A stretch of DNA of 64,000 nucleotides from Pseudofabraea citricarpa (Eukaryota > Ascomycota > Leotiomycetes > Helotiales > Dermateaceae): contig JAPWGK010000019.1 in the NCBI GenBank assembly GCA_029641185.1, positions 558,001-622,000 on the forward strand, given 5' to 3'. Every line of letters begins with the position of its first letter. Positions within the stretch are counted from its first letter, which is position 1. The notes beneath the pieces were generated by a model. It saw only the letters and a list, made by a program, of their open reading frames with translations, searched no databases and was not told the origin of the DNA. Positions 1 to 64,000 of this stretch are shown one piece after another. The position numbers and the translations under genes were made by a program.

Positions 1-121
1 AATCATAAACACCGAATGACCACGGACACAAATCTTGAACTGTGATGAACGAATTTCTTTCTACACTAAACGCTGTGCCCAACTCGAACTCCTGTAAACC
101 ACGCCGGCGCGAAGGCCATAC

Positions 122-1740
122 CTACCCAAAGTGGAACGCATTTTGCCCAAACTTGAAATTAAACTGCTGACCTCCGCCGCCGCCTCCACTGTGCTGGAAG
201 GGATGACCGCCGCCGAAATGACTACCTTGGAATGGGTGCTGGCGCTGCTGCTCGTGGTCATTTGGATCATCACCCCGGTCGAATCTTTCCTTGAGCTCGG
301 GATCACTAAGCACCTCATAGGCTTCGTTGACAGCGGCCATCTTCTTCTCTGCGTCTTCCTTGGTGATGCCCTGCTTGTGGGCCTTATCCGGATGATGGAC
401 TTTGACCATACGTCTATATGCAGCTTTAATCTGCAGTTCATCAGCATCTCGGGGTAGACCAAGGACCTTGTAGTAGTCTTTGGTCTTGCTACGCTTCAAC
501 TCAATTTGAGCATTCTGTAAAAGCCCGTTAATCTGCTGGGCTCCGGGATGGTGTTCTTTGGCAGTGTTCAGAACGTTTATGCAGGCCTCGAAGTTCTCGG
601 CGTCCATGTGTACACGAGCCTTTGAGAGCAAACCATGGAGCGAGTGCTCATTGTATTCCAGAGCCTCTTCACACCATGCTTTAGCCTTCTTAGTATTTTT
701 CATCTATCCTAGTTAGTACACCGGAGCAGAGCGTTGATTCATGATAGCCATACCTCGTTATATGCCTGACAAACCATTTCGACCAAATGAGCGACAAGGT
801 CATTTGGAGCATTTGCAGGAATAGTGCCAGCCGCCCTCAAATCTTTCAAGTCGTCTTTGGCCTCTTGAACCAAGCCTGCATCTTCACCATTTGGCAATAG
901 AATCTTGACGCCGCTCGAATACTGATGCTTCTCGAAGTGTTTGTTGACTTGCGCGAACATCTTCTCCAGTCTCTTCTCCTGTCTGTAGAGCTTCTTGCAG
1001 CTTTTGGAGTCCGGATCTGAATGTAAGCACTTTCTCAGCTGCTCCATACCACGTTCCATGTCTGCGAGGGCGTAGAAGGTGATCGAGGATATCTGAATAT
1101 GTGGCTCCGTCCGTCCAGGTTGCATTTGCAAAACATGCTTGAGGTCGCTCATTCCCTCCTCGACCTCGCCTCGCTGAAAGCGACAATGGGCTCTGGTTTG
1201 TCGAAGTGGCAGCATCCTGCTCGCAATCATAATTGCAGCGCCAGACTGTGTGACACACTCCTCCCAGTTCCCACTCTTCTCCGCGTCGACTGCGAGTGCA
1301 GCGGCGCCTTGCGCCTCACTGAGCTCGATCAGGTCCTGCTCAGGGGCGCTGGTGGCCATGTAGTCCTTCTTTGCCGCTTCCCATTCGCCATTCTTGGCCT
1401 TTATCTTTGCCCGCTGTACCAGGGCACCTTCAAACCCTGGCTTAATGGCGAGGACTTTGTCGAAGTCCTGCGTCGCCTGGGCAGTACGGCCTAGCGAAAG
1501 GTACGTTGCTCCTCGGCGAAAGTAGGTCAAGTAGTTTTCCGGATCCCTCGAGATGGCGATGTCGTAGTACGTGAGGGCGTCATTGGTCTCGCCTTTTGCA
1601 AGGTGAGCATTCGCCGAGGCCAGAAGGGAGGAAATCGGGATGTCAGAAGGGATATCGACGCTGGAAACAAGGGCTTGGACAAGAGCGTTTGAGGAGAGAA
1701 GTGTCGCGGCGAAGGCGAGCACCGACAGTTTGACAATCAT
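122..1740 (-). CDS. DnaJ/TPR ER co-chaperone, P58IPK/DNAJC3-like
   Basis: Two exons, 754..1740 and 122..703, give 522 residues. The 50-nt intron 704..753 has a GTATGG donor, a TACTAAC branch site and a TAG acceptor, phase 0. The N-terminus is a hydrophobic signal-like segment (residues 1-24), consistent with ER import. Tetratricopeptide-like helices follow over roughly residues 35-400, with typical TPR patterns of small and aromatic residues. A J domain starts near residue 405 and keeps the HPD motif (433-435). The tail is rich in Gly, His and Phe. In animals DNAJC3/P58 binds misfolded ER clients and stimulates BiP; I infer the same role here. The gene diverges from HAUS1, with 477 bp between the start codons. 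No KDEL-like ER retention signal is visible at the C-terminus. Confidence 0.9.
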
Positions 1741-2217
1741 GATAAATGAGGGCGATCTGCTGTCTTAGATCAAGATGTGTGATGCGGGGTGGGGTGGTGG
1801 TGGTGAGAAGAAAGCAATAGAGGATCAAAGAGGAGAGGAGGCCAGCATGTCAATTTCAACATGTACTACGGTATACGGTATGCTGAGCTTGATCGCGGGC
1901 GCGCGGGTCTGGCCTGGACTGGTTCTGGATACTTTGGCGATTGACGAGATGCATATGGAAAAGGTGGCCTGAAGCCTGATTCGGGCCCTGATGCCGATGC
2001 CGAGAGGCTGACAGTGAAGGCTGACCGCCTGACAGGTTGACAGGCTGCCCGGGACGAGGCGCGAGGCTACACTAAGATACCACCCTGTTCCCCCTAAGCA
2101 CAAGCCACTCAATCTCAGCCTTGCGTCCCTCTTCTCAATAAACAACATCACCATTCACCATTCACCATTCACCATTCACCATTCACCATTCACCCATCAC
2201 CCAGCAACACGCAAACA
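1741..2217. other. Divergent promoter region P58/HAUS1
   Basis: A 477-bp shared upstream region between the minus-strand co-chaperone and plus-strand HAUS1. No gene is supported. It contains the 7-bp tandem repeat at 2151-2192 in the presumed HAUS1 leader. Confidence 0.7.
2151..2192 (+). repeat. 7-bp minisatellite (CCATTCA)x6
   Basis: Six perfect tandem copies of CCATTCA, followed by two degenerate copies, end about 15 bp before the HAUS1 start codon. They therefore probably lie in its 5' untranslated region. The purity suggests recent expansion or contraction by slippage. Confidence 0.95.
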
Positions 2218-3102
2218 ATGACCCACCTATCGCCATCAGCAGTATTCTCGCCCTCGATTGCACGCCAGCAACTTGCAGCCGCGAAAGATTGGAACTACAT
2301 CGACTCGTGGCTCTCGACCAAATTTAGGGGCAAGACGCCGCCAGCCTTTGAGCGCAACAACGACACGCTGAAAGCTCTTCTCGCCCTGGCAGCGCTCAAC
2401 GAGACGGCCGACGAAGAGCGCGAGCTGCTAGCCAAAGTCGAAGCCAAGGCTCTACAGGACCTTCTCGCAAAGGAAGAGCAGGATCCCAGCGCGCACCTAC
2501 TCAACTCTATCGAAGACAGTCTCACGCGAGAAGGTCGTCTAGCTTTGGATGCCCTGTCGTCGTTGAGCGTGGCTTTGCAGCAACCCCTCCCGGATAGCGA
2601 GAGACTCGCGCATGGAATCTTGGGCTTGCAAGTACGCTCCTTCGATCTCGAACAGGCCAGTGACCGAGTGACAATTCTAGAGAACCACCTGAAGGGGGAG
2701 CTCGGCCGGATCAATGCCCTGATTGAAGAACTCCAGAGTGATGCATACCAACCTTCGCCAGATGTGACAAAGCAGAGTGTTGAATACCAGCGTAAAGCGA
2801 AGGTACTAGCTACCAAACTGCCAGAGCTTAAAGATCGTCTGGCTTCCTTGTCTGCCTCAGCGGGCAAATCCAAAATCAGACTGCAGGATGTGCAGGACGA
2901 GGAGGAGAAGTTTAAGGCTTTGCAGAGGACGGTGAGGGATCTAGAAGCTCAGGTGAAGGGATACCATGGCCTCCCACAAGATACTGATCTGGCGCGACTT
3001 GAGATTGAACGCGTGCGAGTTGAGTTGCGAGATCTTACACGGAAGAGGGATAGCATGTTTGAGGGACTGGTGGAACGAGAGAGTCCTCAGAAGGGCAGAT
3101 AA
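2218..3102 (+). CDS. HAUS1: HAUS augmin-like complex subunit 1
   Basis: A single-exon gene of 294 residues. The N-terminal half has the pattern I associate with fungal HAUS1: KDWNYIDSWLS, then FRGKTPPAFERNNDTLKALL. The rest is almost wholly predicted coiled coil (heptad-rich Leu/Glu/Lys/Arg). Augmin recruits gamma-tubulin to the sides of existing microtubules and promotes branching nucleation in the spindle; HAUS1 is a long coiled-coil structural subunit. The start at 2218 is the first ATG after the CCATTCA repeat. The gene converges on VAC14, with only 81 bp between the stop codons. The assignment rests on the N-terminal motif and coiled-coil layout; the remainder is too generic to be diagnostic. 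Confidence 0.8.
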   Translation: MTHLSPSAVFSPSIARQQLAAAKDWNYIDSWLSTKFRGKTPPAFERNNDTLKALLALAALNETADEERELLAKVEAKALQDLLAKEEQDPSAHLLNSIEDSLTREGRLALDALSSLSVALQQPLPDSERLAHGILGLQVRSFDLEQASDRVTILENHLKGELGRINALIEELQSDAYQPSPDVTKQSVEYQRKAKVLATKLPELKDRLASLSASAGKSKIRLQDVQDEEEKFKALQRTVRDLEAQVKGYHGLPQDTDLARLEIERVRVELRDLTRKRDSMFEGLVERESPQKGR

Positions 3103-3183
3103 TGAATAACTTGTAATTCTACAGTATAAACTGGTTGGCTCGCTGAAATGATTAAAGGCTATAAGTCCGTTCCCCATGATGTA

Positions 3184-6100
3184 CTACCGTTTAGGACGTG
3201 ATCCACCCCCCAATCTTCCAAACTTCCCAAGACTGCTCTTTGGTTTATGCGCCGCTGGCTGAGCTCCCGTGGTAGCTGGATCCTTGCCTGGCAATGGCGG
3301 TCCTTGTAAGCGTGTCAATCCTTGGAAGGCTCGAGAGTCAAGGCCTTCGCCAGCTCGAATATCCACCACCCCTAAGCCATCGTCAACATCACCACCAGGC
3401 CGTTGTGCTCGTCGAGCTTTCTCCTGGACACTCCTGAACTTCTCAAGGAGGTCTACCCATCGGATTCCTTCGTCCCGTCCTTTCAACCTATTAGACCGGT
3501 CAAAGTTGGATGGCCCAGCCGTAGAGGGTGAGCTAGATGATGTCCCATGAGTTTCCGTGCTAGAGTTTTTCTGACGTTGATGAAATTGGAGATTGGAGAC
3601 TGCCTCAACGACACTGTTACTACGAGAATGAGATACGTACGCTCGGGGAGCAATATGCAAATAGCCTATTGCGCTCACACTGTTGAGCCTATTCTTAAGA
3701 GCTGCGAATGCGGATGACTGTGGAAGAAGCATGAGAAGGCCATAAAGGCATTTGTATAAATGGGGGTGTTTTTCAGGTTCAAGTAGTTGGAGTCGGAGAT
3801 CTGCCAAGGTACAATCAGCAGAAGTGGTGTCTATTTGGTATGAACAACGCACAAGTGAATACCGGGGATTCTAGTAACTGGACCAGTTTATCAATCTGTA
3901 TTAGCATGTTAACAGTCATCTCTAGCTCTGCACTATATAGCAAAAGTCAGCAGCCATCTTCAATTGGGTGCTAGAGCATACAAAATCTGCAGAAGGTTGT
4001 AAGCTTGTTCATATGCTTGAGCTAAAAGACACAGTGAGAAGGTGGCGACAGCGTTGTAGCACCAGGATCGAAAGAGGGCGACGAAAAATGTCTGGCCATC
4101 CTGTAAACAGTTAGTCTAGTAACCGCGAATAATTGATACGGGGTGCCTGCCTTGGTTTCAAGATTGCGAAGTCTTTTGCGAAGCTCTGCAAGCTCCGGTG
4201 CTGTGATAAGGTTATTGTTTAAATTTTGGACCATAATGCTTGCAAATTCCACGTCTTCTTCTTTTTCGATACAATCGGCGAGGGTGCGGTATATTCTTTC
4301 AGCGCTTAGACTGACACAAAGTTGCCGAATAATGAGATTTCCTCGTGTTTCCAACAGTTTACGATCTGTGGAGAAAAGTTGTAACAGATTGACCATGAAA
4401 GAAGTAAAGTAGTCATCTTCGCTGTTGCGAGAGATCTGAGATAGTAATTGAAGGTCACGGGTTACTACTGCTTCTGCTGGATCTGATAGTGTCTTTAGAA
4501 GTGCAGGAAATGTGCCGTCATTGAACGCAAGAACTTTCCTGGGAGCTTTTCGATGCAACATGAGAAGCCAGGTGAGAGCGGCAACTCTTGTGGCTTCGTG
4601 GTCGTTCAAGAAAAGTAGTGTTAGAGAGTTGACAGCTGCAGCATAATCCAGGTCAACCTGTGGCTGTGGAGCCGGAGGCAAAGGAGTAGGTGGTTTGTTG
4701 TATGGTGGAGGCGGAGTCTGTACTTCTGACGATCTTCTATCGATTTCTCGAGATCCTGAAAGAGAGCCTCGAGTATTGGTGGAAGAATCACGCGCTTCTC
4801 GCCGATCGGTTGTTGCGTCCTTTAATGCCGTGGTAGGAATCCTCGAGGGAGGTCTGGAGTTGCTGGCTTCTGATGGGGCTCCTTCATCAGATAACGATAC
4901 CACGTAATTCATAAGGGATGTGTTAACGCGTCCAGCCGCCTGTCGGATGGTCTCGACTCCGCTCGCCATTGCAGGTAGTAGATGGGCTAGAATTTTCGGT
5001 GCGAAGGGAAGGACTTCCTCGGGGCATATATCAAGGAATTCGACAATCCACCTCAGGGACTCTAATAGACTATCCTCCTCTGTTCTCAATTAGCCTAGGT
5101 TATCGTCAGACATTAGAAGATGTCTTACCAAGAGGTGAGTCTAGGTTCGCTGTCAGGGTTTCTAGGATTTCCTTGTGATTGACTTGGACATCCTGTCCAG
5201 GCACCCAGTCATCATCACTACTGACATCCTTATCATCGAGGCCTGTATTGGATTCGTCGTCGTCAGCTGCAGCATCATGCGCCATATCCATGCTGTCGCT
5301 GTCCAAGGAGCCGGAGCGCTTGCGTTTTCCGTCACTACGCGACCTTCTACTCTCTTCAATACCTTTCTTGATGCGAGAAATACGCTTGATCTCGCTCAGG
5401 AACCTCTCGAGAGCGCCCTGGGTGGCCACATGGACATCACGGTTCGGATCACTCAAGAACTTGAACAGGCCACCTAAAAATTCAGGGAGGAACGAAACAA
5501 GTTCCAGGTCAGGAATGGAGTCAAGCAAGGTGATCCATCCCACAAGGAAGGTGCGAGTGAACGGGTTGATTACGTATATCCGTTCCTTGAGTAGAGGAAT
5601 AAAACGGGCAAGAGAAAAGGCCGTCGGCATATCAACCAAGGAGCCATCTTGTGAGATTTTATCCTCATTCAGGTTGGAATCTTCCGATGTGTGCAGTATA
5701 GAGACGTACGTGGCTGCGGATTCAGATACAATATCCTTAACCAGTCTGTCAAGCAGTTCTGCTCCATTCTTTACGGAAAGCTCAGAATCGGCGCCAAGCT
5801 GGAGTCATTAGATTCTGCACCCAAACTGAGGATTGCAGACTTACTTTACACAGAGCATCGAAGATGTCGTTGAAGTACGGAAGCACCTCTCCTTTAGCAA
5901 CCTTTGCAATATTATACATGCTTTCGCAAGCATAATACCGCACTCGAGCATCTTGATCAGTAAAGCAAGCCAGCACCGGCGGCACGATCTCATCCAGATA
6001 GCGGGCCAGTTCCTGTTACAAATTAGGGGCGCTGTCTTCGGTATTGAGGTTGGAACTCACAGGTCCTAACGCAATAGCTGCGGCTGCCAACCCTATCAGG

Positions 6101-6350
6101 CCCCCATTTCTAGCATGCGGCTGGTGAACGGCGTAGGCATAGTCATTGCATAGTTGCTGGATGATCTTCTTGATCCTGTCAAATTCTTTGGCGGCCGCAA
6201 AGTCACGAATGACTTTCTCCAGGCTATCCAGGCAATTAGCATGTGGTAAAACAGTCCCTCCTGGAAATCGGATGCCGCTTACTCGAGGGCTCCAACCTTC
6301 CGCTTGTCATAAAGCTTGTCGTTCAAGGCTCGTTGGATGGTCTGATCCAT
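3184..6350 (-). CDS. VAC14: Vac14, scaffold of the Fab1/PIKfyve complex
   Basis: Eight exons: 6283..6350, 6061..6223, 5845..6012, 5129..5798, 4151..5079, 3982..4100, 3853..3932, 3184..3800. They close in frame at 937 residues. The start [20 protein letters not shown], the HEAT-repeat body and the C-terminal blocks [20 protein letters not shown] and [20 protein letters not shown] match Vac14. Vac14 scaffolds Fab1 and Fig4 on vacuolar membranes and controls phosphatidylinositol 3,5-bisphosphate. Introns are 46-59 nt with CTAAC/CTGAC-like branches. The intron 4101..4150 appears to use a GC donor (AAG/GCAGGC). An extra intron of about 66 nt inside the last exon (about 3573-3638, TAC/GTATCT to CAG) is possible and would remove a Ser-rich, poorly conserved stretch. 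An acidic/basic linker around residues 250-320 is low complexity. Confidence 0.9.
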
Positions 6351-7331
6351 CTTGAAGATTATTTAGCGGTCCAGTACATGGTATATTTCTTTGTTGTGTG
6401 CAATATAGCACGGCCCTGGCGGTTGCAGACGCAGCTGCACCTTCCCCGTCCAGGTGACTCTGCCTCCTTAATATGAGAAAGACCCCGTGTAGCAGCAGTT
6501 GTGGCACGTGAGATCAGGCCTCCGACCTGGGAAGACGGATGAGCGGAGTACTGCTTGAGGATTTCTGGAGATAGTTGTGCTGACCCACGCAAACAAGAAA
6601 AAGAAAGCACAGCGATGAGGAGGGACAGACGGACAGGGTGAGGGATCGGGTGCACAACGGTACAGTAGGCAACGGTAGCGAGAAGTGATAATGGCAGCGG
6701 TTGGGAAAGAAAGGGCTGAAGAACAGGCTTGAGTCTCTCTCGCAAGATGTTCCTCAATCAGGCAAACTCTTTCAATCTGATCAGCTCCAGGGACAAAGAC
6801 AATGAAAAGGGGACGTTTGACGTTGCTGTCGTTGTCGTTGTTCGGCTGGAGTCGTCATTGCTGGCCGACGTAGCAAGGCGGTAGTTCTACAGGGAAGCTC
6901 ACAGAATGCAACTATTGGCTGCCAGGGCCCCCCGCAAAAGCCAACCGATTTCTGGGATATCAAAGTACTCTTCAACAACCAACAACCAACACAAAACACA
7001 ATACAATACACTACATGTGGCTTCCAGTCACCAACTACATCGTGTCACTACACTCAAAGTTCATAAACTCCGAAGCATTTCAAATTACAACTCTTCGTCT
7101 ACCTGCAGAACAACAAGGCTAAATAGGGTATACACCGCTTCTCCTGTCTCGATAATGATAATGCTGTGGTTGTCGGTCCTTCTCCTGCAAAGGCACCAAA
7201 GGCAGAGGGAATAAGGAAAGAAAGCCTGCTGATTCGTACTGTGTGTCCTGACTCCCCGGTCCTTGTCCCCCCCATCGACATCGTGCTGCTGAAATGTGGA
7301 CGGACGATGTTACCGACAGATCAGGTCTCGC
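6351..7331. other. VAC14 upstream region
   Basis: 981 bp between the VAC14 start and the stop of the small gene upstream on the same strand. I see no supported gene. On the coding strand it contains short pyrimidine-rich runs typical of fungal 5' leaders. Confidence 0.6.
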
Positions 7332-7642
7332 TTATCTGCCTTGACGTCTCGCGTCGCCGGATCCACCAGCAACTCCTCCACCACTACCACCACCACCACT
7401 ACTCGACCATCCTGAGTTCTTCTGTTGCGCTGCTTCTCGCTCCTGGCGTTGACGTTCTGCTTCGGCATCGTTCCTGTCTGCCGCCTTTTGGAACCGTCTT
7501 GCTTGTGGGGCCTAACGAGAGCATCATGTTAGTCCTGCCAGCCAAGCCAACTACCCGTCCGTCAATGGCAGAGGGTGCTTACTCCGGGCTTTGCTGCCCC
7601 GACTCGTCCAGCTGAGCCCTGTGTGGTTTGTCCTCTGGTCAT
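7332..7642 (-). CDS. Small basic/Gln-rich protein, function unknown
   Basis: Two exons, 7583..7642 (20 codons) and 7332..7511 (60 codons), give 79 residues. The 71-nt intron 7512..7582 has a GTAAGC donor, a GGACTAACA branch site and a TTAG acceptor, phase 0; this complete splice-signal set is the main evidence. The protein starts MTRGQTTQGSAGRVGAAKPG. It continues with a charged, Arg/Glu/Gln-rich segment (residues 21-51) likely to form one helix, then a Gly/Ser-rich tail ending RRQGR. The small-basic start and charged helix resemble small SERF-type proteins, but I do not recognise a family and assign no function. It lies upstream of VAC14 on the same strand. Confidence 0.6.
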
Positions 7643-9019
7643 CTTTGCTTTTTTGGGTGCGGGAGAAAAGGATGAGGGGATGAGGGGATGAGGGAATGAA
7701 GGATGGTGTGTAATGGATGCTTGAGGGATCCGGCGTGAGAAGTGTCGAGGTAGAGGAGACAGACAGAGAAGGATGGCGATGATGGCGATGATGATAATGC
7801 AGCAGTGACAGCGAAGGATGAGATTCTTATATGCTGATGTGGTGAGAAGTAAATATGAATGAATGCCCGGGACCATTACTCGGATCTCAGATTCATGAGC
7901 CCCGGTGTCTCTTTGCTTTTTTTTTCTTTCTGTGCTTTTCTTTTCCTTGGCCGTGAACCTCCAGATGGATGCGCATTCCCATACAATGCACCCCTTTGTT
8001 GACCAGGGCGGCAACCGCGCCCTCATTTATTTTTCCCTACAGTAGATTAGCAGACCGAGATCACTAGGTACGCAGGTCGTCGGCGTCAGGTGTCAGCAAA
8101 TCACGCACGCCAGCTTATCAACTCCGCAAGCACGGCTGGTCGATTTGTTTGCCCTGCATCAGGCGTTGTATCGCATGCCTTCATTTTATCTACCTAAGTA
8201 TGATGGATTTCAGGAACAACCTCCGAAGAACTCCAAGACTCCCTTCTTGGCCCCATCTCCGTGCGTTTTCCCCATAGCGCTGCTCAACAGCATGCGCCAC
8301 AGAAATCCTGCCTCCATCGTGAGCCGAAGCCCTTAATCCTTGAATCCCTGAATCCCTAGCCGTAAAGTATGGCAAGTCCGGAACGTCTCATCCGTGACGC
8401 GCGATTCCTTCTCTTAGATCAAAAGCAAAAGCGAAGCAAAAGAAAAAACCATCAACTCGGAAACCTGTCCTATTCGCTGTCTTGGACCGTTTCTCGAATA
8501 TCGATTTGTTCCATTTTAAATGTTCTGCACATGTACCAGGTACACTCGACTGATCGTGGACTTGGAAAGGTGGAGATGAAGTGGAGAACAAGTGGATAGT
8601 AAATATTTCCATTTATACAAATTTAACTGGCGCTCATTATAAAAGACGAGGCCAGCTACTTTCAAGTATGTGACACTCTATGTAAGTGATCGCCTTTGGA
8701 CGCTTTCGTGTCTTTTGGAGCGATGAGGTGCTGCAAGTACTTCTCATCTAATCTAGGGCTTGCGAATAACCAAGGCGACATGGTGGACTCTCGAATTTCT
8801 ACCATGAATGTGATTTTCCAGCACGGCTTGGCGTATGTTCTGGAGTAATTCGAAGGCTTGTTTGTACGTGGGAGATGCATCCAAAATTTGCCCATGTACG
8901 GTTTCCTTGTGGATGCATTGCACGGACTGTGTCTGCTTGCTTCAGCGTTTGGCATCCACTGGTATGCAGCTATCCGCAGATTCTCGGGCCCTGACGCATG
9001 GTGCTCCCGAGATCTCGAA
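7643..9019. other. Intergenic region
   Basis: About 1.4 kb between the small gene and the desaturase stop. It contains low-complexity runs (GATGAGGGGATGAGGG near 7670-7700, GATGGCGAT repeats near 7775, a poly-T run near 7918-7930). No coding region has splice or family support. The part next to 9020 is probably desaturase 3' UTR. Confidence 0.6.
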
Positions 9020-10742
9020 TTAATGACCATGTAAAATGTCGCCTCTCTCTGCTACAGTCTTCTGACACTTTGCCAGGATTGCGGCTTGCCTTCCTACTTC
9101 CCCGAGCCTCCCGATAACCTCCTTGTTGCCATCCACAAAGCCATACAGTGCATATGGGATGTCAACTTCAGAGCAGAATTCCTGAACCAGCTTCTGCGTC
9201 CTGCGAAGATTGTGCCGAGGCATTCTAGGGAACAAATGATGGATTGCTTGAAATTGAAGGCCGCCGTGAAAGAAGTCAAGCCACTGTGGGCAATCAACAT
9301 CCATGGTGGTTCGCAGCATCTTTTGCGGAAACGACTCGTGAGGGCCAAGATCCGCAGTACTCATCGCAAAATGAGACAAGGTAATCTGAACGTGCAGAGG
9401 CATTGTAATCATGTGGCTAATCATGATGAACGTGAATCGATCCCAGCCGGTGGGTATACTTTTGTACAAGACCCCATAACCAAACCAATACCAGAAAAAT
9501 ACCTGACCGGTAATTTCAAGCCATCGGTGCCACCACGCAGGCCCTTTCTTAGGACCCAGGCCACGAATCAAATATTCCCATGACAGAACATATAGATTGA
9601 AGCGACCAAAGGTGAGGATAGGGTAATAGAGGTAGGCTTGGTAACCCATGAAAAACTTAGCAAAAGCATCATAGGTCATAACACGCTCGTAGAATGTAGA
9701 CCGTAGAGAACCTAACAGTCTATGTGAGATGGCAAAAAAAGGCAGGTGCTGAATATCTGGGTCGTGCTCTGGAGAGTTGGTAACGATATGATGAACGTTG
9801 TGATTACGTTTCCACCATCCCAAAGACAGGCCTCCGATGAAGTCGGCAATGGTGATTCCAATTACGGTATCAACGGTGAAATCGTGAGTAATCCCCATAT
9901 GGCCTGCATCATGCACAGTAAAAACCAGTTGATGCCAAAGGCAGCCCAAAAAAAGACCACTAGTACCATACCACCCCAGCCTGAGAAAAAATAGAAACGA
10001 GCAGAAGAATAGGGTATAGCGGATTGCTTCAATGGCATATGCTGAGTAGTTGCAATTATATAGGCCTTCCGCCTGTAGCCGTTCGATCAATACCCGGTAT
10101 TTCCGAGCAATCTCGTCTTGTGTTGATGACTCGAGCGAGGGATACTTTGCAATATCGAGATCGATTTGTTCTTTCGTCTGCCAGTCTAAATACGACATGC
10201 CATCCTGCTCTTCCGGCTCAGCTACAGATGATACGGATGATGTTGAGGATGATCTAGGTAGGTCGGGTTTATGGGTATTGCGATTGCGTATAGCGGTGGG
10301 GTCAACGTCGAAGACAGGAGAAGGTGTTCTTGAATTCTCGGGGCTGTTTCTGGAATATGCAAGCTGAGTCTTCTCTCGGTCGTCTGAATCTGACTGAAGA
10401 TATGGCCGAAAAGATCCACCTTGTATCGGGGGGACAAAGTTATCCCATCGACCTTCTATGCGTCCAATTCGATAGCGGGTAGCCATCTGGTGCCGGGCCT
10501 CTACGGAATGAAGACTATAGCCATCAGTACTAGATTCTAGTTAAGAGAAGGTCTACTTACGCATTTACTTCATCGGTAGCATCTCTGCCCACCATGTGCA
10601 TAATAGCCTTGTCTCCGCCGGGGTGGTATTTCAACCAGCCGTCAACTTTCAAGACCTTCTGGTCGACAATGATAATAGACTGGCCATCTGCTATCCTGCC
10701 CTCAATCTGTCTTCTAGACAGGAGAGGAAGCTCGCGCGCCAT
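9020..10742 (-). CDS. Cytochrome b5-fused delta-8 sphingolipid desaturase
   Basis: Two exons, 10561..10742 and 9020..10514, give 558 residues. The 46-nt intron 10515..10560 has a GTAAGT donor and TAG acceptor. An N-terminal cytochrome b5 domain carries the heme motif HPGG (40-43) and a second His ligand (H63). The membrane desaturase domain has three His boxes: HDAGH (262-266), HNVHH (299-303) and QAIHH (483-487), the last being the Q-x-x-H-H form of front-end desaturases. The b5 fusion plus this box set fits the fungal delta-8 long-chain-base desaturase that acts on the sphingoid base of glucosylceramide in the ER. A front-end fatty-acid desaturase is the alternative. A Ser/Pro-rich linker (about residues 95-160) joins the domains. 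It pairs functionally with LCB1 at 51.6 kb. Confidence 0.88.
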
Positions 10743-11373
10743 GATTTGTGACTCCAGTGCAGCAAAAGGGACAATTGGAAGTTGGAGGTTGGAAGTTTCG
10801 TTGCCGGCGTCGAAAGCAAAGTCGGCAAAGTTAGGTAGTCATGCAAAAGGATAACATGTTTGGTGGTGGTGTTACTTCTAGAATGTTTTATCTATTCGCG
10901 GACCCAGTTGCGAGTAACGAATGGGGCGAAGCAGCAATCCGAGAGATTGAAGTGGGCCGAGGCGATCTTTTAGTGGAGTCGCTTGTGACCCCTGAGTAAA
11001 ATGTCTCCGTAGTAATGGTTCTCAGGTAATCACAAAATATGGCGCTGTCATAGGATGTGTTTACGAGGTATACGTCTCGTTATAGGATATGGAAGACTTT
11101 GTCGATTGGGCTATACAGGCAACTCAAGTATGAATCATCTTACTGTAGGTAACTAATGCTTCATACTACTTGAAGCTCAGATGATATAGGCCTTCAATCA
11201 GATAAACGCCATGTCTCAGAGGCGAAGAAAGCTTTTGTAGACATCCGATTCAGGTATCAAGTTGCTTCTTATGTAACATATCTTACACGGGAATCGTACG
11301 CCCCAACCCAATGCTCATAGCCCATCCATTATGTCCATCCTCCTATCTAATTTCTCCAGTGTGATGTACTTGG
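10743..11373. other. Desaturase promoter / LPD1 3' region
   Basis: 631 bp between two minus-strand genes. No coding region seen. It should hold the LPD1 3' UTR and the desaturase promoter; no motif is clear enough to call. Confidence 0.6.
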
Positions 11374-13120
11374 TTAGTAGTGGATAGCCTTGGAGTAAGT
11401 AGCCATAGCAGCCTCCTTGAAAGCCTCTGCCAGTGTAGGGTGTGCGTGACTTGTTCGGCCAATGTCTTCACTTGATGCACCGTATTCAATCGCAAGTGTT
11501 CCCTCAGCAATCATCTCTCCCGCGTTTGGTCCGATGATGTGAATGCCCAAGATTCTATCCGTCTCTGCGTCTGCCAGGATCTTCACCATACCCTCAGTAT
11601 CGAGGTTGGTCTTTGCTCTCGAGTTGGCTGAAAAGGGGAAAGTTCCAACATTGTACTTGGTTTCTGAAGCCTTGAGTTCTTGCTCGTTCTGACCAACCCA
11701 AGCGACTTCTGGGTGGGTGTACATCACTGATGGAATAGCACCATAGTTGACGTGGCCGTGGCCTTTAGTAATATACTCAACGGCAGCAACGGCTTCCTCC
11801 TCGGCCTTATGAGCGAGCATAGGTCCGAAAGTGCAATCACCGATGACACGAATGTGAGGGAATTTTGATCGGTATTCGGAGTCGATAACCATTCTTCCCT
11901 TATCGTCGGTCTCAAGCCCAATGTTTTCGAGACCAAGTCCAGCGGTGTAGGGTCGTCGTCCGATAGCGACGAGCACAACTTCGGATTCGAGCTAAAAATG
12001 AATTAGAATGTGTACATCAGTATGTGTACTTTACGCTTACCGTCTCCTTCTTTCCTCCTTTGGCGGCTTCAACCTCAAGCTTGATGCTCTCTCCGCTTGC
12101 ATCGCCACCGAGAACCTTGGTGTTGACCTTGAAGTCAATGCCTTGCTTCTTCAAGATCTTCTGCGAAGATTTGGCAATTTCGGCATCCATTCCAGGGCCA
12201 CCGATTTGTCCAAGGAATTCTACAACGGTAACCTTGGTACCAAGCCTTGACCAGACAGAAGCCATCTCAAGACCGATGATACCACCTCCAATAACAGTCA
12301 TAGTCGCCGGGACCTTCTCCAGCGCAATAGCACCAGTGCTCGTAATGATTCGCTTCTCGTCGATTTCAAGGCCTGGGAAAGGAGTAGCCTCACTTCCAGT
12401 AGCAATGAGAATGTTCTTTCCAGTGATGCTTTGCTCTCCGCCCTCATTAAGGTTGACCTTGACCTCATGTTCGCCAGTGAATGATGCGGTACCCTTGACA
12501 TATGTGACATTGTTCTTCTTGAACAAGAACTCGACACCCTTCGTTAATCCCGCGACGGCCGTGTCTTTCGATTTCATCATCTGAGTCAGGTTGAGCTTCA
12601 CATCGCCGACCTCAATACCTCGGTTCTTAGTGTCGTGTAGGATTTGGTGATAGAGATGAGAGTTGTTGAGAAGAGCTTTCGAAGGGATGCAGCCAACATT
12701 GAGACATGTTCCACCTAAGGTACCGCGCTTCTCGATACAAGTAACCTGCGCAAATCATCAGATTGATCATGGTCCATCGTCAATAGTAATCTTATACCTT
12801 TAAGCCCTCTTGCCCAGCTTTAATAGCTGCAACGTAACCGGCAACACCGCCTCCAATGATAACCAGATCTTGCTCCTCTACAACTTGTCAGTATCGTCCT
12901 CGTTATCGGATTGTGTATTATGCGCACCAGCTTCGGAGGCATATGACCGTCTCGACGACCTCGAAATTGTTGAAGGGGCAAAAACTGCGGGCAGGCTTGG
13001 GAAAATTCATTAGCAAGGTTGAGAGGGCATTGAAACCAGCCAGGCTATGTGTACTTACGAAGACTGTTGTCTGAAAGCTGACCGTGTGGCCGCTCGTGGT
13101 ACTAATAGATTGCGAAGCAT
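11374..13120 (-). CDS. LPD1: Mitochondrial dihydrolipoamide dehydrogenase (E3)
   Basis: Five exons: 13059..13120, 12928..12995, 12798..12877, 12041..12745, 11374..11991; 510 residues. It oxidises dihydrolipoamide with FAD and NAD+ as the E3 subunit of pyruvate and 2-oxoglutarate dehydrogenase complexes and the glycine cleavage system. The Arg/Ser-rich N-terminus (residues 1-40) looks like a mitochondrial presequence. Visible motifs are the FAD-binding GGGVAG (52-57), the redox disulfide GGTCLNVGC (C84 and C89), an NAD-binding GGGIIGLE segment mid-protein, and the C-terminal HPTLAE with the His489-Glu494 dyad. The third exon begins with an AG acceptor after TTGTAG. The acceptor of intron 1 (CCCAAG/CC) was chosen because it alone keeps the frame. 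It lies upstream of the desaturase on the same strand. Confidence 0.95.
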
Positions 13121-14180
13121 TTTTAAAGACGTTGTTGATGATCAATGAGCGGGTTGAAGGTGCTGAGCTCGATTGTTTTGGTGAGTCTCGGACAAACTTG
13201 AGTTGTTCCTGCCACTCCCGAACGGATCGGAAGCCGCTTTTCGCTTGAATGAAGTGGCCGATGAAGGCCAGAACAATCTGGTATCTGGGTCACTGTCCAA
13301 GACTGTCAATAACAAAATATATATAAAGTATTGCTTTTTTGGGTGATTAAATGATCCGGGGTTTGCTGCCTTAGTATGATGAAAGCTAATATATGGTCCA
13401 ACGCTTTTGTATGACCCGTTCTTTCAATATGCTGAAATGGCAATTCGGAACCCCCGAGTTGTTGAAAAGCATGGAGAAGCTCAACGGAACAAAATGTAAG
13501 CGCCTTAAACAGGAACTACCAGCAGCTACTCAAGTAATTTAAAGGTAGTGGGTAGCAGGATAATAAAACCACGCATGTTGGAAAATGGAATACCAGACAA
13601 GAACAGATATTACACTACAGGAAGGCTTTCCACATTTGACAGAAACCATCTTAGAAATATCTGTTTAGTAGCTCAACCTGAATACTTGCACATCTTAACA
13701 AGCTATTACCTATACAAGGTGCCTTAAAAGTTCAGGAGGCACATACCACACTCAAAGGGTATAGTATCTGGGGAAGTTGGGCAGTATTCAGAGCGACACA
13801 ACAGGCCGCGAATCATTAGTGACCTAACACGATATTTTGACTGCATCTCTTCACTATTGATTTTGATTCATAGCGCATATATGTTTATAGACTGCGATCG
13901 AAGTCTTGAACCGACATCAAATGAATCTAATCGTGCGAGATTTCCACTCCATTAAAGATGGTATTAGAATAACTACTTTTTTTCCACCTGGTTGTATGTT
14001 TATATCCTTGCCTAATTCAACAATTTGTAAGGTGATATTTTTTTGGTTATATACCTAGGTATATAAAGTCCAAACTAGTGCTTCACTCAATCTTACTCGG
14101 GTTTATATTCAACTCATCGAAGTATTTCTTTTTATTATATCATATATTTAATTAGCGAAAACTTCCCAACAATTACAGCA
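13121..14180. other. AT-rich intergenic region
   Basis: About 1 kb upstream of LPD1, strongly AT-rich from about 13.3 kb. No gene is supported. A perfect 18-bp palindrome centred on CCTAGG lies at 14048-14065, just upstream of the tRNA gene. Confidence 0.6.
14048..14065. repeat. Perfect 18-bp palindrome with CCTAGG core
   Basis: TATATACCTAGGTATATA reads the same on both strands. The TACCTAGGTA core recurs in other intergenic regions of the window (15077-15086, 27098-27107, 57029-57038). Confidence 0.9.
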
Positions 14181-14278
14181 GTCGAGTTGCCAGAGTGGTT
14201 AATGGGTAAGACTTGAATCTTCACTGATCCGGTTATCTTATGGTTTCGGCCTCGTAGGTTCAAATCCTGCACTCGACG
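14181..14278 (+). tRNA. tRNA-Ser (anticodon UGA) with 17-nt intron
   Basis: The acceptor arms GTCGAGT (14181-14187) and ACTCGAC (14271-14277) pair over 7 bp, with G as discriminator base. The D stem CCA/TGG, anticodon stem TAAGA (14206-14210 region) with TCTTA (14236-14240), a GG..CC variable arm and a T arm around GGTTCAAATCC complete a class II tRNA. The anticodon TGA is at 14214-14216. Between position 37 and 38 lies an intron at 14218-14234. Internal A-box (GCCAGAGTGG) and B-box (GGTTCAAATCC) are present, and a T run from about 14310 is the likely Pol III terminator. Confidence 0.9.
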
Positions 14279-15214
14279 TTCACAGTGGACTTTCCGGAGT
14301 TCGAGAACATTTTTTTTCTTTCTTTTTTCTTTTTGCGTATAAATGAAATGGTGGGTGGAATGGCTCGCTTACTCCACCTCCGATCCAAAGTTTTATTTAG
14401 CGACCCTGGGACCCATACACCTACGTTGTATGTAGAGTAACAACTCCATTTTATTTCAAGTTTATAGTAAAGCCGGTCATCGGGTTTAAATTCTTACACT
14501 ACGGTTTTAATGCCTCCAGCTCGCTTAACTATAACACCTATTCGAAAATGCTATATATACACTAAGCAAATGCCGTGTTCTGTTTAGTGCTCTAATACAG
14601 CTTCGGGATTGTGTATCATCGTTATTATTATGTATCTATAGATAGCAAGTAAAGAAGAATTCGATAATAATAATCATAAGGTGTATCTTTCATAAGTACT
14701 CCTCCACCTTGAATGCGATACGTATAAGGCAAGGTAACTTTATTGACCTGAACCACAGCTATCATAGAACATCTTCTACTTTCATCACGCCACCCACTTC
14801 CTAGCAGACACCTAGTATAAAACATCATGTAGAGTTAAGAGACAAGAAATGGAAATGCTTGATTTGCCAGTCACTCACTCCAAGGCACTCGTGGTAAGAA
14901 ACATCTGTGGTTAGTTTAATTGTAGCTTGGAAACGAGAGTCTCGACGTGGTCATTTAGCTGAACTATCAAGTACCTCCTCATATCACTAATGTGAAATGC
15001 ATTCAAACGACTATAGTTTTGAGAACTCTGGTATTTCAAGCGCAACGATAATGCATATCATGTGATTCTAATCACCTACCTAGGTAACCTGCCTAGGTAT
15101 TTAGCTGATGCCTGAATTTATCGACCCTCCACAACTCTTTCATCCAGCAACAAAGCTACTTCACCAAAGCCAATCTATCATTTCCTGTGATGATACTCCA
15201 GCACAATCGAAATC
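14279..15214. other. Intergenic, AT-rich
   Basis: Contains the Pol III T-run terminator near 14310 and an AT-rich stretch without supported genes. A TACCTAGGTA palindrome (15077-15086) and a second CCTAGG (15092-15097) precede the F-box gene. Confidence 0.6.
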
Positions 15215-16063
15215 ATGGACGCCGTTTTCTCTGCCCCTGAACTCCTCGAAGCCATTATCAGTAGCTTATCAATGCAAGATATTCTCGTCAACGCGACGCG
15301 AGTGAATCGGGCATGGAATGCAACCATCAACGAATCTCCTGCGCTCCAGCAGCATTTATTCTTCGATCCCCAAAAGACTTCCCCATATTGCAACCCTGCA
15401 CATGTCAAGAATCCCCTTCTCATCAAAAAGTTTCCGGGCTGGTTCCTGGACCTGCGTGCTACCGGTCAATTCTACATCGACCCCGACTCGCAAGAAGCGT
15501 TCATGGAGGATTACTTAGGCCCGTTCAAATCATACCGATTCACCGGCGCGTACAACGTCAGAAATTCGGAATGGGCTGCTAGATCAGACGCCTTTTCTCG
15601 AGCGAATGCCAGCTGGAGGCGGATGCTAGTCATACAACCCCCCGTGACGCAGCTGAATATCGTGTATGCATCACAGTTCCGCAAGCGGTGGGTGAGGAAA
15701 AGAGAAACCAAAGAGTTCCATGCTGGTTCTGAATTGAGAATGGGGTTTCTTTATGACTTCGCGATTGATGAGTTGGATGAAACCTTGGTCGCTTTTACGT
15801 TTCTCTGGAACATGTTCGAGGTGGAGGATGATGCGGACGCTCGAGAATTCCACGGCGAGGAAGATCCAATCTATTGCTACAAGTTGATAGAGAAAGCCGA
15901 CGTCCCAGATAGCCTTACGATGATCTTCAGGAGCTGTCATGAAAATTCCAATGGCTGGCAACCACGAAAATTCGGTCACAATAAATTGGAACCGAAATTT
16001 AGGAGCAGAGTAGAGGATGTGATCCAGAGCGATGGAGTCCCAGCAGAGGGAATTCAATTTTGA
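15215..16063 (+). CDS. F-box domain protein
   Basis: A single exon of 282 residues. Residues 6-45 form an F-box (VFSAPELLEAIISSLSMQD followed by LVNATRVNRAW). This is the SKP1-binding motif of SCF ubiquitin ligases; the substrate is unknown. No leucine-rich, WD or kelch repeats follow. The rest is aromatic-rich and resembles the many fungal F-box proteins with no known partner. A shorter ATG is not needed because the first ATG already precedes the F-box. It converges on GAA1 with 280 bp between. Confidence 0.8.
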   Translation: MDAVFSAPELLEAIISSLSMQDILVNATRVNRAWNATINESPALQQHLFFDPQKTSPYCNPAHVKNPLLIKKFPGWFLDLRATGQFYIDPDSQEAFMEDYLGPFKSYRFTGAYNVRNSEWAARSDAFSRANASWRRMLVIQPPVTQLNIVYASQFRKRWVRKRETKEFHAGSELRMGFLYDFAIDELDETLVAFTFLWNMFEVEDDADAREFHGEEDPIYCYKLIEKADVPDSLTMIFRSCHENSNGWQPRKFGHNKLEPKFRSRVEDVIQSDGVPAEGIQF

Positions 16064-16343
16064 AGTATGCTGCCAAGCATGGCTACCAGCACGAAACAAT
16101 GTCTGCTTGCTACAAGAGCTAATAAAACCAAAATATTCCCAATAAATTTGACGAGGAATAAACGTGAATCCTTGTCTACCGCGCCGGATTTGAGTGGCTT
16201 GAGGTGTCCGATGAAGATATAGTTGCTTCTAAAACAATGTGAACATAACAACGTACCACCAAAATCGAGGACTCCCTTCCCAGTGAAGTTAGAGAACTAT
16301 GTTTTTAGACGTGTTTTGATTTTTGGGTAATATACAATATGAT

Positions 16344-18423
16344 TTAGATGCCCTCCTTTGCTTTCTGCTTCTTATCCTCAGAATCTGTCGGTTTTCCGTA
16401 CAATAACACTGCACCAACCAACCACGCTGGCCACCAAACACACCAAACCACAACCTGGGTGTTCATGCCCCAAACATCCCATCCAAATGCCGCTTCCTTC
16501 AGTATGTCACCCGCATTTAGGTTCCATGTGAACGCTCCAGCTATTAGCACAGTTGTTGGCGCAAGCATGTTTACCAGGATTGAAAGCAAGGTGACAACGA
16601 CTGGCCATCCAGGCAAGGGTTGGATATAGGTGAGTGGTGCAGCCAGTAAACCGACCAAGAAAGCAAGCGAGAAATTTAATGTCGCCAACGAAGATAGGAA
16701 CATGCCCAAGAGGAGAAGAGAAAAGGACTTGATGAGTTGATACTGCTGGGTTGTAGGTGCAAAGTACCGAACTACGGATTTGGAAATCACGTAGGGCAAA
16801 ATTATATTTAACACAGTGAACACTGCGAACATGGCTGGTAACATCTGGTAACTAATGTCAGATTTAATCACGGTGATTGAGAACTTGACATACCTTGTGT
16901 GGAGTGTGGTTGAATATGTAGAGTGGAACAACCCCGAGGAACTGAATTCCAGCAACCACAGAAAGAGGTAAGAATAGTTCTCGCTCCTTGACACTCACAG
17001 TTGACTCCGGCACTAAAGCCTTTGCGCCATCTTTCTGTACAACTTCCAGGGGTGTTGCATTCTCGTTGGATTTGAAGGTCGAAGCCACTTTCGCTGTTTT
17101 CTCAGTTGGAAACCCGCTTTTTACCCAGAGGAAAATGGCCATGATGGTGAAATTGACAGCGACGAGCATAGCACTTGGGAGGTAGGTGCCGATGCTAACA
17201 AATCGGCCTGAATGCATGAGCAAGTAGAAGAAGAAGCTCTGATGCAAATGCTCCAGTAAATTGTTTAAGCTTCGAAATGTGCTTTCGATGACCCGGCCCA
17301 TGGCCATCTCATCTTGCCAGCCCTCCCCGAATGGCTGCAGGGTTATCGCATCAACATGATACGGAATAAAACTGCTATGGGGACCAGATGCGTGACCTAG
17401 TCCTTGATTGAGCATGCCGCGAAGCATAGTCTGCAGACGAGCCTGATAGTTGTCCGAGTGCTTCCACATCTGCTGCAAAGTAACCCCAATACCCATTTGC
17501 CCGCTTGCGATAGAGACAACAGTGTTGAACAGATCCAAGTTGGGAAGCTGACCGTTGATACCGTCATATACTATGTGAAGAGACTCAAAGCGGTGATCGA
17601 AGGGGTAGTCAATGACTACAGCGCCTTGTAAAGCTCCGCTTTTCAATGACAAGGACTCAATTGCTGGAGAGGAGTGGGTGTCATGGTACGCATCGACCCA
17701 AGCCTGAGGGCCTGCTTTACTATCCGGGGTAACCAGGAAAATAATATCCTTCGACCATAATGACCAACCTACTCAATGTCAGTATTTTATCCTCATTTGC
17801 ATGCATGCCTCGTACGTTTAAAATACCTGGCCAGTGTAAGCACCAGAGCTACACCACTACGATTCAGCTCTTCCTCTACGTTCTTCCAAGCTCCAACAAG
17901 TACTATGGCTTCGGTCGCATCTCCGCGTGGTGCATGCAGAATGGCATATATGTTCTCTCCCTGATATACTTCCCCAGCAGACCTGTATTCGTACTTCTGC
18001 CTCGCAACCTTAAGACCAGCGGCCTTGAACAATTCTTCCAACTTATCATTCACCCTGAAGATAGAACTGTGTTAGCCTCTCTCATGACCCTAGCGGTTCT
18101 ATGTTGCTTACTCGACATTGCTCTTGGACTCTAATGCTTCCACCTCATGCTTAAAGGCCCTGAAGATATTTTGATCGCTGCCCGCAAAGTATGTGTGCAC
18201 TTGTCCAGGTAAAAGGGCATTTTCTGAGATATACGTCCTTCGCGAGTAGTCGTTCAGCGGGAGTAGAAATAACCAGGCTATGCCGACAGTTATACAAAGG
18301 AAGGACAGATAGGGTGGTAATCTGAGGATTCTAGGATCCCGCCGGAGAAGCACGCCTGAAGCTTAGGGGTTATTAGCTACATTATTTGTGCGTACTTGAA
18401 TGATACTTACACAGGAGAACCAT
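16344..18423 (-). CDS. GAA1: GPI transamidase subunit Gaa1
   Basis: Five exons: 18411..18423, 18112..18355, 17816..18054, 16894..17768, 16344..16844; 623 residues. The first coding exon is only 13 nt (ATG plus three codons and one base). Gaa1 is a multi-spanning ER subunit of the transamidase that attaches preformed GPI anchors to proteins such as the GEL enzyme encoded at 39.5 kb. Features seen: a type II-like N-terminal membrane helix (about 17-35), a long lumenal M28-peptidase-like domain with the block RYFKRWSLWSKDIIFL, and at least five C-terminal membrane helices. Introns are 47-57 nt. The intron 16845..16893 uses CCAG rather than the nearer TTAG, as required by frame. Confidence 0.92.
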
Positions 18424-18761
18424 TGTGCGGTCAAGTCGCAGTTTCTGGCAGCATTGATGGAGATGAGGAAATTTGGGTGTACAATCATATCGCGACGCTG
18501 TCCCCGGTACGCGACTTCCGCCATGTCATCACCGAGGTTCAAATCAGTACTTAGAATAAAAGTACCATAATTATAATTTTATGACATGGTTTTGAGCTTT
18601 AGAATTGATGTATAAGATTGGTCAAAGGCCAGAACTGTATTACAAATATGTATCTTACTACCCAAATTGAAGAAGCTCCACCAGCTCCACCAGCTCCTAC
18701 AACTCCTCCCAATGCATGTTATCTTACAATAGTATGTTCCGACTCTTTGGTAACTCCATAT
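18424..18761. other. GAA1/RBD2 spacer
   Basis: 338 bp between two same-strand genes. It contains a short CTCCACCAG direct repeat near 18677-18700. No gene is seen. Confidence 0.6.
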
Positions 18762-19804
18762 TTACGGACCCAAACGCTGAGAGCTTCCCACATATCCTAA
18801 TGCGACACCACTCTCACCCGCTAATGTGGGAGTTGCAGTAGGGAGTACACCATATCTCCCGTATGTTTTTTGGTCAACAGAGACGTAGTGTGGTAACCTT
18901 CCAAGGAGATTCATTTTACCTTCCACCCATCTCAGGATTTTCTCTGGCGGTGCTAGGAATTTGAGGTATCCAAGACCCCCTTCAAGAAGATTGATCAGCA
19001 TAGTTCAACCAGGGGGGGAAGTAGAGCGAAGGTTCACTTACATCCATATCCAACAACAAGACCGCAGACATGTCCAAGAAAGCTGGTGTGAGGTATTAGA
19101 ACAGATGTGAAGATCACTAGGACAAGTGGTGTTATCCAAGTAGGGATCTGGGTAGTGCCCAAAGTGAAGTGAGGATTGGTTTTGTAGGTCTTAACAGCCT
19201 CCATCGCAAGTAGTGTGAAAACCCATGTGCTATTTCTCTTGTTAGCCATTTCCCCCATCAGTTAAGACTGCATCACAAACCTGGCTCCCAATACAGTTGT
19301 ATTCATTCCTAACAGCCCGCGCTCGATGACCGTATATAATATGGCCGGGATGGTGGACAACGCTGCAATATTGTTAGCGGAACTCTCGTATGATCATCGA
19401 AGGAAAAAGAACGCTGCGCAAAACTCACGGCCAAAGAAGAGTGCAAGAGAAGTCAGCGTTCCATATTCCGCCTCGAACCGCTCTAGTAGTGGTGTTAATG
19501 CAACCAGGTTGAATAGTGTATGGAGGAAGCCGGCATGAACGAGGGGAAATGTGTTGGTTCGGTACACTGAGCAGGCCAATAATTAGTTCTGGTATGCAGG
19601 ATAAGAGGGTGACATGTACGCACTGGAAGTTATTCCAATCTCCTTAGGGATAAGTGCCCCCCATTGCTGAACATCCCAAACAGGTGCCAATGAGGCCAAC
19701 CAGAGCGCAATTATGATGAGAACCACAGCACGCGTAAGAAGCGGTAGTCGGAAAACATACGAGCGCATGCGCGTTGCGGAAAAGGATGGAAGTGTCGGTG
19801 GCAT
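18762..19804 (-). CDS. RBD2: Rhomboid intramembrane protease, Rbd2-like
   Basis: Five exons: 19624..19804, 19429..19566, 19281..19362, 19042..19229, 18762..18979; 268 residues. It has an N-terminal membrane helix, the HAGFLHTLFNL block, a catalytic Ser in LGAS (S134) and a catalytic His in GHVCGL (H187), all within predicted membrane helices. In Schizosaccharomyces pombe and Aspergillus, Rbd2-type Golgi rhomboids are needed for cleavage of SREBP under low oxygen or sterol; that role is inferred here. The cytosolic tail after about residue 205 is typical of this group. All introns have GT donors and CTAAC/CTGAC-like branches. Confidence 0.9.
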
Positions 19805-20468
19805 GTTGGGGAAGTGTCCTCTCAGTATAGGATTTATCTGAGCTGTTCCGCAGCAGTATTCGAACTAGTTGTTGGTACGAGTCGCTAGCTATCCGGAACC
19901 CACAAAGATAATAACCCGGGCCAGTTCTAACCACATGAGCAATTCTGCAAGGTGAAGAGTCGTTGAAACTTGATAGAGTGCAAAGAAACGCTCTGTAAAG
20001 CACAAGCACCCACGAGATATATGATTCGCTTAATGCAATCTTACAACCCTGTATTTCAAGGCTGAAGATCTACGATAGACGGAGGCGTCGAGGTCACTCG
20101 ATCCAGCTTGAAACATGCGTGCCACGCCATAGAAAAAAATATCAACCGCTTTGTTATTTTTGTGACTTTTGACATCATAATTATATACGTTTGTTTGAAC
20201 AAAAGAATCTTTCAAGCAAAGGGATACTTACGTATTTCATAAGCAATAATTGCGAGAAATAAAGTATCATATCATCTGAACAAGCAATTTATTTCAACGT
20301 GTTTTAACATAAAAAATTGATTCATTATATGCTGACGGAACGGCTGGTTAACAACAAAGAGAAGGTTCATTTCATGAACTGCAGTAAACCCCAGAGCTCG
20401 AAAATCAAACTCCCCGTTGCATACGAATTTACAATACCCACCCCCATCCCAATTCAACATACAGCCGT
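19805..20468. other. RBD2 promoter / ACO1 3' region
   Basis: 664 bp, AT-rich from about 20130 to 20300, between two minus-strand genes. No gene or clear repeat is seen. Confidence 0.6.
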
Positions 20469-23400
20469 CTATGATGAGGCATTGGCCTTAGCCATAGTGT
20501 TCAAAGCACTTCCATTCTTGAACCATTCAATTTGTGGTGCGTTGTAGGTGTGTGCAAGCTTAATATCAAAAGTCTCACCGCCGTTCTTGGGGTGGACACG
20601 GAGAGTCATTGGCTTTCCAACGGCAAGCTCTGTGCACAAAAGATCGACCTGGGTACCAATTAGATAACATGTTTGCTAACAGGAGGGGACGGTCTTACCT
20701 TGTCTTCTGGGTTGATTTTATCATAGTCCTCTGGGTTGATGAAGGTCAGAGGAAGCATACCTTGCTTCTTCAAGTTGGTCTCGTGAATTCGGGCAAACGA
20801 TTTAGTGATAATGGCAAGTCCACCAAGATGTCTTGGCTCAAGAGCAGCATGTTCTCTTGAAGATCCTTCACCATAGTTCCAATCACCGACGACGACCCAC
20901 GGAATGCCCTTCTTCTTGTAGTCTCTGGCGGTGGCTGGGACTGCATCATATTCACCGGTGGTGAAGTTCTTGACCTTGTTGGCTTCACCATTTTCAGCAT
21001 TGGTAGCACCGATAAGCATGTTGTTAGAGATATTGTCCAAGTGACCACGGTATTTGAGCCAGGGACCAGCCATGGAAATATGATCAGTGGTGGTCTTTCC
21101 CTTAGCCTTGATGAGGATTGGGATGTCTGTGGCATCCTTTCCATCCCAAGCCTTGAATGGCTGAAGAAGTTGTAAACGGTCACTGGTTGGGGAGACTGCA
21201 ACAGCGACAGAGTCACGGGTTGCAGGTGGTGCTTGATAGGTGTCCTGTCCAGGGTCGTATCCTCTCGATGGAAGACCATCTCCAGTTGGAGCGGCCAAAA
21301 GGAATTCGTTTCCGTCCTTGTCCTTTAGCTTATCGGTAAGAGGATTGAAGTGAAGGGAGCCGGCAATGGTCATTGCTACGACAAGATCTGGCGAAGTGAC
21401 AAAGGAGTGAGTGGCGGGATTTCTGTGGAAAAATTAGCATTCTTGAATTCTCTAAGGGAAAATCAGGAATCAGTACGCGTCATTGCGGGCGCTAAAGTTG
21501 CGATTATAAGATGATATGATAGAGTTGGCTTGTCCTTTCTTGACGTCCTTGCGGTCCCATTGTCCTAAGGGGGATGTTAGTAGACAGTTGATGAAGTAAG
21601 AAGTGGATGGATTTCTTACCGATGCACGGACCACAGGCGTTAGCTAGAACCATACCTCCAAATTCCTCAAGAGTTGCAAGTTGTCCACTGTGTAAAGTCA
21701 ATGAACGAGTTCTCCAAGCAATGCAGACGGTCTACTCACTCTCTGGCAATTGTGGCACGAACTTGCTCTGAGCCTGGGGTGATGGTGAACAAAGCCTTGG
21801 CCTTGATACCGTGGTCAAGAGCGTCACGAGCAATGGAAGCAGCGCGAGACATGTCCTCATAAGAAGAATTGGTGCAAGATCCGATCAGACCAACTTTGAG
21901 CTCTTCTGGCCAGTGATTGGCCTTGACAGCTGCACTGAACTGGGAAATTGGTGTGGCAAGGTCTGGTGTGAAGGGACCATTGATGTGAGGTTCGAGCTCG
22001 GACAGGTTAATTTCAATAAGCTGGTCATACTCAACGCCCTCGTCTGCTCGCAGCTCCTTTGCATAGACACGAGCAAAGTCGCCAATGTCTGATCGCTTGG
22101 TAGCTGCAAGATAATCATACATTCGATCATTGAAGGGGAAAACAGATGTTGTGGCGCCGATTTCAGCTCCCATGTTAGCAATGGTACCTGATCCCGTGGT
22201 CGAGATAGATTCGACACCGGGTCCTGAGGTAGTGATGTTAGTGTCCATGTTGGTGCAGACATTCATCTTGTCCCAAAAACAGAATAAAAATGACGGTCCA
22301 AAAAAAAGTGGGACCCTCCCACTAGGAAGAGTTTTGTTGCTGGGCGGCAGCACGCTGAATGTGCCGCTTTCCAGCGTTGTGTCGCTCCAGGTCGTACTTG
22401 AGCTTGAAACCAGAGTCGCAAATCGAACAGTAATGTGGCTTCGAGTCTTGAGCAACTTTGGGGGCGCCATGCTTCTTGGTCTGGAGGTGTTGGTCCATCT
22501 TCCACTGCATGTCAAATGAAATGTCACACATCTCGCAGTAGAAAGGATCCAAGGGAAGGACAACGTCTGGACCGCCATGCATTGGTCCCTTGAGGTGGTT
22601 CGCGAGCTCGTCTGCACGCTTGAAGACGTCTCCGCAGGGATTGCATTTGTGGACCTTCTTGGGGAGCAGGTGTGGAGCAGTAAGTGCAATGTGGTTCTTG
22701 GACTTTTGATGGTTCGAGAACTCAGTCTTGTGCGGGAAGAGCTGATCGCACGGTGCACAGAAGAAACGCTTTTCTTTCAAAGCCTTTTCGCGTCCCCTCC
22801 GCTCAATCTCTCTCTCTCTCTCCGGGTTGTTCTTGCGGGACTTTTGACGATGCTTCTTTTCTTGGAGACGGTACTTTGCAAGGTCCTTCTGCTTGGATTC
22901 CTGTTTCCACTTGCGGACATAGGCTGAACGTGCTTGTGTGAGTTCCCGTCCACGAGCTTCCAATTCTTCAGCAGACAAGTTAAAATCGCCAGCAGGGACC
23001 TCAATCAACGGATGATGGGTACACAGACCCTTGTACGTGACCATGGCTCGGTCCCAAGGACTAGAATCAGCGAAGGCCATAATGAACCGTGTCTCGGAAT
23101 GCATGGTCCAGAACGCAAAGGCGAACATGGCTTCAAGGGCCACAAATGCACAGCGTCTAAGGGGTGCGTCTGCATAACTGGGCATGGTTCCTGTGCATAG
23201 GAACCCCTTGTTGACGAGCTCATAGCCTAGGTCCAAATATTTCAAGACAAATCTTGGAAGTGCGATTCTGGACAATGTGTCGTAATGTCTGAGACGTGCC
23301 GCCGCTCCAGATGTTGTATGCGTTGCGGACCCAATGTAGACTCTTGGGGTACAACCTTCTTTTTCGAGGACCAAAGCATAGACACCCCAGACACGTCTAG

Positions 23401-25528
23401 ACTCGATGGTGAGACCTTTGAAGAACTGAATCGTAGGCGGAGCAGGAGCTTGCAGGACCTCAAAAAGACCAGGAGTGTAAACCATGGACGCAGACTCAAG
23501 GATACGATGAAGTATGGATTGACTGGACAGCATCTTGGGAATGAAGGCTGGGATGTATTTCTCTGTGAACGTGGTCATACAGATCCATGTGAGCTTTAAG
23601 ATCAGCTTTGGAAGGGTGTCTGGACCGTCAAGGTCAAGGTCCATGTCAGGATGCTCCAAGTCCATGTCTGCGGAATCGGGACCCTCAAGAAGTTCCATGT
23701 CAGAAAGTTCCAAGTCCATGTCTGCATCTGTGGAACCGGAACCCTCAAGAAGTTCTGTGTCAGAAAGTTCCAAGTCCATGTCTGCATCTGTGGAACCGAA
23801 ACCCTCAAGAAGTTCCATGTCAGAAAGTTCCAAGTCCATGTCTGCGTCTGTGGAACAGGACCCTCAAGAAGTTCCAAGTCAGGAAGTTCCAAGGTTCACG
23901 TCTATGCAACGGGACCCTCAAGAAGTTTCAGGTCAGAAAGTGCCAGACGAATGTCTGCGTCTGTGGAACTGGGTACCTTCAGGTGCAAGGCAAGTCAGGA
24001 TGTCGGAATTGGTATCGGTCCTGGACCACAGGATGTCGGGGGCGAAAGCTCAGTCTGTGATCATGCAGGTCCGTTGTGGGCTGAGGGACGCTGATGCTTG
24101 AAGTTTTGAAGAGATGGAGACGGACAATGGCGAGAAGAAACATTTGAAGGGCTGTTGGGACACTAAAGTGGTCCTGCCTTTCTGATGGACGTTGCTGAGG
24201 CAGGAGACATAGACTGGAGTGAGGCCATTTCGTAAAGCTGTTGGGGACCATGAGGTGTTCCTACCCTTCTGAGGGACGTTGCTGAAGGACAGACACTGTG
24301 ACCTTGTGGACGGAGACACAGACGGCAAGAGCGACGCCATTTTGCAGACTTGTTGGGGATGACGAGGTGGTCTGGCACTCCTCAGAGACTTTGCGGACGT
24401 AGGACCACCTTCTTTTGGAAGGAACCATCTTACACTCCTCAAAGACTTTGCTGAAGCAGGTCCACCCCTTTTGGGGATGACGGTGGTCCTGCACTGCCCA
24501 GAGACTTTTCTGGTGCAGGACCACCTTGTTGTTGAAGAGACTTGGTCCTGGACTTCTCAGAGACCTTGTTGATTCAAGTGACGGATGTTGAAATAAAAGC
24601 AATTGTTACGAACCACTAGAATAAGTTAGCAGAAGTTTTGAGAATTGCGAATAAGCGACTTACAAGTATTCAATAATCGCACCAGTTCCTCCCTTCACAG
24701 TGAGAATACCAGCAACCTTCAAGATAATGTCTACATAGCCATTAGCATTTTATCACATGCAAATCGGAGGGCGCAATTACCTTTCGGCGTCGTCCAGCCA
24801 GAAAGCTCGCCAGTAAGCTTAATACCAATGACCTTTGGTGCCTTCAACTCCCAGGGAAGGTTGGCCATAACGTCAACAGCATCAGCTCCACCGACACCAA
24901 TGGCGCACATTCCTAGACCACCGGCGTTGGGGGTGTGAGAATCGGTACCGATGAGAAGTCCACCAGGGAAAGCATAGTTCTCGAGGAGAATTTGATGAAT
25001 GATACCAGAGCCAGGTCTCCAGAAACCAATGTTGTACTTGGCGCAAGATGTGGAAAGAAAGTCGTAAACTTCCTTGTTGATGTCGATAGCTCGGGTCAAA
25101 TCCTTTACACCTCCCACTTGTGCTTCAATCAAATGATCACAGTGTACAGTGGTTGGGTTTGCGACGGATGGCATGCCTGCGGACATGAATTGGAGGATTG
25201 CCATCTGGGCAGTGGCATCTTGACAAGCAACGCGATCTGGTCGCAGCTTGAGGTATGAGACACCACGCTCAATCTCTTGTCCGTGAGGATCATCAAGATG
25301 TGAGTACAGAATCTTCTCGGCATATGCCAAGGGTCTGTTGAGTCTTTGTCGGACAATGGCCAAGTTCTCAGACATCTTCTTGTAGTTGATGAAGTTGCCC
25401 TCCTCGTGGATGTTTTGTTTGACCTTCTTGTCGAGAGGGGAGTCGCCGACAGTGGCCATTCGACGAATGCCCAGCTGTGCCATTGCTGGCCGCTGAGCAG
25501 CACGCAGGAATTGTCGTGAAGCCAGCAT
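20469..25528 (-). CDS. ACO1: Mitochondrial aconitase, interrupted by a 2.4-kb ORF-bearing intron
   Basis: Exons: 24781..25528, 24664..24730, 24614..24615 (2 nt), 21740..22223, 21620..21687, 21477..21564, 20699..21422, 20469..20648; 786 residues. Aconitase isomerises citrate to isocitrate in the TCA cycle. The N-terminus is presequence-like. The 4Fe-4S ligands are C389 (in GSCTNSS), C452 and C455 (in ACGPCIG), with the spacing of the mammalian enzyme. Six introns are 48-55 nt. The exception is 22224..24613, which splits the conserved EYFGPG region. Joining GAATACTT to GACCC directly would shift the frame; keeping TG restores Phe-Gly-Pro. The first ATG used (25528) follows a polypyrimidine-like leader; upstream in-frame ATGs give a less plausible start. 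If the large intron is not removed, the protein would stop three codons into it. Confidence 0.9.
22322..23839 (-). CDS. GIY-YIG nuclease-like protein with four C2H2 zinc fingers, nested in aconitase intron
   Basis: One open frame of 505 residues. Residues 1-75 are acidic 20-residue repeats from the 60-bp array. Residues 150-245 look like a GIY-YIG nuclease: G152-V-Y154, Y168-I-G170, Arg182/Arg184 in the following helix, and Glu236 as likely metal ligand. A basic, Lys/Arg/Glu-rich helix (305-357) leads to four fingers of identical spacing C-x2-C-x12-H-x5-H: C361/C364/H377/H383, C399/C402/H415/H421, C435/C438/H451/H457, C471/C474/H487/H493. This spacing is of the matrin/U1-type or JAZ-type class. 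GIY-YIG proteins cleave DNA, including as homing endonucleases; zinc fingers could give target recognition. The start at 23839 is the first ATG after a stop nine codons upstream; translation may begin at a later Met (103 or 119). Function inferred. Confidence 0.75.
23610..23985 (-). repeat. 60-bp tandem repeat array (acidic 20-residue repeat)
   Basis: Copies recur at exactly 60 bp (23701-23760, 23761-23820), flanked by shortened copies (54 bp at 23647-23700, 59 bp from 23821, about 54 bp after). On the minus strand full copies encode [24 protein letters not shown] units. The 59-bp copy breaks the frame and creates a stop just upstream of the present ORF start. Confidence 0.9.
24070..24600 (-). 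repeat. Degenerate ~85-90-bp repeats
   Basis: Imperfect copies share AGCAACGTCC(A/C)TCAGAA, a GG(A/T)CCACC-like segment and CCCCAACA(G/A) about 85-90 bp apart. They sit at the 5' end of the inserted intron, upstream of the 60-bp array. The unit is too diverged for exact borders. Confidence 0.6.
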
Positions 25529-27700
25529 TGTGAGTGGAGTGGATAGGATTGAGGATAAAAGAGAGGAAGAGGAATCGAAGAAGAAACCGGCAAAGAAGAG
25601 CGAAGCAGCTTTCCTGGCCTGCCGTCGTCTTATCAACCGAGGGCGACGAACGGGCTGCCTTCCAGCGTAGCCAATCAGGGCCGGGTAATTAGCAGCCGCG
25701 GGATCACGTGTCTATTTTCGAGGCAGGATGATGTAAACGGCGGTGCAGGTTCCAATGGTTGCAGCGCGATATGCGGGTTGCGTATGCCCGTGGAGGAAGT
25801 TTGGGGTTGGAGTCGGGGAGAGGGGGCGTTGGCAGGAAGTTGTAATGGTCAGGATACAGATGCAGATACAGACACAGCAGCAGTCGAGGGTATTTAACAG
25901 ACTGTGGAGATGTGGTTGTTTTCGTAATGAGTGAGAGCTGGATGGCTGAATGTCTGCCGGCACAGCGATCATCGGGGCAGAAGTGCGAACTTCGGGCGTC
26001 ACACAGCTTCAGATTTTTTTCCCATGGAGGCTCCACTCTTGTCTTTTGCTCGTGCTCTGGACTTTGAGCCTCGGGCCCCGGGTTGATGGGGACGGCGGTC
26101 TTTGAATTTTGTACGATAATCTTTTAGTAATTGTTACATTCTTGACAACCATTTGTTCTACGCTTGTTACACGCTTTATAGTTATTATATGCTTTGCAGT
26201 TACTAGATGTATTATAGCTACCATGCTTCATAGCTACCATGCTTCATAGCTACCATGCTTCATAGCTACCATGCTTCATAGCTACTGTAAGATTCACAGT
26301 CACTATAAGCTTTATAGACACTACAACCCTCGCGGTTATCATATGCTTTACAATTATTCATACCCGTTGACCGATAAATCATTTTACCTTCAGCATTGCT
26401 CGTCCCGGCCCGGGTCCTATATCGTCTCCTCAGCACTGGTCCTAGTCCTGAACAAATTGGTACCGCTAATTGGAATTATATTACCTTTAACACTGACCCC
26501 AGGTCACTAACACATCAGCATCATCGTGTCGCCTTCAGAATCGGACCCAGGTCCTCCGTAAAAATAAAAATAAAATCCATCTTCTTCGACCTGGACCTCA
26601 CCGACCTGGACCCGTGCGGTTCTGGTCCTGTACCTTATTCCTCGGTCCCTTGCCCCGCCTCCCGTTACCCGGCCCAACTAGTCTAATCCGTATATTCTTT
26701 ATAGCAACTATATGCTTTATAGCTATCATATTACAGAAATATATGTATATACACAATCGTCAAGTATAATTATTATATACTTTATAAGCACTATATACAT
26801 TATAGTTGATATACATGTGTAGGTATATATGTATATGTAGCTGTTATATGTAGTTCTTGTACATGGTGATTTATACTTTATAACGACTCCATATTTGATA
26901 GCTTGTTACTGTTATATTTATATTGATTGTTATATTCTTATGGGGGGAAGATCCTTGGCTTTTGATAAAATACAAAACAGCGTAAACCGGCCACTCTTTT
27001 AAGCTCGTGATTTCCACTCTTCCGGCGGCTTTTGTGCTTCACTCAGTCACTTATAGTCCTACCCTAGCCAGTGTTTCTCAGGCATAAGATACCTATCTAC
27101 CTAGGTAGGCACAACAAATAAAAGAAAGAAACAGTAACAACATGCAAAATAAATACCGAGCAAGTATTATTTCAGTTCCTTTTCAAATCCTTAGAATCTG
27201 CCATACCTATACCGTCAAAAGACTACCAAGTCACCTTGGCAATACTGGTCGCGGTGGCTAAAGCCCGTTTCTTGACGCTTCCCTGCTCTTCACATGTTAT
27301 AAAGGTCGGAGCCGCACATGATCAAGATATGCATTCTTTAGAAGACTATTAATACAGAATATTAGCTCGTCAATGTCCTCAGCCAGCCGAGCCAGCCTCG
27401 AGCACACGCGACGAGGCACAAGACCACGCGACTCGCGAGGCATAATGGAAGGCACTGTAGCCGTGGCCGTGGCCGTGCCATACACGAACCCTTCCTTCAT
27501 GACGAGTGCCCTTTGCTCGGCCGCGCTTCTCTCCCCTGACTTCTACGAGTACCAAGAAACGCCATCAGAACTGTAGAGCGTCCCAGGTCATCGTGGGCTT
27601 CACCATTCTCTACATTTCGACTACCTTTGCCCCGGAGTGACTGAGTCTCACAGACATCCTGGCTGCCCAAAGCCAGCGCACGGCTTCGTCAATCTCGTCG
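25529..27700. other. Repeat-rich, partly AT-rich intergenic region
   Basis: About 2.2 kb between the divergent ACO1 and CRAL-TRIO genes. Proximal parts should be promoters. The middle (26.1-27.0 kb) is AT-rich and made of degenerate 16-18-bp TATGCTTTATAGCTAC-like units, interrupted by a GC-rich patch at about 26390-26690. A CTACCTAGGTAG palindrome lies at 27097-27108. No gene is supported. Confidence 0.65.
26222..26285 (+). repeat. 16-bp minisatellite (CATGCTTCATAGCTAC)x4
   Basis: Four perfect tandem 16-bp units. Diverged relatives of the unit extend from about 26150 to 26360 and reappear at about 26690-26900, so this is the least degenerate part of a larger satellite-like tract. Confidence 0.95.
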
Positions 27701-29786
<2,086 letters not shown>

Positions 29787-30182
29787 AATGCCTTATCCTA
29801 AGCTCAGACGAGAATAAGATTTTGGCTTTAGATGACTGTATATATGGTACGTGTTGGCGTCTGGCTGGCATTGCATCTGGATAGAATTTTTTCTGTTTCA
29901 AAAGCATGTTGGTACCATTAGAAGTTATGTTAAAAGCTAGCGTACACAATTGGGCATACACAATAGTAGTCAACAAAACCATAGCAAGCACTTCTGCGCA
30001 TCATAGCACTTTATGTATTAGTTGTTCACACTAATGCCATCATTGCAAGTGCTGGCTGCTCTCGTCTAAACTAATAGTGGCAAAAGCCTCCGTGTATCTC
30101 ATTCCGATATGAGAATTATTGTACATATCCCAGTCCAGGATTTGTGAGCCTAGACGCCATGCCTCCATGCCCACCTAACAAA
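29787..30182. other. Convergent 3' region
   Basis: 396 bp between the stops of the CRAL-TRIO gene (+) and RPN9 (-). AT-rich 3' UTR sequence, no gene seen. Confidence 0.6.
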
Positions 30183-31417
30183 TCATGCAGCCCAAACATC
30201 TTGACCTTTTGACTCGATCCAGTTGCCGAGCGAGTTAACGCTAGAATCCCATTCCTGTAGCCTCGTGCGCATGTTATTGATTTGTGTCTTGTCCAACACC
30301 TTTGGTTGAACCCAGTTGATGCGCGCAATCTCGTCCACCTGGTCAATACTGCCGCGCAACAGCCCAAGGCTCAAAGCTTTCATAATCAAGTGCTCAATCT
30401 CGTCAGGTCTGACCTTCGTCTCTTCGGCGATGGTTCGGAAAGACATAGCACGATCGTGTGGGGGTCTTCGGAAAACCGTCTCTGTAAGAGCGGCAAGATA
30501 TATCTTCTGTCTCAAGCCGTCTCTGTGCTCTGCGAGGAGGGGATTTGAGGAGATATTTCCTGCCAGGACGTCATATGCAGCTAAATCACCACGATTGAAT
30601 GCGAATAACAGATCCCGAAGCCAAGCATCGTCTTTGACTAGCGAATCCAGAATTGGATGTAATAGAAGCTCGCCGAAGTTGTATATCGTGTCTGAGACAA
30701 GTGCGGCAATGCTGAGATCGTAAGCGCGGCTCTTTCGCTCACCTGGCGTGAGGTCGTTCAAATCTATACAAGCAAGATATAGAAGAGCATTTCGATAGTA
30801 CGCCGCGAAGTCAAGTTTAGACTACTGATATTAGCATGATTCAGAGACTGGCACAGGTCAACAAACCTGATAGTATTGAGAATTCGCCTTGTAGAAAGCA
30901 GCATGCACGATTGTTTCGACAGAGTCAAATCCATCCAAGATCTTCTCTGACTTATCCAAATCCTTGCGCGCTCCCTCCAAGTCCTTCAACTCAAGCTTGA
31001 CCTTCGCGACAGCAACAGTGGCGTATACATAGGCATCTTGTGAGTTGGGGTTGTTGACCTTGTCTGCAGCGGCAGTCAAGAATGATAGTCTTTCTTGTCC
31101 ATCTAATTTTGGTCAGTATTATCTGGGACAAATGGGCTCTGAATCTTACCACGGCACTGCTCAGAGGCTTTCAGTGCTAAGGTTACGAGCTTCAGCTGGT
31201 TGATTTTGTCTGCGAATGTGAGGATGAAGGTCTTGTAGAATGGTAATCGTTGTTGTACGCTGTCCGGCTGGTTGAAGAACTCAATCAGTGTCTCCGTCAA
31301 CTGATGCCATAACTTTCGCTCCCAAAGATCCTCAAAACTCAGAAAGAAGTGCTGCAGATCCGCTGGAGCAGAGTCTCGCTGCTCTCCCAGGAAGTCTGGG
31401 ATTGTGTCGATGTTCAT
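30183..31417 (-). CDS. RPN9: 26S proteasome lid subunit Rpn9 (PSMD13)
   Basis: Exons 31150..31417, 30867..31102, 30183..30821 give 380 residues. The N-terminal two thirds are helical repeats. The PCI domain occupies roughly residues 180-350 and includes the block VFRRPPHDRAMSFRTIAEET and the winged-helix part WVQPKVLDKTQI. Rpn9 is a scaffold subunit of the proteasome lid, next to Rpn5 and Rpn10 in known structures. Introns are 47 and 45 nt with GTAAGA and GTTTGT donors. It diverges from the complex I gene, with 284 bp between the start codons; that short region is likely a bidirectional promoter. Confidence 0.95.
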
Positions 31418-31701
31418 GGCGTCTGAGGCTCCAGAAAAGTGTGTGCAGGGGTTCGAGAGGACTCTTCTGAAGGGGTATTCTAAGAAGGGTTATTTCCAAG
31501 GAAGGTGAACAGATGAGGGTGAGATTTGTTTGGTGTATGTTGATGAGGCACGATATCACGGATACGCAGCTCGCGGGTACCTAAGCTGGCAAGGTACATC
31601 TGCGGGAGCTTTCGCTTACATAATCGCCATCCCCAGTGCCGGCTCAACCTGAACCTCAATATCAGCATAACTTTACTACACGACACAGCTCAATCGCAAC
31701 C

Positions 31702-33307
31702 ATGCAGAAGTCCTGCAGTCCGTCGAGTATTAATAGTCTTCGGACTGCCGTACGATCGAGGGTCAACATAGCCCCCAATGCGCCGCTCAGGAAGCATATC
31801 TCAGACATTGCCATCACACGAACTGGCAAGCCCATTATCCGGACACAGGGTGGCCGGTATGTACTGCTTCTCCCGATATCCTGAGTATCTGCTGATTTAA
31901 TTTGTACAGATCATCGCTCGGAGGTGAGAGTTTCGCAGACAACAATGGCTAGACCCCTCACTGATCGAATCCCACAGGACATACTGTCACGGTCTTTGGT
32001 GCGACTGGATTTCTCGGACGTTACATTGTCAACAGACTCGGTACGCTGCTGGAAACATATCAATTGGGCTGGAGTATACTAATCATGGTTGTGGTGCAGC
32101 AAGGCAAGGATGTACTGTTATTGTACCGTACAGAGAGGAGATGGCGAAGCGACACTTGAAGGTCGCAGGTGATTTGGGCAGAGTTATCTTCATGGTACGG
32201 GTCACGGAATTGTTTAGGTAACAAGCGGCACTGGAAATATCTTGCTAACATAGATACTTCCAGGAATATGACCTCCGCAATACACAATCTCTTGAAGAGA
32301 GTGTAAGGCACTCTGACGTGGTCTACAATCTCGTTGGCCGCATGTATCCTACCAAGTACGTTGGACTAAGCTGAGCTGCTGGCAGACATGCAGAACTGAC
32401 TTATCTAGGAATTTTGATTTAGAGGATGTGCATGTTGAGGGTGCAGAACGTATTGCGGATGCTGTTGCTAAGTATGATGTTGATCGATTCATCCATGTCT
32501 CTTCATACAATGCCGACCCAAATTCAGCATCTGAGTTCTTCAGGACAAAAGTCAGTTGACTTATACATTTATTCTTTTCCCAAGATTAAAAGCTAATTAT
32601 GCGATCAGGCACGTGGTGAGGAAGTTGTGCGAAGCATTTTCCCTGAGACCACCATTGTTAGACCTGCACCCCTTTTTGGATTTGAAGATCGTCTTCTTCA
32701 TAAGCTCGCTGGTGTGACTAATGTCCTCACCTCAAATCATATGCAAGAACGATACTGGCCAGTCCATGTAAGTTTTCGAGGCGTAGCACATAATTATGCC
32801 AACAACTTATGATATCTAGGCAATCGATGTTGGCCAAGCACTTGAGAAAATGTTGCACGATGATAGCACTGCCTCCGAGACCTATGAACTATACGGTCCA
32901 AAGAACTATTCAACTGCTGAGATTGCTGAGCTAGTTGACAAGGAGATCATCAAGCACCGCCGCCACATCAATCTTCCAAAGGCCATCCTCAAGCCAGTCG
33001 CCAACATTTTGAACAAGGCACTCTGGTGGCCTGTTATCTCCGCTGACGAGGTCGAGAGAGAATTCATTGACCAAAAGATCGACCCTAAGGCAAAGACTCT
33101 CAAAGATCTTGGCATTGAACCTGCAGAGATCAGCAACTTGACCTTCCACTACTTAGTATGTGTAGCCGTACTTTCTAAATCTAAGCTTTCAACTAACTTT
33201 CTTTCCAGCAAGGATACCGAAGCGCCGCATTCTATGATCTACCGCCCTCAACGGAGAGAGAGAAGAGGGAAGAGAAGAAGTACCTACACGTTATTGACGA
33301 TCAATAG
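31702..33307 (+). CDS. nuo-40: Complex I 40-kDa subunit (NDUFA9 homologue)
   Basis: Nine exons: 31702..31856, 31910..31923, 31978..32040, 32100..32194, 32264..32355, 32409..32550, 32609..32767, 32820..33155, 33209..33307; 384 residues. The second exon is only 14 nt. An Arg/Ser-rich presequence (about 1-35) precedes a Rossmann fold of the extended short-chain dehydrogenase type with GATGFLGRY (64-72). The accessory complex I subunit binds NADPH and stabilises the junction of the peripheral and membrane arms. Blocks EYDLRNTQSLEESV, NLVGRMYPTKNFD and ERYWPVHAIDVGQA match NDUFA9-type proteins. Introns are 52-69 nt. It is convergent with HNT1 (262 bp). Confidence 0.95.
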
Positions 33308-33569
33308 TGATCTTGCCTGGTTCTATAGACCTGTAGTCGTAGCAAAGAAATTAAATTGTACATATCCACAGCAATACATTTCCCGTTCTGCGCTTATGGG
33401 AATTTTTGTAGAGATTACTTGAGAATATAGCTTCTGACTTTTCGTGCCAATCTATTCTCCTGCGAACTTATTTCTATGCCTCCACTGCATCACTGACCAA
33501 TGGGATACAGAAGGCCATTTAATTATTGCATCGTACATTCGTGTCTTATAAAGCACAATCTAGGGTGTT

Positions 33570-34271
33570 TTACATCTTGGACTTGATCTCGGCAAAGAGC
33601 TCTTTCAACTTATCCATATCGGTCTTCTGCTGTGGCCATCCAACTGTCAAGCCTTCCTCCACATTGGGCTTGGGAATCTAGATTCTAGTCAGTGCCATTA
33701 TCATTGTCGAAGGGTCCATCGCAATAGCTACATACCATGTGAAAATGTACCTAGAAGTGGCTTGTTAGCTCATTGACGGCCGATCAACTCACCCTCCTGC
33801 CTCCTCACTTACATGGTCAACCTCCTGATGTGCAATTCTTCCATTGTTCTGCAGAACGTTGTAATTCTCGGCACCGGTGGCTTTGATAAGCTTCTTAACG
33901 ACAGGCTACCCGCGACTGTTCAGTATATGTCCCTCCTGTAGAGATATTTTCCAAGGTCTAGTACCAGAATCTCGGAGAGTTGGTCATCGGGAATATCAGC
34001 CAACTTCTCGCCGTGGAATTTGGGAATCACTAGCTGTTGGACATCAGCTCTCTGCGGGATCCTTTCAAGCTGCCACATTGCCTACCGCATGACCTCTGCT
34101 AAGAGGTTGGATATCTAAGAAGGCAAGGACTTTGTCGCTTTCAAAAAGCTTAAAGGAGGGGATATCACCTATTGGCAGCTGTCAGTAAAGGTCTGTTGGA
34201 TCCGGAATGGGCGGGTAAATGAGGCATAGAAACTTGCCCTTGATGATCTTGCAGAAGATACAGGCGGCCAT
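33570..34271 (-). CDS. HNT1: HIT-family nucleotide hydrolase, Hint1/Hnt1
   Basis: Six exons: 34238..34271, 34086..34168, 33965..34033, 33813..33905, 33736..33750, 33570..33677; 133 residues, the usual HINT length. Known HINT proteins hydrolyse AMP-lysine and AMP-phosphoramidates. The N-terminal zinc-like MAACIFCKIIKG block and the SRGHALVIPKFHGEKL block are typical. The histidine triad H93-V-H95-F-H97 is largely encoded by a 15-nt exon (V94-M98). The first intron uses a GC donor (AAGG/GCAAGT), the strongest GC-AG form; a GT donor nearby would break the frame. It diverges from OTU1, with 468 bp between start codons. Confidence 0.93.
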
Positions 34272-34739
34272 GGCTGGGAGTTGGTTCGTGGTGCTGTGTA
34301 ATTGTTGTTGTAAGCAGGCTTGAGAAGTGAAGCTCTACTGTAGTTCTCATGGACGGGCCATGCCGAGCCGGGCGGGGTCGATGAGAGCACGCGGCCGCAG
34401 ATATTTGTCTCCGGACTCCCCTCCGTGCCCTCCACTCACTCGATCTGTACGTCCACTATTCTGTTCAACTGCGTCTACCGCTGGCCCGGCCGGACTTCAT
34501 GCTCTCTACGCTGCGCTGCTTGCGGTGCCTGTAACTCGGTCACTTCTTTCAACATGCACGTTTCTTGGTTTCCAACTATTAGAGCTTCGCCTGTGTCTAT
34601 CATTCACCGATGCCGCACACGAGACAGCGAGCTATGACACAGCACCTCTGCCAGCAGTCTACTTCATCATCACTCTAGTACAAAACCAACACCGCTCGAA
34701 CTCACCATCTCCCAGGCATCCCAATCCACACATCTTGAA
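34272..34739. other. HNT1/OTU1 divergent promoter
   Basis: 468 bp between divergent start codons. No other gene is seen. Confidence 0.65.
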
Positions 34740-35837
34740 ATGAGGATCAGGTTGAGAGCTCCCGGTGGCGCCTCCACAATAACCCTTGCAGATGATGCCA
34801 CTGTTGGTGACCTGATAGCTGAGATCACGGATAAGACCTCTGTAAAGAGTTTCGACATCAAATACGGTTATCCACCTAAGCCGTTGCTTCTAGAACAGAA
34901 GACAATTTTATTGCGCGATTTGGATGTCAATTTGAACGGGGAGCAGCTCACCATTGGTGCAAAGGATGAACCAGCTGCAAGGAAACCAGAGTCCGGAACT
35001 CAGCAACCAGTGACAAAAGGCTCGCCATCGAAGCAGGCCAATGAGCCCGTGGCTTTGAAGAGGAAAGCTATGGAAGGAGATGTACCAGAGATACCCATGC
35101 CCGAGCGAGGAGCCACTCTTGGTAAGGCGGAAGCTCGTGGTAATGTGACCAGCATGTTAACCCGCCTGCAGTGCTCCGCGTGATGCCAGACGACAATAGC
35201 TGCTTATTTCGAGCCTTTGCTACTGCTGTACTGCCAATCGATGATGATCAGAGCATGCCGGAACTCCGGTCTCTTGTTGCGAGCACCATTCAAGCGGATC
35301 CAGAGAAGTATACCAAGATAGTTCTGGAAAAAGAACCAGATGACTATTGCCGGTGGATCCAGACCGAAGCAGCATGGGGTGGTGCTATCGAAATGGAAAT
35401 ATTGGCAAATCATTACGAGGTCGAAATATGTAGTATTGATGTTGAGGTGATTTCCCTTTTCATTCGAAAGTATGGTCGCTTACTTTCCACAGTCAGGACA
35501 GCCACTCCGGTTCAATGAGGGACAGGCTCTACGCTGTATCTTGGTCTATTCTGGCATTCACTATGATACTGTTGTTCAGAGTCCCTCTGATCCTCCACAT
35601 ACTCGAGCAGATAGTCCTCCTGAGTTAGATAAGCGGATTTTCGATACGGATGACGATGAAATCTTGATGAGGGCACTAGAGTTGTGTCGTAAGCTCAACG
35701 CAAAACATTACTACACAAATACAGGTAGCATGCCCATCAAATGTAATGTTTGTGGCTGGATTGGTCTTGGACAGGTCGAGGCTAGCCAACACGCCCAGCA
35801 AACAGATCACTATGATATGGCGGAAGTTACTAGATAA
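34740..35837 (+). CDS. OTU1: OTU deubiquitinase Otu1/YOD1
   Basis: Exons 34740..35121, 35172..35446, 35493..35837 give 333 residues. An N-terminal ubiquitin-like UBX fold (1-80) binds Cdc48/p97 in the known proteins. The OTU catalytic core starts at about residue 129 with Cys138 in PDDNSCLFRA and ends with the His-containing YSGIHYDTV. A C-terminal C2H2 finger (CNVCGWIGLGQ ... HAQQTDH) completes the Otu1 architecture. Otu1 trims ubiquitin chains from Cdc48 substrates, including in ER-associated degradation. Introns are 50 and 46 nt. A Pro/Lys-rich linker (80-125) is variable. Confidence 0.93.
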
Positions 35838-38800
35838 ATATTTTAGGAATTTACACTGCAGAAATGTCTTGCATTATCTTGTTGGCTCCTTTTGGTGCTG
35901 GTTAATTCCAAAGGAGGTCGTTTGGCGGTAGTTGGTAGCATATCACCAGAATACCATGTATTCCCATGGCGTTCTAACATTATCTCTTGCTACCTTGATG
36001 AATAGCTGCAGTGGTGAGAATGTTGTACATTAAGGGCATTCTTAAATTAACCCAAACATATACGGGAATTCATACATATCTACAAGTATATTTGTCTATG
36101 TTCCCGTGATACGACGTCAACTGATACAAGAGGCATATATCAATACATCTACTCTTGAGCTTTGCTTACGGCAAGACCACCTATTATGAAGACATAGCCG
36201 GTCCTGTAGCTCTAACCTCTACTCACACCGCAGAAACCGACTTCAAACTATCATTGTCTTTCGGCTGTGTCAGTAGTACAGATAGTCAGCCAGAGCCTAT
36301 GTTTATTGCTCTTCCTTTGTGGTTCGGATCACACCCCACACACTTTCCACATGAATCGATTCAAACTCTAGACTCTGTTTCTTATTGCATTAATTGGTTT
36401 GCCGAAGGGACAAGATGCTGTTCCCTCGTGCTAGACTGTTCTTCTGAGGGCGCTGACGCTGAAGCTGAAGCTGCAAGAGATTATAGATTTGCTGGTTTTT
36501 TTTGTTTTTTTTTTTTTAGCTAGGACTTCATAAGGGAGCGCAGTATGGCCCTCAGTATGACCATAATTGCTTTGCCATTTATAATAGCCGTATTTGCATC
36601 AACTTACCTGGCTTTGGGGCGAATCAGCGATAGCGAGACGATAACTTGTGGTAACTTGTGATGTAGCAAAGAGGGAGAGATCGTCTGCTTAAATCTTGTT
36701 GGAATAGGCTATTATACAATGACAGATAAAAGGCATCTGGTATTTTGAAGACTGTGAAATTCTTTGAAATAACTCCTTATGGAATAGTTAATGCCTGAAG
36801 TTTCATATAACGATAGCCATAAATTAACGGTTCGTAAATACACTGATGATTTTCTAGCGTTAGGATTAATTCTATCGAAAATTTATATCCTGAAAAGGAT
36901 AATTGATTAACTCGTTGCTCTATTTAAGTGTTACTTGCTAAAATGATTATAAATGGTTGGTTTTAGCTGGAGATGGGTATGTCGTTGAAAGCGCTCGTGG
37001 ATGAATTACATTCTTTAAGCTATAGTACTCGCAAATGATATAATACATGCAAAAGAGTAAGTTAAAATATTAATGAATTGACAACACATCAAGTGAAATG
37101 TAAAGAATAAAAGCCTCGAGTAACACACTTTCGACCGGCTTATATTCTCTTCTAGCATATAGACAGGTTCTTGTCTTGGCCAGGTTATCTATCTCTTAAG
37201 ATAATCTCTCCTCTCGAGGTATCATATACATCTAAGCATCAAGGGCCTTCTTAACTAGTGGAGTTAAACAAATATACTAGTGAAGGTAAGTTATTAAAGT
37301 TATACGTTATTTGGCTTGTTTATACTGGTTGTGTTATTATCTGGCGGTATACCGTGTTATAAAAAAACATATAAACTACTTGGTACTTATCGTTGCAGCT
37401 AAATTCATTCATACTATCGCGATTTATTAGTCCGCTCCAGTTAACACGAGCTGGTGGCAGAAATTTCGTGACAGCTAGGAGTTCCAGACGGATTTCTACA
37501 AAACTGTGGATGTCGTTTAAGTGATATCTATAATTAAAAGTAAAGCTACTAAGTATATGAAAGCGCAACCTTTCCCAGCAATCTGAAAAGGCATGATATC
37601 ATCTCAAGGTGGAAGTCAACAAATGGGAGCCTGGCATAATATAGCACGAACTCTTGCGGATAATAACTAGTATATATGTTCGAAGGTGTCAAACTCTCCC
37701 TAAACTTCACATGGCCGGGCAATACCCTATCGATACTATTATTCCAACTCGTAGCTCCTATGGTGTTAAAAAGGAAACAAATTTACTATATATATATTAT
37801 ACCAGAAGTCCATCGAAGTAAAATTATAAACTTGTCCGCAAAAGTGGTATATCGCTTAAAATCAAGCGAGGGCTCTTGCTTTCTACTTACTCATTTGATA
37901 TACAAGTATGACTAGACTTTTAAGAGTGAACCTCTCTACCTCAGAGAATGTAGCTAGGTTTAGACTTGGGTGTAATATACTCAGGTTGGTGAGATTAGCC
38001 CGTCTTGCTATAGAGCAGCGAAGGGCAAGAAGGTAGTATTCCAGCCAAGGCATTCCGATTCGTTATATTACCTGCTGTGCTCCCGCCTGACTTAGCGGTC
38101 ATATCTAATATTCTAGCCCCAGGATATATTTGAGCAGTAGCGAAGATTGACACGGTGATGTTACCTGACCGAAGGTGCCCGTCTTCCTCGGGCTCGGGTT
38201 TGCTAGAAGTCGGTACTTGGGTGGGCTATTATGATACTCGGAGAGTGTAACCGCTATATCGCGTGGTACAGGAAAGAACTAGCTGGTTGGATGCCATTGA
38301 AAAATGCCGTGGCTACTTCCTTCTCCTTCAAAAGGTATAAGGCTATTAATAATATGTCAAACTGCTCAAAGTATGAGTATTTGAGAGCGAGGTGGATATA
38401 TCATAGAGACCACAAGACGGCCAGCGATTTCTCTTACCGTGTGCTACCCACCTGGTTATTAGTCTTTACATCACCAAAGCCAATTACGTTCATCCAGGGG
38501 AGTTTAACTCCCCCCTTCTTAGCTATATCAACCAGCACACGCAACATCCAGATTCCAATCAAAGGTCCGTCAAGGCCATCCGTACCTTACTTTCCAGATT
38601 TCAGACAACTGCCCCACAAGGAGATCAACTAGGAGGAAACATCCGGAAGCATCAGGGACACGAATGCAGGCAGATATCTCTGATCCAGCAAATGACGAAA
38701 ACCGAAATGATACGAGAATGAAGCACCTCTATAACAGGAACGCTGTTCTTTCATCGTGTGTGCCATACGTACATACATGCATACATACATACATACATAC

Positions 38801-39455
38801 ATACAAACCCAGCCCAGTGTTCCAAGAGGTGGCGTACGAAGATGGTACTCACATATGGCACCAGACTTAGTTGATGGCCAATCCAAGGAGACCCAACGAC
38901 CTTCTCTCAAAATGGGCTATGGCACGGTTTTTTGTTTTGCTCCAAAGCCAGAAACTCGACGGCCGTGACAGAACTTCTTCGCTTCACATAATCCTACCGA
39001 GAAGAAGCTCCCTACAGAAACCTCTTCAGCGGGAGAGTAAAAGGGCCAAGATCAAGGAATACCAGAAGAACTCATGTCAGTACTGCTCTATGCACAGAAC
39101 AGTATCACAGTTGATATAGATCACTTTGAATCACAGATAAGGGCTAATATATGAATTGCTTTTAAAGTTTTACGATACACAGGCCTCAATCACAAACACG
39201 ACATGTTCAACCCAAGTAGAAAAAATCCTTTCATAATCATTCTCCAATACAATCTATGAAGCTGTACAATTAGGGTTCGAAACCGATGGTAAAAGCCCCC
39301 CCTCCACAAGCAGTAAAACAAAGGAAACAGTGAACAGGCAGGATACTGCCAAGATGATGCAGCCAAACATTCATGTGCTAAACAAACCTCGGAAATCCAA
39401 GGGAGTTAAGTAAACAGACGCCCAAAAGCAAAAGCCATATTTCTAGGCTGATATA
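35838..39455. other. AT-rich, gene-empty block
   Basis: About 3.6 kb with high A+T, many TpA steps and no reading frame with splice or family support. It includes a (CATA)n tract near 38770-38805 and a poly-T run near 36500-36520. The composition resembles RIP-degraded repeat DNA of filamentous ascomycetes, but I could not recognise any transposon protein remnant. Confidence 0.55.
38766..38804 (+). repeat. (CATA)n microsatellite
   Basis: A run of CATA/TACA units at roughly 38766-38804 within the AT-rich block. Borders are approximate. Confidence 0.85.
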
Positions 39456-41212
39456 TTACAAGACGATCATGCCGGCTCCGGCAATACCAGCAACCAACAC
39501 GTATGCTCCAAGTTGTAGCATGCCCATGTTGAATTGAGGAACGGTGATGGCTCCAGCGGCGTTGGTGCTGCTAGAGGAGGATGAGCTAGATGATCCAGAT
39601 CCACTTGAAGAACCAGTGCCAGTTGGGGCGCTGGTAACAGTTCCGGTACCAGCGGTTCCAGCCTGGCTGATCAAAGCACTGCAGCTGGAACTGGTCGAGC
39701 CGGATTGGGTTCCAGCATTTCCACCAAAGTCGCAAGCAGTAGATGCTTGAGATTGAGATTCGTAGTATTGGTTGAAAGCGAACGACAGCTTCTGGGAGGC
39801 TGTGCACATGGAGTAGGCACCGTAGACACCGGTGGTTGCGTTGGCAGTAATACCAGCACAGGCGCTGTCACTGAGTCCACAGACGGTGCTGAAAAGAGTG
39901 GCAGTCTCGTTACCGCTGAGGCCATCATTGGCGACGCAAGAGAGCGAAGCGACCATGCAGTCACAGAGATCAGCATTGGCAATCGGGGGAAGGTTGCTGG
40001 ATGCAGCCCAGGCGGTTCCGGTTGGTGGGCAAGTTGCAGCAACGGTGTTGGAGACAACGTAAGCAGCGGAGCTGGTGTAGGTAGGAGTAGCCTTGGCAAT
40101 TTGGCTGGAGAGCGCAGTGAAATCAGAAAGCTTGCTGGCGGTGTTTCCAGAGAGAGAAACAAGACCTATCACCACGTTAGTATTCCTTCTATCCAAGGAC
40201 TGGATAACCACATACCATAGTCGTTGGCTTCCTGGAAGTACATGTAGACAATTCCACCGGACCAGACGGAGGTCATGTTGTCGCCATAGATAGCTTGGAC
40301 CTCAGTGAAAGGACGGGGCTGGACAGTGTTGCATCCATATTCAGCAAAGAATGCAGGGACGGAATAGGTCTCAAACTCCTTGGTTCTCTGGTCATAACCG
40401 GACTCAGTGAAACTGGAATCACCGCACCACGAGTAGATGTTGTAACCCCAGAAGTCAATGGCATCAGCGCTGTCACCGCAGTTGAAGTACTCGGCAAGGG
40501 GAATACGGATCTCAGCATCGTCGTTGGTGGCGTATCCAACACCAATGGTACGGTAACCCTTCGTCTTGATATAGGCTTTGCTGTCACGGACAGCAGCCTT
40601 CACGAAAGCACTAGCATTGGTGTTGTTGACCTGGTTGGAAACTTCGTTACCGGCAAAGAATCCCAAGACGTTGGTGTAGTTGGCAAGCTCGTCGATGACG
40701 GCGGCGTAACCCGCGAACAACTCTGTGTTCCAGGTGGGATCATCACGGTTGATGGAGTTGGAAGGGTTGGAAAGATCCTGGATGAGGTAGATGCCGTTCT
40801 CCTGGAGCAAGTTCATGCACGCGGTGTGGTCCAGGGTGGGATCAATGGCGTATACACGGATGGTATTGGTACCCAATTCCTTCAAGAGGGGCACATCGCG
40901 AGTGCATCCAGCTTCATCGGCCAAGGGATCGGTAAAGGTGACGGTATCGCTGGTTGAGCCATTAGAGTTCACATCCTGTTGGTATGCGACACCCTTGATG
41001 AAGAACTCGGTTCCGTTCTCGTAGAAGAAATGGGATCCCTAGATGGCGGATTAGCACGATGATGGGAATTTGGTGTTTACGGGGCGAGATGCGAGGTGCG
41101 AGGCGCGTACCTTGATAACAATAGGAGGGAGGTCAGCTGCAGCAGCGGATGATGCGAACAGCGCGCCACCGAGGGCAGCGGCAGCCAGCGAGGCAGCACC
41201 GAAGGACTTCAT
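39456..41212 (-). CDS. gel: GPI-anchored beta-1,3-glucanosyltransferase (GH72, X8/CBM43)
   Basis: Exons 41111..41212, 40216..41038, 39456..40165 give 544 residues. A signal peptide (about 1-25) is followed by the GH72 domain with acid/base Glu166 in [10 protein letters not shown] and nucleophile Glu267 in FFAEYGCNT, the same spacing as in Aspergillus Gel enzymes. A Cys-rich X8/CBM43 module (about 370-460), a Ser/Gly/Thr-rich linker and a hydrophobic C-terminus indicate a GPI signal. These enzymes cut and rejoin beta-1,3-glucan at the cell surface, elongating chains made by FKS1. Introns are 72 and 50 nt. It diverges from FKS1 across 3.95 kb. Its upstream leader is strongly polypyrimidine on the coding strand. 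Confidence 0.95.
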
Positions 41213-44200
41213 GGTGATGAAGGTGTAACGTTATGCGATTGTATTGATTGCTGTTTGTCTGTCTGTCCAGGTCGTGATGGTGGTGGTGGTGTTGTTGTGA
41301 CGTCGGGTTGTGGTTCACGGTTGGTATGGGCTAGTGGTAATTCCGTCTCAAACAAAGCGGGAGGAACGACTCTTAATTGGGGGGAAGCAACGAGTGTTGG
41401 CAAATAAATGAATGAGTGTCGAGAAAGAGGTTATGGGTGTAATTATGGCAAGAGGCAAGAAAGGGAGAAGAATAATGAGGAGGAGAAAACACGGACGGGA
41501 GAGAGTACAAGAGAGAGCGAGCGAGAGACAGAGAAAGACAGAGAGAAACAAGCTACAGGCCTCCTGAAGGAACTGAGTGGCCTGGCTTGCTTCGTATCGA
41601 CGAGTCCCCTTTGGAGCCTCGGGCGCAACGGGCAGCCGCTGGACGTAACTCGTAGGCCTCTCGCAGGGATGCCATACCACACACACATACCACACATACG
41701 CAGCAAATTAACCCAGGATCCACCATCAGGACGCCTCAGCCCGAATTCACAGCCCATCGACTATAGACTATCCCTTTGCTGCTCTCAGGCACAGACAGAT
41801 TCTTGGTGGTGGTAGATTCTGATAGTCCGGAGACCGAGAGGAGAATGACAGGAGAAAAGAAAGTCTTACTTCTGTATCGATGCAATTGAATGCTTCTCAA
41901 GTTCTCAACTCACTCACTGCCAACCTTCATCTTCCAATATTCAACGCTTGGTCGCCGCCGACTCCATCCCGTCATCGTCGCCAGGGGCTTCAAACACACC
42001 GAGAGATTCCTTCAGCCACGTGATCCGACTACGACTCTGGCGAGGCGCAGCAGCAGGTGGATGGATGGCAGGACACAGGAGAGTGAATACCAGACGATAT
42101 TGCTGTCTCGACTTCAGACGAGATGAGATGAGAGGAGAGATACGCAGATGCATACGAGTTTGCGGGAAGCGGGAGAGGGAGACATCATCCATTTAAATAA
42201 CATGGCCCAACACGAACCCCCTTTCGAGAGATTAACCAAGCACTTGGAAAGTTCTTCAGTGCCTACCTCCAAGACCACCAACGCACCAAGTCAAGAGAGT
42301 CAAGAGAGTCAAGAGAACGACAAGACGCCCCATAAGAGTCCAGAAGTATTTGATGATCCGACGTCACCGCTGCTTCTGGCTGGACAGGAAAACAGGAAAA
42401 CTGGACAGCAATACTTTCACAGCACAGCTGGGTACCACCACATATGTCTATCCATGGAGACGGCAGAGCATGTCTGAAGTTCTGAACAACAAAAGAGGTC
42501 TCACTCGCTCATGCGGCCCACATGCCGGTATCATAAGCTGGAGGGGGGAGCCAACTCATTCTGGAAGCCAACGAGGCTGATCTTCTTCAACTGCTCAAGT
42601 GCCCCTTTTCACTACTGAGCTTCGGTCCACTCGGAGGCAAATCCCAGAAGTTCAGAACACAGCTGCCGAAGCTTGAATCGCGTGTATGCACACCACCTGC
42701 TATTGGACAATGCACCAGATTGCGATAAAGGATTTCGTATGGATCGCCCCCCCGTCGCTGGTGCTGTCTATTTTGAGAAGTCCTCACAGGTACGACGAAC
42801 ATGCCTGGATGCTGAACATCATTCACGATGATCGTGTACCGCACTCGACGACGGCCATGGCACTTGAACAATCCCATCGTGGATCGTCCGTACGGCATGA
42901 CCATGACCATGACCATCACCACTGCCCACTGCCCAGTGACGGGAGATGGATTTGCCTTCAACAACATCCGCCGTCGAGAGCACCATGTGTGGTGCCACAA
43001 GCGCTCCATCCCAACCTTCGTTACCTGCCACCCGGCCAGCCTGCAACTCTTCCAGCAACGCGTTGTGGCGGGTAGCAAGTTACTAGCAACATCGCAACAC
43101 ACGACAGGGTACGGCAGGGGTCGTATGCCGGCTTCGACCTGAACATGCGCAAGAAACGTTGAATGCCAAGCAAGAATGATCGGATTACTCTTGATCGTGA
43201 ACTCTCGGACTCTGCCATGCCAAACATGAGTGCATTTCATGCCATGCTACTGTACAGTACGGCAGCGGAGGAGGGAGGACGAACATCTGTCAGCAGCACC
43301 AGCTTTTGAGATGAGCGACATGAGCCTCTTGGTAGGTGCGTGGTTAGTGAGATGGCGAGTGGAGAGGGCCGGATAGCATGGAAATGAAGCTTGAATTGTC
43401 AAACACCCGGCACCAGGCGCCCCTGAGAAACAGCGACGAATAATGAGGCGGGGGGCGACGCGTGAGGTGGTGCAAACGATAAGTCTTCATGCGCTACTGT
43501 ACAGGACGGTAGTAGTAGTAGTAGTAGGAAAAGAAGAAGAAGCATGATCACAGGCCCTCGCTCGTCGGACGCTGCAGTATGGGGTGGGCAGTGGGCACTG
43601 GGCAGGACACGACAGGATACAGTAGTAGTAGTAGTAGGTATTATTGCACCGCAGTTAAAAGCATTCGGACCCGAGTAGGATGTGCTCGACTCCTCGTACA
43701 GCTGCAATGCAGCAGCAGTGTCGACTCTTGGGAGTGCCGGCCCCTGAATAAATCAATAAACTCTCTTCAGATGTGCTTGCAAAGCAGAAATTTTTAGATA
43801 GCTCCGTAGATGCTTCTCGGGACAAGAATCAAGACGCAGAAGTGCCTTAAATTAATAAGGAAGTGAGCACTATGAGCGTATGACGATGCGGCTATTCAGG
43901 GGAGACGAGGTCGAATTGGCCACAGCGCTCATCCGCCCATGATTCCCTGAAAGGGGCGCTGGAAGGGGCCTGGCGCGTCTTTTTATTTAGCCCAAAGATC
44001 TTGCTTCTGAGTTCTGAGGGCTACAGGGGCCACAAGGGCTACAAAGGCCCCCACCGTAGCTGGCATCAGAGTGTTCAGAGTGCCGCAGCAGGGTGTGTAA
44101 CCCCCGTCCAGCCCCCCCCCCGTCCAGCCCGGCTCCCTGAAGGCACCAGGCTGCTTTGGGTGTTCAAGCTCCTTCATTCCACAGGGTTATGCTCGCCTGC

Positions 44201-45164
44201 ACAATTCGTACGCTGCTCCCCCCCCAGCACCCAGCACCCAGCACCCAGCGCTGCAGCACACCAACACCTTCCAGCCAGCACTCCCACGCCCGTTCCCACC
44301 ACCCACAGGCTTCTTCTCCCCCCTCTCCCCCCCGAAACTAGATTTCAGTGCTGCTCCACCCGCGCAATTCTTTACTAGCGAGCCACCTCCGTACCACGCT
44401 CTGAAATTCCCCAATACGTAGTACACGTCGAGCCATTCCAGAACTTCCTCATCTTCTCCCCTTCTCCCCTTCTTCTCCTCCTTCCTCCCTCAACTTTCTC
44501 CTTCACCAACACCAACACGAACATTGGCAACATTGGACGTCTTCAGTCCTTTCGTTGTGTTGTGCTGTGTCGTCCCGCGATCATCGTCATCGCCACTTTC
44601 TTGTTCCCACACTCGTTCCAGTGCCATTCGTAGTGCACGCTCGTCGCGCGTTAGCTTGCGAGTAGGGGGCTGAATTGTCCAAGCAACACGCAAACACTGC
44701 GAATCACCGCAGAACCAGGAAAACAGGTTCCTCCTGTCTGCCGCCCCTTCTTCGATCTACGAACGCAACAACAACAACACCACCACTACCACTACCACCA
44801 CCGGTCACTACCACTTCATACCGTCCTTTCGAAGCTGCCACTGTTCTTTCACCCGATCTTGTGTTTCTTTCGGCCTATCGCCATCCGCAATTCCGTTGTA
44901 CCATTACTCCTTTTTCCAACTGCACCGCAAAACCAAACAGCTCGTTTGCAGCTGTTTTTCAGTACCAGGAAGAACAACCACCACACTCGAGTCAATCACT
45001 TTCTCCCAATGTGCACATAATCTGTAAGTTTGTACTTCGTAGCTGCGACGCACCCCGGCCAAATCAGTCCTCGGCATTGCGTCTGGACGACGAAAGGGTC
45101 GGAAGACCGCTCATCTTGAACAACCACTAATGGAAAGTTTTCAGGTCTTTTTTAAAACGCAATC
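41213..45164. other. Long divergent upstream region of GEL and FKS1
   Basis: 3.95 kb without a supported gene. It holds a polypurine tract at about 41405-41560 (pyrimidine-rich leader of GEL), CATGAC hexamer repeats near 42895-42920, two (AGT)n runs near 43508-43528 and 43620-43637, a C-run near 44108-44118, CACCCAG repeats near 44225-44250 and CAA/CAC triplet runs near 44765-44803. Long, repeat-rich intergenic DNA shared by two cell-wall genes may be a large control region. Confidence 0.65.
45024..45144 (+). other. Predicted 5' UTR intron of FKS1
   Basis: GTAAGT at 45024, a CCACTAATG branch-like site near 45124 and TTTTCAG ending at 45144 form a likely 121-nt intron 20 nt before the FKS1 start codon. 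The ATG at 45130 would be removed by splicing. Confidence 0.55.
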
Positions 45165-48100
45165 ATGTCGGGACACCCACAGCAGCAAGCCCACTATGAT
45201 GATGGCTACGACCAACATCAACCGGGCAATGCTGACTCGTACTATCAAGACGAGCATAATCAACAATACTACGATAATCAACCAGGTTACGCAGCGGATC
45301 CAGCCCACGGCCGTGCCAACCAGCAGGGAGGAGATGGCTATTATGACGAGTCGTATGTTTTTCCTTTGCTGTAAGTAAGATTTATCTAACCGTGATCCCA
45401 GGGGCTACTACAATGCCGACGCGAACAATCCGTACCAGCAGGAGGGCGGCTACTACGAGGGCCACGACCACGGCGGACAGTACCAAGACGAGTACTATAA
45501 TGATCAATATTACGACCAAGGTGGCGCTGCTGGGCAGCAACAAGGCCAGGGTTATCCTCCAGGAAAGCGTCGTGGCCAGGACTCCGAAGAAGAATCAGAG
45601 ACCTTCAGTGACTTCACGATGAGATCCGACATGCAAAGAGCTACCGACATGGATTACTATGGCCGCGGCGACGAACGCTACAATAGTTACAACGAGAGTC
45701 AAATGGGCGGAAACGGATATCGTCCCCCGTCGTCCCAGATTTCTTATGGTGGCAATCGATCATCGGGTGCATCAACGCCAAACTACGGCATGGACTACAA
45801 CAATGTCCTTCCGGCCGGCCAACGCTCTCGAGAGCCATATCCTGCCTGGACTTCGGATGCTCAGATTCCATTGTCAAAGGAAGAGGTTGAGGATATCTTC
45901 TTGGATTTAACCGCCAAGTTTGGATTCCAGCGTGACAGCATGCGCAACATGTATGATCACTTGATGACCCTCTTGGATTCCAGAGCATCGAGAATGACAC
46001 CAAATCAAGCCCTCCTCTCGCTCCATGCTGATTATATTGGAGGAGACAACGCCAATTACCGAAAGTGGTACTTCGCTGCCCATCTGGATTTGGATGATGC
46101 TGTTGGATTTGCCAACATGAAACTTGGCAAGGCTAGCAGACGCACTCGAAAGGCTCGCCGTGCGGCAAAGAAGAAGGCGGAAGCTGATCCCCAGAACGAG
46201 GCTCAGACTCTCGAGCAATTGGAAGGTGATAACAGCTTAGAAGCAGCCGAGTATCGATGGAAGACACGTATGAACCGCATGTCTCAGCATGACCGAGTCC
46301 GCCAGATTGCTCTGTATCTCCTTTGCTGGGGAGAGGCTAACCAGGTCCGTTTCATGCCGGAATGTCTTTGCTTCATTTTCAAGTGTGCCGACGATTACCT
46401 CAACTCTCCAGCCTGTCAGAATCTGGTGGAACCTGTAGACGAGTTCACTTATTTGAACAACGTTATCACTCCTCTCTACCAATACTGCAGAGATCAGGGT
46501 TACGAAATTCAAGATGGCAAGTACGTCCGCCGAGAGAGAGATCATGCGCAGATTATTGGATATGATGATTGCAACCAGCTGTTCTGGTACCCCGAGGGTA
46601 TCGAGCGTATAGTCATGGAGGACAAATCTCGTCTGGTCGACCTGCCTCCTGCTGAGCGGTTCTTGAAGCTCAAGGATGTGCACTGGAAGAAGGTCTTCTT
46701 CAAGACGTACAAGGAAACCAGATCTTGGTTCCACATGATCGTCAACTTCAACCGTATCTGGGTTATTCATCTGTCCTTCTTCTGGTTCTTTACTGCTAAG
46801 AACTCTCCCACACTTCTTGTCAAGAACTATAAACAGGAAGAAAACAACAAACCGAGTGGTGCCGCACAATGGTCTGCTGTTGGTCTTGGTGGTGCCGTAG
46901 CAAGTTTCATCATGCTTGTTGCAACCATTGCTGAATGGACCTACGTCCCTCGTCGGTGGGCAGGTGCACAGCATTTGACCAAACGTTTACTGTTCATCAT
47001 TGTCGTCCTCGCCATCAATGTCGCACCAGCCGTATACATCTTCATGTTTGCTGACCAGAAGTCCAAGATTGCTTTGACTATTGGAATCGTCCACTTTTTC
47101 GTCGCCGTTGCAACAGTCTTTTTCTTCTCGGTTATGCCTCTAGGAGGTCTGTTTGGAAGCTATCTCACCAAGAATTCGAGACAATATGTCGCCAGTCAAA
47201 CATTCACCGCCAGCTATCCTCGCCTCAGTGGCAACGATATGTGGATGTCTTACGGGCTGTGGGTCATCGTCTTCGCTGCCAAGCTTGTTGAGTCGTACTT
47301 CTTCTTGACTCTGTCTTTCCGTGATCCCATCAGGTATCTCGCATCTATGAAGATCGAGAACTGTGTAGGAGATAAGATCCTTGGTGATGTCCTGTGCCAT
47401 CTGCAGCCCAAGATTCTCTTGGGTTTGATGTTCTTCACAGATCTGTGCTTGTTCTTCCTCGACAGTTTCTTGTGGTACATTATCATGAACACCGTGTTCT
47501 CTATTGCTCGCTCGTTCTACCTCGGTGTATCTATCTGGACTCCTTGGAGAAACATTTTCTCGCGCTTACCGAAGCGTATCTACTCAAAGGTTCTTGCAAC
47601 CACTGACATGGAAATCAAGTACAAGCCAAAGGTTCTGATCTCTCAAATCTGGAACGCTATCGTTATTTCCATGTACCGTGAGCATTTGCTTGCTATCGAC
47701 CATGTTCAGAAGCTTCTTTACCATCAAGTACCCTCCGAACAAGAGGGAAAGCGAACTCTTCGGGCACCAACCTTCTTCGTCTCGCAGGAAGATCACTCCT
47801 TCAAGACTGAATTCTTCCCTGCCCAGAGTGAAGCCGAGAGACGTATCTCTTTCTTTGCTCAATCTCTATCGACGCCTATTCCTGAGCCACTCCCGGTTGA
47901 CAACATGCCCACTTTCACCGTCTTGATTCCTCATTACAGCGAGAAGATTCTACTGTCTCTGCGTGAGATCATTCGTGAAGATGAGCCATACTCTCGTGTC
48001 ACTCTCCTTGAGTATCTCAAACAACTTCATCCTCACGAGTGGGATTGCTTTGTCAAGGACACCAAGATTCTTGCTGACGAAACATCTCAATTCAATGGTG

Positions 48101-51071
48101 ACTACGAGAAGAACGAGAAAGATACCGCTAAGAGCAAGATCGATGATCTTCCTTTCTACTGCATTGGTTTCAAATCTGCCGCTCCTGAATACACCCTACG
48201 AACTCGTATCTGGTCCTCCCTCCGCTCTCAAACTCTTTACCGTACTATTTCCGGTTTCATGAACTACAGTCGTGCTATCAAGCTCTTGTACCGTGTCGAG
48301 AACCCCGAAGTCGTTCAAATGTTTGGTGGTAACTCTGACAAATTGGAGCGTGAGCTCGAGCGCATGGCCCGCCGCAAGTTCAAGATGATCGTGTCTATGC
48401 AACGTTATGCCAAATTCAAGAAGGAAGAGATGGAGAACACCGAGTTCTTACTACGTGCCTACCCGGATCTTCAGATCGCTTATCTGGACGAGGAAGCTCC
48501 TTTGGTCGAGGGTGAAGAGCCGCGTCTTTACTCTGCATTGATTGATGGCCATTCCGAAATCATGGAGAATGGTATCCGCCGCCCTAAATTCCGTATTCAA
48601 CTCTCTGGTAACCCAATTCTTGGTGATGGAAAGTCTGACAACCAGAACCATGCTATCATCTTTTACCGCGGTGAATACATTCAACTTATCGATGCCAACC
48701 AAGACAACTACTTGGAGGAATGTCTCAAGATTCGCAGTGTTCTCGCTGAATTCGAGGAAATGACTACAGATAACGTCTCTCCATACACCCCTGGTGTCCA
48801 GAACCCACAGACAAATCCAGTTGCCATCTTGGGAGCTCGCGAGTACATTTTCTCTGAGAACTTTGGTATCCTTGGTGATGTCGCTGCCGGAAAGGAACAG
48901 ACCTTTGGTACTCTCTTCGCTCGTACTCTCGCATCTATCGGTGGTAAACTCCATTATGGTCATCCAGATTTCCTCAATGGTATCTTCATGACTACACGTG
49001 GTGGTGTTTCCAAAGCTCAAAAGGGACTCCATTTGAACGAGGACATTTACGCTGGTATGACTGCTCTTCTTCGTGGTGGTCGCATCAAGCACTGCGAATA
49101 CTATCAGTGCGGAAAGGGTCGTGATCTTGGTTTTGGTTCTATTCTCAACTTCACAACCAAGATCGGAACTGGTATGGGAGAGCAGATGCTTTCTCGCGAG
49201 TACTACTATCTTGGAACCCAACTACCTCTCGATCGTTTCTTATCTTTCTACTATGCCCATCCTGGATTCCATTTGAACAACATGTTCATTATCCTCTCTG
49301 TGCAGATGTTCATGCTTTGCTTGATTAATCTGGGTGCCCTCCGCAACCAGACTATTCTTTGCGACTACAACAAGGACGTTCCCATTACGGATCCTCTCTT
49401 CCCAACTGGTTGCGCTAACTTGACTCCTATTCTGGACTGGGTTTACCGTTGCATTATCTCCATTTTCATCGTTTTCTTCATCTCCTTCGTGCCACTTGTG
49501 TGCCAAGAGTTGACTGAGCGTGGATTCTGGCGTGCCGCCACTCGTCTTGGAAAGCAGTTCTGTTCTCTATCGCCACTATTCGAAGTCTTCGTTTGCCAAA
49601 TTTACGCCAACGCTGTGCAACAAGATCTTTCTTTCGGAGGTGCCCGATACATCGGTACTGGACGTGGTTTTGCAACAGCTCGCATACCTTTCGGTGTTCT
49701 CTTCTCTCGGTTCGCTGGACCTTCCATCTATCTAGGTGCTCGTTCCTTGATGATGCTTCTGTTCGCAACCGTCACCGTGTGGCAAGCAGCTCTGGTCTAT
49801 TTCTGGCCAACATTGCTTGCTATGTGCATCTCACCGTTCTTCTTCAACCCTCATCAGTTCGCTTGGCACGATTTCTTCATCGATTACCGTGACTTCCTCA
49901 GATGGTTGTCCCGTGGTAATTCGAGATCGCACTCTTCCAGTTGGATCGCCTATTGCCGTCTTACACGTACCAGACTTACTGGTTACAAGCGCAAGGCACT
50001 TGGAGACCCTTCAGCGAAGATGTCCGGCGACGTTCCGCGTGCTTCCTTCGGTAACCTTTTCTTCGCGGAGATTGTAGGACCGCTTATCCTCGTTGCTGCG
50101 ACACTCATTCCATATCTCTTCATCAATTCTCAAACAGGTGTCATCGCCGCTAACAACGGTGGCGTCGCCCCTACGGCAAAGAGTGCATTGGTCCGTGTCG
50201 GTGTTGTCGCTTTTGCACCAGTTGCAGTTAACGCAGGTGTGCTTGCTGCCATGTTCGGAATGGCTTGTTGCATGGGTCCTGTCCTCAGCATGTGTTGCAA
50301 GAAGTTTGGCTCTGTCCTGGCTGCTATTGCACACGGTGTTGCAGTTGTCATGCTTCTCGTCGCATTCGAAGCCATGTTCTTCCTCTCCGGCTTCGTATTC
50401 CCCAAGGCCTTGTTGGGTATGATTGCTGCCGCAGCTATTCAGAGATTTTTCTACAAGCTCATCATCTCTTTGGCACTGACCAGAGAAATGAAGACTGATA
50501 CCTCCAATATCGCCTTCTGGACTGGTAAATGGTACTCCATGGGCTGGCATTCGCTCTCTCAACCCGCCCGTGAATTCCTTTGCAAGATCACCGAGTTGGG
50601 TATGTTTGCTGGCGACTTCGTCCTTGGTCACCTGCTTCTCTTCGCAATGCTTCCTGTCATCGCAATCCCCAAGGTTGATAAGGTTCATTCGATGATGTTG
50701 TTCTGGCTCCGTCCCAGGTATGTCTTTAATCCCATGTTTTGATCGGCTCTTTCTAACCAAATTCCAGTCGTCAAATCCGACCTCCAATTTATTCCATGAA
50801 GCAATCGAAGCTTCGCAAGAGACGTGTCTTGAGATACGCTATTCTCTACTTCATCATGCTTGTCGTTTTCCTCGCGTTGCTCGTTGCTCCAATTATCCTT
50901 GGTCAAGATCTTCTCACCGATAGCTTGATCGACAGCATCCCAATGGACTTGATGCAGCCATTTGGTCTGAACAACAATGACACCAGAAACCGTACCGCAA
51001 CTGGTACTGGCGCAGTTGGATCAGCAACGGCATCCGCAACAGGCAATGCTAAGATGATTAGATTGTTCTAA
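45165..51071 (+). CDS. FKS1: 1,3-beta-D-glucan synthase catalytic subunit
   Basis: Exons 45165..45352, 45402..50717, 50768..51071 give 1,935 residues. It polymerises UDP-glucose into beta-1,3-glucan at the plasma membrane. The N-terminus (1-150) is Gly/Tyr/Gln-rich. An FKS1-type domain and a group of membrane helices precede the large cytosolic GT48 domain (about 750-1350), which includes [20 protein letters not shown] and [16 protein letters not shown] second membrane block follows. The region aligned with echinocandin hot spot 1 reads [10 protein letters not shown] from residue 697, and hot spot 2 lies around [14 protein letters not shown] from residue 1408. Introns are 49 and 50 nt. The short third exon adds the last membrane helix and a Thr/Ala/Gly-rich tail. 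Likely single-copy. Confidence 0.97.
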
Positions 51072-51600
51072 ATTGGCATATGTAACAATGGCTGCTGAGT
51101 TGTAAATTAGATGAAAGGCAGTACATTATGATGATAAGAGGTCGATGGGTGGCCCTCGTCCTTCCGGCGCGTTTTAGTTGTTGTTTTCGGGGTTTGCATG
51201 GTACATGGCTGCTTAGACACTTTGCGTTCATTTTTCTTTTCTGCTTGTTGTTTCTTGTAATGACAGATATCTGAACAGTTTGCGAGGCTTCTTAGGTTCG
51301 CAAATGCACCAACAGTTGCATAGTGTATGCAGCATGATCATAATATAGGTTTACACAAAAAATGACTTGACTGAAGTGTGACTGATGGTGATTTCTAACT
51401 CGTCCATTCCTTCCAAAAGTGGCACCATGATGACCATCTCCTGTTATTTTGACGTCGTTGGTGTCGGATAAGCTGAGTGGCACGTGATCTCGGCGTGTTC
51501 GGTCATTTTGTGCGGCGAGGGTGACGCGAACCTTGAGATGACATTCGAGTCTGGGAAGTCCTCAAGATTACTTCTCCTGTTCCTAAATATCACGCACAAC
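51072..51600. other. FKS1 3' region / LCB1 promoter
   Basis: 529 bp between two plus-strand genes. No gene seen. Confidence 0.6.
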
Positions 51601-53360
51601 ATGGAGTTTCACGATGCGCAGAACTTCGTGGTTCGCTCCGTCGACGAGATAACCAACTACTTCCAAAAGGTGCCTGGCTCGGCGATGCTCATTCGTTACA
51701 TTCAATCCAGCTACCAGAATGATCCTGTTCGTTCTGCCATCGAGCTCATTTTAGTTATCTTTTTCGTCCGCTACCTGCTTGCCCCATCTTATTCGACCCG
51801 GGAGAACTTTGTGACACTCACAGAGGAGGTTTGACCCCTGGGATCTATTTCGAATGCGCATGCTGATCAGGAAATAGGAGATTGATGATTTGGTTGATGA
51901 ATGGACCCCTGAACCCCTCGTTGCCCGACAAACATCTTTCGAGGAGGCCGAGCATGAGAAACTCCCAGTAATAGTAGGGTGAGCAGGTCCAATTCCGTAT
52001 TCCTAGCACATGCACATACTCATGGTGTCTAGTCCTACTGGTGCCAAAGTCAAACTTTCTAGCGGCCGGACCGTTACGAATCTCGCATCCTACAACTTTT
52101 ACAACTTCGTCGGACATGAGCAGGTGAAGGAGAAGGCTATCCAGACTCTGCGGACCTATGGTGTTGGCCCTTGCGGGCCTCCCCAATTCTATGGCACCCA
52201 AGATGTTCACATGAAGACCGAAGCAGATATTGCCTCGTGCTTGGGAACTGAGGGTTGCATTGTTTACGCCCAGGCATTCTCTACGATTTCTAGTGTTATT
52301 CCGGCATTCTGCAAAAGAGGCGACGTCATTGTTGCTGACCGTGCTGTCAATTATGCTATTCGCAAGGGACTGCAAATATGCCGTAGCACGATTGAGTTTT
52401 ATGAGCATAACGATATGGAGGATTTGGAGCGAGTTCTTCAGAAAGTGGTCAAGAAGCAGGCCAAAAAGCCACTGACTAGACGATTCATCGTAACTGAGGG
52501 CTTGTCCGAGACAGTGGGAGACTGTGCCGACTTACCCAAGCTAGTAAGCACAAGTTCCTTTTCTGTAGCTAAGCACGATTAACAAAACCTAGATTGAACT
52601 CAGACACCGCTATAAATTCCGCCTTATGCTTGATGAGACTTGGTCTTTCGGTGTTCTGGGCCGGACCGGTCGAGGACTAACAGAAGCTCAGAATGTCGAT
52701 GCTTCTGAAGTTGACATGATCATCGGCTCTCTTGCTGGACCCCTCTGTGCAGGTGGTGGCTTCTGTGCTGGATCGAACGATGTAGTGGAGCACCAGCGTA
52801 TTTCAGCCGCGGCTTACACCTTCTCTGCTGCTTTGCCTGCCATGCTTGCGACTACCGCGAGCGAGACATTGAACATGCTCCAGACGACTCCCGACATCCT
52901 CGTTCAATGTCGCGAGAACATCAAAGCCATGCGAGGTCAACTGGATCCTCGCAGTGACTGGGTTCATTGTAGCAGTTCATCTGAAAACCCTGTTATGCTC
53001 CTCGTGCTAAAGCCTTCGGTTGTAAACTCTCGAGGTCTCAGCATTGAGGATCAGGAGCGAGTATTGCAAGAATGTGTGGACGAAGTAAGTACTGGTGTTG
53101 CTATGCACGTGGCTTGACTAACCTGCTACTAGACTATGGCCAACGGGGTCTTAATCACGAGATTGAAGAGTATGCCGGTGGCCCCAAGCAGTACCTCGAA
53201 GGATGCCGAGTGGAAGCTCCAGCCCGCACTGAAAGTATGCATCACGACTGGACTCAGCAAGAAAGAAACCGAGAAGGCCGGTGTAGTCATCAGGCATGCC
53301 ATCACTAAAGTCTTGACTCGCAAGACAAGCAGCAAGCTGGGCGTTCCTCTTGACCGGTGA
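51601..53360 (+). CDS. LCB1: Serine palmitoyltransferase subunit 1
   Basis: Exons 51601..51828, 51878..51978, 52033..52543, 52593..53084, 53133..53360 give 519 residues. With Lcb2 it condenses serine and palmitoyl-CoA, the first step of sphingolipid synthesis in the ER. An N-terminal membrane helix (about 44-60) precedes the aminotransferase fold with NLASYNFYNF, YGVGPCGPPQFYGT and LDETWSFGVLGRTGRG. As in other Lcb1 subunits, the PLP lysine of Lcb2 is not present at the expected site. The start at 51601 gives the family N-terminus; an upstream in-frame ATG (51484) would add an unrelated extension. Introns are 48-54 nt. The product feeds the delta-8 desaturase at 9.0 kb. Confidence 0.95.
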
Positions 53361-54967
53361 TGGTTATGATGGGCATGATAGGCATGAGATTGGGGCTGGT
53401 GTATACAAAAGACTGGGTTGGATTGGCTCTTGGGCGTCGTAAAGGATGGGCGGTTAGCAAGCATGGGGCTTTAATGTGTAATAGACAGTAGATTATGTGG
53501 CACGAGTTCTTCTCCAGTCGTCAGCTTCGATACGATAAGCTGTAAGTTTGGGCGGCATTTCTGGGCCAGTGTACTGTCCTGGTATCTGCCTATGTATCTC
53601 TAGCTACCTTATCTCGAGCTACCTAGCAGGTATGTTTGTGTAGCAGTACAGTAGAATGTACAAAGTAAGATAAAGCATTTGATCACGTGCAAGACCCTGC
53701 TCCCGCCGCAAGTGGTTAAGCTCTGAATTCCCCGCAAACGACATTCTTCTCCCGTGCTGTGCTGACACGCCAGAAAACACGGGCGGCTTTAATCAGGAAC
53801 AGGAACAGGAACAGGAACAGGCCAGGAACCAACGGCTCGTACCTGCATCACAGCAACCGGGATGTACGAGAGCGCATGGGTCACCAAAGAAGGTTCGTCC
53901 GATCGGGCGCATTATTGTTGCATTACTTTTTTGCCGATGAAACTGGGCCGAGGGGGTCTGGAGTCTGGAGGGGATTTTCTAAGATGAGATGATGACATGG
54001 AACACGAAGGACGAGAGAGAGAGAAAGAGACAGAGACAGAGAAAAATGTGTTTCTCGTGCTCATTACGATTGAGTTCGCCAAGAGCTGGTTTCTGTTGTT
54101 ATTGTCGATGTGCGATTCGCGAACTTGTCAATCATTTGGTCTGGACTGGGACGAGATAAGAGTGTGCAAAAGCCGGTAGTTGCAGTAATAATGCAGTAAG
54201 CAAAGCAAGAGCCCGGAAGCTCGGGTTATTATTGCACTGTAAACTGTAAGTTCTTGCTCTTGGGCGCTTGAGAGGGGAAGTGGGAGCCCGTGTGTTCTGT
54301 GCTGTTCTGTTCTGTGCTGTGCTGCAGTCATGGTGTGTTGTGACGGAATACTCCCCAATCCCCAATCCCCAATCTCGCTTTCAAAACTCTGAGCCTGCCC
54401 GCCGCCGCCCAACCATCCACGTCTTTCCTTCCCCAACTTCCAAACCTCCACGCACGAAGAGCAACGATCTTTACGACTTAATGTCTCTGTCCTTTCTCTG
54501 ACAAACATTTCCAACCCTCTTTTGAACTCGATCCTGCTGATTGTCAACACCAAGAATCGTCCAATCGCCCACTCGTCCCGCGCGTCTAGATCGGAAAACA
54601 ATTGTCGCATTACATTCCTTCCTGCCCACGGCACCCAATCGTGCACCATCTGGACGAGGTCAGTACATTCTTTACCGTATCTTCGGATAGACTACAGCGA
54701 TACACAAGAGAAGCTATTCGAGTCCATTGACGTGATCGGAATGCGCTCTTCCCCAGATGCGCCAGCGCGTAACCTGGTAAACAGCATCTTCGTCCCTCTC
54801 CAATCCACTTTTAACTCCGCTTGTTCGCTCCCCTCGTCTCTCTTTTGACGATCGTGAGCATTACATACATCCGGATATCATTCATTAATACCTGTTACTG
54901 TTGTACTGACGACTGCTGGCCGGTGCAGGACCAATACGCGACGCAGCACTAACAACCGATCTTCAAC
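53361..54967. other. Intergenic region with short tandem repeats
   Basis: 1.6 kb before the GH17 gene. It has AGGAAC hexamer repeats at about 53796-53820, GTTCTGTGCT-type repeats near 54294-54325 and CCCCAAT repeats near 54351-54373. A possible 5' UTR intron of the GH17 gene (GAG/GTCAGT near 54657 to GTGCAG near 54929) is weakly supported. No other gene is seen. Confidence 0.55.
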
Positions 54968-56379
54968 ATGAAGACCCTCACTCTCTTTACTGCCGCAGTC
55001 TCACTGCTTCAACTTGCGGCTGCTCAGCCTCACAGTAATTGAGCCCGATCCTCACACACCTGAAAGACTGGCACTAATTCTGCGCAGGAAACCGCCGGCA
55101 CGCCCACCAACGTCAGAAGAAGGATGTGGTTGTGGTTGTTACCGACTATGTCTACTCCAATGAGGTCGTCTATGTTGATCAGAATGGGGTTCCGGTCTCG
55201 ACGGGAACCACTGATGTCAGCTTGACCGTTAAGCCCTCGACCTCATCATCGACCTTGATTGCTACATCATCTTCGTCGTCGTCCTCTTCCTCGGTAGCAA
55301 CCACTTTGAGCTCTTCCACCATTTCCGAGAAGTTTTTGGCTGCCGCAGTAGACACAACTTCAAGCAGCGCCTCTCTTCCGGTCCCTTCCTCTACCTCAGT
55401 TTATATTGAGCCCACCCCGACTTCCGAAGCCGTTGTTGTTGAGCCAACACCCGAGCCAACTCCTGAGCCAACTCCAGAGCCAACGCCTGAACCAACTCCG
55501 GAGCCAACCTCTGAGCCTATCCCCGAGACCACTTCAACCTCAGCTACCCCAGTTCCATCAGCAAGCGTCCCAGTCGGGGGAGGTGGTAATGGATTTGCCT
55601 ATACTCCATACAAGGCCGATGGTACTTGCAAGACCCAGGACGATGTCACCAAGGATTTCGATGGCCTTCAAGGTGATTATTCTCTGGTTCGTATGTATGG
55701 TACCGACTGCAACCAAGCCACAACCATCCTCACAGCCGCTCAAGCAAAAGGCTACAAGGTGTTTGCCGGGGTTTTTGAACTCGCCAACCTGAACCAAGAA
55801 CTCCAATTCCTCATTGACGCCGCCAACAAGGCTGGTGGTTGGGGAAGTTTTGACACGATTTCGATCGGCAACGAGCTTGTAGACAGTGGAAAGTCTTCAG
55901 CATCCCAGGTCATAGCGGCTCTCACTACAGCTCGATCTACTCTCAGAGCTGCAGGATATACTGGCCCTGTCGTAGCTGTTGACACGCTCGTCGCAGTCCG
56001 CCAGCATCCAGAGCTATGCAATGAGAGCGACTACTGCGCCGTCAACTGCCACCCATTCTTTGATAGCCAGACCTCCTCTGATCAAGCTGGTAGCTTCATC
56101 ACCACCCAGATCGGAACGCTTCGTGATGTTTTGGCCGACTCGAACCAGCAGATTGTTATTTCCGAGACTGGATGGCCATGGCAAGGCAACTCTCATGGCG
56201 CTGCTTCTGTCTCCCTCAGTGACCAATCCAAGGCAATTTCGTCCATCAAGAGTGATGTTTCTGTCAACACCATTCTTTTGAGCGCATACAACGAGGGATG
56301 GAAGGTCTCCGCTGCTGCTACATACAATGCTGAGCAATTCTGGGGAATTGGAGGCACTAACGCGCCTTGCGAACTTTAA
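54968..56379 (+). CDS. Cell-wall GH17 protein, BtgE-like
   Basis: Exons 54968..55034 and 55088..56379 give 452 residues. A signal peptide (1-19) is followed by a basic HRNRRHAHQRQKK segment, a Ser/Thr-rich region and a Pro-Glu-Pro-Thr repeat (about 140-165). The GH17 domain follows with putative acid/base Glu284 in SIGNELVDSG and nucleophile Glu381 in ISETGWPWQG. Related Aspergillus proteins (BtgE group) are secreted or wall-linked beta-1,3-glucan-active enzymes. No C-terminal GPI signal is visible: the protein ends NAPCEL. The 53-nt intron follows the signal peptide. Substrate action, hydrolysis or transfer, cannot be told from sequence. Confidence 0.88.
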
Positions 56380-57656
56380 GAAGAGGCGTGAGCCTCCGAG
56401 GACTGGTGCGGTCCTGTGTGAGAGCTAGTGGCTTTCTGGTTTAGCCGTCTCACTGTTCTGCTCAAAAGCAACCGACATCCACATTATCAAAAGAAAGAGA
56501 TGCAGGCAAAATTTGTAGCGGGCTATACATCTCAAACCTCGACACGACATATTAGCTCTGATAACTGACAGTATGGACACGAGACAAGGACGGCAGGCTC
56601 GCTTTTTCTCAGGCGTTCTGGCATCTGGACATATCGAAAAAAAAACGGCGTCTGTACTATTACGTGTTTGGGTACATAACATTGCGCCAAGGAGCACAGG
56701 CTATTTCACGACTTCACATAGAAAGTTGATGAGTTTTACCACGTTTTGGGACCATATTGATCCAGGGGAGATCATTCATGTACATATACATTTCACAGTA
56801 CGGGAGTCCTTCTGAGGATACCCATTTAAATTCTAAACGAACCTTACGCGCGATGATTCTGATACCCCTTTCATGCTTTTTTTGAACGTGACTTTGCTGG
56901 TGGTGGTTTGCTGATTTCATGATATAATATGCTCAGTAAGAGTGTCTGAGCTGAAAGTTGGATGCTGAAGCTCCCTCAGATCTCTCTGAGTGCTGCGACT
57001 GCCCACCCCTAGCGGCGAATAATGAACCTACCTAGGTATTCATGTCATTGAGAATTACGTTGCTCGCTACTGTAGCTTGTTGCGGTTCTTGTGTTGAGAT
57101 TTTGAACTCTAGATCTGGCTTGCGGTGCAATGCTTCATCGCGCTAAGTATAGCACATCTTTTCACTCGCATATTATTACACTTGCTTCCTGCTGACAAGC
57201 CTAGCTTAGAGAGCTGCTCTTGTCTCCTAGCACCTCCCTTTCTTCTCCAACCAGTGATCAGAACAGCGGTTAAGCATAATATAGCACGAGTTTACCGATG
57301 GAGAATTTTGGAATGGCGAATAATAAGTGTTTATGACAGTAGATGAGGTCCGTTTGTGCTAGCCATTTTCTTCTATACTTATGTACATTTCATGATCTAT
57401 GCCATTCAATCCTCCGTAGATATACTCCCCGTCAGTAGGAAACTTCACAAGATGGGTTTGCAGCTGAGCAGGGAGCTGCATCGATCGTCGTGGTACCAAA
57501 CTGATAGACGACGGTTGGTTGCTGTGGCTACCACCCAAAATTTTGACACGCCCAACATCCATCTCACGATGTCGAATCGCCGCCATACCTCTCACACAAC
57601 GCCATCGAACTCTCCCCGCCACCGATCGTCCCCGCCGCGCTATCTTGTCGGTCAGC
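56380..57656. other. Intergenic region
   Basis: 1.3 kb with no supported gene. A TACCTAGGTA palindrome lies at 57029-57038. The last 150 bp are probably the leader of the SprT gene. Confidence 0.6.
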
Positions 57657-59865
57657 ATGGCACGGAAAGTAGAACATATCGATAGCGATTCGGATTTTCC
57701 TGACGTTGCGGATCTCATCAAGCGCCCCAGGGAAGTCACGTGCAAGAAGCCTCCCACAGCATCTAGACCTCGCCCGACCTCGAGAGCTGCGTCGGCCAAG
57801 ATTGAGATTTCAGACTCGGAAGAGGATTCTCACTCGGAGAGAGAATCTCGGAAGAATGAGAGGTCGAGGAAAGAGGAGGAAAAGCCGAAGCCTAGGAAAA
57901 GGATCTTGAAGCAGAAAACTGTCAATCCATTACTACGGCCGATCTCGAGCAAGAGCACGAGCGTGAGTGCTGCGGCTTCAGAAGCAGCGGTATCAATCCC
58001 AAATGAAGGGAAGAGAGTTGTCTCATCAAGGGGAAAGCGAGAGGTTTCTGGGAGGAGCCTATCAAAATCAGTTTCTAGGGACCTCGAAGATGATGTCTTT
58101 GGAGAGTCTGAAGATGATGGTGGTTTGCAGGACATGATTTCAACCTTTCAAAACACAACTCTCGACAGGCAAAAACAGAAGGCTGTACGGCGGGAAAGGA
58201 CGAAACGTATAGCAGCACCGTTTTTCCTGGAGGAGGCAGAAGTGGACGATGGCTCTTCTGACGAAGAAGTAGATGACGATTCGGATGGCTTGTCAGACTT
58301 TATTGTTAACGACAGCTGCATGTTGACGGAAGATGACTCGGAAATTGGGATGATGCCTCCACCACCACCTCCACCTCCTCCCCCGAGGTCGGTTCGAAAA
58401 CTCGTCAGGGGCAGGAGACCTGATGCAGCAAAGAGTAAGGATGTGGACGAGCTTGGACTGGATCTTGAGAAGCTTTCTGTCCGCGAGGGAAGTAGGACTA
58501 AGAAGATCAGCGCCGAGAAAAACGTATACAAGGAGATAATAGAGATACTGGATACCAGCGAAGAGGAGGTCCTGCCGAAGAAAAGACTTCCATCAATAAA
58601 GATCAAGAAAGAGCCCGAGTCCAAGAATGCACCAAAGATGTTTGGAGCGAGCTCGGGGATCGATGAGCCTCCGGCCACGCTCAGATTGTAAGTCTATTGA
58701 AGCCAGGAAAGGAATAGCTACTGACAAGAAAAGCTCGCCATCAGATAACAAACCCCGAAAGGTGTCGCAAGGCACTCGCCTCACTACTCCACCCCCTAGT
58801 CCATCCAAAAAGACACTGAAATCTCCCAAGAAACCACCTCCGATACCTATGACGCCTCATCGACCAAGTATGGATGCCTTCTGGAGCCAAGACATCATCA
58901 ATGACTGGAACGATGAGTATTCACCTAAAAAGCAACCAAAGCCTAAACCACTACTGGATGACTCGGCTGGGCTCTCCGAAGAATATATCCTCTCCTCGCC
59001 TAAGAAGAGTCCGGCAAAGCAAGATCGTGTGGCAAAGCAAGCAAAGAAAGCGTTTTCAGAAACAAAGCATGCTCTTGCCGAGTCCTTTTTGGCCGAGGTC
59101 GACAATAAGATTACGGGTGGTAAGGTGTCAGAGCTAGCAGCCTCGACGGGCGGGATCAAGATCATATGGAGCAAGAAGCTCAACACCACGGCCGGCCGCG
59201 CGAACTGGAAACGCGAGACGGTCAGATCAGCGCCGGCGGGGCCAGAAAAAGTAGTCAGGGTCAGCTACCGCCACCACGCCGCCATCGAGCTGGCCGAGAA
59301 GGTCATCGACGACGAAGACCGGCTGCTCAACGTCCTCGCTCACGAGTTCTGCCACCTGGCAAACTTCATGATCAGCAACGTCAAGACGAACCCGCATGGC
59401 AAGGAGTTCAAGGCCTGGGCTGCGAAGTGCTCTCGCGCCTTTGGCCACCGCGGCATCGACGTCACGACGAAGCACTCGTACGACATCGACTACAAATACA
59501 TCTGGGAGTGCGAGAACTGCGGCACCGAATTCAAGCGGCATTCGAAGAGCATCGATCCGGCCAGGCACCAGTGCGGAAGCTGCAGGTGCAAGCTGGTCCA
59601 GACGAAACCGGTGCCTAAGAGCGGTGTTGCGAAGGTCAGCGAGTATCAGGTCTTTGTCAAGCAGAACTTGAAGAAGGTCAGGGAGGAATTGCCGCCGGGA
59701 AGTCCGCAGAAGGACATCATGGGCGAGGTGGGGAGAAGGTATCAGCAGCATAAAGCTAGTCGGCTCGGGCAACCAGACGAAGCTATCAAGCAGTCGACTC
59801 CTGATGATGATCTAATCGGGTCTGTTTCGAGGAAGCTTGATTTCCTTGATCTTGGTGGCCCTTGA
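57657..59865 (+). CDS. SprT-like zinc metalloprotease (DNA-protein crosslink repair type)
   Basis: Exons 57657..58687 and 58734..59865 give 720 residues. The first half is a disordered acidic/Ser-rich region with a poly-Pro run (about 236-244) and several SDSEED-like acidic motifs. The SprT domain (about 470-610) has the metal site H547-E-F-C-H551 and a zinc ribbon (CENCGTEF ... CGSCRCK). The C-terminus carries an HMG-box-like segment (VFVKQNLKKVREEL). This matches fungal SprT/HMG proteins related to GCNA/ACRC, which act on DNA-protein crosslinks; that role is inferred. Acidic clusters such as HIDSDSDFPDV could be SUMO-interacting. The 46-nt intron has a CTGAC branch. The start chosen is the ATG before the acidic MARKVEHIDSDSD; an earlier in-frame ATG lacks such support. 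Confidence 0.88.
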
Positions 59866-60080
59866 GCATGTAGGATAGCATATATCTATTAATCACACAC
59901 GCATCCTTGGACTAGTTGGTATCTTATTTCAAGTTAAGCTAAACTAACTATCTAATCGCTCATGGCTCATTCGGATATCATAAAGCGTTCCCGTCGCAAA
60001 GTGCAAGCCTCCCAGGTGTCCCATCCCATTTTCACTCGTCGAATCCCTTTTGCTCGCCCGTCCTAGACATTTGACCCTGC

Positions 60081-60816
60081 TTAGACCTCGTTGAACAATC
60101 CCCAGTCCTTGATCTTGAACGTCTCCCAAATACGCGCTGCGCATTCAACAGCATCCTCAATCAGCTTGCCCTGCATTCCAAGTTGCAGGTTGACTTCCTC
60201 CTCGGTGTACTCGCCCTTGATATGCGGCACATTAATGGTGATCAAGATATCCGTCTTCTCGTCCTCTAACCTAATCAGATTCAGAACGATGGCCGTGAAG
60301 TCCGGTGCCAGGTGTCTCTTCTCAGGATCCGGCGGTGGTGTTTGCGTGGCGATGAGTGTATATGCTGGCGTTGCCTCCCTATCTCATTATTAGCACGTGA
60401 TAGCACAGCACAGAGAGCCGAGGAGTAGGAAGTGAAGGGGAAGAAGAAGAAGAGAATACTCACGGAAGTTTGGAGAATTGCGTGTTGGATGTGCTCCAGA
60501 CCTTGACCGTGTCGATGTCGGAATCAACGATGTCCTCTAGATGCGTCGTCATGGCGGCGCCGTCGATGGCAGCCCCCGATCCGGACGTGCCCACGCGCTC
60601 CGTGATATCGAAGATGATGCTGGTGAAGCCATCCTTGTCGATGAAGACCTCTTGATGGTCGGGCACCTGGCGCATTTGACTGCAGGGCGCGTATGTTAGC
60701 AGTTATCGCTGGCCGCCGCACGGGATGCGCTCGTCTTACCTGACATCGGCGAAGGTGGAGGGGAGGTCTACGATCAGAGCCCCGCCAAACAGAGGGGTAC
60801 TGCTGTAAGTCGTCAT
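60081..60816 (-). CDS. MOG1: Ran-GTPase-binding protein Mog1
   Basis: Exons 60740..60816, 60464..60679, 60081..60378 give 196 residues. The N-terminal FGGALIVDLPSTFADVSQMR and RQVPDHQEVFIDKDG blocks are the conserved surface of Mog1. Mog1 binds Ran (Gsp1) and promotes nucleotide release, supporting nuclear import. Introns are 60 and 85 nt with GTAAGA and GTGAGT donors. It converges on the SprT gene (215 bp). Confidence 0.93.
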
Positions 60817-62380
60817 AATTTTTTTTGAATTTCCCGAACTTTCCTGAAAAACTGGACGGCTTCTTTCTGCGGTACGTTGGGTAGCCGTGGGATGAAGATA
60901 GATGATCTTGAGCTGTCGTTCAGAGGAGCGTTGGGCGCTTGCGGATCGTCTTGTTATATCACCTCGTGCCAAGGCAGCGGCTTTCTTGGGCTACGCTTCT
61001 GTGCTTTTGGTGCCTGGGCCTGCTCTCGCGTAGAATGACGTCCGGGTCCGGGTTCAGCCTTATGCGATGCAGTAGATGAAGCTTCTACAGCTCTTCTGCT
61101 GCTGGTGTTCTTTGCGAATTCGGCTCTTGATCTCTCAAAGGTTATTCGATCTTCTGGTCACCGAATTTTCTTGGGTTGAGGTTCAATCGGATATAAAAGA
61201 TATTGAAAACTCTTCGATTCTTTTGTAGTTTTGTTGCTGGTCTTTGACGATGGTGCTAGTGAGCTACAGCACTTTATGGCAACCTGATATGGAGGTTGAG
61301 TCAAGAAGTTTCAAGATTCTTGGTGCCTAGGAAGAAGAGGTTTGGATTTGTAAGGAAATGAGAGGCAAATAAATGGCTGGCACAGCGTGAAGGTGGGCGC
61401 TTTGATGGTCGTTGTAGTCAAGGCTGGAAACCACGATGCGATACTCTGATGACTCTAACCGCCACCTTATCGCTTAATAAGCGAATCCACGAAAGTTATT
61501 TTATCCTATCAAAAAGAAAGAAATGTGAACGAAGAAAAAAAAGAAAAACAGGAATTCGAGCCAAAAAGAAAACAAAATTGAATCTGGCTTGCAGAAGTTG
61601 GGTTTCAAAGATTGAGAGTAATGGAATGTTATTTGCGAGGACACGGTTATCTCTGGTAAAAGGCAAGAGGTAAGTTCACAATATCCCGTCAAATTCCATA
61701 ACCAGAATTGCGCAAATTAAATCTATATACCCTTTCTCGCATGGTGACTCAGCATCACGTGTTAGTGATTGACCACATCTCTGAGTTCAACGGACGCATC
61801 GACAGACTGAAAATAAATAACATTACTTTGATCCTGGGCATATAGCACTGTTCTCATAGGTGTCCTCGAAAATATAGTATCGCTCACTATTCTAAAGTAT
61901 CAAGTCAGAAGGAAAGAGATCCGTCAAAACTCAAACTACGTCTCATGTAGAACATAATTGCTACTCATCGTCCTGATGGAACAAGCTATTGAAGTATTTG
62001 GGTTTGTATAGTCTGAGGATATACTTGTATTTATAAATCTGAGATACACTGAAAATCCGATTCTTTCATAGTCAGATTCCGAAGTTCCCTTGACATGATG
62101 GAGATCTCGGTCTCGCAAGCCTTTGCATAAAGTCAAGAGTTCAGTGAAATAAAGCGCTTAGAGGATATAGGGAATAGACATGATTGATTGGTTTTTGGGG
62201 ATTTCAAATTGTATCCATTAATTCCTGAGGTTGTTACCAATTATCTCAGAGAGGACTGACCGTTCCATTGCAGCATATCTTGGCATCGTCAGTCACGTGA
62301 TCAACAAGAGCTAGAGACGTGTGCCGCCGTCCAAGCTCTGTTACGATCGCGAAAGTCGCGACTATCTAGCAGCCATAATC
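60817..62380. other. MOG1/RSC divergent intergenic region
   Basis: 1.56 kb between divergent genes, AT-rich from about 61400 to 62200. No coding region is supported. Confidence 0.6.
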
Positions 62381-64000
62381 ATGGAGTCCACAACTAAGGA
62401 TACCGTCGCAATGGAGCCGGCAACTGATGAGCAGAAACCTCCGGTGCCCGAAGCTGATGCTGAAGTCTCAACCGCCGCAGATGCAGGCGCAGGAGCCAAC
62501 AAAGATTCCGATCGATTGCCCAAGGAAGACTTCGAGGTGATGTCTGAAGTAATACAAACCTTGAGTACAGCTAAGGACGAAGAGTGAGTACCCTATCACT
62601 GGAATTATGCGCATACTGACGTCTGCAAAGTGGTCATGAAGTGTCGCGCGACTTTGCGCGCATCCCAAGCAAGAAATCCTATCCCGAATACTACGATGTG
62701 ATCAAGGAGGCTATGGCAATTAGTACGATTAAGGTATACAAGTCTCAGTCGCAGTGTAGATGTGTAAACATACTGATCCTGTGCCTAGGCCAAAATTTCA
62801 AAAAAACAATACACTTCGTATACACAGTTCATTAGAGATCTCGCGCTGATCACTCACAACGCGATGTATTTCAATCGACCATCTGCTCTTATATATCAAT
62901 ATGCGCTCACCTTCCAAGAATTGGTGAAAACCGAGGCTCAAAAGTTAGTCGACAAGAAAGTTATTACACCAGAACAGGCTGAGATGCCATACTTTGGAGA
63001 ACTTCCACCCGTCGAACCTTCACCATCCCCAGGCCCAGAAGAGGAGGAAGAGGAGGACGATGATGACGATGACGAGGAAGAGGAAGATGATGATGGTACA
63101 GATGATGACAGTCCTAAAAAGCGTGGAAGGAAAAAGGGCCGTCGTTCCTTTGCGAAGCGTGAGAAAGCCGACGAAGGAGCTATTGATCCCGATTCACAGA
63201 AAAAGCGCGGCCGGCCCCCGAAGGTCCTTACTCCCATGGAAGCAAGGATCAACAACCTTTTGAAGTCCCTGAGAAAAGAAAAAAATACAAATGGAAGGTT
63301 GAAAATTACCCATTTTGAGAAGCTTCCAGATAAGGCAATGAACCCAGAGTATTTCCAAGAGGTTGCAAATCCGATTGCTATGGATCTCATCAAGAAGAAG
63401 GCGAAGAGAAAGTATTATCACTCGGTGGATCAAGTCCAGCAGGACCTTGAGCGCATGTTTAACAACGCTATGGGCTATAACATGGAGGACAGTCAGGTGT
63501 ATAAAGACGCAAAAGACTTGCTCGAGCAATCACGCGTTACTGCGGAAAAGGAAAAGAACAAGCCCGACAGCGCCTTTGTGGACGAGGATGGTCGTCTTCC
63601 ACTGCCAGAGATTCTTCACAACGGGAAAATCTGGAAGGTTGGAGACTGGGTGCACATTGAAAATGTCAATGATCCAGTCAAGCCTATAGTAGCACAGATT
63701 TACCGAACATGGCAAGATTCAGAAGGCCAGAAGTGGATCAATGCTTGCTGGTACTACCGCCCAGAACAGACCGTTCACCATTTTGAAAAGCACTTCTTTG
63801 AAAACGAGGTGGTCAAGACTGGCCGTTATTGTGATCACAAGATTGAAGAAATAAAGGAACGTTGCTTTGTAATGTTCTGTACTCGGTACTTCAAAGGCCG
63901 TCCTCGCGGGTTTCCTGCTGACGCAGATGTGTATGTCTGCGAAGCTCGATACAACGAGGAGAAGTTCGAAATGAACAAAATCAAAACTTGGACGAGTTGT
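62381..64000 (+). CDS. rsc1: RSC complex subunit Rsc1/Rsc2-like, bromodomain-AT hook-BAH (3' truncated by window)
   Basis: Exons 62381..62583, 62631..62733 and 62789..64000 give 506 residues so far; the gene runs off the window. A first bromodomain (about 65-150; SRDFARIPSKKSYPEYYDVI, NAMYFNRPSALIY) is followed by an acidic run (about 185-210), an AT-hook KKRGRPPK, a second bromodomain (about 270-350; MFNNAMGYNMEDSQVY) and the start of a BAH domain (GKIWKVGDWVHIEN onward). This order is that of Rsc1/Rsc2 and polybromo-type remodeller subunits, which bind acetylated nucleosomes in the nucleus. An in-frame ATG at 62321 would add 20 residues; 62381 better fits the acidic start. Introns are 47 and 55 nt. 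Confidence 0.9.

Follow-up and report, generated by a model that had tools for sequence, protein, structure and literature searches.

A candidate spliceosomal homing intron with a GIY-YIG/zinc-finger endonuclease frame in a fungal aconitase gene

The window, the whole 64,000-nucleotide stretch of DNA analysed here, carries the gene for mitochondrial aconitase, ACO1, interrupted by a 2,390-nt insert. This insert is probably a spliceosomal homing intron that encodes its own GIY-YIG/zinc-finger endonuclease and would home between alleles.

ACO1 is interrupted by a long intron with spliceosomal ends

A preliminary description of this DNA had proposed that the insert splits the Phe-Gly-Pro-Gly codons of ACO1 and has its own GT donor, CTAAC branch and CAG acceptor, and that the other introns of the gene are about 50 nt long. 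The insert was confirmed at the coordinates given there with all three signals present, and the other six introns measured 48-55 nt. The features are as follows.

20469..25528, minus strand: ACO1, the host gene, which encodes mitochondrial aconitase; the product is 786 aa once seven introns are removed
22224..24613, minus strand: the element, a 2,390-nt intron in ACO1, identified by its splice signals and by the restored F-G-P-G and aconitase frame
24608-24613, 22237-22241 and 22224-22226, minus strand: GTTCGT donor, CTAAC and CAG acceptor of the element
24616..24663, minus strand: an ordinary intron of 48 nt, separated by 2 nt from the element, which follows downstream
24614..24615, minus strand: microexon TG (2 nt), flanked by the small intron and the element and required for TTT GGA (Phe-Gly)
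22322..23863, minus strand: 513-aa open frame with a provisional start codon, encoding a putative homing endonuclease of the GIY-YIG type that has C2H2 zinc fingers
23084..23401, minus strand: nuclease domain of the GIY-YIG type, at about residues 155-260 of the ORF, with catalytic Y162, Y176, R190 and E244 all there
22361..22759, minus strand: array of four C2H2 zinc fingers spanning residues 369-501 of the ORF
23666..23969, minus strand: 60-bp tandem repeat, 5.2 copies, overlapping the ORF start

Read on the minus strand, the exon ending ...GAA TAC TT is followed by the small intron (24616-24663; GTAAGT...GCTAACTTATTCTAG), and the insert (24613-22224; GTTCGT...CTAACATCACTACCTCAG) lies between TG and GA CCC GGT.... 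With both the insert and the 48-nt intron removed, the joined exons TAC TT-TG-GA CCC GGT read Y-F-G-P-G. The junctions proposed earlier held for the insert, whereas those of the small intron had to be corrected to 24616-24663, leaving the microexon at 24614-24615. When the spliced 786-aa product was aligned with 1c96, a mitochondrial aconitase, the junction showed no gap. The GTTCGT donor of the element is unusual. Aconitase paralogues were present on contigs C12 and C42. The uninterrupted sites seen in the analysis were all paralogous.

The intron encodes a predicted homing-type endonuclease

The insert had also been described as carrying a same-strand GIY-YIG/zinc-finger frame, rightly so, although structure was required to show the GIY-YIG part. 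None of 300 dinucleotide-preserving shuffles of the insert yielded an open frame as long as the 513-aa ORF (mean 157, maximum 330), part of whose length comes from the 60-bp tandem repeat. All four catalytic residues were invariant or at least 90% conserved in family alignments. The predicted domain structure showed a GIY-YIG fold, whose best structural match was I-TevI, ranked first with the domain alone; by Foldseek alone this match reached only E 1.0. A search with the whole-protein model returned mainly zinc-finger matches and a few weak viral GIY-YIG rows, with no match at E <= 0.001 in either structure library. Pfam at E up to 1 matched only zinc fingers over the full ORF, and no family, PF01541 included, in its nuclease domain. 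PF01541, which is a sequence model and not a defining property of the GIY-YIG fold, was also absent among the 25 of 80 Pfam families listed for 56 family members. Judged by fold and residues, the ACO1 element carries a predicted homing-type endonuclease. The C2H2 array is presumed to be its DNA-recognition part; I-TevI has a zinc finger in its linker.

Divergent copies lie in introns of two other conserved genes

A search of the same genome recovered two further nuclease-domain copies, one in a long intron of CPA2 and one in a long intron of ATP2, each on the same strand as its host. The ORF of the CPA2 copy is intact and that of the ATP2 copy decayed; a fourth copy is a decayed fragment on C12, for which no host gene is known. 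Protein queries detected in total three divergent copies and this one fragment, a lower bound, and identity among the copies was 32-39%. We left C8:307452 out of the count, as it matches the zinc-finger part only. A DNA query of the element, in a search that skips simple repeats, matched itself alone. No 13-mer was shared between any two of the three elements, which therefore have no common ends, and own-genome searches, again lower bounds, found no nuclease-domain copy outside genes. A multicopy transposon was rejected on the self-match of the DNA query, the divergence of the protein-level copies and the unshared 13-mers. The composition of the elements is GGACC-rich.

From start to stop, the exons of ACO1, CPA2 and ATP2 otherwise keep an open reading frame, and the element adjoins a small intron in two of the three cases. 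Spliceosomal ends are canonical for the ACO1 and ATP2 elements. In CPA2, where the expected insertion point is the codon boundary preceding NPET, no AG stands at the expected acceptor (counted from the conserved codon, the AG ends in the stretch read fall at -113, -84, -76 and +20), so that a canonical splice there remains putative; two patterns designed for a hidden microexon found none. CPA2 also contains a 330-nt intron. The ATP2 stretch reads ALTGLT, and its predicted splicing includes a GTC microexon.

In Rfam scans, neither a group I nor a group II intron was matched in the ACO1 insert (E up to 10) or in the other two loci (E up to 5); the only matches listed for all three were two snoRNA families with E above 7. 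Because no ribozyme core was found in these scans and the ACO1 and ATP2 ends are spliceosomal, group I/II intron identity was rejected. Mitochondrial origin was rejected as well: in the genome itself the Pfam GIY-YIG model matched only at C4, LAGLIDADG matches were all on C36, which is probably the mitochondrial contig, and HNH_3 had no match.

The nuclease belongs to a conserved fungal family

Of 939 candidates from a search with the nuclease domain only, 179 qualified as relatives (E <= 0.001), a coherent conserved nuclease family with related members across many fungi. A full-alignment profile returned at least six proteins among the matches listed, all previously known, a small yield likely caused by zinc-finger words. 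Relatives of the CPA2 copy elsewhere were up to 73% identical (four of seven at 55-73%), and the copies within the genome differ more from one another than the CPA2 copy does from several of these outside relatives.

The database name cpa2, which is indirect evidence that a relative is located in cpa2, was borne by three of the 120 relatives listed, none of which resembles CPA2. Two of them, from Recurvomyces (P0003) and Elasticomyces (P0041), group with the CPA2 copy in the tree; the third, a Neophaeococcomyces protein (P0098), falls outside the CPA2 clade, and holding the four together was rejected (AU p 0.0009, in a test set up after a first tree had been seen). The ATP2 copy appeared in one tree only, on a very long branch, and we therefore place no weight on its position. 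Two scans of viral_contigs and one of genome_contigs produced 44, 46 and 447 pattern matches and 0 confirmed relatives, a result that says little since both collections are non-fungal.

Discussion

Our best reading is that these are spliceosomal homing introns of the fungal nucleus, which would behave as mirusvirus shintrons do, with cleavage, homing and splicing all predicted. The nuclease would be made from the intron and would cut those alleles of its host gene that lack the intron, at a conserved site in the coding sequence, and repair would copy the intron into the cut allele. Judging by splice signals and the restored reading frame, the spliceosome would take the intron out of the pre-mRNA and so spare the host protein. 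Each nuclease lineage would be bound to its own target gene and kept by spread between alleles and sometimes species; putative members in this genome are those of ACO1 and CPA2, with intact ORFs, and of ATP2, decayed.

Shintrons are spliceosomal introns of mirusviruses, described in November 2025, that carry homing nucleases of GIY-YIG and other types (PMC12768974). They resemble the fungal elements in their spliceosomal type, in homing-type nucleases including GIY-YIG and in their location in conserved genes, and they have a target-gene preference that the fungal lineages may share; they occupy viral genes, whereas the present elements lie in metabolic genes of the nucleus of an ascomycete-like fungus (PMC12768974). 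Two scans of viral contigs gave no relative of the fungal GIY-YIG/C2H2 family. The homing-element idea of the preliminary description is partly supported, by the intron ORF, spliceosomal signals, fold, extra copies and fungal family, with cutting, homing and splicing still putative; it has a precedent in the shintrons (PMC12768974). In the literature we found only giant-virus cases, and no report of nuclease-bearing spliceosomal homing introns in cellular nuclear genes.

I-TevI and the GIY-YIG enzymes of group I introns have in common with the element their nuclease fold, catalytic positions, intron-borne genes and conserved target sites; the fungal element differs in its spliceosomal ends, its C-terminal C2H2 array, the lack of a match to the Pfam GIY-YIG model and the absence of any ribozyme found. 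Fungal nuclei also host inteins (VMA, PRP8) and, in rDNA, group I introns that encode His-Cys nucleases. These selfish nuclear elements likewise home to conserved sites and leave the host product intact, but protein splicing or a ribozyme takes them out, whereas the spliceosome would do so for the element described here. Introners and stwintrons resemble the element as mobile or newly gained spliceosomal introns and as adjacent-intron arrangements; they are not known to carry an endonuclease gene or to have the target-gene specificity proposed here.

Intact ORFs in ACO1 and CPA2, the coherence of the family and the host-strand orientation would also suit a nested host gene, that is, an ordinary vertically inherited nuclease/zinc-finger gene in an intron, immobile and possibly domesticated for DNA repair. 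We consider this unlikely, given two more copies, one of which has decayed, in introns of further conserved genes, a divergence within the genome greater than that of the CPA2 copy from several outside relatives, and a homing endonuclease as the closest solved fold. A transposon-like element, jumping to many places without homing and surviving only where insertions gained splice sites, could account for several host genes and for new introns adjoining small ones in two of three cases. Its copies are, however, few and highly divergent, with no burst of similar ones, no common ends and none detected outside genes, and we regard it as quite improbable.

We give still less credit to damage of the host gene, in which inefficient removal of the insert impairs ACO1 and the cell relies on the aconitase paralogues of C12 and C42. 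The unusual donor with its microexon, these paralogues and the missing CPA2 acceptor AG point that way, but the otherwise open, in-frame exons of all three host genes are not what neutral decay would be expected to preserve. Least credible is a mitochondrial derivation, in which a self-splicing intron of group I or II, now degenerate, moved in together with its homing endonuclease. Endonucleases of the GIY-YIG class are typical of group I introns in mitochondria, and LAGLIDADG genes do occur on C36; against this stand the Rfam scans, negative for both intron groups, the spliceosomal ends in ACO1 and ATP2 and the failure of the Pfam GIY-YIG model to match any of the three copies in the own-genome search.

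Returning to spliceosomal homing introns, the fungal nucleus probably carries a family of selfish DNA-cutting genes within ordinary-looking introns of essential genes. We lean towards a broader view, that such introns form a large and so far unrecognised class in cellular nuclear genomes: a nuclease family across at least four Pezizomycotina classes that would target conserved coding sites of mitochondrial-protein genes, travel between species, use the spliceosome to hide from selection and leave new introns upon nuclease decay, making the element, if this is true, a source of intron gain. Since the family is widespread, with its 179 relatives, the prediction can be tested on existing fungal genomes. 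Spliceosomal introns are normally regarded as passive. A homing nuclease housed in one would, if true, unite two systems thought to be separate and offer a direct, testable route to site-specific intron gain in nuclear genes; it would also suggest that mirusvirus shintrons are not a viral peculiarity.

Leaving out the long intron restores the ACO1 frame

The own genome (43.99 Mb in 43 contigs) carries the ORF-bearing intron in the mitochondrial aconitase gene, and a shorter relic elsewhere. Judged from its intron-containing genes and from the closest relatives of the nuclease, it probably belongs to a filamentous ascomycete.

Features located in the genome
window 25528-20469, minus: mitochondrial aconitase gene (ACO1)
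C12:2673520-2673666: decayed remnant of a nuclease of this family, short and set in AT-rich DNA

Seven introns could be placed in ACO1, of 50, 48, 2390, 52, 55, 54 and 50 nt. The predicted spliced product of 786 aa aligns over its residues 37-781 with mitochondrial aconitase 1c96 and is ungapped where the insert sits. Only 2 nt, TG, separate the end of the 48-nt intron from the start of the 2,390-nt one, so they must be kept as a microexon to yield Phe-Gly-Pro-Gly. The preliminary description, which had a 2,390-bp insert splitting these codons, was right: F-G-P-G is restored with TG kept, and the remaining introns, put at about 50 nt, measure 48-55 nt. A short-repeat run containing CTACCATGCTTCATAG lies upstream of ACO1 at window 26216-26285.

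Further copies lie in introns of CPA2 and ATP2

Own-genome copies were sought with three protein queries (the window ORF, the ORF on contig C34 and P0008, a database relative), whose counts are lower bounds. All three returned the same nuclease-domain places, at least three in number (window, C34 and C8). The DNA around the two additional copies puts the C34 one inside CPA2, the large subunit of carbamoyl-phosphate synthase, and the C8 one inside ATP2, the F1-ATPase beta subunit. ORF and host gene share a strand in 3/3 copies. No host gene was recognised within the 3 kb read around the decayed C12:2673520 fragment.

A 50-nt intron precedes the ATP2 insert (1,546 nt), which starts 3 nt past that intron's acceptor; the ATP2 introns other than the insert span 48-100 nt. 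Microexon GTC gives back ALTGLT, gapless there against solved beta subunits, with a one-residue gap a few residues beyond. Two in-frame stops interrupt the ATP2-borne nuclease, in which HIG replaces YIG.

The CPA2 insert measures 2,502 nt to the conserved codon, with donor GTAAGT and a GCTAAC site; the gene also has an element-free intron of 330 nt. At the expected acceptor beside the conserved exon (about 3340-3350, minus strand, of the C34 stretch L008) there is no AG, and AG ends within the stretch read fall at -113, -84, -76 and +20 relative to the conserved codon. The CPA2 halves are otherwise open, and both align across the site with the solved carbamoyl-phosphate synthases 5dot and 1bxr, so the explanations to consider are an acceptor of non-canonical type, a different acceptor or an error in the sequence.

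Tandem repeats lie upstream of or overlap the ORF start in the ACO1 (window 23666-23969) and CPA2 (L008 5123-5687) elements; none was found in the ATP2 element. GGACC motifs occur in the elements, most strongly in CPA2 (31 in 2.5 kb, where the window has about 0.8 per kb). Elsewhere, the sole Pfam GIY-YIG match in the genome, C4:1226275-1226427, is possibly an Slx1-type gene, and six LAGLIDADG matches at C36:26870-30457, three with in-frame TGA, suggest that C36 is mitochondrial DNA.

Position of the copies

Perhaps 3% of a genome of this kind is intron. On this estimate all three copies would be intronic by chance about 3 times in 100,000, strand not yet counted, making a chance location very unlikely. 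Two of the three (ACO1 and ATP2, not CPA2) adjoin a small intron; the chance per insertion of starting 1-3 nt past an existing acceptor is about 0.8% for ACO1 and 1.6% for ATP2. The nuclease may cut near old intron sites, or the element may have homed into species already having a small intron there.

All three insertion sites lie in stretches aligning well with solved homologues, which would fit homing. Uninterrupted forms were found in an aconitase paralogue (C12:1451502; EYFGPG unbroken, 62% identity over the whole 235-aa query) and in the C39 carbamoyl-phosphate synthase (NYNPET unbroken), presumably URA2 and the sole other close match to CPA2 in the genome (50% identical). Since these are paralogues, they are evidence only for a conserved coding site in uninterrupted form, not for an empty orthologous allele.

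A wide nuclease family in other fungi

With the window ORF as query, an initial search brought up 8 proteins; when the query was the nuclease domain from the CPA2 element, 179 matched at E <= 0.001 among 939 candidates. Details rest on the 120 matches listed, among which the relatives assigned to a class span at least four; further genera among them are Cadophora, Verticillium, Cephalotrichum and Aureobasidium.

Named relatives by class
Dothideomycetes: Recurvomyces, Elasticomyces
Eurotiomycetes: Neophaeococcomyces
Leotiomycetes: Pseudogymnoascus
Sordariomycetes: Colletotrichum

Three of the 120 (P0003, P0041 and P0098) are named carbamoyl-phosphate synthase cpa2. Compared with the own CPA2 protein they gave no match up to E 10, and gene models inside the cpa2 locus are the likeliest source of the name.

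A 52-row tree combined a selection of 50 out of 125 proteins with the intact ACO1 and CPA2 copies; in it, the CPA2 copy groups with P0003 and P0041 in a 20-row group (SH-aLRT 100), and P0098 falls outside it, closer to the ACO1 copy. Forcing the CPA2 copy together with all three was rejected (AU p 0.0009, tested after the first tree was seen), and the split recurs in a 128-row FastTree (local support 97 and 99). CPA2 may therefore have been entered by more than one nuclease lineage, or the name of P0098 misleads.

Identity of seven relatives and the own ACO1 copy with the own CPA2 copy
P0010: 72.7%
P0042 (Pseudogymnoascus): 62.2%
P0041: 58.4%
P0003: 55.1%
P0040: 48.1%
P0001: 45.7%
P0098: 43.8%
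ACO1 copy, same genome: 37.2%

Judged from these sequences, this would be the pattern expected for separate target-bound lineages, unlike a transposon multiplying within one genome.

Proposed homing through spliceosomal introns

A mirusvirus paper (Nature Microbiology, PMC12768974) describes 334 nucleases carried by introns, 132 being GIY-YIG, coins the term spliceosomal homing introns (shintrons) and states that nucleases of this sort had not previously been seen in association with spliceosomal introns. Among the papers listed from a library covering few subscription journals and bioRxiv preprints, mostly judged by title and opening of the abstract, no other one reports introns of this type, whether in nuclear genes of cells or in any other setting.

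The sequences show how the element is built, its predicted fold and catalytic residues, the frames of the host genes, two more copies inside introns, signs of decay, and a family spread widely among fungi. In the cycle we propose, the nuclease would be expressed from the intron and would cleave empty alleles, its zinc fingers supplying specificity; the intron would be copied in through repair and taken out by the spliceosome. The earlier interpretation of the ACO1 insert as a homing intron is largely strengthened, and with homing and splicing as we infer them, it would be the same kind of element as the shintrons, in fungal nuclear genes.
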